Shown here: one piece after another, positions 1-64,000 of the stretch
Layout: every line of letters starts with the position of its first letter
Numbering within the stretch: the first letter of the stretch is position 1
Translations under genes and position numbers: made by a program
Notes under the pieces: generated by a model
The model's database searches: none
Seen by the model: only the letters and a program-made list of their open reading frames with translations
Told to the model about the DNA's origin: nothing
NCBI RefSeq assembly: GCF_029952525.1
Contig: NZ_JASAOF010000002.1
Location: 186,001 to 250,000 of the forward strand
Direction: 5' to 3'
DNA from: Saccharopolyspora ipomoeae
GTDB taxonomy: Bacteria > Actinomycetota > Actinomycetes > Mycobacteriales > Pseudonocardiaceae
DNA length: 64,000 nt

Positions 1-28
1 GCAGTTCGGCGAGTTGTGCGGTGTTCAT
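1..28 (-). CDS. 5' end of a gene cut by the window edge
   Basis: An ATG whose first base is at 28, read leftward, opens a frame beginning MNTAQLAEL and leaves the window after nine codons. A GAGGGGG ribosome-binding site sits about 10 nt upstream. It follows the GntR gene on the same strand and so probably belongs to the same transcription unit. The start resembles RraA/HMG-aldolase-like proteins, which often accompany tricarboxylate transporters, but nine residues cannot establish that. Confidence 0.45.
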
Positions 29-124
29 CGAGTGACGGCCCCCTCAGTCCGTGCGGCTCACCGACCAGTTTGGCGGCCCGCAGGCGAAAACGCCCCCCGA
101 TGCCGGGAAATCGTCACGACCGGG

Positions 125-988
125 TTATCCGAGCCGCGTCTTGCGCTCCCGCACCTCGTCGAGGTGGCCGCGCAGGTACTCGGCCGCGCGCTCGCGCTCC
201 CCGGACTCCAGCAGGTCGAGCAGTTCCAGGTGCTCGCGGGCCTGGTGCACCAAGCGCTGCCGGTCGGCCTGGTGGCGGTACTCCACCAGGCGACGCACGC
301 GGTTGACCCGGCGCACCGACTCCAGCAGGTAGGTGTTGCCCGCGCAACCCACCAGCATCTCGTGGAACTCGGCGTTGACCCGGAACAGCTCGCCGCGCGG
401 CAGCAGCAGCGCGTCACCGCGCAGCAGCGTCTCCTGCTGCTTGCGGTGCAGCGCGAAGGTCTCGGCGTCGACGGTGAAGCCGGGTTCGAGCAGCGCCGCC
501 GGTTCGACGATCATGCGGAACCGGTAGCTCTGGTCGTGCGCCTCGGCGGTCGAGAGCACCTGCTGGAACTCCCAGCCCCGGCCGGAGCGGCGTCGGATCA
601 GGTCCTCGCGCTCCATGCGGGCCAGCACCCGCTCGGCCTGCCGGGGGCTCAGGTCGTAGCTGCGGGCGACGTCGGCGGTGGTGAACTCGTCGGCGAACCG
701 GCCGGTGAGGTAGTCGTCGCCGAGGCTGAAGTAGGCGCGCTCCTCGACGTCGTCGTCGGCGGAGAGCTCGACGTGGGCGAGTTCGGAGGCCGAGCGGTTC
801 AGGAAGTAGCCGCGGTTGGGCTCGCGCACCAGCAGCCCGAGCTCGGCCAGGTAGGCGAGCGCCTTGCGGACCGGCGAGCGGGAGACGTCCAGCGAGTCGG
901 CCACCCACTGCTCGCGCACGTGCGCGCCCCGGTCCAGCTCGGCTCGCCGGACCAGGTCGATGACCTGCATCGCGATGGTGGGCGCCAT
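125..988 (-). CDS. GntR-family (FCD) transcriptional regulator
   Basis: A 287-residue DNA-binding regulator, probably the local repressor of the tricarboxylate transport genes it follows. Residues 1-65 form a GntR winged helix (VADSLDVSRSPVRKAL). Residues about 85-145 look like a second winged helix (ADVARSYDLSPRQAERVL), which is unusual. The C-terminal half is an FCD-type helical ligand domain with the metal-ligand-like FHEMLVGCAGN and REHLELL segments. I chose the ATG at 988 because AGGAGGGA lies just upstream; an in-frame ATG at 1018 lacks one. The effector is not visible but is likely a di- or tricarboxylate, from context. Confidence 0.85.
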   Translation of the reverse strand: MAPTIAMQVIDLVRRAELDRGAHVREQWVADSLDVSRSPVRKALAYLAELGLLVREPNRGYFLNRSASELAHVELSADDDVEERAYFSLGDDYLTGRFADEFTTADVARSYDLSPRQAERVLARMEREDLIRRRSGRGWEFQQVLSTAEAHDQSYRFRMIVEPAALLEPGFTVDAETFALHRKQQETLLRGDALLLPRGELFRVNAEFHEMLVGCAGNTYLLESVRRVNRVRRLVEYRHQADRQRLVHQAREHLELLDLLESGERERAAEYLRGHLDEVRERKTRLG

Positions 989-1061
989 GCCTTCCCTCCT
1001 GTGGCTTCGTGCCGCCATGCTAGCCGCGCCGCCGCGGGGGGCCGCGACGGCGCGGCCGAGC

Positions 1062-2558
1062 TCACGCGGTCTTCGCGCGGCGGCGCAGCAGCAGGGTCAC
1101 CACCACGGCCGCGGCCAGCACGGCGTAGAGGGCGGCGGCGATCGGGCTGCTGATCAGCACCGTCGGATCGCCCTGACCCAGTGCCATCGCGCGGCGCAGC
1201 TCCCGTTCGGCCAGCGGCCCGAGGATCACCCCGATCAGCACCGGTGCCAGCGGAACTCCGTTGCGGCGCAGCAGGAAGCTGAGCAGGCCCACCGCGTAGA
1301 CCAGGATCACGTCGGAGATCGCCAGCTTCGCCGCGTAGGCGCCGAGCGTGGCGAAGACCGCGATCGAGGCGTAGAGGTAGTGCTGCGGGATCTTCAGCAG
1401 CCGCGCCCACACCGGGGCGAACGGCAGGTTGAGCGCCAGCAGCAGCACGTTGCCGATGAACAGGCTCGCCAGCAGGGCCCACACCAGCTCGCCCTCGTCG
1501 GAGAACAGCAGCGGACCCGGCTGCATCCCGTACTGCTGGAAGGCGCCGAGCATGACCGCCGTGGTCGCCGAGGTCGGCAGACCCAGCCCGAGCAGCGGCA
1601 CCAGCGAGACGGCAGTGGTGGAGTTGTTGGCGGCCTCCGGTGCGGCCACGCCCTCGATCGCGCCCGCGCCGAACTCCGAGCGTCCGCGCCGCGCGGCCAA
1701 CCGGCGCTCCAGGCCCAGCGACAGGAACGTGGGGATTTCCGAGCCACCGGCGGGGATCGCGCCGAACGGCAGCCCGATGCCGGTGCCGCGCAACCACGGC
1801 AGCAGCGACCGCCGCACGTCCGAGCGGCCCAGCCAGGGCTTGCCGGTGCTGATGTCCTGCAGGCGCTGGGAATCGCGGCCGCGCGCGGCCACGTGCAGCA
1901 CCTCGCCGATCGCGAGCATGCCGACGGTCACCACGACGACGCTGATGCCGTCGAGCAGCGCGTCGGAACCGAGCGTGTACCGGGCAACGCCGGTCTGCTG
2001 GTCGATGCCCACGACTCCGAGCGCCAGGCCGAGACCCAGCGCGGTGAGCCCGCGCACCGCCGAGTCGGCGACCACCGCGGCGGTGGCCACGAACGCGAAC
2101 ACGGCGAGCGCGAAGTACTCGGCCGGGCCGAAGCGCAGCGCGAAGTCCACCAGGTAGGGGGCGCAGAACACGACCGCCACGCAGGCGATGGTGCCGCCGA
2201 CGAACGAGCCGATCGCGGCGGTGGCCAGCGCTTGCGGGGCACGGCCCTTTCGAGCCATGAGGAAACCCTCGAACGCGGTGGCCATCGACGACGACTGACC
2301 GGGGGTGTTGAGCAGGATCGCGGTGGTGGATCCGCCGAACTGGCCGCCGAAGTAGACCCCGGCGAGCATGATGAACGCGCCGGTGGGTTCGAGCTTGAAC
2401 GTCAGCGGCACCAGCATCGCCACCGCCATCGAGCTGCCCAAACCCGGCAGCACGCCCACTGCCGTGCCCAGCACGACGCCGATCAGGCACAGCAGCAGGT
2501 TCAGCGGGGTGAGGGCGTCGGCGAATCCGGCCAGCAACTGGCCGAAGGTCTCGGTCAC
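1062..2558 (-). CDS. tctA: TctA family large membrane subunit of a tripartite tricarboxylate transporter
   Basis: A 498-residue polytopic membrane protein, the usual TctA length. It is the large transport subunit that takes up citrate-like acids with a TctB small subunit and a TctC periplasmic-type binding protein. The family signature is clear near the N-terminus: [18 protein letters not shown], then [21 protein letters not shown]. The gene starts with GTG at 2558; this GTGA overlaps the tctB stop, so translation is probably coupled. The C-terminus ends in a basic cytoplasmic tail (LLRRRAKTA). It follows tctC and tctB in the standard order. Confidence 0.92.
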
Positions 2559-3022
2559 GACGCCTCCAGCAGCAGTCCGACGGGCAGGGACACGCCGAGC
2601 CCGGCGGAGAAGCCGAACTGCACGGCGCAGGAGAACACCGCGGCGACGCCGAGGTCGAACAGCGCCCGGGTGCTGCCGACCGCCCGCGCGATGCCCCAGA
2701 ACAGGGCGATCCCGGCGGGAATCCAGCCGACGAGCCACAGCAGCACGACGTGCGCGGCCAGCGTGGCCACCACGAGACCGAAAGACCGCCACTCCGAACC
2801 GGTCTCGGTCGCCGGGGTGGAGCGGTCGAACAGCAGCAGGACGCCGAGTACCAGCAGCGCGCCGCCGACGCCGATCGGGAACCACTGCGGGCCGAGGTAG
2901 CCGATGTTGAGCGGCAGGTCCAGGCCGAACCCGCCGAGGACCAGTCCGGCGCCGACGAGCAGGACCAGCGCGGGCAGCACGAGTCGGCCCAGGTCGCGGG
3001 CCGGTGGTGCCGTTGTCGTCAT
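2555..3022 (-). CDS. tctB: TctB family small membrane subunit
   Basis: A 155-residue protein with four predicted hydrophobic segments, matching the TctB small subunit of the tripartite tricarboxylate transporter. It starts at the ATG at 3022, which overlaps the end of tctC as ATGA, and it ends inside the tctA start as GTGA. Such double coupling is typical of these operons. Sequence similarity in TctB proteins is weak, so the call rests on size, topology and position between tctC and tctA. Confidence 0.85.
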   Translation of the reverse strand: MTTTAPPARDLGRLVLPALVLLVGAGLVLGGFGLDLPLNIGYLGPQWFPIGVGGALLVLGVLLLFDRSTPATETGSEWRSFGLVVATLAAHVVLLWLVGWIPAGIALFWGIARAVGSTRALFDLGVAAVFSCAVQFGFSAGLGVSLPVGLLLEAS

Positions 3023-4014
3023 GACAGCCCCAATCTCGAGGTGATGGCGCGGACGTTCTCGGTGTCCTGACGCAGGAACCGCTGGAACTCCGGACCGGTT
3101 TGGAAGGCGTCGATCCAGTTGTTGCGCTCCAGCGCGTCCCGCCACTGCGGGGTGGCGGTCAGCTCGCGGACGTAGTCCTGGATCCGCTCCTCGTCGGCCT
3201 CGTCGAGACCGGGCGCGGCGGTCAGGCCGCGCCAGTTCGACATCGCGATGTCGATGCCCTGCTCGCGCAACGTGGGTGTGCCCGGGAGGTCGCCGGAGCG
3301 CTCGGGTGCGCCGACACCGAGAGCGCGCAGCTCGCCGGTCTCGACCTAGTCGCTGATCTCGTTGGTGTTGGCCACGCCGACGTCGAGGTGCCCGCCGAGC
3401 AGCGAGGCCACCATCTCCCCACCGCCGGAGTGGGCGATGTAGTTGAGGTCCGACGGCCCGACCCCGGCCGCGCCCGCCAGCGACCCGGCCAGCAGGTGGT
3501 CGAGGCTGCCGATCGAGCCGCCGCCGACGGCCACGGCCCCGGGATCGGTGCGCCAGCGCTGCACGAGGTCGGCGGTGGTGCGCAGCGGCGAGTTCGCGGG
3601 CACCACGATCGCGTCGAAGTCCTCGGTGATCTTGGCGATCGGGGTGGTGTCCTGGACGGTGGCGGGGGAGCCGTTGATCTCGACCGCGCCGAGCATGGTC
3701 GTGCCGGTGAGCATCAGCGTGTTGGTGTCGCCGGGCTGGTTGACCAGGCGCGCCAGTCCGATGGTGCCGCCGGCCCCTTCGACGTTGAGGACCTCGCCGG
3801 TGCCGGTGAGGTCGTTGGCCTGGGCGGCGTTCTGGAGTTCGCGGGCGGTGGTGTCCCAGCCGCCGCCGGGCGCGGCGGGGGCGATGATCCGCAGCTTGTC
3901 GTGCATCCCGGCGCTGGGCCGGGCGGCCTCGTACGCCTCGCCGACACCGGCGCCGACCAGCAGCAGGCTCGCCGCCGCGACACCGATGCGGGCGAGGGTT
4001 CGGCGGGCGGTCAC
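3019..4014 (-). pseudogene. tctC: tctC substrate-binding protein gene interrupted by an in-frame amber codon
   Basis: A Bug/TctC-type extracytoplasmic solute receptor gene. The N-terminus has a signal peptide (RIGVAAASLLLVGAGVGEA), then IIAPAAPGGGWDTTAR, the family's ligand-loop signature. After ANTNEISD comes TAG (3346-3348). The same frame then continues without a break through VETGELRALG, PTLREQGIDIAMSNWRG and a normal C-terminus to 3019. Without the stop the protein would be 331 residues, the usual length. Relatives tend to have Gln or a similar residue there, so a single CAG to TAG change explains it. The GTG start at 4014 has AGGAGG 7 nt upstream. The gene is either inactivated, giving a 222-residue fragment, or read through by a suppressor. 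Confidence 0.85.
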
Positions 4015-4070
4015 GCCACCACCTCCTGGCCGGGGGTGGGATGCCGGGAACGATCCGCGCTGATCGTCAT
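4011..4070 (-). CDS. possible 19-codon leader ORF overlapping the tctC start
   Basis: A short open frame, MTISADRSRHPTPGQEVVA, has GAGGAG upstream of its ATG. Its TGA overlaps the tctC GTG as GTGA, and it lies between the tct promoter and tctC. This arrangement would allow translational coupling. I see no run of regulatory codons and no homologue that I recognise, so it may be chance. Confidence 0.25.
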   Translation of the reverse strand: MTISADRSRHPTPGQEVVA

Positions 4071-4117
4071 GCTCCGCTCCTCAAGTCGGGAGAGATTGTC
4101 GCGAAGTGCGGAACGGA

Positions 4118-4147
4118 ACAATACGAAGGTCGTCAGCACGAAGTCAA
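4118..4147 (-). promoter_or_regulatory. sigma-70-like promoter of the tct operon
   Basis: On the minus strand TTGACT (4147-4142) and TATTGT (4123-4118) are separated by 18 nt. They lie about 50-80 nt before the first tct reading frame. It is the best promoter-like pair on this strand of the AT-richer divergent gap. Confidence 0.5.
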
Positions 4148-4160
4148 CAGCCTTCCAGCA

Positions 4161-4191
4161 TTGATTGTTCGAATAAGCATGTTGATACAAT
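4161..4191 (+). promoter_or_regulatory. aconitase promoter and candidate GntR operator; leaderless start
   Basis: TACAAT at 4186-4191 is a good -10 box and ends only 6 nt before the ATG at 4198, so the transcript would start at or next to the start codon. TTGATT at 4161 is a possible -35 (19-nt spacing). No ribosome-binding site precedes the ATG. The interval also carries ATTGT (4164-4168) and ACAAT (4187-4191) as inverted arms, a plausible binding site for the nearby GntR protein. Confidence 0.45.
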
Positions 4192-4197
4192 TGACTC

Positions 4198-6846
4198 ATG
4201 GTCTCGACGTTCCCCCAGGTCACGCTCGCCGCAGGCGGGCGGTCGCACCGGTACCTGCCGCTGTCCCACCTGCTGCCGCACGACCGGCTCGCCGCGATCC
4301 CCTACGCCGCGCGGATCCTGCTGGAGAACGTCGCGCGGCGGGCCCCGGAGGTGCTGCCCGCGGCGCTGGAGCGCGCCACCGGGCGCGGCCCGGACTGCGA
4401 GATCCCCGTGCACCCGAACCGGATCATGCTGCACGACACGACCTGCCTGCCCGCTCTCGCCGACTTCGCCGGGATGCGCGACGCGGTGGCCGAGCTCGGT
4501 GGCGACCCGGCCGCCGTCGGGCCGACCATCCCGGTGGACCTGACCGTCGACCACTCGGTGATCGTCGAGGACTACGGCACGCGAACGGCCCTGGAGAACA
4601 ACCTCGCCATCGACTTCCGCCGCAACCGCGAGCGGTACGAGTTCATCAAGTGGGCTCAGGGGAGCCTGCAGAACTTCCGGGTCGTGCCCCCGGCGACCGG
4701 CATCATCCACCAGGTCAACATGGAATCGCTGGCCCGCGTGGTGTGGGACGACGACGGCGTGCTGCACCCCGACCTGCTGGTGGCCACCGACAGCCACACC
4801 CCGATGATCAACGCGCTCGGCGTGGTCGGCTGGGGCGTCGGCGGGCTGCAGGCCCAGGCGGCGATGGTCGGCGAACCCGTCGTCATCCCGTTCCCGAAGG
4901 TCGTGGGCGTGCGCCTGCTCGGACGGCTGCGGCCGGGTGTCACCGCCACCGACCTCGCCCTGACCGTCACCGAGCTGCTGCGCGCGCACGGTGTGGTCGA
5001 CAAGTTCGTCGAATTCGTCGGGCCGGGCGCCCTGCAGCTGGGGTGGGCCGCGCGGGCGGCGGTGGCGAACATGGCCCCCGAGTACGGCGCGACCTGCGCG
5101 TTCTTCCCGTTCGACGACGAGACGCTGCGCTACCTGGAGCTCACCGCCCGCGAACCCGAGCACCGCGAGGTCGTCGCCGCCTACCTGCGCGCCCAGGGGC
5201 TGTTCCGCGACGCCGACTCGCCGGAACCGGACTACGACGAGGAGCTGGAGCTCGACCTCGACGCGGTCGAGCCGAGCATGGCCGGCCCCCGGCTGCCGCA
5301 CCAGCGCGTCCCGCTGTCGCAGGTGCCCGCCTCCTTCCGCGCCGAGGTGGGCGAAACCGGCTCCGCAGCAGGAGGTTTTGACGAGGAGGTGCCCGCCGGG
5401 GCGGTGGCGATCGCCTCGATCACCAGCTGCACCAACACCGCCAACCCCGACCTGATGGTGCAGGCCGGGCTGCTGGCGCGGCGGGCCGCCGAGCGCGGGC
5501 TGACCAGCAAGCCGTGGGTCAAGACCTCGCTGTCGCCCGGTTCCCGGGTGGTCGCCGACTACCTGGAGCGCGCGGGCCTGCTGGACCCGCTGCGCGCCTT
5601 GGGTTTCGACATCGCCGGGTTCGGCTGCATGACCTGCATCGGCAACTCCGGAGCGCTGCACCCGCGGATCTCGGAGCTGGTCGACGACGGGTTCACCCCG
5701 ACGGCGGTGATCTCCGGCAACCGCAACTTCGGCGGCCGCATCAACCCCCAGGTCTCGCTCGCCTACCTCGCCTCACCGCCGCTGGTGGTCGCCTACGCCC
5801 TGGCCGGAACGGTGCTGCACGACCTCGACACCCCGCTGGGCACCGACGGGGACGGGGAGCCGGTGCACCTGCGGGACCTGTGGCCCTCCGACGAGGAGGT
5901 CGCCCGAGTCGTCGCCGAGTCCGTGGCGCCGGGGATGTTCCGCGCCAACACCGCGGACCTGCGCACCGGGACCCGGCACTGGCGGGAACTCCCGACCTCC
6001 GGGGGCGTGCTCTACGACTGGGACCCGGACTCGACCTACATCCGCCGCCCGCCCTACCTCACCGGCCTGCCGGCCGAACCGGAACCGCGCCAGGAGATCA
6101 CTGGCGCGCGGGTCCTGCTGCTGCTCGGCGACGACGTGACCACCGACCACATCTCCCCGGCCGGGGCGATCCCGCCCGACAGCGCCGCCGGGCATTACCT
6201 GCGGGACCGGGGCGTCGAGGTGCGCGACCTCAACCAGTACTCGACCCGGCGCAGCAACCACGAGGTGATGCTGCGCGGCGGTTTCACCAACCCCACCACC
6301 CGGAACCTGCTGATCGACGGTGAGCAGCGGGGCGCGGGCGAGCAGCGGGGCGCGCTGGCCCGCGCCGCCGACGGCCGCGCGCTGCCGGTGCACGAGGCCG
6401 CCGGGACCTACCGGGTTCCGCTCGTGGTGGTGGCCGGTCGCAACTACGGCGCCGGGTCGAGCCGCGATTGGGCCGCGAAGGTCCAGGCGCTGCTGGGGGT
6501 CCGGGCGGTGATCGCCGAGAGCTTCGAGCGCATCCACCGCAGCAACCTCATCGGCATGGGCGTCCTGCCGCTGCAGCTCCCTCCGGGCACCACCGCGGGC
6601 GACCTGGCGCTGACGGGGGACGAGGAACTGGTGATCGCCGGGCTGGAGGACCTCAGCGTCGGCCTGAACCCGGTGCGGCTGACGATCAACGCCACCGCCT
6701 CGTGGGAGCTGTCGCTGCGCCTGGACACCCGCAACGAGATCGACTACCTCACCCACGGCGGCACCCTGCCGCACGTGGTGCGCCGGGTTCTCGGTCAGAG
6801 GTCCAGCACTAGCCGGTCGGACAGGGACCGCGACACGCAGGGGTAG
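4198..6846 (+). CDS. acnA: aconitate hydratase family protein (AcnA type)
   Basis: An 882-residue iron-sulfur hydratase that interconverts citrate, cis-aconitate and isocitrate, or a close analogue such as a 2-methyl derivative. The three cluster cysteines are Cys411 (SITSCTNTANPD), Cys477 and Cys480 (GFGCMTCIGNSG). The substrate-loop motif YGAGSSRDWAAK lies in the C-terminal swivel domain. The last 17 residues, after RRVLG, are out of family and overlap the convergent reductase gene by 52 nt. It is divergent from the tricarboxylate transporter, which suggests that the imported acid is its substrate. An AcnD-like role cannot be excluded. Confidence 0.9.
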   Translation: MVSTFPQVTLAAGGRSHRYLPLSHLLPHDRLAAIPYAARILLENVARRAPEVLPAALERATGRGPDCEIPVHPNRIMLHDTTCLPALADFAGMRDAVAELGGDPAAVGPTIPVDLTVDHSVIVEDYGTRTALENNLAIDFRRNRERYEFIKWAQGSLQNFRVVPPATGIIHQVNMESLARVVWDDDGVLHPDLLVATDSHTPMINALGVVGWGVGGLQAQAAMVGEPVVIPFPKVVGVRLLGRLRPGVTATDLALTVTELLRAHGVVDKFVEFVGPGALQLGWAARAAVANMAPEYGATCAFFPFDDETLRYLELTAREPEHREVVAAYLRAQGLFRDADSPEPDYDEELELDLDAVEPSMAGPRLPHQRVPLSQVPASFRAEVGETGSAAGGFDEEVPAGAVAIASITSCTNTANPDLMVQAGLLARRAAERGLTSKPWVKTSLSPGSRVVADYLERAGLLDPLRALGFDIAGFGCMTCIGNSGALHPRISELVDDGFTPTAVISGNRNFGGRINPQVSLAYLASPPLVVAYALAGTVLHDLDTPLGTDGDGEPVHLRDLWPSDEEVARVVAESVAPGMFRANTADLRTGTRHWRELPTSGGVLYDWDPDSTYIRRPPYLTGLPAEPEPRQEITGARVLLLLGDDVTTDHISPAGAIPPDSAAGHYLRDRGVEVRDLNQYSTRRSNHEVMLRGGFTNPTTRNLLIDGEQRGAGEQRGALARAADGRALPVHEAAGTYRVPLVVVAGRNYGAGSSRDWAAKVQALLGVRAVIAESFERIHRSNLIGMGVLPLQLPPGTTAGDLALTGDEELVIAGLEDLSVGLNPVRLTINATASWELSLRLDTRNEIDYLTHGGTLPHVVRRVLGQRSSTSRSDRDRDTQG

Positions 6847-7673
6847 AGCCGTCCCCCGGCGGCGCCGACCTCGTCGCGGTGGTCCGGTTCCCCGTCGAGG
6901 TAGCGCAGTTCGCAGCTGCCGCACACGCCCTCGCGGCAGCCGGAGGCGACCGGCATCCCGGCGATGCGCAGCGCTTCCAGCAGCGTGTCGCCGGGTTCGA
7001 CCGGGACCGTCCTGCCGGACCGCGCGCAGACCGCCTCGAACGCGGTGTTCGGCGCGAAAGTCCTGGTGCGGGGCCGGAACCGCTCCACGTGCAGCCGCTC
7101 GGCCGGGAACACCTCCTCGGCCTCAGCCAGCATCGGTTCCGGCCCGCAGCAGTACACCACCGCCTCCGGTCCGAGCTCGGCGGCGAGTGCGGGCAGGTCC
7201 GGGCGCTCGAACCGGACCCGATCGCCGTGCTCGCGCCGCAGCTCCTCGGCGAAGGGCAGCGACCGTCCCGCGTGGACCAACCGCACGTCGGACCCCGAGG
7301 CCGCGGCGGCGTTGAGCATCGGCAGGAGCGGCGTGATGCCGATGCCTCCGGCCACGAACAGGTGCTCCCGCGCTTCGACGAGTGGGAAGGTGTTGCGCGG
7401 CAGGGAGATCTGCACGGTCCGGCCGGGCCGCAGGTGGTCGTGGACGTACTCCGAGCCGCCCCGGCTGAGCCGCTCGCGTCGCACCGCGATCCGGTAGTCC
7501 GGGCCGTCCGGGTCGCCGCACAGCGAGTACTGGCGGGTCAGCCAGTTCGGCAGCGTCAGGTCGATGTGCGCGCCCGGCTCCCACGCGGCCAAAGGTCCGC
7601 CGGTGCCGCGCAGGGTCAGCGCGACCACGCCGTCGGCGATGGGGGAGATGTCGTCGATGAGTGCCTTCTGCAC
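6795..7673 (-). CDS. phthalate-dioxygenase-reductase-type oxidoreductase (FMN, NAD, 2Fe-2S)
   Basis: A 292-residue one-component electron-transfer protein. An N-terminal flavin domain (WEPGAHIDLTL, RQYSLCGDP) is followed by an NAD-binding domain (FVAGGIGITPLLPM, CCGPEPML) and a C-terminal plant-type ferredoxin domain (CREGVCGSCELRYL plus a distal Cys). This is the VanB/PDR order. Such proteins pass electrons from NADH to Rieske or other oxygenases, but no oxygenase lies next to it. It starts 9 nt after the PNPOx-like gene on the same strand, so the two are probably cotranscribed. A paralogue sits at 56692-57741. Confidence 0.88.
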   Translation of the reverse strand: MQKALIDDISPIADGVVALTLRGTGGPLAAWEPGAHIDLTLPNWLTRQYSLCGDPDGPDYRIAVRRERLSRGGSEYVHDHLRPGRTVQISLPRNTFPLVEAREHLFVAGGIGITPLLPMLNAAAASGSDVRLVHAGRSLPFAEELRREHGDRVRFERPDLPALAAELGPEAVVYCCGPEPMLAEAEEVFPAERLHVERFRPRTRTFAPNTAFEAVCARSGRTVPVEPGDTLLEALRIAGMPVASGCREGVCGSCELRYLDGEPDHRDEVGAAGGRLYPCVSRSLSDRLVLDL

Positions 7674-7682
7674 CGGTGCCTC

Positions 7683-8306
7683 TCAGTAGAGCCGCTGGTA
7701 GCCGTGCTCCAGCATCGAGTTCAGGGTGTCGGGTTCGATGTCGAGGCCGAACTGGTCGGCGGCGATCTCGCCGGGCGACGGGATCTCCTCGGCGAGCGCC
7801 TGGCTCGCCGGGTCCCACAGCCGCGAGCGCAGCAGCGCGCGCCCGCAGTGCAGGAAGGCCTCCTCGACCCGCACCACGATCGCCAGCTGCGGCGTGCGCC
7901 CCTCGACCTGCATCCGGGCCAGGACCTCGGCGTCGTCGGTGGCGTGGGCGGACCCGTTGACCCGGGCGGTCTCCGGGAGCCCCGGGATGAAGAACAGCAG
8001 TCCCACACGGGGATTGGTGGCGAGGTTCTGGAAGGAGTCGGCGATCTGGTTGCCCGGGCGATCCGGGATGGCCAGCGTCGAGTCGTCGAGGACCTTCACG
8101 AAGCCGGGGTAGTCGCCGCGCGGCGAGCAGTCGGCGTTGCCCTGGGCGTCGGCGGTGGCCATCGACAGGAACGGCGAGTGCGCGATGAACCGCCGCAGGT
8201 GCTCGTCGAGCTCGGACTGCTTCTTGCCCCGCATCATCGCGTCCGGTTCGCCGATGCGGGCCCGGACCTCCTCGAACGGGACCTGCCGGGGTCGTTCCGG
8301 TGTCAT
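7683..8306 (-). CDS. pyridoxamine 5'-phosphate oxidase-like protein (MSMEG_1061 type)
   Basis: A 207-residue split-barrel flavin-binding protein. Visible family segments are FLSMATADAQGNADCSPRGD, PDRPGNQIADSFQNL and VGLLFFIPG. These proteins bind FMN or F420 and act on varied small molecules; the substrate is unknown. The ATG at 8306 has AGGAGGAG just upstream. It is first in a two-gene operon with the PDR-type reductase and diverges from an AraC gene. A second PNPOx/PDR/AraC set lies at 56.7-59.3 kb. Confidence 0.85.
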   Translation of the reverse strand: MTPERPRQVPFEEVRARIGEPDAMMRGKKQSELDEHLRRFIAHSPFLSMATADAQGNADCSPRGDYPGFVKVLDDSTLAIPDRPGNQIADSFQNLATNPRVGLLFFIPGLPETARVNGSAHATDDAEVLARMQVEGRTPQLAIVVRVEEAFLHCGRALLRSRLWDPASQALAEEIPSPGEIAADQFGLDIEPDTLNSMLEHGYQRLY

Positions 8307-8341
8307 GCGCTCCTCCTGGGTCGGCCTGGTGGACCCGACAG

Positions 8342-8347
8342 TAGGGT
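8342..8347 (+). promoter_or_regulatory. -10 box (TAGGGT) for a leaderless AraC transcript
   Basis: TAGGGT ends 7 nt before the GTG at 8355, and no ribosome-binding site is visible. This is the usual arrangement of leaderless actinobacterial genes. No convincing -35 box is seen. Confidence 0.4.
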
Positions 8348-8354
8348 GGCCGGT

Positions 8355-9122
8355 GTGCGGCAGGTGGCCATCCATGACCGTGAAGCGGCCAACCCGATGC
8401 TGGTGGTCGTCGGCCAGCCCGAGCTCGACCCGGGCATGGCGGGCGAGCACCGGCACCGGCGGAACATGCTGAGCTGGGCCGAATCGGGCACCTTCGCCGT
8501 GCACGCCGGTGGCCGCGAGTGGCTCGTCCCGCCGTCCCACGGCATGTGGATGCCCGCCGGGGTGCTGCACTCGGTGGAGATCCGCCGTCCCGGCCGGGGT
8601 CGCGTGGTGATCTTCGTCGACGACCACGGCCCCACCGACTGGCGCGAACCCACCGGTGTGGCGATCACCCCGCTCATCGCGGAGCTCATCGTGCACCTCG
8701 ACGAGAACCGGCGGCGCGGCCCGCTGCGCGGGCACGCCGAATCCCTGCTGCTGGGGCTGCTCGAACCCGTCCCCAACACGGTCTTCGACGTCCCGATCCC
8801 CGCCGACGACCGCGTCCGGCGCATCGCCGACGCGTTGATCGCCGAACCGGCCGACCCGCGCGACCTCGACGAGTGGGCGTTCGCGGTGAACGCGGGCGTG
8901 CGCACCATCAGCCGCCTGTTCAGCGCCGAGACGGGACTGACGTTCAACCAGTGGCGCACCCGCGTGCGCGTCCGCGCCGCGATCGGTCACCTCTCCGCGG
9001 GCGCCTCGGTCGGCACCGCCGCTCGCGCGGTCGGTTACCGGAAGCCCGCGGCCTTCGCGGAGGCGTTCCGCCGCCTCACCGGCCAGCCCCCGAGCATCTA
9101 CCAGGGCGGAGCCGTCCGGTGA
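8355..9122 (+). CDS. AraC-family regulator with N-terminal cupin domain
   Basis: A 255-residue transcription factor. Residues about 10-90 form a cupin ligand domain (HRHRRNMLSWAESGTF, PPSHGMWMPAGVLHSVE). The last 100 residues carry two helix-turn-helix units, including VNAGVRTISRLFSAETGLTF and ASVGTAARAVGYRKPAAFAEAF. It is divergent from the PNPOx/reductase pair with only 48 nt between starts, so it probably controls them. The GTG at 8355 was chosen because a -10 box sits just before it; a GTG at 8346 is also in frame. Confidence 0.85.
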   Translation: MRQVAIHDREAANPMLVVVGQPELDPGMAGEHRHRRNMLSWAESGTFAVHAGGREWLVPPSHGMWMPAGVLHSVEIRRPGRGRVVIFVDDHGPTDWREPTGVAITPLIAELIVHLDENRRRGPLRGHAESLLLGLLEPVPNTVFDVPIPADDRVRRIADALIAEPADPRDLDEWAFAVNAGVRTISRLFSAETGLTFNQWRTRVRVRAAIGHLSAGASVGTAARAVGYRKPAAFAEAFRRLTGQPPSIYQGGAVR

Positions 9123-9176
9123 GGTGATCGTGCGTAGTGTTCCGTCCCGGATCGATCAGCAGCGGGAGGGAATCGG

Positions 9177-9965
9177 ATGCCGGAGGGCTTCGCGCGCGCT
9201 CAGGACGGGACGCGGCTCGCCTACCAGGTCGGCGGTGCCGGTCCGCCGCTGGTGCTGCTGGCCGGGCAGGCCAACGATCACCGCTGGTGGGACGGCGTCC
9301 GTGAGGACTTCGAGGGCGCGCACCGCACGATCACGTTCGACCACCGGGGCACCGGTGACAGCGACAAACCCGACGAGCCCTGCTCCACACGAGGTTTCGC
9401 CTCCGACGTCGTAGCCGTCCTGGACGAGCTCGGGATCGGCTCCGCCGACGTCTACGGCACGTCGATGGGCGGGCGGATCGCGCAGTGGGTCGCCATCGAC
9501 CACCCCGACCGGGTCCGCCGGCTGGTGCTCGGTTGCACCTCGCCCGGCGGCCCGCGCGCCACCGAGCGCGACGCCGACGTCCGCCGCGCCCTCGCCCAGC
9601 CCGATCCCGGTGCGGCCGAGCGAGCCCTGCTGGAGCTGATGTACAGCCCCGAGTGGCTGGCCGAGCACGACGGACCGCGCTGCGTGCTCGGCGACCCGGA
9701 CATGCCGCCGCACGCCCGCCGCCACCACCTCGCGGCCAGCAACCGGCACGACGCCTGGGAGCAGCTGACCGCCATCCGCGCCCGCACGCTCGTGCTGCAC
9801 GGCACCGATGACCGGATGACCCCGGCGAGCAACGCGGAGCTGATCGCCGAGCGCATCCCCGACGCCCGAGCCCGGGTGCTCCCCGGACTCCGGCACGCCT
9901 ACTTCCACGAAGGCCGCCCCGCCACGAGCGAGCTGGTCCTCGACTTCCTCGCCGATCCCGACTGA
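9177..9965 (+). CDS. alpha/beta-fold hydrolase
   Basis: A 262-residue hydrolase. The oxyanion region PLVLLAGQANDHRWW is followed by the nucleophile elbow GTSMGG (Ser about 101). The acid lies near LHGTDDRMTP and the catalytic His near GLRHAYF. A GGGAGGG site precedes the ATG. The substrate is unknown; members include esterases and 3-oxoadipate enol-lactonase-like enzymes. It follows the AraC gene by 54 nt on the same strand and may be cotranscribed with it. Confidence 0.85.
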   Translation: MPEGFARAQDGTRLAYQVGGAGPPLVLLAGQANDHRWWDGVREDFEGAHRTITFDHRGTGDSDKPDEPCSTRGFASDVVAVLDELGIGSADVYGTSMGGRIAQWVAIDHPDRVRRLVLGCTSPGGPRATERDADVRRALAQPDPGAAERALLELMYSPEWLAEHDGPRCVLGDPDMPPHARRHHLAASNRHDAWEQLTAIRARTLVLHGTDDRMTPASNAELIAERIPDARARVLPGLRHAYFHEGRPATSELVLDFLADPD

Positions 9966-10000
9966 TGAGGACGGTGCTGATCGGCGGACGGGCGGCCAGC

Positions 10001-10029
10001 TAGAATTGGTGCACAAAATTGTCACCAAT
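10001..10029 (+). promoter_or_regulatory. promoter -10 box and near-perfect 25-bp operator before the GntR gene
   Basis: TAGAAT (10001-10006) is a good -10 box. Overlapping it, 10005-10029 forms an inverted repeat: ATTGGTG, one C, ACAA, AA, TTGT, CACCAAT. All 11 arm bases pair around the AA centre, with one extra base on the left. Its position and size fit an autoregulatory GntR operator. Confidence 0.6.
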
Positions 10030-10043
10030 CTGGGGTAGGCGCA

Positions 10044-10721
10044 GTGACCACAGCGAAGCCGGACGACATCGGCCAGGAGACCCCGGTCGTGGACGCCATC
10101 CGCGCGGCCATCACCAGCGGGGACTTCGCGCCGAACCAGCGGCTGGTGGAGGCCGAGCTCTCCGAGCAGTTCGGCGCCAGCCGGGCCGCGGTGCGCAACG
10201 CGCTGGTGCAGCTGACCACCGAGGGCCTGGTGGAGCGCATCCAGAACCGGGGTGCGCGGGTCCGGGCGGTGTCGCTGCAGGAGGCCATCGAGATCACCGA
10301 GGTCCGGATGGTCGTCGAGGGGCTGTGCGCCGCGCGCGCGGCGCAGCGCGCCACCGAGGACGAGCACGCCGAGCTGCGCGAGATCGGCGAGCAGATGCGC
10401 CAGGCGGTCTCCTCCGGTGACGTGCTCGGCTACTCCGAGATCAACAAGCGGCTGCACGCCCTGATCCTGCGGATCAGCGGCCAGGAGATCGCCGCCGACG
10501 TCCTCGGCAGGCTGCGCGGCCAGAACGTCCGCCACCAGTTCCGCCTGGCCATGCACCCCGGCCGCCCCTCGGTGTCGCTGCCGCAGCACCTGGCCATCAT
10601 CGAGGCCATCTGCGCGGGTGACGCCGACGCCGCCGAGGCCGCCATGCGCACCCACCTCGGCAGCGTCATCGAAGCACTCCCCGAAGTCGACAAAACCCAA
10701 TCCCGCTTCAACGGGCTCTGA
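10044..10721 (+). CDS. GntR-family (FCD) transcriptional regulator
   Basis: A 225-residue regulator. The winged helix spans residues 10-75 (LSEQFGASRAAVRNALVQL, VERIQNRGARVR). The FCD domain includes the metal-site-like segments EINKRLHALILRI and QHLAIIEAI. The start is GTG, with GGGGTAGG upstream. The 25-bp palindrome across its promoter suggests that it represses itself. No partner operon is adjacent, because the 3' side is filled by repeat structures; it may also act on the hydrolase upstream or on distant genes. Confidence 0.88.
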   Translation: MTTAKPDDIGQETPVVDAIRAAITSGDFAPNQRLVEAELSEQFGASRAAVRNALVQLTTEGLVERIQNRGARVRAVSLQEAIEITEVRMVVEGLCAARAAQRATEDEHAELREIGEQMRQAVSSGDVLGYSEINKRLHALILRISGQEIAADVLGRLRGQNVRHQFRLAMHPGRPSVSLPQHLAIIEAICAGDADAAEAAMRTHLGSVIEALPEVDKTQSRFNGL

Positions 10722-10753
10722 GATTCGGGGTGGTGGTGTGCTCGGCGCGCCAA

Positions 10754-11463
10754 GGGACGGTTTTTCCTCGAATCGGCGCCCATGATCAATGTTCGTTTTG
10801 CCCGGACGGTTTGGACTAAGGATACGTTTCAAAAGGAACGCGACCAAGGCGACCCAAGCTTCAGTAAACGCGATCCACTACGGGTACGTTTCGCAAGGCA
10901 GTGGCAATTTCTTCTGAAATTGGCGGACCGCACAACGCGAGGAGAACCACGAAACGAAGCCAATTTCTGGAGAAATTGCCACTCCGCACGCAAGCAGCTC
11001 GACCCCGCGAAGCGATCCTGAAGAACCCCGTGGGGGTGGTGCAGTTTTCATGAAAACTGTCAGACCCCTCGGGGTCTGTCTGTGGGGTGGACTCCAGGGC
11101 CATCGAGGCGGTTGAGCTGGGGTTTTGTGGTTCCGTCTTGTGGGTGGTGGGACAGTTTTCATGAAAACTTTCCCACCCCTCCGGGGTGCCTTGGGAGCGC
11201 TTCGCGGGGTGCTTGGGGTAGGTGTGGAGGGGCAATTTCGTCCGAAATTGGCTTCTTTTCGTGGTTTCCTCGCGTTGTGTGGTCTGCCAATTTCAGACGA
11301 AATTTCCCCTGCCTTGCGAAACGTATCCGTAGTGGGTCGCGTTTACCAAAGCTTGGGTCGTCTTGGTCGCGTTCCTTTCGAAACGTACGCGTAGTGGGTC
11401 GCGTTTACCGAAGCTTGGGTCGTCTTGGTTGCGTTCCTTTTGAAACGTACCCTAAAACCGTCC
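10754..11463. repeat. palindromic intergenic element, copy 1, split by an insertion
   Basis: The left part (10754-10818) matches the other three copies in this window: GGGACGGTTTTTCCTCGAAT, then the conserved loop with CCATGATCAATG and a TTTTGCCCGGAC segment. The right arm is broken: GGTTTGGACTA ends at 10818, and AAAACCGTCC, complementary to the left arm, resumes at 11454-11463. The bases between, 10819-11452, are a separate foldback element. Joining the flanks restores a hairpin similar to copy 2. It lies between the GntR stop and the cupin stop and fills most of an otherwise gene-free 777-bp interval. Confidence 0.7.
10819..11452. mobile_element. MITE-like foldback element of 634 bp flanked by TA
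   Basis: Two imperfect inverted arms of about 245 and 300 bp face each other around 11066-11149. The left end GGATACGTTTCAAAAGGAAC matches the reverse complement of the right end, GGGTACGTTTCAAAAGGAAC. A TA dinucleotide flanks both sides (10817-10818, 11453-11454), as expected for a TA-targeting transposon. The right arm carries the terminal 62-bp unit twice (11328-11389 and 11390-11452). Each arm also holds small self-complementary blocks: CAGTTTTCATGAAAACTG (11042-11059, near-copy at 11153), and CAATTTC/GAAATTG hairpins at about 10908, 10964, 11234 and 11289. No transposase and no convincing gene is present. Confidence 0.65.
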
Positions 11464-11498
11464 TGCTCCAGGAGCTGCGAAGTCCCTGGCGCCCCGGA

Positions 11499-12080
11499 TC
11501 ACGGCAGTGAGGGCGGCGTGGCCGAGGGGGTGCGCCACTGGTGGTCCGGGAGGAAGCGAACGTCGTAGCGCTCGCCGGCGGTGCCGAACCTGTGCGGCTC
11601 GGGGACGACCGGTTCCGCGGGCAGGCCGGGTTCGTCGGTGGGGGTGCCCAGGTTCTCGAAGAAGCGCTCGAACGTGCCGCTCGGTCCGGCCGCGACGCCG
11701 ACGATGCGGCTGTGGTGGCGCTCGATCCGGTAGGCGTGCGGGCAGTTCTTCGGGACGAACCCGAAATCGCCCGAGGTGAGCAGCTTCTCGTGCTGCTCGC
11801 CGCCGATCTCCTCGACGAACAGCCGGATCGCGCCGTCGGTGACGAAGAAGACCTCGTAGGTGTCGGGGTGGGAATGCGCGGGGATGATGTCGCCGCGCGG
11901 GCCCTCGCAGGTGAAGAAGTTGAACGTGTTCTCGGTCTGCTCACCACCGGCGTAGATCGTGATCAGGTCCCCGAACAGGTGCGCGCGGTCGCCCTGCCCC
12001 TTCTCGATGAAGTAGGGGACCCCCGGCTCCGGCGGGATCTGCGAACGGTTCCGATAGGGCGTGGCGAACTCGATGGTCAT
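11499..12080 (-). CDS. cupin-domain quercetin 2,3-dioxygenase-like protein
   Basis: A 193-residue cupin. The metal-binding motif is seen as PAHSHPDTYEVFFVTDGAI followed by GDFGFVPKNCPHAYRI. The sequence resembles the bicupin quercetin 2,3-dioxygenases (QdoI type) but spans about one cupin plus a tail, so the true substrate is uncertain. It is divergent from a MarR gene 72 nt away, which probably controls it. Its 3' end abuts the repeat region. Confidence 0.8.
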   Translation of the reverse strand: MTIEFATPYRNRSQIPPEPGVPYFIEKGQGDRAHLFGDLITIYAGGEQTENTFNFFTCEGPRGDIIPAHSHPDTYEVFFVTDGAIRLFVEEIGGEQHEKLLTSGDFGFVPKNCPHAYRIERHHSRIVGVAAGPSGTFERFFENLGTPTDEPGLPAEPVVPEPHRFGTAGERYDVRFLPDHQWRTPSATPPSLP

Positions 12081-12083
12081 ATC

Positions 12084-12098
12084 GTCAAGGTACCTGAC
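12084..12098. promoter_or_regulatory. weak candidate MarR operator around GGTACC
   Basis: GTCAAGGTACCTGAC contains the 8-bp palindrome AGGTACCT, with GTCA/TGAC arms offset by one base. It lies in the gap between the divergent cupin and MarR genes, next to the cupin start. Position and symmetry are the only support. Confidence 0.3.
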
Positions 12099-12152
12099 AA
12101 TCCGCGAGGTGTGCACCACCCGGGCACCGAGCGTCATGGGATCGTGGTGGTC

Positions 12153-12590
12153 ATGAACGACACCCCGCCGAACGTGCCGCAGCTGCTGGCCTCCGCCAAG
12201 CGCTGGTTCGACGACGCCCTGGAGCAGAGCATGCGGGACTCCGGCGAGCAGCCGGTGACCGTCGCGCAGGCGGCGGTGTTCGCCAACCTCGACGCCCGCG
12301 GCACGTCGGTCGCCGAGCTGGCCCGGCGCATCGGCACCACTCGGCAGTCGGTCCACCAGGCCGTCCACGGGCTCATCGCGATCGGACTGCTCGAACAGGT
12401 CGACGACCCCACCTCGGCCCGCAGCCGCCTGGTCCGCGTCACCGACGAGGGGCACCGGGTGCACAGCAAGGCGCTGAGCACCATCGACGCCATCGAACGC
12501 GAGCTCGCCACCCGCATCGGCGAGGACGCCGTCACCGCCCTGCGCACCGCCCTCGACCAGCCCTGGGGAGGCCCGCCGCTCATCCGCTGA
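12153..12590 (+). CDS. MarR-family transcriptional regulator
   Basis: A 145-residue winged-helix regulator with the MarR layout. The recognition helix region is VAELARRIGTTRQSVHQAV and the wing region is LEQVDDPTSARSRLVRVTDEG. Flanking helices would form the dimer interface. It is divergent from the cupin oxygenase gene and is probably its ligand-responsive repressor. Confidence 0.87.
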   Translation: MNDTPPNVPQLLASAKRWFDDALEQSMRDSGEQPVTVAQAAVFANLDARGTSVAELARRIGTTRQSVHQAVHGLIAIGLLEQVDDPTSARSRLVRVTDEGHRVHSKALSTIDAIERELATRIGEDAVTALRTALDQPWGGPPLIR

Positions 12591-12696
12591 GGTGACGCGG
12601 AGGTTCCGCGAACCGCTGCGGGACGGCACCATTGAGCCACCACCACCGCGCAGGGGCGGTTCGGCCGCCTCCGGCGCAGTTCCCGAGGAGGCTGGC

Positions 12697-13095
12697 ATGG
12701 CCGAGTTCCCGCCCATCGCGCACGTGGCGGTCACCGTGTCCGATCTGCAGCGCAGCACGCGCTGGTACCGGGCGCTGTTCGGGTCCGAACCGGTCCTCGA
12801 CGAGGACGAGACCACCGGCGGCTTCCACCACACGGTGTTCGCCCTGGCCAACGGACAGCTGTTCGGCCTGCACGCCCACCCGGGCGGCAGCGAGTGCGCG
12901 TTCGACGAGCGCCGCCCGGGACTGGACCACGTCGCCTTCGCCTGCCGCGACCGAGGTGAGCTGGAGGGCTGGTGTCACCGGCTCGACGACCTCGACATCC
13001 AGCACGGCGGCATCGTCGACGCCCACTACGGCTCCGGCGTCCAGTTCCGCGACCCCGACCACATCGCCCTGGAGTTCTTCGCCCCACCGGGCTGA
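12697..13095 (+). CDS. VOC/glyoxalase-fold protein
   Basis: A 132-residue vicinal-oxygen-chelate protein with two beta-alpha-beta-beta-beta modules. The first begins IAHVAVTVSDLQRSTRWYRALF and the second PGLDHVAFACRD; the C-terminal FRDPDHIALEFFAPP carries the usual Glu. Metal ligands His7, His75 and Glu near 127 are plausible. The ATG is preceded by GAGGAGG. The reaction is unknown; the family includes glyoxalase I, dioxygenases and resistance proteins. It follows the MarR gene by about 100 nt. Confidence 0.83.
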   Translation: MAEFPPIAHVAVTVSDLQRSTRWYRALFGSEPVLDEDETTGGFHHTVFALANGQLFGLHAHPGGSECAFDERRPGLDHVAFACRDRGELEGWCHRLDDLDIQHGGIVDAHYGSGVQFRDPDHIALEFFAPPG

Positions 13096-13129
13096 CCGGG
13101 GAGGGCCCCGCGGGCAGGGCCCTCCCCGG
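13096..13129. terminator. bidirectional hairpin terminator
   Basis: CCGGGGAGGGCCC and GGGCCCTCCCCGG form a perfect 13-bp stem with an 8-nt loop. It sits between the convergent VOC and TauD-like genes, starting right after the VOC stop. No T-tract follows, which is normal in actinobacteria. Confidence 0.75.
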
Positions 13130-13137
13130 CGCCGCGG

Positions 13138-14067
13138 TCAGGCGGGGAGCGCCGAGTAGCCGGAGGCGTCGCCGACGCGGGTCTCGCTGCGGCGGCCGTC
13201 CAGCGACACCGGCACGTCACCCGCGACGGTCACCCGGTGCATCTTGCGGGCCAGGTCGTCGTAGTCGGCGACCGCGTAGTGCTGGGTCGCGCGGTTGTCC
13301 CAGATCGCCACGTCACCGGGCTGCCACTGCCAGCGCGCGGTGTTCTCCAGGCTCGTCACCCGGTCCTGCAGCAGCCGGAACAGCGCCTGCGATTCCGCGC
13401 TGCGCAGGCCCACGAACCGCTTCACGAAGTGCCCGAGCAGCAGGGCCCTCTCGCCGGTCTCCGGGTGCACCCGCACCACCGGGTGCTCGGTCTCGTAGAG
13501 GTCCGAGACGAACTCCTCGCGGTGCGTCTGCTGCTTGACGTCCACCCCGCCGGTCCGGGTCTCGTCGACCCGGGCGGCGTAGTCGTAGTCGTTGGTGTGC
13601 ACCGCCCACAGGTCGTCGACCAGGGCCTTCAGCGGTTCCGGGAGGTCCTCGTAGGCGGCGGCCGTGTTGGCCCAGGTGGTGCTGCCGCCGTAGGCCGGAA
13701 GCTGCACCGCGCGCAGCACGCTGATCGCCGGCACCCGGTCTACGAAGGTGACGTCGGTGTGCCAGCTGTTGGCCTTCCCGTAGTCGGAGTCGATCGGCAG
13801 GATGTTGCCGATCGCGCGGCTGCGGGTCGTCGGGTGCGCCAGCGTGAGGTCGCCCAGCAGCGAGGCGAACTCCTGCTGCGAGGTTTCGTCGAGGTGGTGC
13901 TGGTCGCGGAAGAACACGACCTTGTGGGCCAGCAGCGCCGAGCGGATCTCGGCCACGGTGGACTCGTCGAGGTCACCGCCCAGGCGCACGCCGTCGATGC
14001 GGGCGCCGATGCGCGCGCCCAGCTTGACGACGTCGACGGCGGACTTCTGCTGCGGGATCGCGGTCAT
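13138..14067 (-). CDS. TauD/TfdA-family Fe(II)/2-oxoglutarate dioxygenase
   Basis: A 309-residue dioxygenase that would use 2-oxoglutarate and oxygen to release sulfite from a taurine- or alkylsulfonate-type compound. The iron ligands are seen in SWHTDVTF (His and Asp) and in [13 protein letters not shown] (distal His). The 2-oxoglutarate-binding Arg is in KMHRVTVAG. It is the last gene of a four-gene operon with a sulfonate-type ABC importer, and a cysteine-type leader peptide precedes the operon. Both support a role in scavenging sulfur from organosulfonates or sulfate esters. Confidence 0.9.
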
Positions 14068-14118
14068 GACGGTTTCTCCTTCATCGGTGCGGAATCGGCG
14101 CGGGTGCGCGCCGATCGG

Positions 14119-14916
14119 TCAGCTGCGCCAGCGCGACAGGCGGCCCTCGACGGTGGTGAGGGCGTGGTTGAACGCGATGCCCAGCAGCGAGATCGTGACG
14201 ATCCCGGCGTACATCTGCGGGACCTCGAAGTTGTACTGGGCGGCGTTGATCAGGTAGCCGAGACCGGCCTTGGCGCCGACCATCTCGGCGGCCACCAGCA
14301 CCAGGATCGATCCGGCGGCGGCCAGCCGGATCCCGGTGAACACGGTCGGGACCGAGGCGGGCAGCACGACCTTGCCGAACACCGCCGCCGAGCCGAACCC
14401 GAGCGAGCGGGCCGACTTGATCAGCAGCGGGTCGACGGTGCGCACGGCGCTGATGGTGTTGAGCAGGATCGGCCACACGCAGGCGAACACGATCAGCGAG
14501 ATCTTCGAGGTCTCGCCCAGGCCGAGCAGCAGCACGAACACCGGCAGCAGCGCCAGCGCGGCGGTGTTGCGGAAGACCTCCAGCAGCGGGGTCAGCAGCT
14601 CGTCGGCCGTGCGGTACCACCCGATGACGAGTCCCAGCGGGACCGCGATCAGCAGTGCGATGGCGAAACCGCTCAGCGCGCGGGCCAGGCTCGCGCCCAG
14701 GTTCTCCCACAGCTGACCGTCGAGGGCCAGCTCCAGCCAGGTGGTCGCGACCCGGCTGGCCGGGGGCAGGAAGATGCTGTCCACCAGGCCGATCCGCGGC
14801 ACCAGCTCCCACAGGGCGAGGAACGCCAGGATCGCGATGGAGGAACGCGCGGCTCGGCCCGCCCGCGCGCCGGTGGTGCCGGTGGTGGGTCGGGTCGGGG
14901 TGAGCGTGTCAGCCAA
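14119..14916 (-). CDS. ABC transporter permease, SsuC/TauC type
   Basis: A 265-residue inner-membrane protein with about six transmembrane helices. The cytoplasmic EAA loop that contacts the ATPase lies around IKSARSLGFGSAAVFGKVVL. It starts with TTG at 14916, overlapping the end of the ATPase gene by 8 nt, so translation is coupled. The N-terminal 25 residues are Thr/Arg-rich and cytoplasmic. It pairs with the neighbouring ATPase and lipoprotein for sulfonate or taurine uptake. Confidence 0.9.
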   Translation of the reverse strand: MADTLTPTRPTTGTTGARAGRAARSSIAILAFLALWELVPRIGLVDSIFLPPASRVATTWLELALDGQLWENLGASLARALSGFAIALLIAVPLGLVIGWYRTADELLTPLLEVFRNTAALALLPVFVLLLGLGETSKISLIVFACVWPILLNTISAVRTVDPLLIKSARSLGFGSAAVFGKVVLPASVPTVFTGIRLAAAGSILVLVAAEMVGAKAGLGYLINAAQYNFEVPQMYAGIVTISLLGIAFNHALTTVEGRLSRWRS

Positions 14917-15688
14917 CGCCGATCACCTCCGGGGCGGCGTGCAGCAGCGACCAGACCCGGTGCCGGTGCTCGGCGAACTCCGGCCGGCGCAGCGCGTCCT
15001 CGCGGCTGGTGCGCTCGGCGAGGTCGATGTCGACCGTGTCCTGGACCCGCCCGGGCCGGGAGGTGAGGACGGTGACCTTGCGCCCCAGGTAGACGGCCTC
15101 GTCGATGTCGTGGGTGATGAACACGATCGTCTTGCCGGTGCGCCGCCAGATGCCCAGCAACTCCTCCTGCAGCCGCTCGCGGGTCTGGGCGTCGAGGGCG
15201 CCGAACGGCTCGTCCATCAGCAACACGTCGGGGTCGAAGGCCAGGCTGCGCGCGATGGCCACGCGTTGGCGCATCCCGCCGGAGAGCTGGTGCGGGTAGT
15301 GCCCGGCGAACTCGGAAAGCCCCACCAGGTCGAGGTATTCGCGCGCCCGCTCGCGCCGCTGGGCCCGGGGAGCGGAGTTGGCCTCCAACCCGAGCTCGAC
15401 GTTGGCCTGCGCGGTGCGCCACGGCAGCAGCGCGTACTGCTGGAACACCACGCCCCGGTTCAGGCCGGGACCGGTGACCGGCTTCCCGCCGATGCGGATC
15501 TGCCCGCGCGTGGGGGAGTCGAGCCCGGCGAGCAGGTCCAGCAGCGTGGACTTGCCCGATCCGCTGGGGCCGACGATGACGGCCAGCTCGCCGGAGGCGA
15601 TGTGCAGGTCGATGCCGTCGAGGGCGGTGATCTCGGAGTCGCGTCCCCGGAAGGACCGGGTGACGCCGTCGAGGACGATGTCTGTCAT
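14909..15688 (-). CDS. ABC transporter ATP-binding protein, SsuB/TauB type
   Basis: A 259-residue ATPase. Walker A is GPSGSGKST, the signature is LSGGMRQRVAIARSL, Walker B is DVLLMDEPFGALD, and the switch His is in IVFITHDIDEAV. The closest family is the nitrate/sulfonate/taurine group. It lies between the lipoprotein and permease genes and shares an 8-nt overlap with the permease. Confidence 0.93.
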   Translation of the reverse strand: MTDIVLDGVTRSFRGRDSEITALDGIDLHIASGELAVIVGPSGSGKSTLLDLLAGLDSPTRGQIRIGGKPVTGPGLNRGVVFQQYALLPWRTAQANVELGLEANSAPRAQRRERAREYLDLVGLSEFAGHYPHQLSGGMRQRVAIARSLAFDPDVLLMDEPFGALDAQTRERLQEELLGIWRRTGKTIVFITHDIDEAVYLGRKVTVLTSRPGRVQDTVDIDLAERTSREDALRRPEFAEHRHRVWSLLHAAPEVIGVG

Positions 15689-15703
15689 GGATGCCTCTTC
15701 ATC

Positions 15704-16732
15704 TCAGGCGAACGGGTTGAACGCGTTGGTGTAGGTGCGGGAGACGTCGACGGCGCCGGGCTCGATGACCCCGGACTCGACGAGCCGGTCCAGCCAGATC
15801 GAGAACTCGCGGTCGGCGATCACCCCGCCTGGCCCGGCGACCCCGCTGGAACGCCAGTAGCGGGCGGTCGTGATGTCCTCGTTGCGGCCGCGCCGCCGGA
15901 TGATGTCGGTGAACCGCGCGACGACCTCCGGGTACGGCCTGGTCTGCGACCAGCGCACCGCCTGCGCGATGCCGCCGACCAGCGTCCGGGTGGTGGTCGG
16001 GTTGGCGGCGATGAACTCCTCGCGCAGCACGTAGCAGCCCGCGCTGAAGGCTCCCAGCAGTTCGAAGTCGGTGAACAGCGGCCGGATCCCGCCGCGCGCC
16101 TCGGCCTTCTCCGAGATCGCGCCGGTCATCGTCGACACGTCGAGCTGACCGGATCGCAGCGCCTGCTCCGAGCTCACCGGCGGCACCACCACCGGCTGCA
16201 CGTCGCGGATCTCGACATCGGTGAAACCGTTGCGGCGCAGGTAGATTCCCAGCACGTCCTGGTGGTGGGCGCCGACGGTGTTCATCCCGACCGCCGCGCC
16301 GCGCAGGTCGGCGGGCCCGCGCAGCGGGCTGTCGTCGAGCACGAAGTACCCGGCGTTGCTCAGCGCGTCCGAGCCGTAGTAGGAGACCACCGCGCGGATC
16401 GGGGCACCGGCGGCCACCAGCCGCAGGACGGAGCCGTTGAACGCGCCGCCGATGTCGACATCGCCGGTGACGGCGGCCTGGATGTCCTGCGGGCCGCTGG
16501 TGGTGTTGCCGATCCACTCCAGGCGGAGATCGCCGAGCAGGCCGAGATCGGCGGCGAGTTCGGGGAAGGTGACCTGGCCGGACCAGCCCTGGTAGCGCAC
16601 CACCCCCGTCTCGCCGCGCGGGGCGGCGGAGGAGGCGGCGCACCCGCTGAGGAGGGTCGCGGCGGGTAATGCGGACAGACCGAGGCGCAGGAGATCGCGA
16701 CGTCCCAGGGGACGCCGTGTCGAGGAAGGCAC
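15704..16732 (-). CDS. sulfonate/taurine-type ABC transporter binding lipoprotein
   Basis: A 342-residue exported binding protein. The N-terminus has a twin-arginine-like GRRDLLRLG stretch, a hydrophobic segment and a lipobox, TLLSGC, so the mature protein is probably a lipoprotein. The SsuA/TauA-like core includes VDIGGAFNGSVLRL and GAPIRAVVSYYG. The start is GTG at 16732 with no obvious ribosome-binding site. It is the first structural gene of the operon and lies about 115 nt downstream of the leader peptide. Confidence 0.88.
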   Translation of the reverse strand: MPSSTRRPLGRRDLLRLGLSALPAATLLSGCAASSAAPRGETGVVRYQGWSGQVTFPELAADLGLLGDLRLEWIGNTTSGPQDIQAAVTGDVDIGGAFNGSVLRLVAAGAPIRAVVSYYGSDALSNAGYFVLDDSPLRGPADLRGAAVGMNTVGAHHQDVLGIYLRRNGFTDVEIRDVQPVVVPPVSSEQALRSGQLDVSTMTGAISEKAEARGGIRPLFTDFELLGAFSAGCYVLREEFIAANPTTTRTLVGGIAQAVRWSQTRPYPEVVARFTDIIRRRGRNEDITTARYWRSSGVAGPGGVIADREFSIWLDRLVESGVIEPGAVDVSRTYTNAFNPFA

Positions 16733-16847
16733 AGCTGGGGAACCCGTCTTCTAGGGGGACCGGGAGCGGGCGCGACGCATCAGCGCCGCGAAAAGCGGTG
16801 TGGTGAGGGGAAGAACGCCGCGGAGTCGGATCGGCGGCGGTGAGAGG

Positions 16848-16922
16848 TCAGCGACAGCGGGCGCTGGCGACGCGGAGGCAGTCCACGTAGCGGCGCTCGA
16901 CGAGAGCGGTGTTCGCTGGCAT
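16848..16922 (-). CDS. actinobacterial sulfur-operon leader peptide (24 residues)
   Basis: A short frame, ATG at 16922 to TGA at 16848, encodes a peptide ending RRYVDCLRVASARCR. This matches the conserved C-terminal pattern of actinobacterial leader peptides found before sulfur-assimilation operons: Arg-Arg-His/Tyr-Val-Asp, then Leu-Arg, then Ser and a terminal Cys-Arg. It carries two Cys codons, TGC and TGT, the latter two codons from the end. Known members are thought to sense charged tRNA-Cys by ribosome stalling. It lies upstream of the sulfonate transporter on the same strand, as expected. I see only a weak hairpin (CCGC/GCGG) downstream, so the mechanism could be translational or Rho-linked. 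Confidence 0.75.
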   Translation of the reverse strand: MPANTALVERRYVDCLRVASARCR

Positions 16923-17002
16923 GCCCTCGATAGAACCAGCGGCCGCGCGAGGGTGTCAATCACGGACCCGGCCTATCCCGCAAGGCGGGATGCCATCCCA
17001 TA

Positions 17003-17030
17003 TTGCTGGTTCAGCAAAGAACTTTGCTGA
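17003..17030. promoter_or_regulatory. overlapping TTGCTG palindromes before the fusion gene
   Basis: TTGCTG-GTT-CAGCAA (17003-17017) is a perfect 6-bp inverted repeat. It overlaps TCAGCAAAGAACTTTGCTGA (17011-17030), a perfect 9-bp inverted repeat with an AA centre. The three half-sites alternate in orientation and end 44 nt before the ATG at 17075. They look like a binding site for an ArsR-like or similar dimeric regulator; none is adjacent. Confidence 0.5.
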
Positions 17031-17074
17031 TCATCGGGGTGGTCGGGCACTGTGGTGCCTGGAGGTGGTCGGAG

Positions 17075-18706
17075 ATGGCAGAACAGGGCCTGACCAGGTA
17101 TGACGTGATCGTCGTGGGAGGTGGCGCGGCGGGGTTGAACGCCGCGCTGATGCTCGGGCGCGCCCGCCGCAGCGTGCTCGTCGTCGACGGGGAGGAGCCG
17201 CGCAACGCTCCCGCCGCGCACATGCACGGGTTCCTCTCGCGGGACGGTGCCGCGCCCGGGGACGTGCTGGCGGCCGGGCGGCGCGAGGTCACCGGGTACG
17301 GAGGGAAGATCGTTGCGGGGCAGGTGATCTCGGCACGTCACGAGGGATCGGGGTTCGCGGTCGAGCTGGCCGACGGGACCCGGGCGAGCGCGCGGCGACT
17401 GCTGCTCGCGACGGGGCTGCGCGACGAGCTGCCCGACGTGCCGGGCGTGGCCGAGCGGTGGGGGCGCGACGTGCTGCACTGCCCGTACTGCCACGGCTGG
17501 GAGTTCCGCGACCAGCCGATCGGCGTGCTGGCGACGAGCCCGATGAGCGTGCACCAGGCGCTGCTGTTCCGGCAGTGGAGCGACCGGATCACGCTGCTGC
17601 TCAACGGGTCTGAGTTTCCCGGCGAGGAGGAGGCGGCGAAGCTCGCCGCGCGCGGCGTCGAGGTCGTGCCCGAGCGCGTCGAGGGCCTGGAGGTCGTCGG
17701 CGACGAGCTCGCCGGGGTCCGGCTCGCGGGCGGGCGCGTGGTGCCGCTGCGGGCGGTGGCCGTCGCGCCGCGCATGGTCGCGCGCTCCGAGCTCGCCGCC
17801 GGGCTCGGCCTGGAACCCGTTGCGCACCCCAGCGGGGGCGAGGTGCTGCCCGCCGACGCCGACGGGCGGACCGCGATCCCGGGCGTGTGGGTAGCGGGCA
17901 ACAGCGCAGACCTGCGCGCCACCGTCGTCGTCGCCGCGGCCGCCGGGGCGCAGGCCGGAGGCATGATCAACGCTGAGCTGGTCGAGGAGGAGACCGCCCG
18001 AGCCGTCGCGGCGGCCGCCTTCTCACCGGAGAACGAGAACCGGACCTGCGAGGTCGCGATGGGGGAGCGGCGCCACGGACTGCCGAACGAGGAGGAATCG
18101 CGCATGAGCGCGCAGGAGTGGGACGAGCGCTACGGCGGCCAGGAGCGCCTGTTCAGCGACAACCCCAACGACGCCCTGGTCGCCGAGGTCGCCGGGACGG
18201 CACCTGGCCAGGCCCTCGACGTCGGCTGCGGGGAAGGGGGAGACGCGATCTGGCTGGCCCGCCAGGGCTGGAAGGTCACCGCCACCGACATCTCCCGCGT
18301 CGCGGTGGAACGCGGCGCGAAGATCGCCGCCGACACCGCGCCCGAGGTCGCCGACGACATCGCCTGGGTGCGGGCGGACCTGGCCGTCGAACACCCGCCG
18401 GCCCGCTCGTTCGACCTCGTCTCGGCGCAGTACTTCGCGCTGAAGAAGGACCGGGGTGAGGAACCGCTGCGCGCCCTGCTCGCCGCGGTCGCCCCCGGCG
18501 GGGTGCTGCTCTACGTCGGGCACGACCCGGCCGGGTTCCCGCCCGACGCCGAGTTCGACCCCGCCGAGTACGTGCTGCCCGGCGACGTGGCCAAGCTCCT
18601 CGACGACGACTGGCAGGTCGAGGTCGACGAGATCCGGCCGCGCACGGGTGAGGGCAAGCAGGACCACCCGCACGACGTCGTGCTCAAGGCCCGACGGGTG
18701 CGGTGA
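17075..18706 (+). CDS. bifunctional FAD-dependent dithiol oxidoreductase / SAM methyltransferase
   Basis: A 543-residue fusion. Residues 1-315 form a thioredoxin-reductase-like FAD/NAD(P) domain: VIVVGGGAAG at 11-20, a redox pair HCPYCHGWEF with Cys136 and Cys139, and a second FAD motif GVWVAGNSADL. The CPYCHG form is typical of GliT/HlmI-like dithiol oxidases and related flavoproteins. Residues 334-543 are a class I methyltransferase with motif I LDVGCGEGGD at 371-380, related to TPMT/TehB-like thiol or tellurite methyltransferases. The ATG at 17075 has GGAGG upstream. The same fusion is known in other actinobacteria, so it is natural, not a frame error. The substrate is unknown; chemistry on a thiol is my inference. 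Confidence 0.85.
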   Translation: MAEQGLTRYDVIVVGGGAAGLNAALMLGRARRSVLVVDGEEPRNAPAAHMHGFLSRDGAAPGDVLAAGRREVTGYGGKIVAGQVISARHEGSGFAVELADGTRASARRLLLATGLRDELPDVPGVAERWGRDVLHCPYCHGWEFRDQPIGVLATSPMSVHQALLFRQWSDRITLLLNGSEFPGEEEAAKLAARGVEVVPERVEGLEVVGDELAGVRLAGGRVVPLRAVAVAPRMVARSELAAGLGLEPVAHPSGGEVLPADADGRTAIPGVWVAGNSADLRATVVVAAAAGAQAGGMINAELVEEETARAVAAAAFSPENENRTCEVAMGERRHGLPNEEESRMSAQEWDERYGGQERLFSDNPNDALVAEVAGTAPGQALDVGCGEGGDAIWLARQGWKVTATDISRVAVERGAKIAADTAPEVADDIAWVRADLAVEHPPARSFDLVSAQYFALKKDRGEEPLRALLAAVAPGGVLLYVGHDPAGFPPDAEFDPAEYVLPGDVAKLLDDDWQVEVDEIRPRTGEGKQDHPHDVVLKARRVR

Positions 18707-18731
18707 TCCTCACGTCGAGCGAAGCAAGTCC

Positions 18732-18998
18732 CTAGGAGGCGTTGCGCAGGCTCGTGCCGGAGCGCCAGACCTCGGCGACCTCGTGGATCGGGAGGTCCAG
18801 GGCGTCGCAGAGGCCCACGACCGTGCCGAACGCCGGGGTCGGCAGCCTGCCGGACTCGATCTTGCGCAGCGTCTCCGGGGAGATCCCGGCCGCGCGGGCG
18901 GTCTCGACGAGGTCGCGGCCCGCTCGCGCGTCCCGCAGCATCTTGCCGACGCGCGCACCGGACTCGACCTGATCGGGGGTGAGGGGAAGGCGTACCAC
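18732..18998 (-). CDS. XRE-family helix-turn-helix regulator
   Basis: An 88-residue protein made almost entirely of one lambda-repressor-like domain (ARAAGISPETLRKIESGRLPTPAFGTVVGLCDAL). It is divergent from a methionine aminopeptidase gene. Two perfect copies of GGTATTAAAATACC lie between the starts, so it probably represses both itself and the peptidase. The GTG start at 18998 lacks a clear ribosome-binding site and may be leaderless. Its 3' end faces the fusion gene 25 nt away. Confidence 0.87.
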   Translation of the reverse strand: MVRLPLTPDQVESGARVGKMLRDARAGRDLVETARAAGISPETLRKIESGRLPTPAFGTVVGLCDALDLPIHEVAEVWRSGTSLRNAS

Positions 18999-19015
18999 GA
19001 GGGGAAGGCTACGGT

Positions 19016-19058
19016 GGTATTAAAATACCCGCAAGTGCTAGCGTGGTATTAAAATACC
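19016..19058. promoter_or_regulatory. tandem perfect operators GGTATTAAAATACC
   Basis: Two identical 14-bp palindromes, 19016-19029 and 19045-19058, are spaced 29 bp centre to centre, close to three helical turns. They are strikingly AT-rich in this genome and fill the gap between the divergent XRE and aminopeptidase genes. The TATTAA/TTAATA cores may double as -10 boxes. They are very likely the binding sites of the adjacent XRE protein. Confidence 0.75.
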
Positions 19059-19088
19059 CTCAGCAGCGAAGAAGTCGTGGGAGTGCAC

Positions 19089-19853
19089 GTGATCGAGCTC
19101 AAGACGCCGGCCGAGATCGACAAGATGGCCGTCACCGGCGCGTTCGTCGCCGAGACGCTCGCCGCGGTCGGCGAGCGGGCCGACGTCGGCGTCAACTTGA
19201 TGGACCTCGAACACCACGTGCGGGAGCGCATCCGGGACCGCGGTGCCGACTCCTGCTACTGGGACTACGCGCCGTCCTTCGGCGAGGGCCCGTTCCGCAA
19301 CGTCATCTGCCTGTCGGTCAACGACGCCGTGCTGCACGGCAAGCCGCACGACTACGTGCTGCGGGACGGCGACGTGCTCACCGCCGACTTCGCGGTCGGC
19401 ATCGACGGCTGGGTCGCCGACGCCGCGCGCACCTTCATCGTCGGCACCGAGCGGGCCGAGGACCGCAGGCTCGTGCGCTCCACCGAGGAGGCCCTGGAAG
19501 CCGCCATCGGCGTCGCCGAGCCCGGCAACCGGATCGGCGACATCTCCGCGGCGATCGAGGCCGTGGCCTCCGACTACGGCTACCCGGTCAACACCGAGTT
19601 CGGCGGGCACGGCCTCGGCCGCACCATGCACGAGGCGCCGCACATCTCCAACAAGGGCAAGCCCGGCCGCGGCCTCAAGCTGCAGCCGGGGCTGACGATC
19701 GCGATCGAGCCGTGGTTCGCGCGGACCACCGCGCGCATCGTCACCGACCCGGACGGCTGGACGCTGCGCTCGGCGGACGGCTCCAACACCGCGCACTCCG
19801 AGCACACCGTGGCCATCACGTCCGACGGGCCTCGGATCCTGACCCAGGCGTGA
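19089..19853 (+). CDS. map: type I methionine aminopeptidase
   Basis: A 254-residue metalloprotease that removes the initiator Met. The five metal ligands are recognisable in TADFAVGIDGWVADAART (two Asp), GGHGLGRTMHEAP (His), IAIEPWF (Glu) and SEHTVAIT (Glu). I chose GTG at 19089, giving VIELKTPAEIDKM, because GGGAG lies 5 nt upstream; a GTG at 19077 is also in frame. It lies beside an XRE regulator and its operators, unlike housekeeping map, which usually sits in the ribosomal-protein region. It is therefore probably a second, regulated copy. Confidence 0.9.
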   Translation: MIELKTPAEIDKMAVTGAFVAETLAAVGERADVGVNLMDLEHHVRERIRDRGADSCYWDYAPSFGEGPFRNVICLSVNDAVLHGKPHDYVLRDGDVLTADFAVGIDGWVADAARTFIVGTERAEDRRLVRSTEEALEAAIGVAEPGNRIGDISAAIEAVASDYGYPVNTEFGGHGLGRTMHEAPHISNKGKPGRGLKLQPGLTIAIEPWFARTTARIVTDPDGWTLRSADGSNTAHSEHTVAITSDGPRILTQA

Positions 19854-20025
19854 CCACTCGCCGTGATGATCGATTTGGGTATCTTGATCTGTTCGTGAAT
19901 TCCGTCCGGATCGGATCTCGCGGTATGTCACTGCGCGTGGTGGTCTCGGCTGGTCTCTCGTGCTTGCGGGCAGGTCGGATACTCCGAACGGGTTGCGTGT
20001 GATCGGTCGATGTTCGGGTAGCGTT

Positions 20026-20050
20026 CATGATCGTGGCGGGCGTGATCATG
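20026..20050. promoter_or_regulatory. CATGATC inverted repeat before the zinc-finger gene
   Basis: CATGATC (20026-20032) and GATCATG (20044-20050) are perfect 7-bp arms separated by 11 nt, about 40 nt before the start codon. A TAGCGT hexamer at 20019-20024 could be the -10 box. The rest of the 235-bp gap after the aminopeptidase gene shows nothing that I can name. Confidence 0.35.
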
Positions 20051-20088
20051 TCGACCGGGGGCGGGTTCCCGCGCGGAGCCGCGCCCTG

Positions 20089-20319
20089 ATGTACCGCCCG
20101 CATCCCTTCAGCTGGGTGCCCGCCGAGGGCCAGCGCCACGCCACCACCGACCGCAAGCCGCGGCACGGCTACGACGGCGTCGAAGTCCGCACGCTGTGCC
20201 TGAAGAAGGTCACCGTCGACAACTCCGAGATCGGCTGGCTGTGGCCGACCTGCCCGTCGTGCAACACCGGAGCCCACGAGCTCGCCGGAGTCCCCGAGGC
20301 GGGCGAGACCGAGGAATGA
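20089..20319 (+). CDS. small actinobacterial zinc-finger protein
   Basis: A 76-residue protein beginning MYRPHPFSWVPAEGQRHA and ending in a CPSCN zinc-knuckle-like segment. An upstream RTLCLKK Cys and the N-terminal His residues could complete a metal site. Proteins of this type are common, short and uncharacterised in Pseudonocardiales. It stands alone, with a palindrome before it and a strong terminator after it. Confidence 0.75.
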   Translation: MYRPHPFSWVPAEGQRHATTDRKPRHGYDGVEVRTLCLKKVTVDNSEIGWLWPTCPSCNTGAHELAGVPEAGETEE

Positions 20320-20320
20320 C

Positions 20321-20357
20321 GACGCCGGCCCCGCTTCCGAGCAGCGGGACCGGCGTC
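20321..20357. terminator. hairpin terminator between convergent genes
   Basis: GACGCCGGCCCCGCT and AGCGGGACCGGCGTC form a 15-bp stem with one mismatch, starting right after the zinc-finger stop. It is followed by GGTCTTCGG. It lies between convergent genes and probably serves both. Confidence 0.75.
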
Positions 20358-20398
20358 GGTCTTCGGCCTGCGCGGCGTTCGACCAGCGCAGGGTGCGG

Positions 20399-21157
20399 TC
20401 AGCGCAGGGTGCGGTGGAACAGCTCCAGCAGCGCGGCCCAGTGGCGTTCCGCGCCTTCCTCGTCGTAGGCGGCGGTGTCGGCCTGGGTGTAGCCGTGCGG
20501 CGCGCCCTCGTAGACCTCGGTGCGGAAGCGCACGCCCGCATCGGTGAGCGCCTTGTCGAGGCGCTCGATCTGCTCCGGCGGCAGCGCGTGGTCCTGGTCG
20601 GCGTGGCCGAAGTACAGCTCGGCGGTGACCCGGTCGGCGACCAGGTGCGGGCTGTCGGGTTCCTCGGTGGCCAGGTTGCCGCCGTGGAAACCGCCCAGCG
20701 CCGCGACCCGCTCCGGGTAGGCCCCGGCGGTGCGCAAACCCATCACCGCGCCCATGCAGTACCCGGTGACGCCGACCGGCTCACCGGTGGTCAGCGGGCT
20801 GTCGGCGAGCCACCGCAGGTAGGCGCCGGCGTCGCGCATCGCCGACTCCGGCGTGAGCTGCTGCATGATCGGGCCGATGGTCTGGAAGATCTCCGGGCGA
20901 GCGCCCGGGTCGATGAACTCCGGCAGCTCGAACACCGGCGTCCGGCCCGCTCGGTAGAACAGGTTGGGCACCAGCACGGTGAAGCCCTCGGCGGCCAGCC
21001 GATCGGCCATGCCGTTGAGGTGCGGGCGCAGGCCGAAGGCGTCCATGTAGAACAGCACGGCGGGATGCTTCCCGTCGCCTTCCGGGTGCGTCAGGTACGC
21101 ATCGGCCACACCGTCCGGCGTGGTGATGTCCACCGTGGTCCCGCGTACGGCAGTCAT
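20399..21157 (-). CDS. dienelactone hydrolase family protein
   Basis: A 252-residue alpha/beta hydrolase with the dienelactone-hydrolase nucleophile Cys in GVTGYCMGAVMG. The acid Asp is in YFGHADQDHALP and the catalytic His in YEGAPHGYTQ. The ATG at 21157 follows AGGAGGGA. The family hydrolyses dienelactones and carboxymethylene lactones in aromatic breakdown, but many members act on other esters. No chlorocatechol genes are adjacent; the hydroxyquinol genes are 9 kb away. Confidence 0.87.
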   Translation of the reverse strand: MTAVRGTTVDITTPDGVADAYLTHPEGDGKHPAVLFYMDAFGLRPHLNGMADRLAAEGFTVLVPNLFYRAGRTPVFELPEFIDPGARPEIFQTIGPIMQQLTPESAMRDAGAYLRWLADSPLTTGEPVGVTGYCMGAVMGLRTAGAYPERVAALGGFHGGNLATEEPDSPHLVADRVTAELYFGHADQDHALPPEQIERLDKALTDAGVRFRTEVYEGAPHGYTQADTAAYDEEGAERHWAALLELFHRTLR

Positions 21158-21358
21158 GGGCGCTGTCCCTCCTCATGTGGTTGCGACTGGTTCGATCTAA
21201 ACACCTGTTCACCCGCCCCGACGAACGGGGACCGGCGCGTGTGCGGAATGCCGGATCTGCGGCTCGTGCAGGTCAAGGCCACCCGTTCGCGGGTTGCGCG
21301 GCCCGGCGGAGGCCGATAGCCAGGTGGGAGAACCCCTCACCTCCCAGGGAGCGCCCGC

Positions 21359-21841
21359 ATGGCCGTGGTCGCAGTCGCCACCGACGCCGAAGAGCTCACG
21401 CTGACCGTCACCGCGCAGTTCGACGCACCGGTGCCGCGGGTGTGGCAGGTGTGGGCCGAGCCGCGCAACCTCGAACGCTGGTGGGGGCCGCCCGCGCGGT
21501 CGGTGACCTTCGACCGCTACGACTTCCGGCCCGGCGGCGAGGCCCGCTACCGCGTGCGGGCTCCCGACGGGTCGTGCTCGCGCGGCTGGTGGCAGATCTG
21601 CGCGATCGACGCGCCGCACCGGCTGGAGTTCGAGGACGGCGTGGCCGACGAGAACGGCTTCTGCGCAACGGGGTTCGGCGTCACCCACGCCAAGATGACC
21701 CTGGAGGAGCGCGGCGGGGGTGCTCGCATGGTGCTGCTGCGGACCTTCGCCTCCGTCGACCAGCTCGACCAGCAGGTCTCGATGGGCGTCGCCGAGGGGG
21801 CCCGCCGCGCCGTGGGCCGGATCGACGCGCTGCTGGGTTGA
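21359..21841 (+). CDS. SRPBCC (AHSA1-type) domain protein
   Basis: A 160-residue START/Bet v1-fold protein with the AHSA1/CalC-like pattern: FDAPVPRVWQVWAEPRNLERWWGP at the N-terminus and a long C-terminal helix. These proteins bind hydrophobic ligands or act as co-chaperones or resistance factors. No specific partner is seen. Its stop abuts the stop of the convergent cox-like small-subunit gene. Confidence 0.82.
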   Translation: MAVVAVATDAEELTLTVTAQFDAPVPRVWQVWAEPRNLERWWGPPARSVTFDRYDFRPGGEARYRVRAPDGSCSRGWWQICAIDAPHRLEFEDGVADENGFCATGFGVTHAKMTLEERGGGARMVLLRTFASVDQLDQQVSMGVAEGARRAVGRIDALLG

Positions 21842-22318
21842 TCAGCGGTTCCAGGCTTGGTTGACCGCGTTGATGATGTGCTGGTAGCCGGTGCAGCGGC
21901 AGAGGTTGCCGCCCAGCAGGTTTCGGATGTCGGCGTCGGTGGGGTGGTCGTCGGGGTCTGCTGCGGCGAGGGTGAGCAGCAGGCCCGACGTGCAGAAGCC
22001 GCATTGCAGGGCGTGGTGGTCCGCGAAGGCCCGTTGCATCGGGGTGAGGCCGTCGTCGGGGGTGAGGCCCTCGACGGTGGTGATCTCGGCGCCGTCGGCT
22101 TGGACGGCGAGGGTGATGCAGGAGCGGGCGGGTTGGCCGTCGATGAGGATCGTGCACGCGCCGCAGACGCCGTGCTCGCAACCGACGTGGGTGCCGGTCA
22201 GGGCGAGGTCCTCGCGCAGGAGGTCGACGAGCAGACGCCGCGCCGGGACGGAGCGGCGGTGCGTGCGGCCGTTGACGGTGACCGTGATGTCGCTGGTGGG
22301 GGAGGGGGTGTCAGGCAT
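21842..22318 (-). CDS. molybdenum hydroxylase small (2Fe-2S) subunit, CoxS type
   Basis: A 158-residue electron-transfer subunit with two [2Fe-2S] clusters. The plant-type cluster motif is CEHGVCGACT and the second is CGFCTSG with CRCTGY. Together with the FAD and Mo subunits encoded upstream it forms an (alpha-beta-gamma)2 molybdenum hydroxylase. The ATG at 22318 overlaps the end of the FAD-subunit gene by 8 nt, so the two are coupled. Confidence 0.92.
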   Translation of the reverse strand: MPDTPSPTSDITVTVNGRTHRRSVPARRLLVDLLREDLALTGTHVGCEHGVCGACTILIDGQPARSCITLAVQADGAEITTVEGLTPDDGLTPMQRAFADHHALQCGFCTSGLLLTLAAADPDDHPTDADIRNLLGGNLCRCTGYQHIINAVNQAWNR

Positions 22319-23162
22319 GGGCGCTCTGCTCCAGGGCTCGCCGGGTGGCCGCGCGCAGGGCGGCGCGGCGGGTGTCGGCATCGGCGTGGACGTCCTCGGG
22401 CGGGTCCGCCGACTCGGCGGCGGCCGCTGCGGCGGCTTCGACGGATTCGGCGCTCAGCGGCCGGTCCAGCAGGGCCCGTTCGGCCTCGGGCAGTCGGCGG
22501 GCCGTGCCGCCGATGCCGAGCCCGGCCAGGCGGGCGCGCGTGACGACGCCGGAGTCGAGCGAGACGGCGGCGGCGACCCCGGCAACGGCGAAATCCCCTG
22601 CACGCCGGGAGATCTCGGCGAAACCGCAGCGGGAGCTCGGTGAGATCGGCCAGCGGGTCTCGGTGATGATCTCGCCCTGTTCCAGCGCCGTCTGGTACGG
22701 GGCCACGGCGAGCTCGGCGGCCGGGATGCGGCGCTGCCCGGACGGTCCGGTGGCGATCACCTCGGCGTCGAGAACCGCTGCCGCGGCGCTGAGTTCGGCC
22801 GCCGGGTCGGCGTGCGCCAGCGATCCGCCGATCGTGCCCCGGGTGCGGATCTGGTGGTGCCCGACGTGGCGCAGCGCCGCGACCAGCAGCGGGCAGCACT
22901 CGGCGACCAGCGGCGAGAGCTCGACCGCCCGCTGCCGGGCGGCCGCGCCGATCACCAGCACCCCGTCCTCGCGCGCCACCGCGCTCAAGCCCGGCAGCCG
23001 GGTGATGTCGACCAGCGTGCTCGGCCGGGCCAGCCGGAAGTTCATCATCGGCACCAGGCTCTGCCCGCCCGCGAGCGGTCGGGCGTCCTCGTCGGCGGCC
23101 AGCAGCGCCACCGCCTCGGCGAGGGAGCCGGGCCGGGCGTAGTCGAACGGCGGCGGCTTCAC
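22311..23162 (-). CDS. molybdenum hydroxylase FAD subunit, CoxM type
   Basis: A 283-residue FAD-binding subunit. The FAD motifs are seen as ARPLAGGQSLVPMMNFRLARP and TIGGSLAHADPAAELSA. It carries electrons between the two iron-sulfur clusters and the electron acceptor. The start overlaps the end of the large-subunit gene by 4 nt; the end overlaps the small-subunit gene by 8 nt. All three genes form one operon in the order L-M-S. Confidence 0.92.
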   Translation of the reverse strand: MKPPPFDYARPGSLAEAVALLAADEDARPLAGGQSLVPMMNFRLARPSTLVDITRLPGLSAVAREDGVLVIGAAARQRAVELSPLVAECCPLLVAALRHVGHHQIRTRGTIGGSLAHADPAAELSAAAAVLDAEVIATGPSGQRRIPAAELAVAPYQTALEQGEIITETRWPISPSSRCGFAEISRRAGDFAVAGVAAAVSLDSGVVTRARLAGLGIGGTARRLPEAERALLDRPLSAESVEAAAAAAAESADPPEDVHADADTRRAALRAATRRALEQSAHA

Positions 23163-25516
23163 GAGCGGGCCCCCTCGACGAGTCCCCGCACCACCGACGG
23201 AGTCAGCGGCGTCACGTCGACGCCGCTGACGCCCAGCGCGTGCTCGACCGCCCCGGCGATCGCCGCCGGCGCGCCGATGATCCCGGCCTCACCAGCACCC
23301 TTGACGCCGAACGGCGTCTCCGGCGCGGGACCGCCCAGCTCCTCCACGACCATCTCCGGCACCTCACCGGTCCCGGGCAGCAGGTACTCGGCGAAGCTGG
23401 TGGCCAGCGGTTGCCCGTCCTCGTAGGGCAGGTGCTCGTGGAGGGCGCCGCCGATGCCCTGCGCGACACCGCCGTGGATCTGGCCCGCCAGCGTCAACGG
23501 GTTGATCACCCGCCCGCAGTCGTGCACGACGGCGTAGCGCAGCACTTCCACCACGCCTGTCTCCGCATCGACCCGCACCACGGCCGCGTGCGTGGCGTTG
23601 GTGTAGCCGGCAGCGGCGTTCATCTTGCCGTCCGGGCGCGGCACGTGATCCAGCCCCGGCGGCTCGTAGACGGCCCGCGCCTCCAAGCCGGGATCAACGC
23701 CCGGCGGCAGCTCGAAGGTCCGGTTCAGCGCCGACTGCGCCACCCGAGACCAGGGCACCGCGCTGCCGGGGCTGCCGCGCACCTGGAACCGGCCGCCCGT
23801 GAGCTCCAGGTCCTCGGGTGCGGCTTCGAGCAGGTGGGCGGCGATGTCGGTTCCCTTGCGCCGCAACACCTCCGCCGCGCGCTCGATGGCGCCGCCGGCG
23901 ACCAGCGCGCCCCGGCTGGCCCAGCTGCCGAGCCCGAACGGCGCGGTGTCGGTGTCGCCCATGACGACCCGCACCTGCTCGATCGGGATCGTCAGCGCCT
24001 CGGCGACCAGCGTGGCGACCGTGGTGTGCGCGCCCTGGCCCATCGCCGACACCCCCACCGCGACGGTGACGCCGCCGTCGGCGTCGAAGCGGACGTCGGC
24101 GGAGTCCTGGCTGCTCCAGGTCCCGGTGATGGAGAACGTCGTCGACGCCACGCCTTCCACGTACGTCGCGTACCCGACGCCCAGCAGCGCAGCGGCACCG
24201 GCATTCGTCCGTTCCTCGGCCAGCATCCGCTCGCCCAGCACCACGGCGCGCTCGAAGGCCTCCCGGTGCGTTCCGGACCGCAGCCGCGCACCGGCCGCGG
24301 TCTCGTAGGGCAGGTCCTGCGGGTCGAGGATCATCCGGCGCCGCAGCTCCAGCCGGTCCACGCCCACCTCGCGGGCGATCCGGTCCACCAGCCGCTCGAT
24401 CGCGAACGTGCCCTCCGGGCCGCCGAAACCCCGGTAGCCGCCGGTCGGCGTCTTGTTGGTGACCACGCCCTGCACGGCGATCGCCTGCTGCGGGATCCGG
24501 TACGGACCGCACAGCGACCCCACCGCCACCAGGCTCGGCCCGTACCCGGCTGGGAAGATCTCCCCGGAGCCGAGATCGGTCCGCACCCGCCCGCGCAGCG
24601 CGGCGATCGTGCCGTCCTCGCGCACCGCCGCCGACAGGCGGATGGTCGTGTCGCGCGCGTGGGTGGCGGCCACCAGGTGCTCGTGGCGGTCCTCGATCCA
24701 GCGCACCGGACGCCGCAACCGCATCGCCAGCCACGGGATCAGGTACTCCTCGGGGTAGATCTCGTTCTTCTGCCCGAAACCGCCGCCGACGTCGGGGGTG
24801 ATGACCCGGATGTCGCGCTCCGGCAGGCCCAGCACCGCCGAGAGCATGCCGCGCACCACGAACGCCGCCTGCGTGGAGGTCCACACCGTCAACCGGCCGT
24901 CGCGGTACTCGGCGACCACGCCGCGCCCTTCGAGCGGCACCGCCGAATGCCGGCGGATCTCGTAGGTGCCGCTGACCGTCCGCAGCTCGGCGAACGCGGC
25001 GTCCACCTGCGCGGTGTCCGGTTCCACCGACAGCAGCAGGTTGTCGCCCCACTCCGGGTACAGCAGCGGCGCGTCGTCGGCGAGGGCCTGATCGGCGGTG
25101 CCGACCACCGGGAGCGGCTCCAGGTCGGCCTCGACGAGCTCGGCGGCGTCCTCGGCCAGGTAGCGGTCGTCGGCGACGACCACGGCCAGCGGGCATCCGA
25201 CGTAGCGGACCCGGTCGCGGGCGAGCGGGACGTGCCCGACCGGCCGCACCCACGGCATCCGGTCCGGCACGGCGGCCAGATCCACCTCGGCACCGCCGAA
25301 CACCGCGTGCACACCGGGGGATTCGGCCGCCGCGCCCGTGTCGATCCCGCGCACGCGCGCGTGCGGGACGTCGCTGCGCACGAACGCGACCTCGACCATG
25401 CCCGGCAGCACGACGTCGGCGATGAACCGGGCCCGGCCGGTCAGTAGCCGGTCGTCCTCGATCCGGCGTGTCGACGCGCCCAGCAGCGTCGGACTCCCGT
25501 GTTCGCTCGTCTGCAT
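23159..25516 (-). CDS. molybdenum hydroxylase large (Mo) subunit, CoxL-like
   Basis: A 785-residue molybdopterin-cytosine-dinucleotide subunit. Characteristic segments are DVGGGFGQKNEIYPEEYL, GYRGFGGPEGTFAIERL and the catalytic Glu in VKGAGEAGIIGAP. The form I CO dehydrogenase Cys loop (AYXCSFR) is absent; GYRGFGGPEG takes the place of the form II AYRGAGR. It is therefore a general aldehyde/aromatic hydroxylase, not a proven CO dehydrogenase. I chose ATG at 25516 because GGGGAGG lies 7 nt upstream; an in-frame ATG at 25594 would add 26 atypical residues. The substrate is unknown. Confidence 0.9.
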   Translation of the reverse strand: MQTSEHGSPTLLGASTRRIEDDRLLTGRARFIADVVLPGMVEVAFVRSDVPHARVRGIDTGAAAESPGVHAVFGGAEVDLAAVPDRMPWVRPVGHVPLARDRVRYVGCPLAVVVADDRYLAEDAAELVEADLEPLPVVGTADQALADDAPLLYPEWGDNLLLSVEPDTAQVDAAFAELRTVSGTYEIRRHSAVPLEGRGVVAEYRDGRLTVWTSTQAAFVVRGMLSAVLGLPERDIRVITPDVGGGFGQKNEIYPEEYLIPWLAMRLRRPVRWIEDRHEHLVAATHARDTTIRLSAAVREDGTIAALRGRVRTDLGSGEIFPAGYGPSLVAVGSLCGPYRIPQQAIAVQGVVTNKTPTGGYRGFGGPEGTFAIERLVDRIAREVGVDRLELRRRMILDPQDLPYETAAGARLRSGTHREAFERAVVLGERMLAEERTNAGAAALLGVGYATYVEGVASTTFSITGTWSSQDSADVRFDADGGVTVAVGVSAMGQGAHTTVATLVAEALTIPIEQVRVVMGDTDTAPFGLGSWASRGALVAGGAIERAAEVLRRKGTDIAAHLLEAAPEDLELTGGRFQVRGSPGSAVPWSRVAQSALNRTFELPPGVDPGLEARAVYEPPGLDHVPRPDGKMNAAAGYTNATHAAVVRVDAETGVVEVLRYAVVHDCGRVINPLTLAGQIHGGVAQGIGGALHEHLPYEDGQPLATSFAEYLLPGTGEVPEMVVEELGGPAPETPFGVKGAGEAGIIGAPAAIAGAVEHALGVSGVDVTPLTPSVVRGLVEGARS

Positions 25517-25613
25517 CGCCCAGCCTCCCCAGCGCGCCGCGACGGCCGCCACAGCTCCCGGGGTAGCCTCCTGCAGCTCTTCGGGGGTGCGCAATCCGCC
25601 GTGTGTTGAGCCC

Positions 25614-25686
25614 GGGGACAGTTTTAGCCAGAATCACCCATGATCAATGTCCGTTTTGCCCGGACAGTTATGGCTAAAACTGCCCC
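25614..25686. repeat. palindromic intergenic element, copy 2
   Basis: GGGGACAGTTTTAGCCA (25614-25630) pairs with TGGCTAAAACTGCCCC (25671-25686), with one unpaired A. The loop carries CACCCATGATCAATGTCCG and TTTTGCCCGGAC, shared with the other copies. Relative to copies 3 and 4, five stem positions differ and all five keep pairing. It begins 7 nt after the aminotransferase stop codon. Confidence 0.8.
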
Positions 25687-25692
25687 CACGCC

Positions 25693-26865
25693 TCAGCCGA
25701 GGGCCTTGGCGAGCCTCCGCAGGCCTTCGGTGATGGTGTCGGGGGAGAAGGTCGTGAACGACAGTCGCATCGTGGCGCGGTCCGGGGCGCCGACCTGGAA
25801 CGCCGCGCCGGGGACGAACGCGACGTCGTGGCGCAGCGCCTCCTGCAGCAGCTCGGCGGTGTCGACCTCGCCGGGCAGCCGCACCCACGCGAACATGCCG
25901 CCCTCGGGTTCGGTCCACGTCGTGCCCGGCGGGGTGATCTCGGCCAGTCCGCGCAGCAGCGCGTCCCGGCGGCCCCGGTAGGTCTCGCGCAGCACCCGCA
26001 GCCGAGCGTCGAGATCGGCGGTGGCCAGGTACTCGGCCGCAGCGGCCTGATCGATGGTGGAGGTGTGCAGGTCGGCCGCCTGCTTGAGGATCACCAGCTG
26101 CCGCAGCAGGTCGGCCGGAGCCCGCAGCCAGCCCACCCGCATCCCCGGCGAGACGACCTTGGAGAAGCTGCCCAGGTACAGCGAGCGCTCCGGGGCGCGC
26201 GCCGACAGCGGCGTCAGCGGCTCCCCGTCGTAGCGCAGCTCGTGGTACGGGTCGTCCTCGACGAGCCAGAACTCCCGCCGCCTCGCGATCTCGGCGATCC
26301 GGTCCCGGCGCTCGGCGCCGGTGGTCCGCCCGGTCGGGTTGGAGAACGTCGGCACCAGGTACAGCAGCGCCGGGTCCTCGCGCGCGGCGATCTCGTCGAG
26401 CGCGTCGGGATCGATGCCGCGCTCGTCGCCGGGCACGGGAACGATCCGCGCCTGCGCGAGCTGGAAGCACTGCACCGCCGAGAGGTAGACGGGCTCCTCG
26501 ACCAGCACGACCGCACCCGGATCCAGCAGCGCCGAGGCGATCAGGCTCAGCCCCTGCTGGGAACCGGTGGTGATCAGCAGGTCTTCGTCCACTGTGGCCA
26601 GACCTCGGGCGGTGAGGCGCTGGGCGGCGATCTCCCGCAGCGCCGGGTCGCCCTCGGTCGGCGAGTACTGCAGCGTGCGGGCGGCGTCGGGTTCGGCCAG
26701 CGCCCGCGCGTAGGCGGCGCGCAGCCCGTCGGTGTCGAACAGCTCCGGCGCGGGCAGCCCACCGGCGAACGAGATCACGCCCGGACGGCGGGTCAGCGCG
26801 AGCAGGTCGCGCACCGGGGAACTGGTGAGGCCGTCCATCCGGCGAGCGCGGGCGAGTGCAGACAT
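25693..26865 (-). CDS. PLP-dependent aminotransferase, class I/II
   Basis: A 390-residue fold-type I aminotransferase. The PLP lysine lies in LGSFSKVVSPGMRVGW; NPTGRTTG and LVEDDPYHELRYDG are the other cofactor contacts; RLSFTTF holds the carboxylate-binding Arg. It resembles LysN/2-aminoadipate and MocR-like aminotransferase domains but has no DNA-binding domain. The ATG at 26865 has TGGAG upstream. The amino donor and acceptor cannot be read from sequence. A palindromic element directly follows its stop. Confidence 0.88.
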   Translation of the reverse strand: MSALARARRMDGLTSSPVRDLLALTRRPGVISFAGGLPAPELFDTDGLRAAYARALAEPDAARTLQYSPTEGDPALREIAAQRLTARGLATVDEDLLITTGSQQGLSLIASALLDPGAVVLVEEPVYLSAVQCFQLAQARIVPVPGDERGIDPDALDEIAAREDPALLYLVPTFSNPTGRTTGAERRDRIAEIARRREFWLVEDDPYHELRYDGEPLTPLSARAPERSLYLGSFSKVVSPGMRVGWLRAPADLLRQLVILKQAADLHTSTIDQAAAAEYLATADLDARLRVLRETYRGRRDALLRGLAEITPPGTTWTEPEGGMFAWVRLPGEVDTAELLQEALRHDVAFVPGAAFQVGAPDRATMRLSFTTFSPDTITEGLRRLAKALG

Positions 26866-27130
26866 GGATGCTCCAGGAAGCGAGGGGGAGGGGATGCGGG
26901 GCGTCGGCCGCGGTGGTGCCGCTGGCGCGCCTCGCGCACTGGCCTCGCTGTTCGAGGAGCCTGCCGACACCCTAGATCACCGAACCCGCGCGGTCACCCG
27001 AATTTGGCGCGGCTCACCTGTCGGGCGACCCGAACGGACGCAGTGCGTAACGAAAGGAGTGCTTCCGGTTCGGAAACCGCCCCGGCGGTGCGACGATGCG
27101 ATCACGCGAGCGATCCCGGAGGAACCTGCA

Positions 27131-28444
27131 GTGGCACTTCCCGTCCAGACCCGGATCGGACATCGCGCCCGGATCGGGTACTCGCTCGGTTCGCTGGTGA
27201 CCGGCGCGTTCACCACGGTGCCCGGACTGCTCCTGCTGCCGTACCTCACCGACACCCTCGCGGTGCCCGGCGCGATCGCGGGCGTGCTCGTGCTGCTGCC
27301 GAAGATGTGGGACGTGGTGTTCAACCCGATCGCCGGCAGGCTCTCGGACGCGAGCCTCGTCCGCCACGGCAGCAGGCGCCCGTTCCTGCTCTGCGGCGGC
27401 ATCGGCGTGGCCGTGCTGTTCGCCGCGATCTTCGCCCACCCCGGGTTCGGGAGCCCTGCATTGGACGCCGGGTACGTGCTGGTGCTGTACCTGCTGTGCG
27501 CCACCGCTTTCGGGGTGTTCCAGGTGCCGTTCAACGCGCTGCCCGCCGAGCTCACCGACTCCTACGGCGAGCGCACCCGCATCACCAGCTGGCGGATGGG
27601 GTTCCTGGCGATCGCGGTGCTGCTCTCCGGAGGCGGAGCTCCCGCGCTCGTCCACGGCATCGGGGGAGCTGCCGGGTACCGGGTGATGGGCGCGTCCGTC
27701 GGGCTGGTGATCCTGCTGGGCGCGGTGCTCATGGTGCTGGGGTTGCGCGGCGCCCCGGTCGGGCGGCTGCGCCCGGGCGCGCAGAGCTGGCGGGAGCTGC
27801 TGGTGACGATGCGCCGGTGGCGCTCGTTCCGGACGCTGGTGCTGGTCTACACGCTCCAGGCGCTCGGGCTGGCGACGCTGCTGGCCGGCGTCAACTACGC
27901 CTCCCGCTACGTCTTCGGCGACCCCGGGGTGCAGACGTGGCTGTTCGTCGGGTTCGTCCTGCCCGCGCTGATGACGATGCCGCTGTGGCCCCGGGTCGGG
28001 CAGCGCTGGGGCAAGCTGTGGGGGTTCCGCGCCGCGTGCATCGCCTTCGGCGTGGCCGCCGTCGGGCTCGCCGCGGCGCTGGTGCTGCCGATCGGAGTGT
28101 CGTTCGTGTTCGTCGCCCTGGCGGGCGTCGGTTACGCGGGGATCCAGGTGTTCCCGCTGGCGATCATGCCGGACCTGATCACCGCCGAGGAGGAGCGCAC
28201 CGGCGAAGCCCGCGCCGGCATCGCCGCCGGTGTGTGGACCGGCTCGGAAACCCTCGGCATGGCGCTCGGGCCCGGCCTCTTCGGGCTCGTGCTCGGCCTG
28301 GGCGGCTACGTGTCCAGTGTGGACGCGGACGTGGTGCAGCCGGGCAGCGCCATCACCGCCATCCTGCTGGGCTTCTCGCTGCTCCCGGGCGTCCTCGTGA
28401 TGCTCGGCCTACCGCTGCTGCGCCGCGAGGTCCTGGAGCCCTGA
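27131..28444 (+). CDS. MFS transporter, GPH (glycoside-pentoside-hexuronide) type
   Basis: A 437-residue membrane protein with about twelve transmembrane helices. GPH-type signatures include PKMWDVVFNPIAGRLSD and HGSRRPFLLCGG in the first half and VFPLAIMPDLITAEEERTGEARAGI in the central-to-late part. The family symports sugars or related solutes with cations. The GTG start has GGAGG 8 nt upstream. It is divergent from the aminotransferase gene; no sugar enzyme is adjacent, so the solute is unknown. Confidence 0.85.
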   Translation: MALPVQTRIGHRARIGYSLGSLVTGAFTTVPGLLLLPYLTDTLAVPGAIAGVLVLLPKMWDVVFNPIAGRLSDASLVRHGSRRPFLLCGGIGVAVLFAAIFAHPGFGSPALDAGYVLVLYLLCATAFGVFQVPFNALPAELTDSYGERTRITSWRMGFLAIAVLLSGGGAPALVHGIGGAAGYRVMGASVGLVILLGAVLMVLGLRGAPVGRLRPGAQSWRELLVTMRRWRSFRTLVLVYTLQALGLATLLAGVNYASRYVFGDPGVQTWLFVGFVLPALMTMPLWPRVGQRWGKLWGFRAACIAFGVAAVGLAAALVLPIGVSFVFVALAGVGYAGIQVFPLAIMPDLITAEEERTGEARAGIAAGVWTGSETLGMALGPGLFGLVLGLGGYVSSVDADVVQPGSAITAILLGFSLLPGVLVMLGLPLLRREVLEP

Positions 28445-28517
28445 GAGCCGCCGGGACGTGCCTCGCGGCGGAACCGGAGAGCGCCTTCGAGGTCTCGGCG
28501 CGCCGCTCGTGGAGCAC

Positions 28518-28538
28518 GCCGGGACGACGCGTCCCGGC
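28518..28538. terminator. hairpin terminator after the MFS gene
   Basis: GCCGGGACG and CGTCCCGGC form a perfect 9-bp stem around ACG and are followed by CGTTTCGC. It lies about 75 nt past the MFS stop on the same strand. Confidence 0.5.
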
Positions 28539-28644
28539 CGTTTCGCAAGTCGATCACCGGGAGTAGCGAGATGGTGTGAAGTCTTGCCGGGGCACCGCTT
28601 TTGATCAGAGTGCGGTGCGCGGAACTGCCGTAGTTTTCCGGTTC

Positions 28645-29109
28645 ATGACACCGAAGACCGCACTCAGCGTAGTTGCCGGCGCCCTGCTGATCGGAGGCGG
28701 GATGAGCTTCGCCGCGGTGTCCATGTCGGGCGCACCGGCCGCTCCCGCGGAGGAGCAGGTCGTGGAACTCGTCAACCAGGCCCGCGCCACCGCCGGGTGC
28801 GGACCGCTCACCGTCGACGGCCGCCTGACCCGCGCCGCGACCGAGCACAGCACCGACATGGCCCAGCGCGGCTACTTCAGCCACACCACGCCCGAAGGCG
28901 TCACCTTCGGCCAGCGCCTGCGCGACGCGGGTTATCCGGCGCCCGGCGCGGAGAACATCGCCCGCGGCCACACCAGCGCCGAGCAGGTCGTCGACGACTG
29001 GCTGAGGTCCCACGGCCACCGCAAGAACATCATGGACTGCTCCCTGCGCACCATCGGAGTGGGAATCGAGACCTCGGGCCACTACTGGACGCAGGACTTC
29101 GGACGTTAG
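28645..29109 (+). CDS. secreted CAP (SCP/PR1) domain protein
   Basis: A 154-residue exported protein. The first 30 residues form a signal peptide ([22 protein letters not shown]). The CAP domain follows, with [46 protein letters not shown] and [13 protein letters not shown]. The characteristic His and Glu residues of the CAP cavity are present, and two Cys could form a disulfide. Bacterial CAP proteins have unclear roles at the envelope. Its TAG stop overlaps the stop of the convergent dioxygenase gene. Confidence 0.87.
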
Positions 29110-29999
29110 TCCTCCGGCGGTAGGACGATGTCGAACGTCGTCCTGGTCCAGGTCCGGCCGCCGAGATCGCGGTCGCCGGGGACCGGTGCGGTGGGCGGTT
29201 GCCGCTCGAAGCGCTTGATCAGCGATTCCTTGACGCCGAAGACCGAGTCGTGCTCCAGCAGGTCGTCGCCCTCCACGAAGATGTGCGTGACCAGCGTGCG
29301 CAGACCCGGTGAGCTGACCATGAAGTGCAGGTGGGAGGCCCGCAGCGGGGAGCGGCCGGTGGCCTCCAGCATCGCGCCCACCGGCCCGTCGTGCGGGATC
29401 GGGTACGGCGTGGGAGTCAGCGCCCAGAAGCCGTACCAGCCGCGTTCGTCGGTGAACAGGTGCGCGCGGGCCGCGGTCCGGTCGTCGGAGTACTGCACGT
29501 CGTAGAAGCCGTCCTCGTCGGCTTCCCACACCTCGATCCGCGCGCCAGACACCGGGCTCCCGTCGGTGTCGGTAACGGTGCCCTCCACCCAGCACGGCTC
29601 GCCCGCCGCGCCGCCGGAGATGTCACCGCCCAACTCCGCCCGGGGCGCGCCCTCGACGAAGAACGGGCCGAAAACCGTTGCCTCGGTGGCGTTCCCGCGC
29701 GCCTCGTTGTTGACCGCGATGGTCTGCATCGAGGCGCCCAGCACGTCGGAGAGCAGGATGAACTCCTGCCGACGGTCGTCGGTGATGTGCCCGGCGGCGG
29801 TGAGGAACGCGATCGCGGCCTCCCACTCCCGTTGGGTCAGCCGCACGTCGCGGATGAACGAGTGCAGGTGCGTCACCAGCGAGCGCAGCACCTCCCGCAG
29901 CCGCTCGTCCTCGGTGCCGTCGAAGCTGGCCAGCACCTTGGCGAGCAGCTCCTCCTCGGCTCGGCGCTGCCGCTCGGCGTCGCTGGTCCCGTCGGTCAT
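29106..29999 (-). CDS. hydroxyquinol / catechol intradiol dioxygenase
   Basis: A 297-residue non-heme Fe(III) enzyme that cleaves hydroxyquinol (or catechol) between its hydroxyls, giving maleylacetate in the former case. The four iron ligands fit Tyr166 (GFYDVQY), Tyr199 (TPTPYPIP), His223 and His225 (RASHLHF). The N-terminal 100 residues are the helical dimerisation domain of this family. The maleylacetate reductase gene next to it points to hydroxyquinol as substrate. The ATG overlaps the end of that gene as ATGA, so the two are translated together. Confidence 0.9.
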
Positions 30000-31063
30000 G
30001 AGCCCTCCGGTGCGGATCCGGCCCAGGCGGCCGCGAGCAGCGCCCGCACCCCGCCGGTGGTGGCGGGACGGGGGTTGGACGCCGGGATCGCCGCCACCGA
30101 CAGCTCGGTGGCCTCGTCCAGGTTCGATTCCTGCAAACCGATGTCGCGCAACGCCTTCGGCGCACCGAGCCGGTCGCGCAGCGCGACCAGCGAGGCCACC
30201 GCGTCGGTGCCGCCCAGGGCCTGGGTGATGCGCTCCGCGGCCTGCGGGGCGGCCGCCGCGTTGAACGCCAGCACGTGCGGTAGCACGATCGCGTGGGTCT
30301 GGGCGTGCGGCAGGTCGTAGGTGCCGCCCAGGACGTGGCAGATCTTGTGGTGCATGCCGGACCCGGCCGAGGCGAACGCCACCGCCGACAGGTAGGCGCC
30401 GTGCAGCGCCAGGTCGCGGCCCTCCACGTCCTGCGGGTCGGCCACGATCTTCGGCAGCCCGGCGGCCAGGGTCCGCATCCCCTCGGTGGCCAGCGCCGCG
30501 TTGATCGGGTCGGCGCGCGGCGCCCACAGCGAGTCCACGCAGTGCGCGAGCCCGTTGAGGCCGGAGGCCACCGACAGCTCGACCGGCAGCGCGCGGGTGA
30601 GCTCGGCGTCGTAGACGACGGTGCGCGGCAGCACCCGGTCGTCGACACCGGTGGTCTTGCGGGCGGCCTCGGTCAGGCCCCACACGTTGGTGGCCTCCGA
30701 GCCGGCGTAGGTGGTGGGCACGGCCACGATGGGCAGGCCGCTGGTCAGCGCGATCGCCTTGGCCAGGCCGGTGGTGGACCCGCCGCCCACGCACACCAGC
30801 AGGTCGACGCCGTGCTGGGCCGCGGCGGCCCGGGCCTTCTCGGCCTTGTCGACGGGCACGTGCGGTGCGACGTCGTCGTAGTGCAGGGCCACGTCGATGC
30901 CGGTCGTGATGCGGCGGGCGAGCTCGGCCTCGCTGGTCCCGGCGATCACCATCACCGCCTTCGCCCCGCGCTCGCGCACCTCGTCGGCGACGTTGGCCGC
31001 GGCGCCGCCGGCGCCGAACCGGACCCGCTGGCCCAGCGTCGTGTGGTCGAATTCCAGGCTCAC
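29996..31063 (-). CDS. maleylacetate reductase
   Basis: A 355-residue iron-type alcohol dehydrogenase family member that reduces maleylacetate to 3-oxoadipate with NAD(P)H. Family marks include [43 protein letters not shown] and [19 protein letters not shown]. It lies between the flavin monooxygenase and the intradiol dioxygenase genes with 4-nt overlaps on both sides, a tightly coupled lower hydroxyquinol pathway. Confidence 0.92.
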
Positions 31064-32859
31064 GCCTCACCTCCGGGCTTGAGGATGCCGGTGAGCACGT
31101 CGGTCAGGGCGGCCGCCGGATCGTCGGCCATCCGGTGGGAGCGCCAGCAGACGTGCTTGTCGGGACGCACCAGCACCGCCCCATCCTCGTGGACCTCGCG
31201 GCCTGCCGCCCAGTCGAAGTACAGGTCGGTCACCTCGCGGCCGGGGCCGATCACCACCGCCTCCAGCGGCACTCCCAGCTTCTCGGCGACCTGCCGGGCG
31301 GCCTCGGCCCACGCCTGCCCGGAGATGCCGGTGAACAGGGTGAACCGGTCGTATCCGGCGAGATCGTGGGTCGACAGCGTCTTCGCGGCGTCGCCGACCC
31401 ACACGTGCGGGAGGCGTGCTCCCGGCACGGTGCTGGGCCGGTAGTACAGCTCCGGGTCGCGGTCGGACTCCGGGCGCGGCGAGCCGTCGGAGGCGATGGC
31501 GGTGGAGGTGTAGAACTGGCCCATCTCGACGCCGTGCGCGTTGAACTCGTAGTTCTTGAGCTCCATCGCGTGCCGCAGCGCCTCGCGCCGCCGGGCGCCC
31601 TCGGGGGAGTCGGCGGCGCGCTCGGCGATCTTGGCGCGCATCTGCTCCTCGGTGTCGCCGTCCTCGATGCCCAGGGCGTCGAAGATCTGGCCGAACTCGC
31701 GGGCGCTCCGGTTGGCCCGGCGGACGATCTGCTCGGCCACCGGGGCCCGCTCGGCGGAGTAGGTCTCCAGCAGGTCCTCCGAGGCCCAGCCGCGCAGCAC
31801 CGCCGCGATCTTCCAGGCGAGGTTGTAGGAGTCCTGCACGGAGGTGTTGGAGCCGAGCCCGTTCGACGGCGGGTGCTTGTGGACGGCGTCGCCGGCGCAG
31901 AACACCCGGCCGGACTGCAGGTGGGTGGCCCACTGCTCGTTGTTGCCCCACAGCGAGTAGCCGGTGATCTCCACGTCCAGGTCGGCCACGCCGAGCAGGT
32001 TGCGCACGATCTGCCGCGCCGCGTCGTCGTCGAGCTCCGGCGGTGGCCCGCTGATGTCGTAGCCCCACACGATCAGCCACTCGTCCCACGGCCGGACCAT
32101 GCGCACCAGGCCGGTGCCGATGCCGCCGATGTTCGAGCCGGGCTGGATCACCCAGTACAGCACCGACGGCCGGTGCGCGACGAGATCGCTGATGTCGGCC
32201 TTGAAGGTGATGTTCATCGACCCGGCGATGTCCATCCGGCCCTGGTGGGGCAGCCCGATGTCGGCGGCGACCTTCGAGCGCGCCCCGTCGGCGCCGATGA
32301 GGTACCGGGCGCGGATGTCGTACTCGTGGCCGGTGAGCCGGTCGCGCACCCGCGCGGTCACGCCGTCGGCGTCCTGGGTGTGCGAGAGGTACTCGGTGGA
32401 GAAGCTGGTGTGCGAGCCGCGCTCGGTGGCGTTCTTGACCAGGATCGGTTCGAGGTAGGTCTGCGGGATGTCGCAGTTCAGCGACGGCGAGGCCAGCTCG
32501 TAGTCGGCGTGCCGGGCGGGGTGGGTGCCCCAGGTGCGGATGCGGCCGATCTCGTCGCCGGCGATGGACGTGCAGAAGACGGTGTCGCCCATCTGGTCGT
32601 GCGGTGTGGCCTCGGCGAGCACCTGCTCCTCGATGCCGAGGTCGCGGAAGATCTCCATCGTGCGCTGGTTGGTGATGTGCGCCCGAGGGGTGTTGGCGGT
32701 CCAGCGGTACTTGGTGACCACGATGTTGGACACCCCGAGGCTGGACAGGAACAGCGCCGCCGACGCCCCGGCGGGCCCGGAGCCGATGATCAGCACCTCG
32801 GTCTCCACCGCGCTCGTGGTGGGAACCTCGGTGTCGGCCAAGCCGTCGTTGAACTCCAT
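31060..32859 (-). CDS. FAD-dependent aromatic monooxygenase (TfdB/phenol hydroxylase type)
   Basis: A 599-residue class A flavoprotein hydroxylase. It shows the FAD Rossmann motif [17 protein letters not shown], the DG motif [13 protein letters not shown] and the second FAD motif [20 protein letters not shown]. The C-terminal thioredoxin-like domain is that of phenol hydroxylases and 2,4-dichlorophenol 6-monooxygenase. In this operon it would convert a phenol such as resorcinol to hydroxyquinol using NAD(P)H and oxygen. The exact substrate is inferred only from the downstream dioxygenase and reductase genes. It leads a three-gene overlapping operon. Confidence 0.88.
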
Positions 32860-33030
32860 CGCGTCGGTCCTCCCGCAGTGCGCCGTCCGTTCGGCACGAT
32901 GCCACGCCCCAGAACGTCCGAGCCCCCGACGGCGCGAATGGTCAACACCCCGTCGGGAATGGGCAATGCCCGCCGTCGGTGTGCAACGCGGCGGCTCGGC
33001 GGCGGGGCCGCGGTGGCGGGGGGAGAGGGC

Positions 33031-33105
33031 GGGGGACGGTTTTTCCTCGAATCACCCATGATCAAAGTCCCTTTTGTCCGGTCAATTCGAGGAAAAACCG
33101 CCCCC
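33031..33105. repeat. palindromic intergenic element, copy 3
   Basis: GGGGACGGTTTTTCCTCGA and its complement ending at 33105 make a stem of about 21 bp with one mismatch. The loop carries CACCCATGATCAAAGTCC and TTTTGTCCGG. It begins 9 nt after the stop of the molybdoenzyme gene (minus strand) and lies within the 254-bp gap before the monooxygenase operon. I see no other element in that gap. Confidence 0.85.
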
Positions 33106-33113
33106 TGCCGAGT

Positions 33114-35390
33114 TCAGCCCCGGCGGAGCGGTGGTGGGGTGCGCACCGCGACCTCGGGCAGCGGTTCGGTGGCGGGTTCGACGTCGACGTGGGTGCGCTG
33201 TCCCGCGCAGCCCTGGGAGAGGCGCGACGAGCCGATGTCCTCGGTGAGGACGTTCGGGTTGCCGTGGGCGCAGAGGTCCTGGCCCGGGCGCCGGGGGTCG
33301 GGCTGCGGGTCGAACCAGGCTCCGGTGGGCAGCACCGCCACGCCGGGGCGGACGCGGTCGCTGAGGCGGGCCCCGGCCAGGCACGCGCCGCGGTCGTTGA
33401 ACACCCGCACCACCGTCCCGTCGGTGATGCCGCGCGCGGCCGCGTCGTCGGGGTGCAGCGTGATCGGCTCCCGACCGGCCACCTTGGAGTCGCGGCTGAC
33501 CGCGCCCACGTCGCCCTGCCCGTGCAGCCGGGTCGGCGGCTGGTTCGCGATCAGGTGCAGCGGCGCCCGACGTTCCTGCGGCAGCCACACCGGATGCCCC
33601 GGGCAGTCCTCGTAGCCGAAGGAATCCACCGTCTCCGAGAACAGCTCGATCCGGCCGCTGGGGGTGTGCAGCCGTTCCCGCTCGGGGTCCCGGCGGAACC
33701 GCACCAGCGGCGGGTCCTCCGGCATCGCGGGCAACTTCACCTCGCCGAGCCGCCAGAAGATGTCGAAGTCCGGCAGGTCGTGGCCCTGCTGCACCAGCGG
33801 CGCCCGCCACTTCTCGTAGAGGTGCTCCAGCCAGCCCCGCGCGCCGCGGCCCTCGGTGAAGCGCTGCCGCACCCCGAGCCGCTCGGCGAGCCCGGCCAGG
33901 ATCGCGTAGTCGTCGCGGGCCTCGCCGACCGGATCCAGCACCCGGTGCATCGCCGTGAGATGCGTGTCGCGGCGCCCGGCGCCGAGGTCCTCGCGCTCCA
34001 GCGTCGTGGTCGCCGGCAGCACCACGTCGGCGTGCCGGGCGGTGGCCGTCCAGTGCGTCTCGTGCACCACCACCGTCTCCGGCCGCGCGAACGCCCGCCG
34101 CAGCCGGGTGAGGTCCTGGTGGTGGTGGAACGGGTTGCCTCCCGCCCAGTGCACCAGCCGGATGTCGGGGTAGGTCAGCCGCTGCCCGTTGTAGTCGAAC
34201 TCCGCACCCGGGTCGAGCAGCATGTCGGCGATGCGCGCGACCGGGATGAACGAGCTCACCGGGTTCGAACCCTGCGGCAGCGTCGGCAGGTGCAGCACCG
34301 GCCCGTCGGCGCCGACTTCGGCCATCGACCCGTAGCCGTGCCCGAAACCACCGCCGGGAAGCCCGATCTGGCCGAGCATCGCCGCCAGCGCGATCCCCGC
34401 CCACACCGGCTGCTCGCCGCCGCGCGTGCGCTGCAGCGACCAGGTGACCGTCACCAGCGTCCGGCCGGTCGGCATCCGCCGCGCCAGCTCGCGGATGTCG
34501 GCGGCGGCGATCCCGCAGATCTCCGCCGCCCACTCCGGAGTCTTCGGCACGCCGTCGGAGGAACCCAGCAGGTAGGCCGCGAAGACGTCGAAACCCGTGC
34601 AGCAGCGCGACAGGAACTCGGTGTCGTGCAGGTCCTCGGTCAGCAGCACGTGCGCCAGGGCCAGCTGCATCGCCACGTCGGTGCCCGGCTCGATCGAGTA
34701 CCAGCGGCCCCCCGCGGGCACGTCGTCGGCCAGCGGGCTGATCGAGGCCACCGCCACCCCGGGATCAGCGGCCGCCGCCGCGCTGGTGTGGCGGCTGACC
34801 CCGCCCGGCGAGACCGACAGGTTCTTGGTCGGCAGGCCGCCGAAGGCCACGATCAGGTCCGCGTGCTCGCGCACCGTCGCCCAGCTGTCGGCGTAGCCCA
34901 GCACCGCCGCCGCGCTGCCCACCACGTGCGGCAGCAGCACCTGCGAGGTCCCGAAGCTGTAGTTGTTCCGCGAAGCCGTGTAACCGCCGATGGTGTTGAG
35001 GAACCGGTGCAGCTGGCTCTGCGCGTGGTGGAACCGGCCCGCGCTGCTCCAGCCGTAGGAACCGCCGTAGATCGCCTCGTTGCCCGACTCGTTGCGCACC
35101 CGGTCCAGCTGCGCGGCCACCAGGTCCAGCGCGGTGTCCCAGTCGACCTCGACGAACTCGTCCCGCCCGCGCTGCGCCGACGGCCCGGGCCCGCCGAGCA
35201 GCCAGCCGCGCCGCACGGCCGGGCGCAGCACCCGCGTGTCGTGCCGGGCGATCCCGGGCACGTTGCCCAGCAGGGGAGAGGGCGCCGGGTCGTCCGGGTG
35301 CGGCCGCACCCGGACACCGCCGTCACCGTCGGACGTCGCCTGGTAAGCGCCCCAGTGCGCGGTCGTGGGCACCCACTGCTCGGTCGACAT
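33114..35390 (-). CDS. molybdopterin oxidoreductase, BisC/TorZ (DMSO reductase) family
   Basis: A 758-residue cytoplasmic bis-MGD molybdoenzyme with no Tat signal and no N-terminal 4Fe-4S cysteine motif. Those features fit the BisC/TorZ/DorA subgroup rather than formate dehydrogenase. The Mo-Ser ligand is probably in GGSYGWSSAGRFHH; cofactor loops include GGLPTKNLSVSPGG, WAGGNPFHHHQD and the C-terminal GHGNPN-like CAHGNPNVLTEDIG. The ATG at 35390 has GGGAGGG upstream. It lies between the hydroxyquinol operon and MaoC/CoA-transferase genes. A role in aromatic hydroxylation or transhydroxylation is possible, since resorcinol hydroxylase and pyrogallol transhydroxylase belong to this superfamily; sulfoxide or N-oxide reduction is the default. 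Confidence 0.85.
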   Translation of the reverse strand: MSTEQWVPTTAHWGAYQATSDGDGGVRVRPHPDDPAPSPLLGNVPGIARHDTRVLRPAVRRGWLLGGPGPSAQRGRDEFVEVDWDTALDLVAAQLDRVRNESGNEAIYGGSYGWSSAGRFHHAQSQLHRFLNTIGGYTASRNNYSFGTSQVLLPHVVGSAAAVLGYADSWATVREHADLIVAFGGLPTKNLSVSPGGVSRHTSAAAAADPGVAVASISPLADDVPAGGRWYSIEPGTDVAMQLALAHVLLTEDLHDTEFLSRCCTGFDVFAAYLLGSSDGVPKTPEWAAEICGIAAADIRELARRMPTGRTLVTVTWSLQRTRGGEQPVWAGIALAAMLGQIGLPGGGFGHGYGSMAEVGADGPVLHLPTLPQGSNPVSSFIPVARIADMLLDPGAEFDYNGQRLTYPDIRLVHWAGGNPFHHHQDLTRLRRAFARPETVVVHETHWTATARHADVVLPATTTLEREDLGAGRRDTHLTAMHRVLDPVGEARDDYAILAGLAERLGVRQRFTEGRGARGWLEHLYEKWRAPLVQQGHDLPDFDIFWRLGEVKLPAMPEDPPLVRFRRDPERERLHTPSGRIELFSETVDSFGYEDCPGHPVWLPQERRAPLHLIANQPPTRLHGQGDVGAVSRDSKVAGREPITLHPDDAAARGITDGTVVRVFNDRGACLAGARLSDRVRPGVAVLPTGAWFDPQPDPRRPGQDLCAHGNPNVLTEDIGSSRLSQGCAGQRTHVDVEPATEPLPEVAVRTPPPLRRG

Positions 35391-35450
35391 CGTCCCGCCC
35401 TCCCGTGGCCGGACGTGCTCCGACCTGCGCAATCGTGGCCGCGCCCGATG

Positions 35451-36275
35451 TTACCCGGGCTCGGAGAACGTCATCGACGCCTCGGCGTGGACCTGGTCGG
35501 AGCGCACCGAGAACGTCCCGTCGGACTCGCCGCACACCAGGACCGGGTCGCCGGAGAACACCGGGCGTCGCAGCCGGAACGACACGCCGGTGACCTCGCG
35601 GTGCTCGCGGGCCAGCTCGGACATGAGCAGCACCAGCAGCGGGCCGTGCACCACGAGCCCCGGGTAGGCCTCCACCTCGCGGCAGTAGGGCTCGTCGTAG
35701 TGGATGCGGTGGGTGTTGGCGGTCAGCGCGCTGAACCGGAACAGCCGCGTCGGCTCCCCGGTGAACCGCTGCTGCCAGGCCGCGGTGGAGTCCGGGAAGT
35801 CGGTGGGGCGCAACCGGTTCGGGCTCTTCGCCTCGCTCTCGCCGCTGCGGTAGACGTAGTCGACCTCCTCGGTGAGCCGCAGCCGCCCGTCCTGGTGGAA
35901 CTCGCGGCGCTCGGTCACGAACGCCATCTCGCCCGAACGGCCCTGCTTGACCACGACGCCGCCGAGCTCGGTGGTGCGCTCGGCCGGGGTGCCCAGCCGG
36001 ATCGGCTCGGTGATCGCGACCCGGCCACCGGCGAACATCCGACGCCGGTCGGGCACCGGCGGCAGGAAGTCCCCGTCCAGCGGGTGGCCGTCCGGGCCGA
36101 GCTCGGAGTGCGGCGGCCAGGTCAGGAAGTGCACCCAGTGCCACAGCGGCGGCAGCTCGTCGACCGGGGCCGGGACCTCCAGCACGTGGGCCAGCGCGCG
36201 GGCCTGCTCCGGCGCCATCGCGTCGTGCTCGACCACCGGCCGCGGGTGCCAGTCCCGCAGGAACTCCTCCAGCAC
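35451..36275 (-). CDS. MaoC/FAS1-like dehydratase (mesaconyl-C4-CoA hydratase type)
   Basis: A 274-residue double hot-dog hydratase. The N-terminal half carries WHWVHFLTWPPHSELGPDG and RRMFAGGRV; the second half carries the MaoC-like hydratase motif in THRIHYDEPYCREVE and GLVVHGPLLVLLM. The relatives I know act on C4- or C5-dicarboxylic acyl-CoAs such as mesaconyl-C4-CoA. I start it at GTG 36275 because GGAGGG lies 6 nt upstream. It lies between the CoA-transferase genes and the molybdoenzyme, suggesting work on a CoA thioester from this pathway; the substrate is unproven. Confidence 0.8.
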   Translation of the reverse strand: MLEEFLRDWHPRPVVEHDAMAPEQARALAHVLEVPAPVDELPPLWHWVHFLTWPPHSELGPDGHPLDGDFLPPVPDRRRMFAGGRVAITEPIRLGTPAERTTELGGVVVKQGRSGEMAFVTERREFHQDGRLRLTEEVDYVYRSGESEAKSPNRLRPTDFPDSTAAWQQRFTGEPTRLFRFSALTANTHRIHYDEPYCREVEAYPGLVVHGPLLVLLMSELAREHREVTGVSFRLRRPVFSGDPVLVCGESDGTFSVRSDQVHAEASMTFSEPG

Positions 36276-36333
36276 CGAATCCCTCCAACACCGTTGACGT
36301 GGGGACCCGGTCATCCAAACATGCCGAACCGCC

Positions 36334-37092
36334 TCAGCGGAGGTAGACGCGGGCGGGGTCGACGTCCTCGCGCAGCATGCGGAGCTCGTCCCCGGTGGGC
36401 GGTGCGATCTCGGTCAGCTCCGAGTCCACCCGCAGGTCCCAGCCGGTGGCCGCGCGGACCTCGTCGACGGTGACGCCCGGGTGCGTGGCCACCAGCCGCA
36501 GCTCCTCGCCGACGCCGTCGCGGGCGAGGATGCCCAGGTCGGTGATGACGCGCGTGACCCCCTTGCCGCGCGGCCGGATCCCGTCGGCCAGCGCCCGGTC
36601 CGGGCCGGGCGAGGTGCAGAAGTCCAGCTCGGCGGTGAACGAGCGCGGATCGTGGCGGCGCATCACCACGAACACCTCACCCGAGTTGGCCATCACCTCC
36701 ATCGCGCCGCCCGAACCCGGCAGCCGCACCTTCGGGGCGTGCCAGTCGCCGATCACCGAGGAGTTGAGGTTGCCGAACCGGTCGATCTGCGCCGCGCCGA
36801 GGAACCCGACGTCGATGCGCGCGCCCTGCAGCACGTAGCCGAACAGCGCGGTCATCGGCAGCACCGCCTCCGAGTCGGTGATCAGCACCGCGTCGGCGAT
36901 GGTCTCCGGCAGCTGGGCCGGGTGCGCGCCGCACACCCCGGACTCGTAGACGATCTCCACCTCCGGCGCCACCGTCAGCTGCGCCAGCGACACCGCCAGC
37001 GTCGGCAGGCCGATCCCGGCGAAGACCGTGTTCGCCCCGGCCAGTTCGCGCGAGGCGACCGCGGCCAGCAGTTCCGACGACGTGATGCTCAT
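36334..37092 (-). CDS. CoA-transferase subunit beta (3-oxoadipate/glutaconate type)
   Basis: A 252-residue CoA-transferase small subunit. The segment IVYESGVCGAH carries the Glu expected to form the covalent CoA thioester; GADY-like and LPGSGGAMEVMANSGEVFVVM motifs are family marks. It starts 10 nt after the alpha-subunit stop. In this cluster it would activate 3-oxoadipate, the product of maleylacetate reductase, with succinyl-CoA. Confidence 0.87.
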   Translation of the reverse strand: MSITSSELLAAVASRELAGANTVFAGIGLPTLAVSLAQLTVAPEVEIVYESGVCGAHPAQLPETIADAVLITDSEAVLPMTALFGYVLQGARIDVGFLGAAQIDRFGNLNSSVIGDWHAPKVRLPGSGGAMEVMANSGEVFVVMRRHDPRSFTAELDFCTSPGPDRALADGIRPRGKGVTRVITDLGILARDGVGEELRLVATHPGVTVDEVRAATGWDLRVDSELTEIAPPTGDELRMLREDVDPARVYLR

Positions 37093-37102
37093 CGACCTCT
37101 CC

Positions 37103-38032
37103 TCACAGCCTGCGGCCGTAGTTGACCGGCTCGCTCCACGCCTCGCCCACGGCCAGCTCCGCCCAGCGCTCCTCGCCGAGCTTGGCGACGTAGGCGGCGT
37201 GATCGGCGGTGCCGCGCACCCACTCGTCCAGCCAGCCGCGCAACCGCTGCGGATCAGCGCTGATCTGCGACCACTCCCGGTAGAACGCCCCGTCGCGGTC
37301 GTAGTAGCCCTGCACGAACGCCGGGTGCGCCCCGCGCGGGCAGGCCACCACGGCGTCCACGGCGTGGGCGGGGATGACCGTGCGGTTCGGGTCGGAGCGG
37401 ATGACCTCGTCGGCCACCACCTCCTCGACCACCACGATCGCCTTGCGCGCCGCGTAGACCGCCTCGGCCTGGATGCCGGTGAGGCCCCAGATCTGGGTGT
37501 TGCCGGACCGGTCGGCGCGCTGGGCCTGCACGATCGTCACGTCCGGGTTCAGCGGCGGCACCACGTAGATCTGCTCCTCGCCGCCGTCCGGCGCGGGATA
37601 CGGCGAGGTGACCTTGCGGATGCTCGGGTTGACCGCCGGGACGTCGCTGCCGGCGTAGGAGCGCAGCGGGTAGAACGGCAGCCGCTGGGCCCCGGCCAGG
37701 TAGCGGCAGATCATGCCGTAGTGGCTGTACTCCTCGAACGCCAGCGCCCCGGCCTCGACCCGGCGGCGCAGCTCGCCGAGCGACCCGGCGGTGGAGTTGC
37801 CGACGAACGACGAGATCAGCCTGCTCACGCAGTCCCCGGCGATGAGCTGGTCGGTGACGACGTCGGCGGTCATCCGCGCGATCGTGAGGTCGCGGCGGCC
37901 CTGCCGGATGATCTCGTGCCCGGCCGCGGTCGGGATCAGGTGCGTGAAGCCCTCCAGCGACACGGTGGCGCCGTCGGTGACGAACTCGGCGATGGCCTCC
38001 CGCATCGAGGTGGTCTTGTCGGGCTGCGGCAT
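37103..38032 (-). CDS. CoA-transferase subunit alpha (3-oxoadipate/glutaconate type)
   Basis: A 309-residue CoA-transferase large subunit with DGATVSLEGFTHLIPTAAGH near the N-terminus and YVVPPLNPDVTIVQAQRAD, GNTQIWGLTG and AARKAIVVVEEVV in the core. It begins an operon of at least four genes running to the molybdoenzyme. The promoter side faces a divergent LysR gene with a GATTGAGA/GTCCAATAC motif between them. The partner reaction is inferred as 3-oxoadipate plus succinyl-CoA. Confidence 0.87.
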   Translation of the reverse strand: MPQPDKTTSMREAIAEFVTDGATVSLEGFTHLIPTAAGHEIIRQGRRDLTIARMTADVVTDQLIAGDCVSRLISSFVGNSTAGSLGELRRRVEAGALAFEEYSHYGMICRYLAGAQRLPFYPLRSYAGSDVPAVNPSIRKVTSPYPAPDGGEEQIYVVPPLNPDVTIVQAQRADRSGNTQIWGLTGIQAEAVYAARKAIVVVEEVVADEVIRSDPNRTVIPAHAVDAVVACPRGAHPAFVQGYYDRDGAFYREWSQISADPQRLRGWLDEWVRGTADHAAYVAKLGEERWAELAVGEAWSEPVNYGRRL

Positions 38033-38079
38033 CGGTGGCCCCCAAGGTCTCGCGGTGTGCGGCTCACCCTGCCACCCCG

Positions 38080-38099
38080 GATTGAGACAGGTCCAATAC
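38080..38099. promoter_or_regulatory. candidate LysR binding site before the CoA-transferase operon
   Basis: GATTGAGA (38080-38087) and GTCCAATAC (38091-38099) together form ATTG-N9-CAAT, fitting the T-N11-A LysR rule. Both octamer and nonamer recur, inverted, at 39055-39084 on the other side of the LysR gene. Confidence 0.5.
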
Positions 38100-38149
38100 C
38101 GAATTAGTGTCAGATCAAGAGCCCGGGCGAATGGATCGAGGGGATGGGT

Positions 38150-39043
38150 GTGGAGCTGCGCTACCTGACCGCGTTCGTCGCGGTCGCCGAGGAACTGCAC
38201 TTCGGCCGCGCCGCCCAGCGCCTGCGGATGGCCCAGCCGCCGCTGAGCCAGCAGATCAGGCAGCTGGAGAAGGAGCTGGGCGTGAAGCTGTTCGAGCGCA
38301 ACACCCGCTCGGTGCGGCTCACCAACGCCGGCGAGTCCTTCCTTGAGCCCGCCCGCACGGTCCTCGACGACGTCGACATGGCCGTCGGCGCCGCCAAGGC
38401 CGCCGGGCGCGGCGAGTACGGCCGGGTCACCGTCGGCTTCGCCGGCGCCTCCAGCCACGAGGCGCTGCCGCTGCTCACCCGCGCGGTCCGCGCCGCGCAC
38501 CCGGGCCTGGAGCTGGTGATGCGCGGGCAGACCTACGCCGACGTGGCGCTGGCCCGCGTCGCCGACGGCACCCTGGATCTCGGGTTCGTGCGGCTGCCGG
38601 TGAACCAGCCGGGGGTCGACACCCGTGTGATCGAGGTGGAGGAGCTGATCTGCGCGCTGCCCACCGATCACCGGCTGGCCGGGCTCGACCGCGTCCCGAT
38701 CGCCGAACTCGCCGACGAGCCGTTCGTCAGCTTCCCCTCCAACGCCGGGTCGACGTTGCGGGACGCGCTGGTGAAGGCCTGCGTCGCAGGCGGTTTCACC
38801 CCGCGCGTGGTGCAGGAGGCGCCGGACTCCTACACGATCCTCGCCCTGGTGGCGGCCGGTGTCGGCGTGACGCTGACGTTGACCTCCTGCCAGCACATCC
38901 AGCAGACCGGGCTCGTCTACCGCGAGCTCGCCGGCGAGCCCACGCGGCTGCGCGCCGCCCTGGCCTGGCGCTCCGACAACACCAACGCCGCGCTGCACAC
39001 GGTCCTCGGCATCGCCGAAACCGCCCTGCCCACCCCCGATTGA
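38150..39043 (+). CDS. LysR-family regulator of the aromatic catabolic cluster
   Basis: A 297-residue LysR protein. The winged helix is at residues 1-60 (VELRYLTAFVAVAEELHF, FGRAAQRLRMAQPPLSQQIRQLE); the rest is a periplasmic-binding-like effector domain. I chose GTG at 38150, which gives the canonical family start and has GAGGGG 6 nt upstream, over the ATG at 38144. It is divergent from the CoA-transferase operon and followed by an MHS carrier gene. The inverted shared motifs on both sides suggest that it controls both. The effector may be a pathway intermediate such as maleylacetate or 3-oxoadipate. Confidence 0.9.
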   Translation: MELRYLTAFVAVAEELHFGRAAQRLRMAQPPLSQQIRQLEKELGVKLFERNTRSVRLTNAGESFLEPARTVLDDVDMAVGAAKAAGRGEYGRVTVGFAGASSHEALPLLTRAVRAAHPGLELVMRGQTYADVALARVADGTLDLGFVRLPVNQPGVDTRVIEVEELICALPTDHRLAGLDRVPIAELADEPFVSFPSNAGSTLRDALVKACVAGGFTPRVVQEAPDSYTILALVAAGVGVTLTLTSCQHIQQTGLVYRELAGEPTRLRAALAWRSDNTNAALHTVLGIAETALPTPD

Positions 39044-39054
39044 TCCGAATCCGA

Positions 39055-39084
39055 TCTCAATCCGCCACCGATCTTGTATTGGAC
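39055..39084. promoter_or_regulatory. candidate LysR binding site before the MHS transporter
   Basis: TCTCAATC (39055-39062) and GTATTGGAC (39076-39084) are exact reverse complements of the two halves of the site at 38080-38099, but with 13 nt between halves instead of 3. They lie 60-90 nt before the transporter start. Confidence 0.45.
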
Positions 39085-39143
39085 GCTGTCGCGTTCGGGC
39101 TGCCACCGTTGCTGCGATCACACCGGATTCGAAGGGGAATTCA

Positions 39144-40499
39144 TTGAGCAGCGCGCGCACGGCGAACCGTGCCGGGGTCGGGGCCTTCATCGGCTCGACC
39201 ATCGAGTGGTTCGACTTCTACATCTACGGCACGGCCTCAGCGCTGGTCTTCGACAAGGTCTTCTTCCCCGAGCTCGACGGCGCGCTGGGAACGCTGGTCG
39301 CGTTCGCGACGTTCTGGGTCGGCTTCCTCGCCCGCCCGATCGGCGGCATCGTCTTCGGCCACATCGGAGACCGGTTGGGGCGCAAGAAGACCCTGGTCAT
39401 CACGCTGCTGATGATGGGCGTCGCGACCACCGCGATCGGTCTGCTGCCCGGTTACGCCCAGATCGGGGTGTGGGCGCCGATCCTGCTGGTGTGCATCCGG
39501 ATGGTGCAGGGCATCGGGCTCGGCGGTGAGTGGGGCGGCTCGGTGCTCATCGCCTCCGAGCACGCGCCCAAGGGCAAGTCGATCCTCTACGGAGCCTTCG
39601 CCCAGCAGGGCTCGCCGGTCGGCAACACCCTGAGCACCGTCTGCTTCCTGCTGATCAGCAGGCTGCCCGAACCCGACATGCTCAGCTGGGGCTGGCGGAT
39701 CCCGTTCCTGGCCTCGGCGGCGCTGGTCGTGGTGGGGCTGTTCATCCGGCTGCGGGTCACCGAGTCCCCGGCGATGGCGCGGCTCATCGAGTCCAAGCGC
39801 ACCGCGAAGCTGCCGGTGTGGGAGGTCGTGCGCTCGCACCCCGGGCTGCTCGCGCTGGGCATCGGGGCGTGCACGATCGGGCTGTCGGCGACCTACTTCA
39901 AGTCGACGTTCGCGCTGGCCTGGGCCACCGGCGACCTCGGGTTCGCCAAGACCGACTTCCTGACGATCATCCTGGTCGCCAACATCGCCCAGATCGTGGT
40001 GCAGCCCTTCGGTGCGGTGATCGCCACCCGGATGCGCAGCCTGTCCCGCGCGGTGACGCTGATGCTGCTGCCGGAGGTCGTGCTGCTGCCGCTGATGTTC
40101 CTGCTCATCGCCACCGGGAACTACTGGCTGGCGATGGCCGGTGTCGCGGTGGCCACGGTGCCGCACTGCCTGTACTACGCGGCGATGGCCGGCATCCTCG
40201 CCGGGCGGTTCCCCGCCGAGGTGCGCTACACCGGGCTCTCGCTCTGCTACCAGCTGTGCGGGACGCTGCTGGGCGGGACGACGCCGGTGGTGGGCCAGTT
40301 CCTGCTGAGCGCGTCGGGGTCGATCAACGTCGTCATCGCCTACGCGCTGTTCCAGGTGCTGCTCACGCTGGGCTGCGTGCTGGCGCTGCTGCGGCGGCCC
40401 GATCACGACGAGCGCAGTCACGACGAACGCGAGAACCCGGGAGGCGAACGTGACCGGAGCACGCTGGACCCGGCGGCCGGAGGGGTCCAACTGGGGTGA
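39144..40499 (+). CDS. MHS-family MFS metabolite:H+ symporter
   Basis: A 451-residue carrier with twelve transmembrane helices, of the shikimate/alpha-ketoglutarate/aromatic acid MHS group. Marks include GSTIEWFDFYIYGTASALVF, RPIGGIVFGHIGDRLGRKKT and QGIGLGGEWGGSVL. It starts with TTG at 39144, with GAAGGGG 8 nt upstream. The last 17 codons overlap the start of the cyclase gene. It probably imports the aromatic acid or phenolic substrate of the cluster. Confidence 0.9.
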   Translation: MSSARTANRAGVGAFIGSTIEWFDFYIYGTASALVFDKVFFPELDGALGTLVAFATFWVGFLARPIGGIVFGHIGDRLGRKKTLVITLLMMGVATTAIGLLPGYAQIGVWAPILLVCIRMVQGIGLGGEWGGSVLIASEHAPKGKSILYGAFAQQGSPVGNTLSTVCFLLISRLPEPDMLSWGWRIPFLASAALVVVGLFIRLRVTESPAMARLIESKRTAKLPVWEVVRSHPGLLALGIGACTIGLSATYFKSTFALAWATGDLGFAKTDFLTIILVANIAQIVVQPFGAVIATRMRSLSRAVTLMLLPEVVLLPLMFLLIATGNYWLAMAGVAVATVPHCLYYAAMAGILAGRFPAEVRYTGLSLCYQLCGTLLGGTTPVVGQFLLSASGSINVVIAYALFQVLLTLGCVLALLRRPDHDERSHDERENPGGERDRSTLDPAAGGVQLG

Positions 40500-41499
40500 G
40501 TTCGGCCCCGGCGACACCCGCGGCCGCATGAACCTGCTGACCCCGGAGCGGGTGCGCGCCGCGGCCGCCGAGGTGCGCGAGGGGATCAGCCACGCGCTGA
40601 GCCTGCCGCTGACGCTGCCGGGCGGGAACGCGTTGAACCCCAACCGGTTCCCGCCCGCGCTGCGCCCGACGCGGCGGTTCGGGGAGATCAACTTCAACTA
40701 CCGGCTGGGGCAGCGGGTCGAGGGGGCCACCGACGTCCTCTGCGACGACCTCGTCGTGCTGCACCTGCAGTACTCGACGCAGTGGGACTCCTTCGCGCAC
40801 GCCGGGGCCCTGTTCGACGCCGACGGCGACGGGGTCCCGGAACCGGTGTTCTACAACGGGTTCCGCGCGGGGGAGGACGTCGTCGGGCCGTCGGAGCCGG
40901 CGGACTCCGGGACCGGGGACCTGCACGAGCGCACCACTTCCAGCGGCGGGCCGCTGGGCATCGACAACCTCGCCCGGTCCGGGGCGCAGGGCCGGGGCGT
41001 GCTCATCGACCTGCACCGGCACCTCGGCGACGAGCGCGCGGTGGTCGGCTACGACACCCTCGCCGAGATCATGGCCGCCGACGGCGTCGAGGTCGAGGAG
41101 GGCGACATGGTCTGCCTGCACACGGGATTCGCCCAGCGCCTCATCGACATGGACGGCGACCCCGACCCGGACGTCCTGCACGGCGCCTGCCCGGCTCTGG
41201 ACGGCCGCGACGAACGGCTCCTCCGGTGGATCACCGACGCCGGCCTGTCAGCCCTGATCGCCGACAACTACGCGGTGGAGCAATACCCGGCCACCCCGGC
41301 CGAACCCCCGGCCCCGGCCCTCCCGCTGCACCACCACTGCCTGTTCAAGCTCGGCGTCCACCTCGGCGAGCTCTGGCACCTGACACCCCTCGCAGCCGAC
41401 CTCCACCGCCTGCACCGCTCCCGCTTCCTCCTCACCGCCCCACCCCTCAACCTCCCCGGCGCCGTCGGCTCACCCACCACCCCCGTAGCCACCCTCTGA
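40450..41499 (+). CDS. cyclase/kynurenine formamidase-family hydrolase
   Basis: A 349-residue protein of the cyclase family (metal-dependent amidases and hydrolases such as kynurenine formamidase). The usual HxGTHxDxPxH metal motif is replaced by HLQYSTQWDSFAHAG, as in the longer cyclase relatives found in aromatic degradation loci. The start is GTG, with GAGGCG upstream, 50 nt inside the transporter gene, so translation is probably coupled. The substrate is unknown; ring-opened or lactone intermediates are likely candidates from context. Confidence 0.8.
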   Translation: MTGARWTRRPEGSNWGEFGPGDTRGRMNLLTPERVRAAAAEVREGISHALSLPLTLPGGNALNPNRFPPALRPTRRFGEINFNYRLGQRVEGATDVLCDDLVVLHLQYSTQWDSFAHAGALFDADGDGVPEPVFYNGFRAGEDVVGPSEPADSGTGDLHERTTSSGGPLGIDNLARSGAQGRGVLIDLHRHLGDERAVVGYDTLAEIMAADGVEVEEGDMVCLHTGFAQRLIDMDGDPDPDVLHGACPALDGRDERLLRWITDAGLSALIADNYAVEQYPATPAEPPAPALPLHHHCLFKLGVHLGELWHLTPLAADLHRLHRSRFLLTAPPLNLPGAVGSPTTPVATL

Positions 41500-41556
41500 C
41501 CCCGTAGCCACCCTCTGACCCCGTTGCGTCGGTTCCGCGGAGCGCGTGCGTCACCA

Positions 41557-41630
41557 GGGGACGGTTTTTCCTCGAATTGACCGGACATTTCGGACATTGA
41601 TCATGGGTGATTCGAGGAAAAACCGTCCCC
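41557..41630. repeat. palindromic intergenic element, copy 4 (perfect 21-bp stem)
   Basis: GGGGACGGTTTTTCCTCGA begins at 41557, and the exact 21-bp complement ends at 41630. The 32-nt loop is the reverse complement of the loop of copies 2 and 3 (GGACATTGATCATGGGTG). It lies in the 177-bp gap between the convergent cyclase and pseudouridine synthase genes and may end transcription from either side. Confidence 0.88.
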
Positions 41631-41676
41631 TACGCAGCTGCGCGCGCGACGGGACCCGGCACCCACCACGTCGTCG

Positions 41677-42582
41677 TCAGGGCCAGGGGAGGGTTCGACG
41701 GGAGTGGAAGTGGCGGGGTCGGCCGGTTCTGGGATCGGGGAACTCGAGGGATCGGGCGAGGAGCCTCAGCGGGGTGGTGAAGTCGTCCGGGGGCTTCGGG
41801 CGGACCTCGGGGTAGAGGTCGTCGCCGACGATGGGGAGGCCGAGGGAGTTGAGGTGGACCCGGATCTGGTGGGTGCGGCCGGTGCGGGGGTGCAGGCGGT
41901 AGCGGGCCAGGGCGCCGCGGGATTCGAGGAGTTCGACGCGGGTTTCGGCGTTGGGCTCGCCGGCTTCCTCGAACGCCGCCAGCACGCCCCGGTGCTTGAC
42001 GATGCGGCTGTGGATCGTGCGGGGGAACGTCAGACCCGGGTCGTGGGGAGCGATGGCCTCGTAGGTCTTGTCGACCCGGCGGTCGTGGAACAGGGTCTGG
42101 TACGCGCCGCGCAGCGCGGGATCGACGACGAACAGCACGAGACCCGCCGTGGCGCGGTCCAGCCGGTGCGCGGGGGACAGGTCCGGCAGGTCGAGCTGCC
42201 TGCGCAGGCGGATCAGGGCGGTCTCGGTGACGTGCCCGCCGCGCGGGGTGGTGGCCAGGAAGTGCGGCTTGTCGACGACGAGGATCTCCTCGTCGCGGTG
42301 CAGGACCTCCAGCTCGAACGGCACCGGCGTCTCCGGTGCCACGTCGCGGTGGAACCACACGAACCCGCCGGGCCGGAACGCCTCGTCCGCGGCCACCGGC
42401 CCGTCGTGGGTGACGAACCGCCCCGCCGCCAGCATCTCGTCGACGAGCGCGGGGGAGAGCTTGGGCAGGCGCTCGACGAGGAAGTCCCGCACGGTCGCCC
42501 ACCGCCCGTCGGTGGGCAGGTGCACCCGGACCGGGTCCAGCCCGTCGCGCTGCGGCAGGGGTGAGCGGAGCTTGCGACGCAT
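41677..42582 (-). CDS. RluA-family RNA pseudouridine synthase
   Basis: A 301-residue enzyme isomerising uridine to pseudouridine in rRNA or tRNA. The catalytic Asp is in the family motif AHRLDRATAGLVLF. Other marks are LVVDKPHFLATTPRGGHV and LHPRTGRTHQIRVHL. There is a short S4-like N-terminal segment (VRDFLVERLPKLSPALVDEML). The specific RNA position cannot be told from sequence. Confidence 0.92.
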   Translation of the reverse strand: MRRKLRSPLPQRDGLDPVRVHLPTDGRWATVRDFLVERLPKLSPALVDEMLAAGRFVTHDGPVAADEAFRPGGFVWFHRDVAPETPVPFELEVLHRDEEILVVDKPHFLATTPRGGHVTETALIRLRRQLDLPDLSPAHRLDRATAGLVLFVVDPALRGAYQTLFHDRRVDKTYEAIAPHDPGLTFPRTIHSRIVKHRGVLAAFEEAGEPNAETRVELLESRGALARYRLHPRTGRTHQIRVHLNSLGLPIVGDDLYPEVRPKPPDDFTTPLRLLARSLEFPDPRTGRPRHFHSRRTLPWP

Positions 42583-42610
42583 GGTCCGCCCAGCGTAACC
42601 GGTGGTCAGG

Positions 42611-42793
42611 TCACCCCAGCAGCTTGGCGAGGAACCAACCGACCCGGCTGACCTTGCGGATGCGGGGGTTGCCCTCGATGCCGTGGACCTCCCACTGCTG
42701 CCCGCAGTCCGGGCAGCGCCACAACCCGATCTGGAGGGGAACCTCGCACGGATGACCGCGCCGACCTCGTCTCATGACCCGATCCCACCACAT
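42611..42793 (-). CDS. small zinc-ribbon-like protein
   Basis: A 60-residue protein with one CPDCG knuckle (LWRCPDCGQQWEVHGIEGN) and an upstream GHPCEVP Cys, possibly binding zinc. The C-terminus (RKVSRVGWFLAKLLG) is basic and amphipathic. It starts at ATG 42793 or 42775; neither has a strong ribosome-binding site. I do not recognise a function. It lies 28 nt upstream of the pseudouridine synthase gene on the same strand. Confidence 0.6.
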   Translation of the reverse strand: MWWDRVMRRGRRGHPCEVPLQIGLWRCPDCGQQWEVHGIEGNPRIRKVSRVGWFLAKLLG

Positions 42794-42900
42794 CCGGGCT
42801 GCGCGAGGTGGTGAACCGATCATCGGAATCGGTGACTTTCGGCCTTACCGAGCGTGCTGGGGGATCCATAGCCTCGCCCGCATGGCTAGAGGAGTTCGGA

Positions 42901-44349
42901 TCAGTCGCGGCACTCGCAGGCCGGGTCCTGGCACGCGTGGTTGAGACCCGGCAGCGGAGGCGTCTCGACCCGGTCCCCGCGACCGATGGTCAGCGCCGCC
43001 AGCAGCCCGCCCGCCGCGCACAGCGCTGCCGAGATCTGCAGCGCGGTCGCGAAACCCGGTCCCAGCGGCGCGCCGTCGCCGGTGCCCGACAGCCCGGCGA
43101 CCACCGGCAGCACCGCCACCGCCAGCAGCCCGGCCAGCCGCGACACGGCGTTGTTCACGCCTGAGGCCACCCCGCCGCGCTCGGGCCGGACCGAACCCAG
43201 CACCGCCGCCGTCAGCGGCGCCACCGTGATCGACAGGCCCAGCCCGAACACCAGCACCCCCGGCAGCACCCCGCCGGCGTAGCTCGCCCCGGCCTCGGCG
43301 CGGGTGAGCAGCAGGAGCCCGGCCGCGCAGCCGAACGGCCCCACCGTCATCGGGATCCGCGGCCCGGTCCGCTGCGCCAGCGCGCCGATCCGGCCGGACA
43401 GCAGCAGCATGATGATCGTGATCGGCAGCGTCGCGATGCCCGCTTCCATCGCCGTGTAGCCCATCGTCTGCTGCAGCTGCAGCGAGAGCAGGAACAACGC
43501 CCCGCTCAACGCCGAGTACACCGCCAGCGTGACCAGGTTCGCGCCGGTGAACTGCGAGGACCGCAGCAGCGACAGCGGCAGCAGCGGAGCCGGGTGGCGG
43601 GCTTCCAGCAGCGGGAACACCACGAGCGCGGTGACCCCGACCACCGCAGCCGTGGTGGAAACCGGGTCCCAGCCGATCGTCGGGATCTCGATGAGCGCGA
43701 ACACGGTCCCGGCCAGCCCGAGCGTGACCGCCACCGCGCCGCCGACGTCGAGCCGCCCGCTCGCGTTCGGATCCCGCGTCTCGGGGACGTGCCGCAGCGC
43801 CAGCAGAGCGGCGGCGGCGATGGGCACGTTGATGAAGAACACCCACCGCCACGACGCGGCGTCGACCAGCCAGCCGCCCACGAACGGCCCGACCGCCGAG
43901 GACACCCCGGTCAGCCCCGCCCAGCGCCCCACGGCCTCACCGCGGTCGTCGGGATCGATGGAGGCGTTGATCAGCGCCAGGCTGCCCGGCACCAGCAGCG
44001 CACCGCCGACGCCCTGGGCCAGCCGCGCCGCGATCAGGGCTTCCCCGGTCGGCGCCAGCCCGCAGCCCAGCGAGGCGATCGTGAACACGACCAGCCCGGC
44101 GGTGAAGATCCGCCGACGCCCGTAGCGGTCGCCCAGCGCGCCGCCGAGCAGCAGCAACGCGCTCAGCGTGAGCAGGTAGGCGTCGAGCACCCACTGCAGC
44201 ACCCGCATCCCGCCGCCGACGTCGCGGCCGATGGCCGGCAGCGCCACGTTGACCACGGACCCGTCCAGGAACGCCACCCCCGAGCCGAGGATGGTGGCCA
44301 CCAGGATCCAGCGGCCGGAGCGGGAGCGGAGCGCGACGGCGGTGGGCAC
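42901..44349 (-). CDS. DHA2-family (EmrB/QacA-like) MFS drug exporter
   Basis: A 482-residue protein with about fourteen transmembrane helices. Motif A is GGALGDRYGRRRIF, motif C is GLTGVSSAVGPFVGGWL, and FLDGSVVNVALPAI in helix 1 is typical of the DHA2 family. It would expel hydrophobic cations or antibiotics in exchange for protons. The C-terminal tail is odd: NHACQDPACECRD, with three Cys in ten residues. No regulator is directly adjacent. Confidence 0.9.
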   Translation of the reverse strand: MPTAVALRSRSGRWILVATILGSGVAFLDGSVVNVALPAIGRDVGGGMRVLQWVLDAYLLTLSALLLLGGALGDRYGRRRIFTAGLVVFTIASLGCGLAPTGEALIAARLAQGVGGALLVPGSLALINASIDPDDRGEAVGRWAGLTGVSSAVGPFVGGWLVDAASWRWVFFINVPIAAAALLALRHVPETRDPNASGRLDVGGAVAVTLGLAGTVFALIEIPTIGWDPVSTTAAVVGVTALVVFPLLEARHPAPLLPLSLLRSSQFTGANLVTLAVYSALSGALFLLSLQLQQTMGYTAMEAGIATLPITIIMLLLSGRIGALAQRTGPRIPMTVGPFGCAAGLLLLTRAEAGASYAGGVLPGVLVFGLGLSITVAPLTAAVLGSVRPERGGVASGVNNAVSRLAGLLAVAVLPVVAGLSGTGDGAPLGPGFATALQISAALCAAGGLLAALTIGRGDRVETPPLPGLNHACQDPACECRD

Positions 44350-44367
44350 GGCGCCGACGATAGGCCG

Positions 44368-45303
44368 CTACCCCGACACGGGCACGGCAAGCCCCTCGGC
44401 CGGGAGCGCCGATGCGACGGCCTCCGGCGCGTAGCGGCGCAGCAGGCCGAGTCCGATCTGCGCCCGGCGCACGCGCTCGCGGCCGAGCCGCACGGCGGTG
44501 TCGGTGAGGTGGCTGCCGCTGGGGTAGATGTTGGGCGCGTTGCGCAGGCCGAACTTGACGTAGACCGGGGCGGCGACCCGCACGATCTCGGCGATCTCGA
44601 AGTGCCGGACGAACCCGCCCATGTCGTCGGGCGACTCGACGTAGACGTCCAGCGGCAGGTCGGTGGCCGCCCGGATCGCCGCCAGCTGCCCGAGGCTCAG
44701 GTCGGTGGGCACGTTGTAGGTGTCGGCGCCCAGGTCCTCGGCGATGCGCACCGAGGCCGGGTTGGCCAGGCCCATCTGCACGCTGATCTTGAACTGCAGG
44801 TCGCCGGGCAGGTCCCCGGCCTCGCGCATCGCCGAGGCGACCTTGAGCACGCCGAGGTCGGTGATGAGCACGCTGCGGATGCCGGACTCGGCGGTGCGGC
44901 GGATGTCCTCCAGCACGTGCACCAGCTGGTCGGTCCCGCGCGCCTGCGCGGCCACCGGGGCGCCGCCGGAGGAGACCGCCATCGCGCTGGTGTCCCACCC
45001 GGCCAGCGGCCGGGCGAACAGGCTCAGCTCCACCGAGCGCGCGGCGGCGGTGGTGGACATGGCGGCCAGCTCGTCGTCGGTGAGCAGCATCCCGCCGCTG
45101 CCCTGGGAGATGCGGTGCACCAGGACGCCGCGCTCGTCGGCCTCGGCCAGCACCGCGTCGAGGACCTCCGGGCCTTCGGTGCTGGGGATCTCCACGCGGT
45201 ACTGGGCGCCGTCGGGAAATCTCTTGTCGCTGGTGGCCGCCGTGTCGTCGGTGGGCAGACCCAGGGATCGCAGGAAGTCGCGCGTCTGGCGCACCTTGAA
45301 CAC
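44368..45303 (-). CDS. TIM-barrel protein resembling peptidase family U32
   Basis: A 311-residue protein. The segments RSVLITDLGVLKVASAM, FKISVQMGLANPASVRIAEDLGADTYNVP and VYVKFGLRNAPNIYP suggest a TIM barrel of the U32/PrtC kind. The Cys-rich iron-sulfur motif of hydroxylating U32 members is not visible, so the activity is unknown. The GTG start at 45303 lies just downstream of a good promoter (TTGACC, 18 nt, TACGAT). It diverges from an IclR gene that probably regulates it. Confidence 0.55.
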   Translation of the reverse strand: MFKVRQTRDFLRSLGLPTDDTAATSDKRFPDGAQYRVEIPSTEGPEVLDAVLAEADERGVLVHRISQGSGGMLLTDDELAAMSTTAAARSVELSLFARPLAGWDTSAMAVSSGGAPVAAQARGTDQLVHVLEDIRRTAESGIRSVLITDLGVLKVASAMREAGDLPGDLQFKISVQMGLANPASVRIAEDLGADTYNVPTDLSLGQLAAIRAATDLPLDVYVESPDDMGGFVRHFEIAEIVRVAAPVYVKFGLRNAPNIYPSGSHLTDTAVRLGRERVRRAQIGLGLLRRYAPEAVASALPAEGLAVPVSG

Positions 45304-45308
45304 ACTCC

Positions 45309-45366
45309 GTTCGACATTCCGAACAACGTTCGTGGAATCGTATGATCGGGATCGAGCCGGGGTCAA
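45309..45366 (-). promoter_or_regulatory. promoter of the U32-like gene with overlapping IclR half-sites
   Basis: On the minus strand TTGACC (45366-45361) and TACGAT (45342-45337) are 18 nt apart. Between the -10 box and the start codon lie GTTCG (45309), CGAAC (45320) and GTTCG (45328): three alternating half-sites giving GTTCG-N6-CGAAC and CGAAC-AAC-GTTCG. ATTCC/GGAAT arms flank the second pair. This fits repression by the divergent IclR protein. Confidence 0.55.
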
Positions 45367-45457
45367 GACAACGCTTCCACCTCGATCGATATCAGGTACG
45401 ATGTTCGAAATATCGGTCAACCTCTCCGGTTGGCCCGAAGCGGAAGGAGTAGCGGCG

Positions 45458-46219
45458 TTGGCACGAGCGGTACCGGCGGTGGAGCGGGCCTTCGACGTCC
45501 TCGAACTGTTCCTGGAGGCCGATGAGCTCAGCGCTCCGGAGATCACCGCGCAGCTCGGGCTGCCGCGCACCACGGTGCACGAACTGGTCGGCACCCTCAA
45601 CGAGCGCGGCTACCTGATGCCCACCGGGCGCGCCACCAACAAGTACCGGTTGGGCGTGCGCAGCTTCCAACTGGGGTCGGCCTACGCCGAACGGCTCGAC
45701 CTGGCCCGCGAGGGCCAGCTGGTCGCCGAGGAGATCGCCGAGCGCTGCCAGGAGACCGTGCACGTGGGTGTCCGCGACGGCTCGGACGTGCTTTACGTCT
45801 CCAAGGTCGACAGCTCCCACCCGGTGCGGATGGTCTCCGCGGTCGGCCGCAGGCTCCCGGCGCACTGCACCGCGCTGGGCAAGACGCTGCTGGCGGCCCT
45901 GCCGCGCGCCGAGGTCGACGAGCTCTACAGCGGGCAGAAGCTCGACGGCATGACCGAGCACAGCATCACCAACCGCAAGACGCTGCGCAAAGAGCTCGAC
46001 GAGATCGCCGAGGACGGCGTGGCCCGCGAGTACTGCGAGTCCAACGAGTCGGTGGCCTGCGTGGCCGCCCCGGTGCGCGACACCAGCGGTGCGGTCGTGG
46101 CCGCGATGAGCATCTCGGTGCCGATCCTGCGCTGGAACGACGAGACCGAGGCAGCCCTGCGCGACCTGGTCCGCGAAGGCGCCACCGCCCTGTCCGAGAG
46201 GCTCGGCCACACGTCGTGA
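45458..46219 (+). CDS. IclR-family transcriptional regulator
   Basis: A 253-residue regulator with an N-terminal winged helix (SAPEITAQLGLPRTTVHELVGTL) and a C-terminal GAF-like effector domain with LPAHCTALGKTLLAALP and CVAAPVRDTSGAVVAAMSIS. I chose the TTG at 45458 because GGAAGGAG lies 8 nt upstream and the family start fits; an in-frame ATG at 45401 adds 19 atypical residues. It is divergent from the U32-like gene. Confidence 0.87.
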   Translation: MARAVPAVERAFDVLELFLEADELSAPEITAQLGLPRTTVHELVGTLNERGYLMPTGRATNKYRLGVRSFQLGSAYAERLDLAREGQLVAEEIAERCQETVHVGVRDGSDVLYVSKVDSSHPVRMVSAVGRRLPAHCTALGKTLLAALPRAEVDELYSGQKLDGMTEHSITNRKTLRKELDEIAEDGVAREYCESNESVACVAAPVRDTSGAVVAAMSISVPILRWNDETEAALRDLVREGATALSERLGHTS

Positions 46220-46224
46220 GGTGC

Positions 46225-46266
46225 GGCGGTGCCGCTGCGTCGGGTTCGGGACTCAGCGGCACCGCC
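46225..46266. terminator. bidirectional hairpin terminator
   Basis: GGCGGTGCCGCTG and CAGCGGCACCGCC form a perfect 13-bp stem. It begins 5 nt after the IclR stop and lies between the convergent IclR and UspA genes. Confidence 0.75.
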
Positions 46267-46292
46267 GAGCGAAGCGATCACTCGACCGTTCC

Positions 46293-46715
46293 CTAGTGGC
46301 GGACGATCACCACCGGGCACTTCGAGTGCAGGGCTGAGCGCTGGCTGACGGAGCCGAGGAGCGCGCCGTAGAAGCTGCCGTGGCCCCTGCTGCCGACCAC
46401 CAGCAGGTCGGCCTCGGCGGAGGCGTCGATGAGGGCCTGGGCGGCGTGGCCGTGCACCAGCTCGCGCTCGATGGTCACCTCGGTGGAGCCCTCGAACTCC
46501 TCGACGGTGTCGTCCAGGCACTGCCGGGCCGAGTCCTCGAAGTCGTCCGGTGGCATCGGGCCGCCTTCCCAGGAGTAGAACGCGGGGAACTCCCAGGCGC
46601 CGATCGCGCGCACCGTCGACCCGGTGAGCTCGGCCTGCTTGAGGGCCCAGCGCATCGCGCACTTCGAGGGTTCCGATCCGTCCACGCCGACGACGATCCT
46701 GCCGTGCTCCGTCAT
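46293..46715 (-). CDS. universal stress protein, UspA family
   Basis: A 140-residue single Usp domain. It begins RIVVGVDGSEPSK and carries the ATP-binding loop VVGSRGHGSFYGALLGSVSQ, the G-2x-G-9x-G-(S/T) pattern. It therefore probably binds ATP. Usp proteins act in stress and dormancy responses by unclear means. It is divergent from the subtilase gene. Confidence 0.92.
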   Translation of the reverse strand: MTEHGRIVVGVDGSEPSKCAMRWALKQAELTGSTVRAIGAWEFPAFYSWEGGPMPPDDFEDSARQCLDDTVEEFEGSTEVTIERELVHGHAAQALIDASAEADLLVVGSRGHGSFYGALLGSVSQRSALHSKCPVVIVRH

Positions 46716-46922
46716 GACGACCTCCCGCGTTGGCTCTCACTGGGGCCTCCCCCCAATGGAAGTACGCGGAGCTGATCCCGTCCAGCCTTCGGCGTGTCGG
46801 AGACCGCCGTCCCCCTCCCCGTAACACGAACGGGTTCAGCGGAGGTCGTTTCGTTGTGATCGTCGATCTCGGTCCGCTACCGATGAGGCACATCCGCGCG
46901 CCACCGATCGACGAGGAGTGAC

Positions 46923-48080
46923 ATGACATCCAGTCTGACCGGGCGTTACCTGGTCCTGCTCGAAGACGACTCGACCATCATCGGCACCCGCGAGGTGACC
47001 CGCTTAACCGGCATCCGCCCCGCCAACACCGCCGACGCGGCCGGTGCCGCGCCCGGCGAGCTGTTCAGCGGCGCGGGCGGAATCGTGCTGCACCAGCTCG
47101 GCATCGCGCTCATCGACGCCGACGAGGAGCAGTTCGCCAACCTGCAGCGCGCCGTCGGCGAGACCGGCCCGATCGCCGGCGTCGAGGCCGAGCGCCGGGT
47201 CTTCGCCATCGGCGAACCGGCCCCGCCCGCGGAAGGCGAGTTCACCTGGGGACTGCAGGCGGTGCGGGCCGACGCCTCCGCCGCGACCGGAGCAGGGGTG
47301 CGGGTGGCCGTGCTCGACACCGGCCTCGACGAGCAGCACCCCGACTTCGCCGGGCGCGACATCGTCACCGGCGCCTTCGTCGAGGGGCAGAGCGCCCACG
47401 ACGGCCACGGCCACGGCACCCACGTCATCGGCACCGCCTGCGGCCCGCGCACCTCGCAGGCCGGGCCGGGCTACGGCGTCGCGAACCAGGCCAGCATCTA
47501 CGCCGGGAAGGTCCTCGGCGACGACGGATCGGGCTCGGACAGCGGCATCCTGTCGGGCATCGAGTGGGCGCTGTCCAACAGCTGCTCGATCGTGTCGATG
47601 TCGCTGGGCTCGGCCACCGAACCCGGCGCGCCCTACTCGGAGGCGTTCGAACGGGTGGCCCGCCGCGCCCTGGAGCGCGGCACGCTGATCATCGCCGCCG
47701 CCGGAAACGAGAGTCAGCGCTCCGCGGGCGTGATCGCCCCGGTCGGCCACCCGGCGAACTGCCCGTCGGTGATGGCGGTCGGTGCGGTCGACTCGCAGAT
47801 GCAGGTCGCCGACTTCTCCTGCGGCACCGTCGACAACATCGGGCAGGTCGACGTGGCCGCGCCCGGTGTCGACGTCTACTCGTCCTGGCCGGGCGCCGAG
47901 CGCTACCGCAAGCTCGACGGCACCAGCATGGCGACGCCGCACGTCTCCGGCGTGGCGGCGCTGCACGCCCAGCAGTCGCCGGACCGCTCGCGGGCGCTGT
48001 GGACGCGGCTGACCCAGTCGGCCAAGCGGCTGCCGCTGCCGGGCACCGACGTGGGCGCGGGGCTCGTCCAGGCTCCCTGA
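46923..48080 (+). CDS. intracellular S8 (subtilisin-type) serine peptidase with a TTA codon
   Basis: A 385-residue protease. The triad is Asp132 (VAVLDTGLD), His164 (HGHGTHVIG) and Ser335 (GTSMATPHVSG), with oxyanion Asn262 (AAAGNES). The first 120 residues resemble an inhibitor-like propeptide. There is no signal peptide, so it is either intracellular or exported by an atypical route. Codon 28 (47004-47006) is TTA, very rare in such genomes and often linked to bldA-dependent late expression. It diverges from uspA across a 207-bp gap. Confidence 0.88.
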   Translation: MTSSLTGRYLVLLEDDSTIIGTREVTRLTGIRPANTADAAGAAPGELFSGAGGIVLHQLGIALIDADEEQFANLQRAVGETGPIAGVEAERRVFAIGEPAPPAEGEFTWGLQAVRADASAATGAGVRVAVLDTGLDEQHPDFAGRDIVTGAFVEGQSAHDGHGHGTHVIGTACGPRTSQAGPGYGVANQASIYAGKVLGDDGSGSDSGILSGIEWALSNSCSIVSMSLGSATEPGAPYSEAFERVARRALERGTLIIAAAGNESQRSAGVIAPVGHPANCPSVMAVGAVDSQMQVADFSCGTVDNIGQVDVAAPGVDVYSSWPGAERYRKLDGTSMATPHVSGVAALHAQQSPDRSRALWTRLTQSAKRLPLPGTDVGAGLVQAP

Positions 48081-48102
48081 CGGGTGCGACCGGGCGGCGG
48101 GC

Positions 48103-48435
48103 TCAGCGCTCGCCGCCCAGCTCGTCCTCGATGGCCTTGGCCGCGACCCGCGTGCAGTTGCCCAGGTCCTCGGCCGCCGCGGCGGCCTGGTCGAGCGCCA
48201 CGTGCACCTCGGGCGGTTCGGAACCGGCGCCGCCGCTGTCGGCGGCGAGCAGGTCGAGTTGGCGCGCCAGTCTCGCGCTCGCGGCGCTGAGGTCCAGCAG
48301 CGCGTCCCGCGCCCGGACGGCCTCGGCAGGGCTGTCGGTGATGGCGCGGGCGCCCTCGTTCAGGCGATGACCGGCGACGGTGATCATGTCGGCGGTCGCG
48401 CTGACGTTCTGCCAGCTCGTCGGTTGTGCGCTCAT
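48103..48435 (-). CDS. uncharacterised helical protein
   Basis: A 110-residue, Ala-rich, probably all-helical protein (RARDALLDLSAASARLARQL, ALDQAAAAAEDLGNCTRVAAKAIEDEL). I do not recognise it. The heptad-like hydrophobic spacing suggests a helical bundle or dimer. It lies between the subtilase and the phytoene synthase-like gene, on the latter's strand, 67 nt downstream of it. Confidence 0.6.
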   Translation of the reverse strand: MSAQPTSWQNVSATADMITVAGHRLNEGARAITDSPAEAVRARDALLDLSAASARLARQLDLLAADSGGAGSEPPEVHVALDQAAAAAEDLGNCTRVAAKAIEDELGGER

Positions 48436-48502
48436 CGGCGGGCTCCCCGGTTTCGAACACGCAGGCTTTGCGAGGCCCGGTGTGTGGCGGGCTGCCCTGG
48501 TA

Positions 48503-49483
48503 CTACCCGCGAGGACGGGCCGCCAAGCCTGAACGCACCGCGCGCGAGACGAGGACCACACCCGCCGCGCGAGCGGCGACCGCCAGCCTGCGCGAGACCG
48601 GCACGGCGACGCGTCGGGCGAACACGTCGTAACCCGATCCGACGATGTGGTCGAGGATCTCGCCGTAGAGCACCGCCGCGGTGCGCACGCACGGACGCGA
48701 ATCCGGCGCCAGCAGACGGATTCCGGGCTCGGCGGCGCGGTAGTGCGCGCGCGTGCGCGCGACCTGGTCGGCCAGCGCCCGCCGCACCGGCCCGTCGGCC
48801 CGGCCGCGACGGCGGCACCACGCGAGCCGCTGCCGGTCCACCCCGAACACCGCCAGCTCGTCGGCGGGCAGGTACACCCGGCCCCGGTCGAGGTCCTCGC
48901 CGACGTCGCGCAGGAAGTTGGTGAGCTGGAAGGCCACGCCCAGCGCCGAGGCCGCCGCCCGCGCCTCGTCCGGGCTGCCGACGGTGCCCAGCACCGGCAG
49001 CAGCTGCAACCCGATGACCGCCGCCGAACCGTGGACGTAGCGCTCCAGGTCGGGGCGGGTGGGGTAGTCGGTGACGGTGAGGTCCATCCGCATCGAGGCC
49101 AGGAAGTCCTCGAACAGCACCGGATCGACCTGGTGGCGCTCCACCGTGTCGGCAAGCGCCGCCAGCACCGGGTGCTCGCTGGTGCCCGACTTCAGCGCGA
49201 GCCGCAGCAGGTCCTCCAGCTCGTCGAGGCGTTCGGCGCGCAGCGCGGGGGAGTCGGGGCCGACGTCGTCGACGATGTCGTCGACCCAGCGGGCGAAGCC
49301 GTAGAGGGCGTGCACGGCGGGCCGCCGGTGCGGCGGCAGCAGCCGGGTCGCCAGGAAGTAGGTGCGGCCGTGCTCGGCGTTGAGCGCCCGGGACCGCAGG
49401 TAGGCGGGGCGGAGGGCGGGCGCGACACCGGCGGCGTCGAGTTCACGGCGTGCTCCCACCACCGACCAGGCACCCGCGTCCAT
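48503..49483 (-). CDS. phytoene/squalene synthase family protein
   Basis: A 326-residue head-to-head prenyl synthase. The first aspartate-rich motif is WVDDIVDD (about residues 66-73) and the second is [16 protein letters not shown]; the YFLATRLLP and YGFARWVDD segments are typical of phytoene/squalene synthases. It condenses two prenyl diphosphates on the way to carotenoids or hopanoids. No other carotenoid gene is seen in the window. The ATG start lacks a clear ribosome-binding site. Confidence 0.87.
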
Positions 49484-49559
49484 GACACGAATCTCAGCAC
49501 ATCGCGACCGGCTCGGCGCCGCCGGAGTCGCCGCCCGGTGAACCCGGTCACGTGCGGGG

Positions 49560-49602
49560 ACCGCCGGGGGAGACCGCATCCACAGCAGCCGCCCCCGGCG
49601 GT
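49560..49602. terminator. hairpin in the gap downstream of ku
   Basis: ACCGCCGGGGG and CCCCCGGCGGT form a perfect 11-bp stem with a 21-nt loop in the 266-bp gap between ku and the phytoene synthase-like gene. It is about 150 nt past the ku stop. A TTCTT tract follows only on the plus strand, so a terminator role for ku is uncertain. Confidence 0.35.
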
Positions 49603-49749
49603 TCTTCACACGCGGAATCCCCTCTGCGTTCCGCGCGCCCGTGAGCGGCTCCAGGCCCGCCCACACGATCGGGACCCACCTGGGGCGCGGCCATGACGCA
49701 AGATCGCGGAACTTTTTCGAACGACTTCCTGACCGGTCGGCCCGCCGGC

Positions 49750-50688
49750 TCAGGACGCCTTGCGGGAGCCGCGCCCGGCCTCGGCCACGGCCCGCTCCAG
49801 CTCGGCCCGCTTCATCTTCGAGCGGCCCTTGACGCCCAGCTCCCGCGCGCGGTCGTCGAGCTCGGCCTTGGTCAGCTCCGAGAGGTCCTCGGAGGGCTGG
49901 GGCGCCCGGCCCTTGCGGGCCTCGTCGACGCTGCGCCGCAGCGCCTCGGTGAGGTCGATGACGTCGGTGGGCTGCGGCGGCGCTTCGGCCGCCTGCACCT
50001 CGCCGCCGCGCGCCTTCTCCGCCAGCAGCTCCTCGACCCGCTCGGTGTAGGTGTCGGAGTACTCCTCGGGATTCCACTCGCCGCTCATCGACTCGATGAT
50101 CGTGGTGGCCATCCGCAGCTCCTTGTCGGAGGGATCGGCCTGCTCGGGCTGGTCGCCGACGAGGTCGGCCGGATCGCGGATCTCGTCGGCGAAGAACAGC
50201 GTGTTCAGCGCCAGCACGTCGGTGTCGGCGCGCACCGCGGTGAGGTACTGCTTGCCGCGCAGCACGAACGTGGCGATGCCGGCCTGCCCGGTCTCCTGCA
50301 TGGCGCGGCGCAGCAGGTTGTAGGGCCGGAAGTGCTCCTTGGAATTGGGCGCCAGCCAGTAGGTCTTCTGGAAGTGCACCGGATCGATCTCGGTGAGGTC
50401 GACGAAGGTGGAGATGTCGATGGTGCGCGAGCGGCCGGGAGCGATCTCGTCCAGTTCGGACTGCTCCACGGTGATGATGCCGTCGCCGTGCTCGCGGCCC
50501 TTGACGATGTCGTTGTAGCCGACCTCGTCCCCGGTGGTCTCGTTGACGCGCTTGTAGCGGATCCGGTCGGTGGTCCCGCGCTGGTACTGGTGGAACTGGA
50601 TCGTGTGGTCCTCGGTCGCGGCGTAGAGCCCGACCGGGATGGTCACCAGGCCGAAGTTGATCGACCCGGTCCAGATCTTGCGCGGCAT
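49750..50688 (-). CDS. ku: Ku protein (non-homologous end joining)
   Basis: A 312-residue prokaryotic Ku homodimer subunit that rings broken DNA ends and recruits ligase D. The start [19 protein letters not shown] is diagnostic. The core runs to about residue 250 ([20 protein letters not shown]). The tail has a SAP/Rho-N-like helix pair ([33 protein letters not shown]), which adds DNA contacts. No ligD is in the window. It stands downstream of selB but is separated by 76 nt. Confidence 0.93.
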
Positions 50689-50764
50689 GGCGTGCTCCCC
50701 TCGCCCGAGCGCCGGCGTCGCCACCACCCACCATGCGGTGAGCCCCGCAAGATCGCAGACCCGC

Positions 50765-52507
50765 TCAGCAGCAGGTTCTGTGCGTGCCGTCGGGCAGCCG
50801 GCGGGTGCGGCCGCGGCGGGCCAGCAGCTCAAGCAAGGGAACCGCGACCCGGCGCGAGGTGTCCAGTGCCCGCTTGGCCTCGCTGAGCGTGAAGGGCTCG
50901 TCGAGCTCGGCCAGCCGGGGCAGCGCGAGGTCCTCGGCATCGGGCAGCAGCACGAGCCCGGGCGCGAGCCGCAGCAGCGCCCCGGTGCGCTCGGCGGCGG
51001 CCAGCTCGCGGTCGCCGAGGCCGAGTTCGGCCAGCTCGTCGGCCGTGGGCGCCTGGAACGGGTGTTCCCGCAGCCTGCCGAGCAGCACCTCCACGGCCCG
51101 CGTCACCGGCTCCGGCAGGTCCGAGCCGCCGCCGAGGCGACCGCGCTGGACGGGGAGTCCGGCTTCGGCGGCGATGCCGGGCAACAGCTCCGGATCGGGC
51201 AAGTCCAGGGCGCGCAGCGCGGCACCGGTGGGCATCCCGTCGTCGAGCGGGTGGTCCCGCCGGTGCTCGGCGAGCACGTCGCGCAGCCGGGCGGCGAGGT
51301 GCGCTCGGTGCTGCGGGGACAGCAGCCACGGGCCTTTGCCGGGCGGGACGGCGCCCATCGCGGCGAGCTCGTCGGCGCGCACCAGGCCCCGTCGCCGGAG
51401 CTCGGCAACCCCGTCGGGGACGCCGTCGATCCGGTCCAGCTGCTCGGCCCGCGCCCGGGCGGCGCCTCGCCGTCGCAGCTCGGGCGGGCGGACGTCGAGG
51501 ACCGTGACGCCCGCGCGCACCGCGTGACCGCCGGGGTCGCGCAGCAGCGCCCGGTCGCCGATCCGCAGCGGCAGCGGCTGCCGGAGCGCGAGCCGCGCGG
51601 TGTCGGCGCCCAGCGGCCGGACGCGGGCGGGCACGGCCGCCGAACCGATGTGCAGGGTGAGCTGCTGCGGCAGATCGGCGGCCGGGTGCACGCGCACGTC
51701 GACCACGTCGGTGCTCAGCCAGCGCCCGGGAGTGATCAGGGCGTGGCCGCGCCGCACCTGGTCGAGGTCGACGCCTCGCAGGTTCACCGCCACCCGCGCG
51801 GGGGCCGACAGCGACTCCTCGGCCGAGCCCAGGGCGTGCAGCGCCCGGATCGGGGCGTCCAGCCCCGACGGGGTCAGCCGCAGCCGGTCGCCGACCCGGA
51901 GAGCGCCGCCCTGCAGGGTGCCGGTGACGACCGTGCCCGCGCCTCTGACGGCGAACGCGCGGTCGATCCACAGCCGCACGTCGGCGTCGGGATCGGCCGG
52001 GGCGAGCCGGTGCAGCATCGCGTCCAGCGCCTCGGTCAGTTCGTCCCAGCCCTGCCCGGTCCGGCCGCTGACCAGCACCGGCGGGACCTCGGCGAGGCTC
52101 GTGCCGCGCAGTCGGGCCCGCGCCTGCTCCAGCGCGGGCTCGGGATCGGCGAGGTCGCTGCGGGTGATGACCAGCAGCCCGTCGGACACGCCCAGCGCGT
52201 CCAGGGCGTCGAGGTGCTCGGCGGACTGCGGCATCCAGCCCTCGTCGGCGGCCACCACGAACAGCACGGCCGGGACGGGCCCGACCCCGGCCAGCATGTT
52301 GGGCACGAACCGCTCGTGCCCGGGCACGTCGACGAACGCCACCGAGCACCCGTCGGCCAGCTCGGTCCAGGCGAAGCCGAGGTCGATCGTCAGGCCCCGG
52401 CGGCGTTCCTCCGCCCACCGGTCGGGTTCCATGCCGGTCAGCCGCCGGATCAGCGTGGACTTGCCGTGGTCGACGTGCCCGGCCGTGGCCACCACCCGCA
52501 TCGGCAC
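50765..52507 (-). CDS. selB: selenocysteine-specific elongation factor SelB
   Basis: A 580-residue translation GTPase that brings Sec-tRNA to UGA codons marked by a SECIS hairpin. The G1 motif is GHVDHGKST, with RGLTIDLGFA, DVPGHERFV and TRSDL following. Domains II and III are EF-Tu-like. The C-terminal third contains the winged helices that bind SECIS RNA. It lies 45 nt downstream of selA and probably forms an operon with it. Its client is very likely the formate dehydrogenase at 59.9-63.2 kb. Confidence 0.95.
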   Translation of the reverse strand: MPMRVVATAGHVDHGKSTLIRRLTGMEPDRWAEERRRGLTIDLGFAWTELADGCSVAFVDVPGHERFVPNMLAGVGPVPAVLFVVAADEGWMPQSAEHLDALDALGVSDGLLVITRSDLADPEPALEQARARLRGTSLAEVPPVLVSGRTGQGWDELTEALDAMLHRLAPADPDADVRLWIDRAFAVRGAGTVVTGTLQGGALRVGDRLRLTPSGLDAPIRALHALGSAEESLSAPARVAVNLRGVDLDQVRRGHALITPGRWLSTDVVDVRVHPAADLPQQLTLHIGSAAVPARVRPLGADTARLALRQPLPLRIGDRALLRDPGGHAVRAGVTVLDVRPPELRRRGAARARAEQLDRIDGVPDGVAELRRRGLVRADELAAMGAVPPGKGPWLLSPQHRAHLAARLRDVLAEHRRDHPLDDGMPTGAALRALDLPDPELLPGIAAEAGLPVQRGRLGGGSDLPEPVTRAVEVLLGRLREHPFQAPTADELAELGLGDRELAAAERTGALLRLAPGLVLLPDAEDLALPRLAELDEPFTLSEAKRALDTSRRVAVPLLELLARRGRTRRLPDGTHRTCC

Positions 52508-52552
52508 CTCCTGCCGTGATTCCTCCTGCTGCGAGTCCTGCTGCTGCGAGTC

Positions 52553-53836
52553 CTATTGGGCGCCGAGCACCGCGCGGCGCAGCGCGTCGTCGTCGGCGGG
52601 GTCGAGGGCGCGCAGGTCCAGCAGGCAGCGCTGCCGCTCCACCCGCGCCATCACCGGGGGAGTCCCGAGCCGCAGCTGCTTGGCGAAGCGGACCGGCAGG
52701 GCGACGGCGGCGCTGGGCAGGTCCACGCCGGGTGCGCCGCCTCCGCCGACGGTGGCGCGGGTGTCCACGTCTTCGGCGGGGATTCCGGCGGCGGCCAGCG
52801 AATCCGCCAGGGCCGCAGCGCGTTCCGGAAGCCCGTCGCGGTGCAGGGCTTCGGCGACCGGGGGCCTGGGGCCGCGCACGGTCGCCTCCAGGGCGGCCAG
52901 GGTGAGCTTGTCGACGCGCAGCGCTCGCGCCAGCGGGTGGCGGCGGAGCCGGTGCACGAGTTCGGCGCGGCCCAGCAGCAGGCCGCACTGGGGTCCGCCG
53001 AGGAGCTTGTCGCCGCTGGCGATCACCAGGTCGGCGCCGTCGGTCAGGGTCGTGGTGGCGTCGGGTTCGCCGGGCAGCGCGGGGTCGGGGCGCAGCAGGC
53101 CGGAACCGATGTCGGCGACGACCGGGACGCCGAGTTCGCGCAGCTCGGCGACCGGGACCTCGGCGGTGAAACCGCTGATCACGAAGTTCGACGGGTGGAT
53201 CTTGAGCGCGAACCCGGTGTCCGGGCCGAGGGCTCGGCGGTAGTCGTCGAGGCGGACCCGGTTGGTGGTGCCGACCTCGTGCAGCCGCGCCCCGGTGGAG
53301 GTGAGCAGGTCGGGGATGCGGAAGCCGTCGCCGATCTCGACCATCTCGCCGCGCGCCAGCACGATCTCGCGCCCGGCGGCGAGCGCCGTCGCGGCCAGGG
53401 CGAGCGCCGCGGCCCCGTTGTTGACCACGTGCGCGTCCTCGGCGGCGGGTACCGCCTCCCGCAGCGCCGCCAGAGCCGAAGCGCCGCGCGGACCGCGATC
53501 CCCGGTGTCGAGGTCGAGCTCCACATCGGTGGTCCCGGCCGCGATGTCCAGGGCCTTCCGGGCGGCGGCCGACAGCGGTGCGCGCCCGAGGTTGGTGTGC
53601 AGCAGCACTCCGGTCGCGTTGAGCACCCGCCGCATCCCGCACGCCGAATCGGGCAGCGCGGCAACGGTTTCCGCCACGACCTCGGTCGGCGGAAGGAGTC
53701 CGTCCCGCGCCCGCTGCGCCACCTCCCGGACGACCTGCACCACCCGTTCGTGCCCGAGTCGCCCAACGGCGGCGGCGACCCGCGGATCGGCCAGCACCCG
53801 ATCGGTTCCCGGAACCTCACGCCGACGATCACCCAT
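52553..53836 (-). CDS. selA: L-seryl-tRNA(Sec) selenium transferase SelA
   Basis: A 427-residue PLP enzyme that converts Ser-tRNA(Sec) to Sec-tRNA(Sec) with selenophosphate. The PLP lysine is Lys277 (IASGDKLLGGPQCG). Other marks are NATGVLLHTNLGRAPLS and HPSNFVISGF. The ATG at 53836 matches the family start. selD and the tRNA(Sec) gene are not seen in this window and must lie elsewhere. Confidence 0.95.
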   Translation of the reverse strand: MGDRRREVPGTDRVLADPRVAAAVGRLGHERVVQVVREVAQRARDGLLPPTEVVAETVAALPDSACGMRRVLNATGVLLHTNLGRAPLSAAARKALDIAAGTTDVELDLDTGDRGPRGASALAALREAVPAAEDAHVVNNGAAALALAATALAAGREIVLARGEMVEIGDGFRIPDLLTSTGARLHEVGTTNRVRLDDYRRALGPDTGFALKIHPSNFVISGFTAEVPVAELRELGVPVVADIGSGLLRPDPALPGEPDATTTLTDGADLVIASGDKLLGGPQCGLLLGRAELVHRLRRHPLARALRVDKLTLAALEATVRGPRPPVAEALHRDGLPERAAALADSLAAAGIPAEDVDTRATVGGGGAPGVDLPSAAVALPVRFAKQLRLGTPPVMARVERQRCLLDLRALDPADDDALRRAVLGAQ

Positions 53837-54046
53837 GCCCCAACCGTAGGAACCCACCGCGGTCCTCGCCTGTCTTAGGGAGTGGAGTTCACCGGGGCAA
53901 GGGGGCTCGGGACCGGGTGTTTCCCCGGAAATCGGACGTTCGGAGGCCGCCGGAACTGGTGACACGAAGGCGAACTCGGGGGATTCTGGGTGACGATCGA
54001 GTGGATTCTTACAACGCCCATTGACAACGTGGTTAGGCTTTCGCGC

Positions 54047-55798
54047 ATGGCTGGCGCAGCGTGGCAGGCGGGATCCGGGTGGCTCGAAACCGACGACGGG
54101 CTGCGCTTGGCCGTGCAGGTGCGCGGCCCCGAAGACGCGCCCACCGTGCTGGCCGTGCACGGATACCCGGACAACCACACCGTCTGGGACGGCGTCGCCG
54201 CCGCCCTGTCGGAGCGCTACCGGGTCGTCACCTACGACGTGCGCGGCGCCGGCGAGTCCGCCCGCCCGAGCAGCACCGACGGCTACCTCGTCGACCGGCT
54301 CGCCGACGACCTGTTCACCGTCGCCGAGGCCGTCAGCCCGGACCGTCCCGTGCACCTGCTGGCCCACGACTGGGGATCGGTGCAGTCCTGGCACGCCGTC
54401 ACCGACTCGCGCGCCGCAGGCCGCATCGCCTCCTACACCTCGATCTCCGGTCCCTGCCTGGACCACTACGGCCAGTGGCTGCGCGCGAAGCTGCGCCCCG
54501 ACCTGCGCGATCTGCGGGAGCTGACCACCCAGCTGGCCTTCTCCGCCTACATCGCGTTCTTCCAGCTGCCCGCGCTGCCCGAACTGGCGTGGCGCAGCGG
54601 CATCATGCCCAAGCTCATCGCCAACCTCGAACGCCTCGACCCCAAGGCCGCGGCCGCGCCGACCCGCCCGGTCGTCGCCGACGGCGTGCACGGCCTGGAG
54701 CTCTACCGCGCCAACGCCGGACGCCTCCGCGAGCCCGCCCAGCGCCGCACCTCGGTCCCGGTCCAGGTCCTGGCGCCCACCGGCGACCCGTTCGTGTCGG
54801 CACCGCTGCAGACCGAGGTCGAAGCGCTCGCCGAGGACCTGCGGGTGCGGCACCTGCCCGGCGGGCACTGGTTGCCCCGCAGCCGCCCGGAGCTCGTCGC
54901 GCGCTGCGCCGCCGAGCTCGTCGACCACGTCGAAGGTGGTGAGCAGACCCGAGGGCTGCGCCGCGCCCGCGTCCGGCCCGGGCGCGGTGAGTTCGCCGAC
55001 CAGCTCGTCGTCATCACCGGCGCCGGAAACGGCATCGGCCGGGCCACCGCGAGCGCTTTCGCCCGTGCCGGTGCGCACGTGGTCGCCGCCGACGTCGACC
55101 GCAAGGCCCTGGACGCCACCGCCGAGGAGCTCGGCGAGGCCGTCACCACCTACCAGGTCGACGTGTCCGACCGGGCCGCGATGACCGACTTCGCGTTGGA
55201 CGTGCAGACCGAGCTCGGCACGCCGGACGTGGTGATCAACAACGCCGGGATCGGCCTCGCCGGGGCGTTCCTGGACACCACCGCGGCCGACTGGGAGGAC
55301 GTCATCGACGTCAACCTGTGGGGCGTCATCCACGGCTGCCGCCTGTTCGGCCGCCAGATGGTCGAGCGCGGCGAAGGCGGCCGGATCATCAACGTCGCCT
55401 CCGCAGCGGCCTACCTGCCCTCGGCCGTGCTGCCCGCCTACAGCACCACCAAGGCCGCGGTGCTGCGGCTCAGCGAATGCCTGCGCGTGGAGCTCGCCGG
55501 GGACGGCGTCAAGGTCACCGCCGTGTGCCCGGGCCTGGTCAACACCGGCATCACCACCCGCAGCCGCTTCGCCGGGCTCGGCGAGGCCGAGCAGGCCAAG
55601 CGCCGCCGCGCCGCCACCGAGCTCTACCAGCGCCGAGACTACAGCGCGCAGCGCGCCGCCGAGCAGATCCTGCGCGCCACCCGCCGCGCCCCCGCGCTGG
55701 CGCCGGTCACCCCGGAGGCCAGAGCGGGGCTCGTGCTGTCCCGGCTGACCCCGAAGCTGCTGCGCGCCGCCGCCCGAGCCGACCTCATGCCGAAGTAA
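54047..55798 (+). CDS. EphD-like fusion: alpha/beta hydrolase plus short-chain dehydrogenase
   Basis: A 583-residue two-domain protein. Residues 1-295 are an epoxide-hydrolase-like alpha/beta hydrolase with HGYPDNHTVWDG and the nucleophile Asp in LLAHDWGSVQSW. Residues about 315-583 are an SDR with VITGAGNGIGRATASAFARAG and the catalytic YSTTKAAV. This is the domain order of mycobacterial EphD, tied to lipid and mycolate chemistry. TAGGCT ends 7 nt before the ATG, so the transcript may be leaderless. Two genes follow closely in the same operon. Confidence 0.88.
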   Translation: MAGAAWQAGSGWLETDDGLRLAVQVRGPEDAPTVLAVHGYPDNHTVWDGVAAALSERYRVVTYDVRGAGESARPSSTDGYLVDRLADDLFTVAEAVSPDRPVHLLAHDWGSVQSWHAVTDSRAAGRIASYTSISGPCLDHYGQWLRAKLRPDLRDLRELTTQLAFSAYIAFFQLPALPELAWRSGIMPKLIANLERLDPKAAAAPTRPVVADGVHGLELYRANAGRLREPAQRRTSVPVQVLAPTGDPFVSAPLQTEVEALAEDLRVRHLPGGHWLPRSRPELVARCAAELVDHVEGGEQTRGLRRARVRPGRGEFADQLVVITGAGNGIGRATASAFARAGAHVVAADVDRKALDATAEELGEAVTTYQVDVSDRAAMTDFALDVQTELGTPDVVINNAGIGLAGAFLDTTAADWEDVIDVNLWGVIHGCRLFGRQMVERGEGGRIINVASAAAYLPSAVLPAYSTTKAAVLRLSECLRVELAGDGVKVTAVCPGLVNTGITTRSRFAGLGEAEQAKRRRAATELYQRRDYSAQRAAEQILRATRRAPALAPVTPEARAGLVLSRLTPKLLRAAARADLMPK

Positions 55799-55809
55799 GG
55801 AGGCGTTGC

Positions 55810-56691
55810 GTGAACCCCGACGACCCCGGCGACCCGGACCGCGTGGCGCTGCACGCCCGCGACGTGGAGTTCGACTGGTCCCAACTGCCGATGCACTGGA
55901 TCCCCGGCGAACCCTTCGCCACCCACTGGATCAACTTCCTGCACCTGGTGCTGCCCGAGGGGGAGCGCTGGTTCGTCGAGGTGTTCAAGCAGGCCCTGCC
56001 GCTGATCAGCGACGACCGGCTGGCCGAGGACGTGCGCGGGTTCGTCGGCCAGGAGGCCATGCACGCCGAGTCCCACCAGGGCGTCATCGACCACTTCGAC
56101 GCCCACGGCCTGGACACCCGCCCGTTCGTCGATCAGGTCCGCTGGATGTTCCGCACGACGCTCGGCGACCGCCCGCTGCGCGGCAAGCGCGCCGAGTCCT
56201 GGCTGGTGCAGCGGCTCGCGCTGATCGCCGCCATCGAGCACATCACCGCGTTCCTCGGCCAGTGGATCCTCGACGCGGAGGAGCTCGACGGGGCCGGGGC
56301 CGACCCGACGATGCTGGACCTGCTGCGCTGGCACGGCGCCGAGGAGGTCGAGCACCGCTCGGTGGCCTACGAGGTCTACCAGCACGTCCACGGCCGCTAC
56401 CCGCAGCGCTGCCTCGCGATGGTGCTGGCCACGGCGGTGCTGACCGTGCTGTGGGTGCGGGGGCTGCGGTTCCTGATGGCCTCCGACCCGGTGCTGCGCG
56501 GCAGGCGCAAGCCCCGCTGGCGCGACCTGATCCGCACCGGCCGACTCGGCCTGACCCCGAGCTACCGGCAGCTGCTGGGCGCCCTGCCGGCGTTCTTCCG
56601 GCCCGGCTACGACCCCTCGGAGCACGGTTCGACCGCGCGGGCCGTGGACTACCTGGCGACCTCACCGGCGGCGCTGGCGGCGGGGCAGTAG
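55810..56691 (+). CDS. putative diiron protein annotated as 'metal-dependent hydrolase' (PF10118)
   Basis: A 293-residue helical protein of the YbfV-like family. It shows a diiron four-helix pattern: E52 or E57 in the first helix, E82xxH85 (QEAMHAESH), E143 (IAAIEHITAF) and E178/E179 with E181-H182 (GAEEVEHRSVAYEVY). It starts at GTG 55810 behind AAGGAGG. The next gene is a PDR-type reductase whose ATG abuts its stop. An oxygenase or desaturase-like activity fed by that reductase is more plausible to me than hydrolysis. The family name reflects annotation, not proof. Confidence 0.75.
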   Translation: MNPDDPGDPDRVALHARDVEFDWSQLPMHWIPGEPFATHWINFLHLVLPEGERWFVEVFKQALPLISDDRLAEDVRGFVGQEAMHAESHQGVIDHFDAHGLDTRPFVDQVRWMFRTTLGDRPLRGKRAESWLVQRLALIAAIEHITAFLGQWILDAEELDGAGADPTMLDLLRWHGAEEVEHRSVAYEVYQHVHGRYPQRCLAMVLATAVLTVLWVRGLRFLMASDPVLRGRRKPRWRDLIRTGRLGLTPSYRQLLGALPAFFRPGYDPSEHGSTARAVDYLATSPAALAAGQ

Positions 56692-57741
56692 ATGACCACG
56701 GAACTGCCGAGGTCCCTCGACGGCACCGGACCGGATCGGCTGATGAGCGTGGTGCACCGGCTGGTCGGCGGCGTGGAGTGGCTGCACCGCAACAGCCGCC
56801 GCCGCACGGCCCCGCCGAGCCCGGTCGACCGCGACATCCCGCTGGTGATCTCCGAGACCCGCGACGAGGCCGACGGGGTCCGCAGCCTGCGGCTGACCCG
56901 GCCGGGCGGCGGTCCGCTGCCCGCGTGGCAGCCGGGCGCGCACCTGGACCTGCTGCTGCCGTCGGGCCGCAAGCGCCAGTACTCGCTGTGCGGGCGGCCC
57001 GGCGAGCGGTCGCACTACCGGATCGCGGTGCGGCGCCTGGCCGACGGCGCGGGCGGCTCCCGCGAGATCCACGACGAGCTCGCCGAGGGGGACCGGGTCG
57101 TCGCGCGCGGACCGCGCAACGCCTTCCCGTTCATCGGCGGGCGCTCGTACCTGTTCGTGGCGGGCGGCATCGGCATCACCCCGATCCTGCCGATGGTGCG
57201 CACCGCGATGGCCCGCGGCGCCGACTGGCGCCTGGTCTACACGGGACGGTCCAGGGCCTCGATGCCGTTCCTGCGGGAACTCGCCGAACTCCCCGCCGAG
57301 CGGGTCTGGATCCGCCCCGACACCGAGTTCGGCATCCCCGCTGCGGGCACCGAACTGCTCGCCCACGCGGCGGAGGGCGCGGCGGTCTACGCCTGCGGCC
57401 CGGTCCCGATGATCACCGCGGTGCGCCTGGCGCTGCCGGTCAGCGCCGCGAAAGGCCTGCACTGGGAACGGTTCTCGGCACCTCCGATCGTCGACGGCCG
57501 GGAGTTCACCGTCGAGCTGGCCCGCAGCGGCCGCACCGTCGAGGTCCCGGCGGACCGCACCGCGCTGGAGGCCGTCGGCGAGGTGCTGCCGGACGTGGCC
57601 TACTCGTGCCGCCAGGGATTCTGCGGCACCTGCCACGTCCCGCTGCTCTCCGGCGACGTGCTCCGCCGGAGCCGGGCGCGCGGCGACGACCTGGCCCTGT
57701 GCGTGGATCGAGGGCGAGGGCACCTCACCGTCGATCTGTGA
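56692..57741 (+). CDS. PDR-type oxidoreductase with C-terminal 2Fe-2S ferredoxin domain
   Basis: A 349-residue reductase paralogous to the one at 6795-7673 but with a 50-residue N-terminal extension. The flavin domain is seen in WQPGAHLDLLL and RQYSLCGRPG, the NAD domain in FVAGGIGITPILPM and YACGPVPMI, and the cluster in SCRQGFCGTCHVPLL with LALC. It starts at the base after the upstream stop (TAGATG), so it is tightly coupled to the putative diiron protein, to which it probably donates electrons. Confidence 0.88.
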   Translation: MTTELPRSLDGTGPDRLMSVVHRLVGGVEWLHRNSRRRTAPPSPVDRDIPLVISETRDEADGVRSLRLTRPGGGPLPAWQPGAHLDLLLPSGRKRQYSLCGRPGERSHYRIAVRRLADGAGGSREIHDELAEGDRVVARGPRNAFPFIGGRSYLFVAGGIGITPILPMVRTAMARGADWRLVYTGRSRASMPFLRELAELPAERVWIRPDTEFGIPAAGTELLAHAAEGAAVYACGPVPMITAVRLALPVSAAKGLHWERFSAPPIVDGREFTVELARSGRTVEVPADRTALEAVGEVLPDVAYSCRQGFCGTCHVPLLSGDVLRRSRARGDDLALCVDRGRGHLTVDL

Positions 57742-57772
57742 AGGACCCCGGTTCGGGGGAACCGGAGGGGAG

Positions 57773-57813
57773 GCGGTGCGGCCCGGTTGCGGGGTGTGAC
57801 CGGGCCGCACCGC
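57773..57813 (+). terminator. strong hairpin terminator
   Basis: GCGGTGCGGCCCGGT and ACCGGGCCGCACCGC form a perfect 15-bp stem about 30 nt after the reductase stop, closing the ephD operon before the PNPOx-like gene. Confidence 0.75.
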
Positions 57814-57879
57814 GAAAACCGCTTCCCGCCACCGCAGGTCGCGCCGTAGTGTCGGGCGGGAGCGATCTGGGAGGAAGCG

Positions 57880-58521
57880 GTGGAACTCGAAGGCGCGCAG
57901 GAGATCACCTCGACCGACGAGCTGGAGGAGGTCGTCGGCCGACCGCTGCAGCGGGTCCTGGACAAGCAGCGCCCGGCGCTGCACCAGCTGGACGTCGACT
58001 GGCTGGCGGCCTCGCCGTTCTGCCTCGTGGCCACCTCCGACGAGCAGGGCCGCTGCGACGTGTCACCGAAGGGCGACCCGGCCGGGTTCACCCTGGTGCT
58101 CGACGAGCGCACCATCGCGATCCCCGAACGGCCGGGCAACCGCCGGGTCGACGGGTTCCGCAACGTGCTGGCCAACCCGCACGTCGGCCTCGTATACCTC
58201 ATCCCCGGCCGCGGTGACACGCTGCGGATCAACGGCCGGGCGCGGCTGCTGCGCGACGCCCCGTTCTTCGACCGGATGGTCGTCCGGGGCCACCGGCCGA
58301 GCGTGGTGCTGCTGGTGGAGATCGAGGAGGTCTTCCACCACTGCTCCAAGGCGTTCCTGCGCTCCGGGCTCTGGAACGCCGAGACCTGGAACCCCGAGGC
58401 CGTGCCGTCCTCCGCCCGCCTCGCCAAGAACCTCACCCGCCCGAACGACCCGATCGACGAGCTGGAGCGGTACTACTCCGACGAGCGCTTCCGGTCGATC
58501 CTCTACGACGCCGAGGCCTGA
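57880..58521 (+). CDS. pyridoxamine 5'-phosphate oxidase-like protein (MSMEG_1061 type)
   Basis: A 213-residue split-barrel flavoprotein paralogous to the product of 7683-8306. Shared segments are FCLVATSDEQGRCDVSPKGD, PERPGNRRVDGFRNVLANP and VGLVYLIPG. The GTG start has GGGAGGAAG upstream. It follows the PDR-type reductase gene across a terminator and overlaps the convergent AraC gene by 19 nt, echoing the gene set at 6.8-9.1 kb. Confidence 0.85.
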   Translation: MELEGAQEITSTDELEEVVGRPLQRVLDKQRPALHQLDVDWLAASPFCLVATSDEQGRCDVSPKGDPAGFTLVLDERTIAIPERPGNRRVDGFRNVLANPHVGLVYLIPGRGDTLRINGRARLLRDAPFFDRMVVRGHRPSVVLLVEIEEVFHHCSKAFLRSGLWNAETWNPEAVPSSARLAKNLTRPNDPIDELERYYSDERFRSILYDAEA

Positions 58522-59348
58522 TCCCGCGCCGCGTCGCGGAAGCGGGCCGGGGTGATCGCGTAGTAGCGGCGGAACCAGCGGGTCAGGTGGCTCTGGTCGG
58601 CGAAGCCCGACTCCACCGCCGCCTCGGCCGGGGTGCGCCCGGACGCCAGCAACCGGCGCGCGTGGCGCACCCGCAGCTGCCGCTGGTACTCGCTCGGCGT
58701 GAGCCCGTGCAGGTCGCGGAACGCGCGGTGGAGCGCGAACCGGCTGCGCCCGCTGATCTCCGCCAGCCGCGCGGTGCCGACGTCCTCGGCGAAGTGCTCG
58801 TGCAGCAGCTCCCGCACCTGCCGCAGCCCGTCGTCCTCCTGCCGCGTCTCCGGCGCCCAGCCCGGGGGAGCGGCGGTGACCGCACCGAGCCGCACCATCG
58901 CCCGCACCGCCGCGTGCAGCGCCTCGTCCTGCGCGAGCGCGCTCTCCCCACCGGTCAGCGCGTCGTGCACGCCCCGCAGCGCCGAGGCCAGCGCGGGCTC
59001 GTGCAGGACCGGCTCGGCGAACAGCGGCAGCCCCACCGGCTTCCCGGCGGTGTCGGCGAGCACGTCACCGATGAGCTCGGGGGAGATGTGCACGATCTGG
59101 TAGGTGAACCCGCCGTCGTGCACGGCGTGCCCGTCGTGCGGGTCCTCCGGGTTGAACGCCATCACCATGCCCTGCGCGCTGGTGCGCTGGGCGCCCCGGC
59201 AGCGGAAGGTCTGCGCCCCGACCTCGGTGCACCCGAACGAGTAGGCCTCGTGGGCGTGCAGGTCGTAGCGGTGGTGCTCGAAGTGCGCGCGCATCACCTC
59301 CACCGGCATCCGCGCCGAGCGCCGGTAGGACACCCACTCCTGACCCAT
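58503..59348 (-). CDS. AraC-family regulator
   Basis: A 281-residue regulator with an N-terminal cupin-like sensor (HHRYDLHAHEAYSFGCTEVG, AFNPEDPHDGH) and a C-terminal pair of helix-turn-helix units (TARLAEISGRSRFALHRAFRD, AAVESGFADQSHLTRWFRR). It is divergent from the DUF2000 gene, a pairing seen elsewhere, and probably controls it. Its stop region overlaps the convergent PNPOx-like gene. Confidence 0.9.
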   Translation of the reverse strand: MGQEWVSYRRSARMPVEVMRAHFEHHRYDLHAHEAYSFGCTEVGAQTFRCRGAQRTSAQGMVMAFNPEDPHDGHAVHDGGFTYQIVHISPELIGDVLADTAGKPVGLPLFAEPVLHEPALASALRGVHDALTGGESALAQDEALHAAVRAMVRLGAVTAAPPGWAPETRQEDDGLRQVRELLHEHFAEDVGTARLAEISGRSRFALHRAFRDLHGLTPSEYQRQLRVRHARRLLASGRTPAEAAVESGFADQSHLTRWFRRYYAITPARFRDAARDQASAS

Positions 59349-59432
59349 GCCCGCCATTCTTCCCGCCGGCCGGCAGCCGAGAGCGCACCAGCGTTCAAGA
59401 CCGCGCGCGCCCGCCCGGTCTGGGATGGGCCC

Positions 59433-59843
59433 ATGGCACAACAGACGAAGATCGCCGTGGTGCTGCGCGACGACCTGGCCGGGTGGCAGCGGGTCAACGT
59501 CACCGCGTTCCTGGCCAGCGGCATCACCGCCGCCCGCCCCGAGCTCATGGGCGAGGAGTACCGCGACGCCGACGGCCGCGGCTACCTGCCGCTGCTGGGA
59601 CTGCCCGTGCTCGTCTACGCGGCCCCGGCCGCGGACCTCGCCCGCAGCCACTCCCGCGCCGTCGGCCGCGAGATGCCCACCGCGATCTACTCCGAGGGCA
59701 TGTTCAAGACCGGCAACGACGCCGACAACCGCGCCGTGGTCGTCGAACGCCCCACCGACGAGCTCGACCTCGTCGGATTCGCCGTCCACGGACCCCGCAA
59801 CGCCGTGGACAAGATCTGCAAGGGACTGTCCCTGCACCCCTGA
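59433..59843 (+). CDS. DUF2000 family protein
   Basis: A 136-residue protein matching DUF2000: TKIAVVLRDDLAGWQRVNVTAF at the N-terminus, YLPLLGLPVLVYAA in the middle and GPRNAVDKICKGLSLHP at the end. The family is related to peptidyl-tRNA hydrolase 2-like folds but has no known function. It is divergent from the AraC gene, which likely regulates it. Confidence 0.85.
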   Translation: MAQQTKIAVVLRDDLAGWQRVNVTAFLASGITAARPELMGEEYRDADGRGYLPLLGLPVLVYAAPAADLARSHSRAVGREMPTAIYSEGMFKTGNDADNRAVVVERPTDELDLVGFAVHGPRNAVDKICKGLSLHP

Positions 59844-59879
59844 GGTTTGCGAGATCCACAGGCCGGGTAATCGCTCGGC

Positions 59880-62800
59880 ATGGCCGCCACGTGGCTGAAC
59901 TGGCCGGTGCTGCGACAGCTCACCGGCCCCGACCGGCTGGCCCGAGGCCCCGCCGCCCGGTCCCGGCGCACCGACGAGATGCGGGCGCGCACCAGCGACG
60001 CCGAGCACGTCACCCGCTCGGTGTGCCCGTACTGCGCGGTCGGCTGCGGCCAGCGGATCTACAGCTCCGGCGGCCACGTCACCCAGATCGAGGGCGACCC
60101 GGACTCGCCGATCAGCCGCGGCCGGCTGTGCCCCAAGGGCTCGGCCAGCCGCGAGCTGGTCACCTCACCGCTGCGCGAGACCCGGGTCCGCTACCGGCGC
60201 CCGCACGGCACCGAGTGGGAGGACCTCGACCTGGACACCGCGCTGGACATGATCGCCGACCGGGTGCTGGCCACCCGCCGGCAGACCTGGGAGGACGCCG
60301 ACGCCGACGGCAGACCGCTGCGGCGCACCATGGGCATCGCGAGCCTCGGAGGAGCGACCCTCGACAACGAGGAGAACTACCTCATGAAGAAGCTCTACAC
60401 CGCCCTCGGCGCGATCCAGGTCGAGAACCAGGCGCGCATTTGACACTCCTCCACGGTGCCCGGTCTGGGCGCCTCCTTCGGGCGCGGCGGCGCCACCACC
60501 TTCCAGCAGGACCTCGCCGAATCGGACTGCGTCCTCATCCAGGGCTCCAACATGGCCGAAGCCCACCCCGTCGGGTTCCAGTGGGTCGTGGAGGCCAAGG
60601 CGCGCGGCGCCACGATCATCCACGTCGACCCGCGCTACACCCGCACCTCGGCGCTGGCCGACCGCCACCTCGCGCTGCGCGCCGGGAGCGACATCGCCTT
60701 CCTCGGCGGTCTGATCAACCAGGTGCTGACCCGCGAGGCCCACTTCCACGACTACGTCGTGCACTACACCAACGCGGCGATGATCGTCGGCGAGGACTTC
60801 CGCGACACCGAGGACCTCGACGGCGTGTTCTCCGGCTTCGACCCGGAGGCGGGCAGCTACGACACCACCACCTGGCAGTACCGGGGCAGCCACGCCGTCC
60901 CGCCCGTCGGCGGGCACGGCACCGAGGAAGCGCCCAGCACCGCGCACGGCCGGGAGCGCCAGAGCAGCCGCCCCGAGCGCACCGGATCCGGCGGGCCCGT
61001 CTACCACGGGCGCCCCGACACCGACCCGACGCTGCAGCACCCGCGCTGCGTGTTCCAGCTGCTCAAGCGCCACTACGCCCGCTACACCCCGGATGTGGTG
61101 GAGGAGATCTGCGGCATCACGCAGGAGGAGTTCACCTGGGTCGCCGACCAGCTCATCGCCCACTCCGGCCGCGAGCGCACCTCGGCCATCGCCTACGCCG
61201 TGGGCTGGACACACCACACCGTCGGCGCGCAGTACATCCGCGCGGCCTCGATCCTGCAGCTGCTGCTGGGCAACGTCGGACGCCCCGGCGGCGGCATCCT
61301 CGCGCTGCGCGGCCACGCCAGCATCCAGGGCTCCACCGACATCCCGACCCTGTTCAACCTGCTGCCCGGCTACCTCCCGATGCCGCACGCCCACGCCGAC
61401 ACGGATCTGGAAGCGTTCGTCGCCGACGACGAGCGCGCCTGCGGCTACTGGGCCAACATCCGCTCCTACCTGGTCAGCATGCTCAAGGCCTGGTGGGGCG
61501 AGCACGCCACGGCCGACAACGACTTCTGCTTCGACCGGCTGCCTCGGCTCACCGGCGACCACGGCACCTTCCAGACCGTCCTCGACCAGATCGAGGGCCG
61601 CTGCCGGGGCTACTTCGTCATCGGCGAGAACCCCGCGGTCGGCACCGCCAACGCCCGCCAGCAGCGGATGGGGCTGGCCAACCTCGACTGGCTGGTGGTG
61701 CGCGACCTCAACATGATCGAGACCGCCACCTTCTGGAAGGACGGCCCCGAGATCGAAACCGGCGAGAGGCGCACCGCCGACATCGGCACCGAGGTGTTCT
61801 TCCTGCCCGCCGCCGCCCACACCGAGAAGGACGGCACCTTCACCAACACCCAGCGGCTCCTGCAGTGGCACCACAAGGCCGTCGAACCCACCGGTGACCA
61901 GCGCAGCGACCTGTGGTTCTTCTACCACCTGGGCCGCCGCATCCGGGACAAGCTCACCGCCGACAGCGAACGCGACCGCGCGGTGCTGGAGCTGACCTGG
62001 GACTACCCGACCCACGGCGAGATCGGCGAACCCAGCGCCGAGGCCGTGCTCGCCGAGATCAACGGCTTCGACGCCGACGGCCGGCCGCTGTCGGCCTACC
62101 CGCAGCTGCGCGCCGACGGCAGCACCTCCTGCGGCTGCTGGATCTACTGCGGCGTCACCGCCGACGGCGTGAACCAGTCCGCCCGCAGGAAACCCCGCGA
62201 CCAGCAGAGCCGGGTGGCGCCCGAGTGGGGATGGGCGTGGCCGGCCAACCGCCGCATCCTCTACAACCGCGCCTCCGCCGACCCGGACGGCCACCCGTGG
62301 AGCGAGCGCAAGGCCTACGTGTGGTGGGACGCCGAGCGCGGCGAGTGGACCGGCCACGACGTCCCCGACTTCGACCGCACCAAGCGCCCCGACCACCGGC
62401 CCGCCGCCGACTCGGTCGGACCGGAGGGCATCGCCGGCACCGAGCCGTTCATCATGCAGAGCGACGGGCGCGGTTGGCTCTACGTGCCCGCCGGGCTGGT
62501 CGACGGCCCGTTCCCCGCGCACTACGAACCGCAGGAATCCCCGGTCGCCAACCGCCTGCACCCGCACCAGCAGCGCAACCCCGCGCGCCAGATCCACTCC
62601 CGCCCGGAGAACCGCTACCAGCCCAGCGGCACCGAACCCGGCAGCGACGTGTTCCCGCACGTGTTCACCACGTTCCGGCTCACCGAGCACCACACCGCGG
62701 GCGGCATGAGCCGATGGCTGCGGCACCTCTCCGAGCTCGCCCCGGCGATGTTCCTGGAGGTCTCCCCGCAGCTGGCCGCCGAAGCGGGCCTGACCCACGG

Positions 62801-63155
62801 CGACTGGGCCACCGTGATCACCGCCCGCAGCGCCATCGAGGGCCGCGTCCTGGTGACCGAGCGGCTCCGGCCGCTGCGCATCGGCGGGCGCGCCCTGCAC
62901 CAGATCGGCGTCCCCTGGCACTGGGGACCCAACGGCCTGACCACCGGCGACGCCGCCAACGAGCTCATCGGCGTGGCGCTGGACCCCAACGTGCACATCA
63001 TGGAGACCAAGGCCGGGACCTGCGACATCCGGCCGGGCCGCCGTCCGCGTGATGCCGCGCTGCAGCGCCTGGTCGCCGAGTACCGCGACCGCGCGGGCAT
63101 CACCGAGCGCACCGGCACCGAGCACGCCGACGATCCCCGACTCGAAGGAGGCTGA
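59880..63155 (+). CDS. fdhA: selenocysteine-containing formate dehydrogenase alpha subunit
   Basis: A 1091-residue molybdopterin enzyme oxidising formate to CO2. The N-terminal 4Fe-4S cluster uses Cys49, Cys52, Cys56 (CPYCAVGCGQ) and Cys84 (GRLCPKG). An in-frame TGA at 60441-60443 lies in VENQARI-TGA-HSSTVPGLG, exactly where Sec or Cys ligates molybdenum in FdnG/FdoG-type enzymes, giving Sec188. A SECIS hairpin follows at once, and the frame stays open for another 900 codons. Annotators may wrongly split it at the TGA. No Tat signal is visible, so it should be cytoplasmic. The beta subunit gene follows 3 nt after its stop; selA and selB are 6-9 kb upstream. Confidence 0.95.
60441..60473 (+). 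promoter_or_regulatory. Sec UGA codon and bacterial SECIS element
   Basis: After the TGA, GGTGCCC (60455-60461) and GGGCGCC (60467-60473) form a 7-bp stem with one G-U pair, capped by the pentaloop GGTCT (60462-60466). The GGUCU loop and the 11-nt distance from the TGA to the stem (18 nt to the loop) match the E. coli fdhF SECIS recognised by SelB. Confidence 0.9.
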
Positions 63156-63158
63156 CCG

Positions 63159-64000
63159 GTGAGCGCCCACCACCTGTCCGGACCGCTGGCCGACCCGGCC
63201 GCGGAGACCGGCTACCCGCCGCAACCCCGCGCCGGGTTCTTCACCGACACCAGCGTGTGCATCGGCTGCAAGGCCTGCGAGGTCGCCTGCAAGGAGTGGA
63301 ACCTGCTGCCCGAGGACGGCCTGGACCTGACCGCCACCTCCTTCGACAACACCGGCGCGCTCAGCGGCACCACGTGGCGCCACGTCGCCTTCGTCGAGCA
63401 GTCCGGCACCCCGGCCGAGCTGGGGATGCCGTCCTTCGGCGCGCCCGACGAGCAGCAGGTGCGCTGGCTGATGTCCTCCGACGTCTGCAAGCACTGCACC
63501 CACGCCGCGTGCCTCGACGTGTGCCCGACCGGTGCGCTGATCCGCACCGAGCACGGCACGGTGCTGGTGCAGGACGACGTGTGCAACGGCTGCGGCTACT
63601 GCGTCCCGGCCTGCCCCTACGGCGTCATCGACGTCCGGCCCGACACCGGGGGAGCGGCCAAGTGCACGCTGTGCCAGGACCGCCTGGGCGCCGGGCTGAT
63701 GCCGGCCTGCGCCACGGCCTGCCCGACCGAGTCGATACAGTACGGGCCCCTGGACGAGCTGCGGGAACGCGCCGCGCTGCGCGTCGAGGAGCTGCACGAG
63801 CGGGGCGTGACCAGCGCCCGCCTCTACGGCCACGAACCGACCGACGGCGTCGGGGGAGACGGCGCGTTCTTCCTGCTGCTCGATGACCCCGAGGTCTACG
63901 GCCTGCCGCCGGACCCGGTGGTGACCACCCGCGACCTGCCCTCGATGTGGCGGCACGCGGCGGCCGCCGCGATCACCGCCGCGGCCGTGATCGCCGGATC
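63159..64000 (+). CDS. fdhB: formate dehydrogenase beta (iron-sulfur) subunit, truncated by the window edge
   Basis: A ferredoxin-like electron-transfer subunit with four 4Fe-4S clusters. Cysteine groups are visible as CIGCKACEVACKEWN (Cys34, 37, 40, 44), CKHCTHAACLDVCP, CNGCGYCVPACPYG and CTLCQDR with CATACP. The start is GTG at 63159 with GAAGGAGG upstream. The last residues in view (AAAAAITAAAVIAG) look like the start of a C-terminal membrane anchor, as in FdnH/FdoH. A gamma subunit may follow beyond the window. Confidence 0.92.
   Translation, partial: MSAHHLSGPLADPAAETGYPPQPRAGFFTDTSVCIGCKACEVACKEWNLLPEDGLDLTATSFDNTGALSGTTWRHVAFVEQSGTPAELGMPSFGAPDEQQVRWLMSSDVCKHCTHAACLDVCPTGALIRTEHGTVLVQDDVCNGCGYCVPACPYGVIDVRPDTGGAAKCTLCQDRLGAGLMPACATACPTESIQYGPLDELRERAALRVEELHERGVTSARLYGHEPTDGVGGDGAFFLLLDDPEVYGLPPDPVVTTRDLPSMWRHAAAAAITAAAVIAG

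Follow-up and report, generated by a model that had tools for sequence, protein, structure and literature searches.

A tetranucleotide tag, GTAG or CGTC, at one end is a feature of REP sequences. REPINs are defined as hairpin-forming doublets with compensatory changes, and RAYTs are their proposed movers (PMC3116915, available part of the text). REP sequences are targeted by the insertion sequences ISPsy8, ISRm22, and IS1397; ISPsy8 generates a 3-base repeat upon insertion, and ISRm22 inserts at the axis of palindromy (PMC1525189, available part). FB, Galileo, and Tetris carry variable internal tandem repeats in long inverted ends, and Tetris is described, in the available sections of the source, as gene-free and with its transposase not found (PMC4079207).

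The locus compared here with these systems lies in a stretch of 64,000 nucleotides (the window), which is C22:186001-250000 of the 6.63-Mb draft genome (47 contigs) of Saccharopolyspora ipomoeae (G000). Between a plus-strand GntR/FCD regulator gene (10044-10721) and a minus-strand ORF ending at 11499, the window contains a 633-bp foldback element with consensus end GGRTACG, and TAA abuts the element on both sides (10817-10819 and 11453-11455). The features of this copy (W) and the uninterrupted small palindromes in the window are as follows, in window positions.

10754-10819, no strand: left part of the interrupted small palindromic repeat, TAA at its end; same family at 40 other loci in 1.2 Mb
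10820-11452, no strand: foldback element, ends GGATACG and CGTACCC
10820-10881, plus strand: left 62-bp unit, one copy
10905-10922, plus strand: box N1, CAATTTCTTCTGAAATTG
10961-10978, plus strand: box N2, complementary to N1 and separated from it by 38 nt
11042-11059, no strand: box P1, CAGTTTTCATGAAAACTG
11153-11170, no strand: box P2, CAGTTTTCATGAAAACTT
11233-11250, minus strand: box N3
11288-11305, minus strand: box N4, complementary to N3
11329-11452, minus strand: right 62-bp units, two tandem copies
11453-11463, no strand: right part of the small palindrome, TAAAACCGTCC, second TAA at its start
25611-25685, no strand: uninterrupted small palindrome (BLAST, C22:211611-211685)
33032-33088, no strand: uninterrupted small palindrome (BLAST, C22:219032-219088)
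41552-41631, no strand: uninterrupted small palindrome (BLAST, C22:227552-227631)

The inverted arms, like ends, right tandem 62-bp unit, and palindromic 18-bp blocks described in the sequence-only reading of this DNA are all present. The window copy has 129-nt arms that pair at 89% complementarity and 80-nt arms that pair at 91%, and the two right 62-bp units are 89% alike. That reading had placed a 634-bp foldback at 10819-11452; the foldback stands, and the GGRTACG ends shift its left bound by one base. Boxes N1 to N4 have the form CAATTTC-N4-GAAATTG, with a final T in the N4 box of the window copy; the N-box pairs are 92% complementary across 25 nt, and P1 and P2 are two CAGTTTTCATGAAAACT boxes. 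The single-stranded DNA fold of the element reaches -258 kcal/mol compared to -105 (sd 4.5) for 20 dinucleotide shuffles. The ORFs of 124 and 142 aa that lie within the element or overlap it matched no Pfam family at E 0.001, which supports the claim that the element holds no transposase and is non-autonomous. No match to the element was present in the phage and plasmid collections, and its four Rfam matches (E 0.028-0.88) all fall far under the curated cut-offs.

A palindromic repeat of ≈80 bp supplies both flanks of the element, one part on each side; the BLAST match of this repeat extends over 10750-10819 and is broken by the element. This small palindrome occurs at 41 loci, including the window copy, in 1.2 Mb (C22:1-660000 and C11:1-540000), and palindromes were found at all three places (25.6, 33.0, and 41.6 kb) whose hairpins had been assigned to the family of the rejoined flanks. 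Empty sites with a single TA had been named as something to look for; paralogous ones exist, with unbroken target sequence and a single TAA (e.g., L020, L023, L025, and L028), and a clean orthologous one was not found. In four other species (G002, G003, G005, and G016), the orthologous region contains neither palindrome nor element and holds other DNA instead. For L057, no usable synteny was present within the two stretches examined. A 288-aa minus-strand ORF, which we take from its motifs to resemble an alpha/beta hydrolase, lies at the position of the element between the GntR gene and the next gene in G005 and G002 (L132 942-1808 and L133 936-1802).

Of 41 junctions taken from 23 copies, 14 fall within the small palindrome at a 1% threshold (0.4 expected), set as a score against the small palindrome above that of 99% of 2209 random intergenic 45-mers; the other 27 junctions score below it. 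Leaving out L068 and L070, whose sites are already counted, gives 14 of 37 junctions, and L003, L005, L068, and L070 contribute none of the 14. In a test of the 16 copies readable at both ends, with L070 left out, the two flanks of a copy are more alike than those of different copies (p 0.019), and W, L062, and L069 stand out individually. Clear matching 3-bp duplications are present in 3 of the 16 copies readable at both ends (TAA in W and L062, CTA in L003); other copies have decayed ends or a single readable side. The TA seen on each side of the window element is contained in the duplicated flank, and the duplication itself reads best as TAA. Several other element sites contain TA. The former assignment to a TA-targeting type is not supported; the best-resolved duplications have three bases (TAA, CTA), which fits the symmetry of the ends better than TA.

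The draft genome of S. ipomoeae contains about 7-8 element copies at nine copy loci. The full core is present in five copies (W and L002-L005), L009 and L026 are partial, and L013 and L018 are cut by contig ends and may be one copy. The end of G000:C17 and the start of C42 break inside element copies, and the draft assembly may miscount the element. Saccharopolyspora flava DSM 44771 (G006) carries the element at 18 copy loci, and the core is complete in 16 of these. Used as a DNA query against 22 genus genomes, the element gave, among the matches listed, long ones in these two species only and short ones in G003 and G008, where the single G008 match spans the N3-N4 region; the 62-bp unit, again among the matches listed, had no match in the 20 other genus genomes (2 of 22 positive). 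Seven of 390 family genomes had any element match, with long ones confined to the same two. An exact search with a 20-base unit sequence against one genome for each of 84,980 species, a set that may omit the window's own genome, returned 17 stretches, all in S. flava DSM 44771. The end pattern (23 bases, ≤3 mismatches) matched 23 times in G000 and 90 times in G006, and all 113 matches fall within known element copies; G003, G008, and a reversed control gave 0 matches. Searching the genome and its relatives for the same ends, as the sequence-only reading had suggested, thus recovered further copies in S. ipomoeae and S. flava, and second copies of the ends exist. With these second copies, and with the element missing from the orthologous region of G002, G003, G005, and G016, the outcome that would have refuted that reading did not occur.

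Full copies have the order units, N1, N2, P1, P2, N3, N4, units, with 1 to 7 tandem 62-bp units per arm; in G006:C14, five successive units share one 23-base start. Four sites are common to the two species, with both flanks matching at 90-94% (W/L054, L003/L070, L005/L068, and L009/L071), which implies that these insertions predate the species split. The shared loci are 4 of 9 in S. ipomoeae and 4 of 18 in S. flava, and the other 14 S. flava copies have no counterpart among the nine copy loci of S. ipomoeae. Unit number differs between shared copies: two compared to three at W/L054, where the outermost L054 unit lacks its end; one and two compared to four and three at L003/L070; and at most two per arm compared to five and four at L005/L068. 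L054 also lacks the flanking palindrome and, in the other arm, the outer end. At the site of the partial copy L009, L071 1264-1562 (G006:C7:112.3 kb) is an inside-out element with central units and box pairs outside.

The full-core copies of S. ipomoeae match the window copy at 86-94% identity in the best orientation, and the arms of the window copy match each other at 84%. Since these copies match the window copy better than, or about as well as, its own two arms match each other, the arms of the ancestral element had already diverged. The 21 copy cores are 82-96% alike and the species are mixed in the core tree, which implies that amplification began before the species split. Given the four shared sites and this range of core likeness compared to 91% for the flanks of the two species, recent movement is not demonstrated.

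Boxes vary less than spacers among the 21 aligned cores. Variable A/T columns amount to 7 of 74 in boxes compared to 61 of 107 in spacers, and A/T single-copy changes to 3 of 1553 box cells compared to 30 of 2241 spacer cells. For G/C columns the difference is weaker (8 of 32 compared to 100 of 221; p 0.035), and G/C single-copy changes show no clear box-spacer difference (p 0.26). The orthologous copies W and L054 differ in 2 of 106 box columns and 39 of 337 spacer columns.

The 18-bp self-complementary blocks had been noted before; that they are conserved and form covarying doublets common to other repeats of the genus had been missed. The loci used contain 110 box pairs at 50-64 bp; requiring complementarity at 14 or more of the 18 positions leaves 108, which give 107 distinct hairpins. 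Mean complementarity without the filter is 15.9 of 18, compared to 14.4 (maximum 14.8) with shuffled partners. In 48 of the 107 hairpins, 14 of 23 stem pairs have two-sided changes, and the two-sided change cells number 124 compared to 38.9 in shuffles (0 of 500 shuffles as high); these 48 were hand-picked for diversity and include orthologous copies, and the box search pattern limits variation, so that the events are not independent. Shifting the partner lowers every covariation measure. The long arms within type A alone give only slight covariation: RNAalifold on the 21 type A cores assigns a covariation term of only -0.78 kcal/mol, with two-sided changes in 7 of 146 pairs. We make no claim of strand specificity from the wobble pairs (152 G-T compared to 11 A-C cells in 107 hairpins); these cells come mostly from a few anciently fixed positions, and rare wobble pairs do not lean toward a G-T excess.

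A covariance model built from the 48 hairpins also detects solitary hairpins in the S. ipomoeae genome, including small palindromes and P-box pairs, and the target repeat and the element therefore appear to share one box format. Solitary short CGATTTC-type box hairpins found by the model lie at L221 13108, L205 3185, L224 9961, and similar places. The P palindrome AGTTTTCATGAAAACT, which has GC-rich arms (L147-L161), occurs in 194 exact copies in S. ipomoeae, 259 in S. flava, and 45 in G003, and in none of the other 19 genus genomes (reversed control 0). CAATTTC-N4-GAAATTG is present in 17 and 48 copies in the two element-bearing genomes, in up to 207 (G010) elsewhere, and in 0 copies in 8 genus genomes. 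In other Saccharopolyspora species, CAATTTC-type palindrome pairs of different make stand 24-38 bp apart (L166, L168, and L175).

Elements of similar plan and other sequence occur elsewhere in the genus. L171, one of the CAATTTC-N4-GAAATTG sites in G013, lies in a foldback with box spacings of 56, 218, and 56 bp (56, 272, and 55 in the window copy). Its arms of 114 nt are 93% complementary, and its tandem 31/62-bp units are unrelated in sequence. As a query against the 22 genus genomes, L171 gave alignments in 6, with 42 in G001, 54 in G008, 35 in G010, 12 in G011, 14 in G013, and one marginal alignment in G020, these counts taking in both strands and the loci being fewer; it gave 0 alignments in S. 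ipomoeae and S. flava. Four-box elements of almost unrelated sequence and the same box order are present in G001 (10 of 20 loci examined), G010, G011, and G013, and the 14 loci examined in G008 have box doublets only, one of them with two. Three type B elements (L171 and L258 in G013, L281 in G001) have clear tandem units outside the boxes, and the other nine full G001 elements have at most one copy of an end motif. The plan is thus common to these elements in box order and doublets, but only in part in the tandem ends. Tentatively, these repeats may form a superfamily in which one 18-bp box format (≈CRRTTTY-N4-RAAAYYG) is used singly, as REPIN-like doublets, and as foldbacks with end units; its plan would persist across species despite an almost complete turnover of sequence, and it might be spread by an enzyme other than a RAYT.

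The type A copies share ends and core at dispersed loci, the repeat interrupted in the window is intact elsewhere, and a 3-bp TAA is duplicated. Terminal inverted repeats and dispersed copies are the marks of a MITE, and arms with variable numbers of tandem units are the mark of a foldback; the element has both. We consider it likely that the element is a non-autonomous foldback-type DNA transposon, i.e., a large MITE, and infer that it was moved by a transposase. This transposase, supplied in trans and probably of the cut-and-paste kind, would recognize the end units, and additional tandem units may be additional binding sites, by analogy to Galileo and Tetris. The element would insert preferentially into REP-like hairpins, in the best cases at the box centre. 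Its internal doublets are REPIN-like hairpins in which compensatory changes preserve the stem, which implies that they are, or once were, required either in folded single-stranded form or as paired sites for binding.

Profile searches for transposases covered DDE_3 (IS630), DDE_Tnp_1, rve, and Y1_Tnp, with IS110, IS256, IS701, ISL3, and DDE_Tnp_4 outside their scope. The S. ipomoeae genome (draft, 98.7% complete) had 0 matches to all four profiles, and S. flava had one to DDE_3, six to DDE_Tnp_1, four to rve, and none to Y1_Tnp. At these 11 S. flava transposase loci, several of which are cut by contig ends, no paired element ends were present; the 13-base end gave single matches with 3 mismatches each in L141, L146, L248, and L249. 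Since no autonomous partner bearing the same ends was found in G000 or G006, the transposase, which would have acted in trans, may now be lost or not recognized; it seems lost from the window's genome, and the copies there are thus probably fossils. The IS630/mariner-type transposase gene bordered by these ends that had been envisaged was likewise not found, as the one DDE_3 match, in S. flava, has no ends nearby. An IS630/mariner-type MITE with a TA target would account for the TA on both sides and at several other sites, but the end symmetry requires the TAA duplication, and together with the DDE_3 result this makes such an origin very improbable.

A composite built by the REP/REPIN route, in which doublets were mobilized as single-strand hairpins by a RAYT (Y1) and stacked in inverted orientation with no transposon of their own, is unlikely. 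Its appeal lies in the inverted box doublets at about 56 bp with a covarying stem, in doublets that occur alone and in arrays in other species, and in P boxes that are mainly intergenic and avoid divergent promoters: when 73 near-matches (≤2 mismatches) in 1.2 Mb were placed with a simple home-made gene finder, 68 fell between genes (36 in convergent, 31 in tandem, and 1 in divergent regions), and convergent regions make up 24% and divergent regions 17% of intergenic bases. However, Y1_Tnp has no match in G000, G006, G003, G008, and G001, although the same search was positive in G004, G007, and G010; no RAYT was thus found in 4 of the 5 doublet-bearing genomes searched (G011 and G013 were outside the search), the fifth, G010, having one match. 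Moreover, the window element as a whole has fixed ends and a 3-bp flank duplication. It is also improbable that the boxes are kept for the host, as sites in transcripts that run through gene 3' ends and form hairpins (terminator, RNase site, or protein site). In its favour are the greater conservation of boxes than spacers, also between the orthologues W and L054, and the orientation of the 21 loci called (10 convergent, 10 tandem, 1 divergent, or 8, 10, and 1 of 19 when L003/L070 and L005/L068 are counted as the same sites; the convergent window copy is outside the count), but the pattern fits an element that must stay recognizable for copying as well. The restriction of the unit sequence to 2 of 22 genus genomes, among the matches listed, and the 14 of 18 S. 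flava copies without an S. ipomoeae counterpart also argue against a host function.

Each piece of the foldback transposon proposed here has a known parallel; for the combination, and for a like plan in sequence-unrelated elements of one genus, we found no description in searches of the open-licence literature, which leaves most subscription papers outside; these searches gave no title about the element. In the MITE review PMC10969869, the words foldback, Actinobacteria, Streptomyces, Saccharopolyspora, and tandem do not occur. The foldbacks with tandem-repeat arms found in the literature are eukaryotic, and a bacterial foldback that contains REPIN-like doublets brings together two repeat classes that have been treated separately. 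With a covarying stem and a like plan in elements of unrelated sequence, the recognizer of the boxes, and whether it acts on DNA or RNA, can be tested directly. The element may also contribute to an explanation of the many palindromes, numbering in the hundreds, in these genomes; RAYT matches are 0 in the three that hold the P palindrome.

BrickBuilt of Porphyromonas gingivalis is likewise a bacterial MITE that holds tandem repeats; in the available part of its description, these are 23-nt repeats in a single array flanked by a leader and a tail, and the inverted ends are small; BrickBuilt is without the tandem units in two long arms of the foldback element (PMC4596501). For insertion into a REP palindrome together with a 3-base repeat, ISPsy8 is a precedent. 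Insertion into REP palindromes is shared with ISPsy8, ISRm22, and IS1397, which, as far as the available text goes, encode a transposase, unlike the element described here (PMC1525189). The long terminal inverted repeats and the variable number of tandem units resemble those of the Drosophila elements FB, Galileo, and Tetris, as covered in the available sections of PMC4079207. In contrast to these foldbacks, the present element is bacterial, is about 0.6-1 kb as a whole compared to Tetris arms of up to 1.7 kb, has a 3-bp rather than an 8-10-bp duplication, and contains box doublets. These doublets resemble REPINs, as defined in the available part of PMC3116915, in having two short inverted palindromes, a fixed spacer length, and compensatory changes, and differ from them in lying within a larger element that has its own ends and its own duplication.
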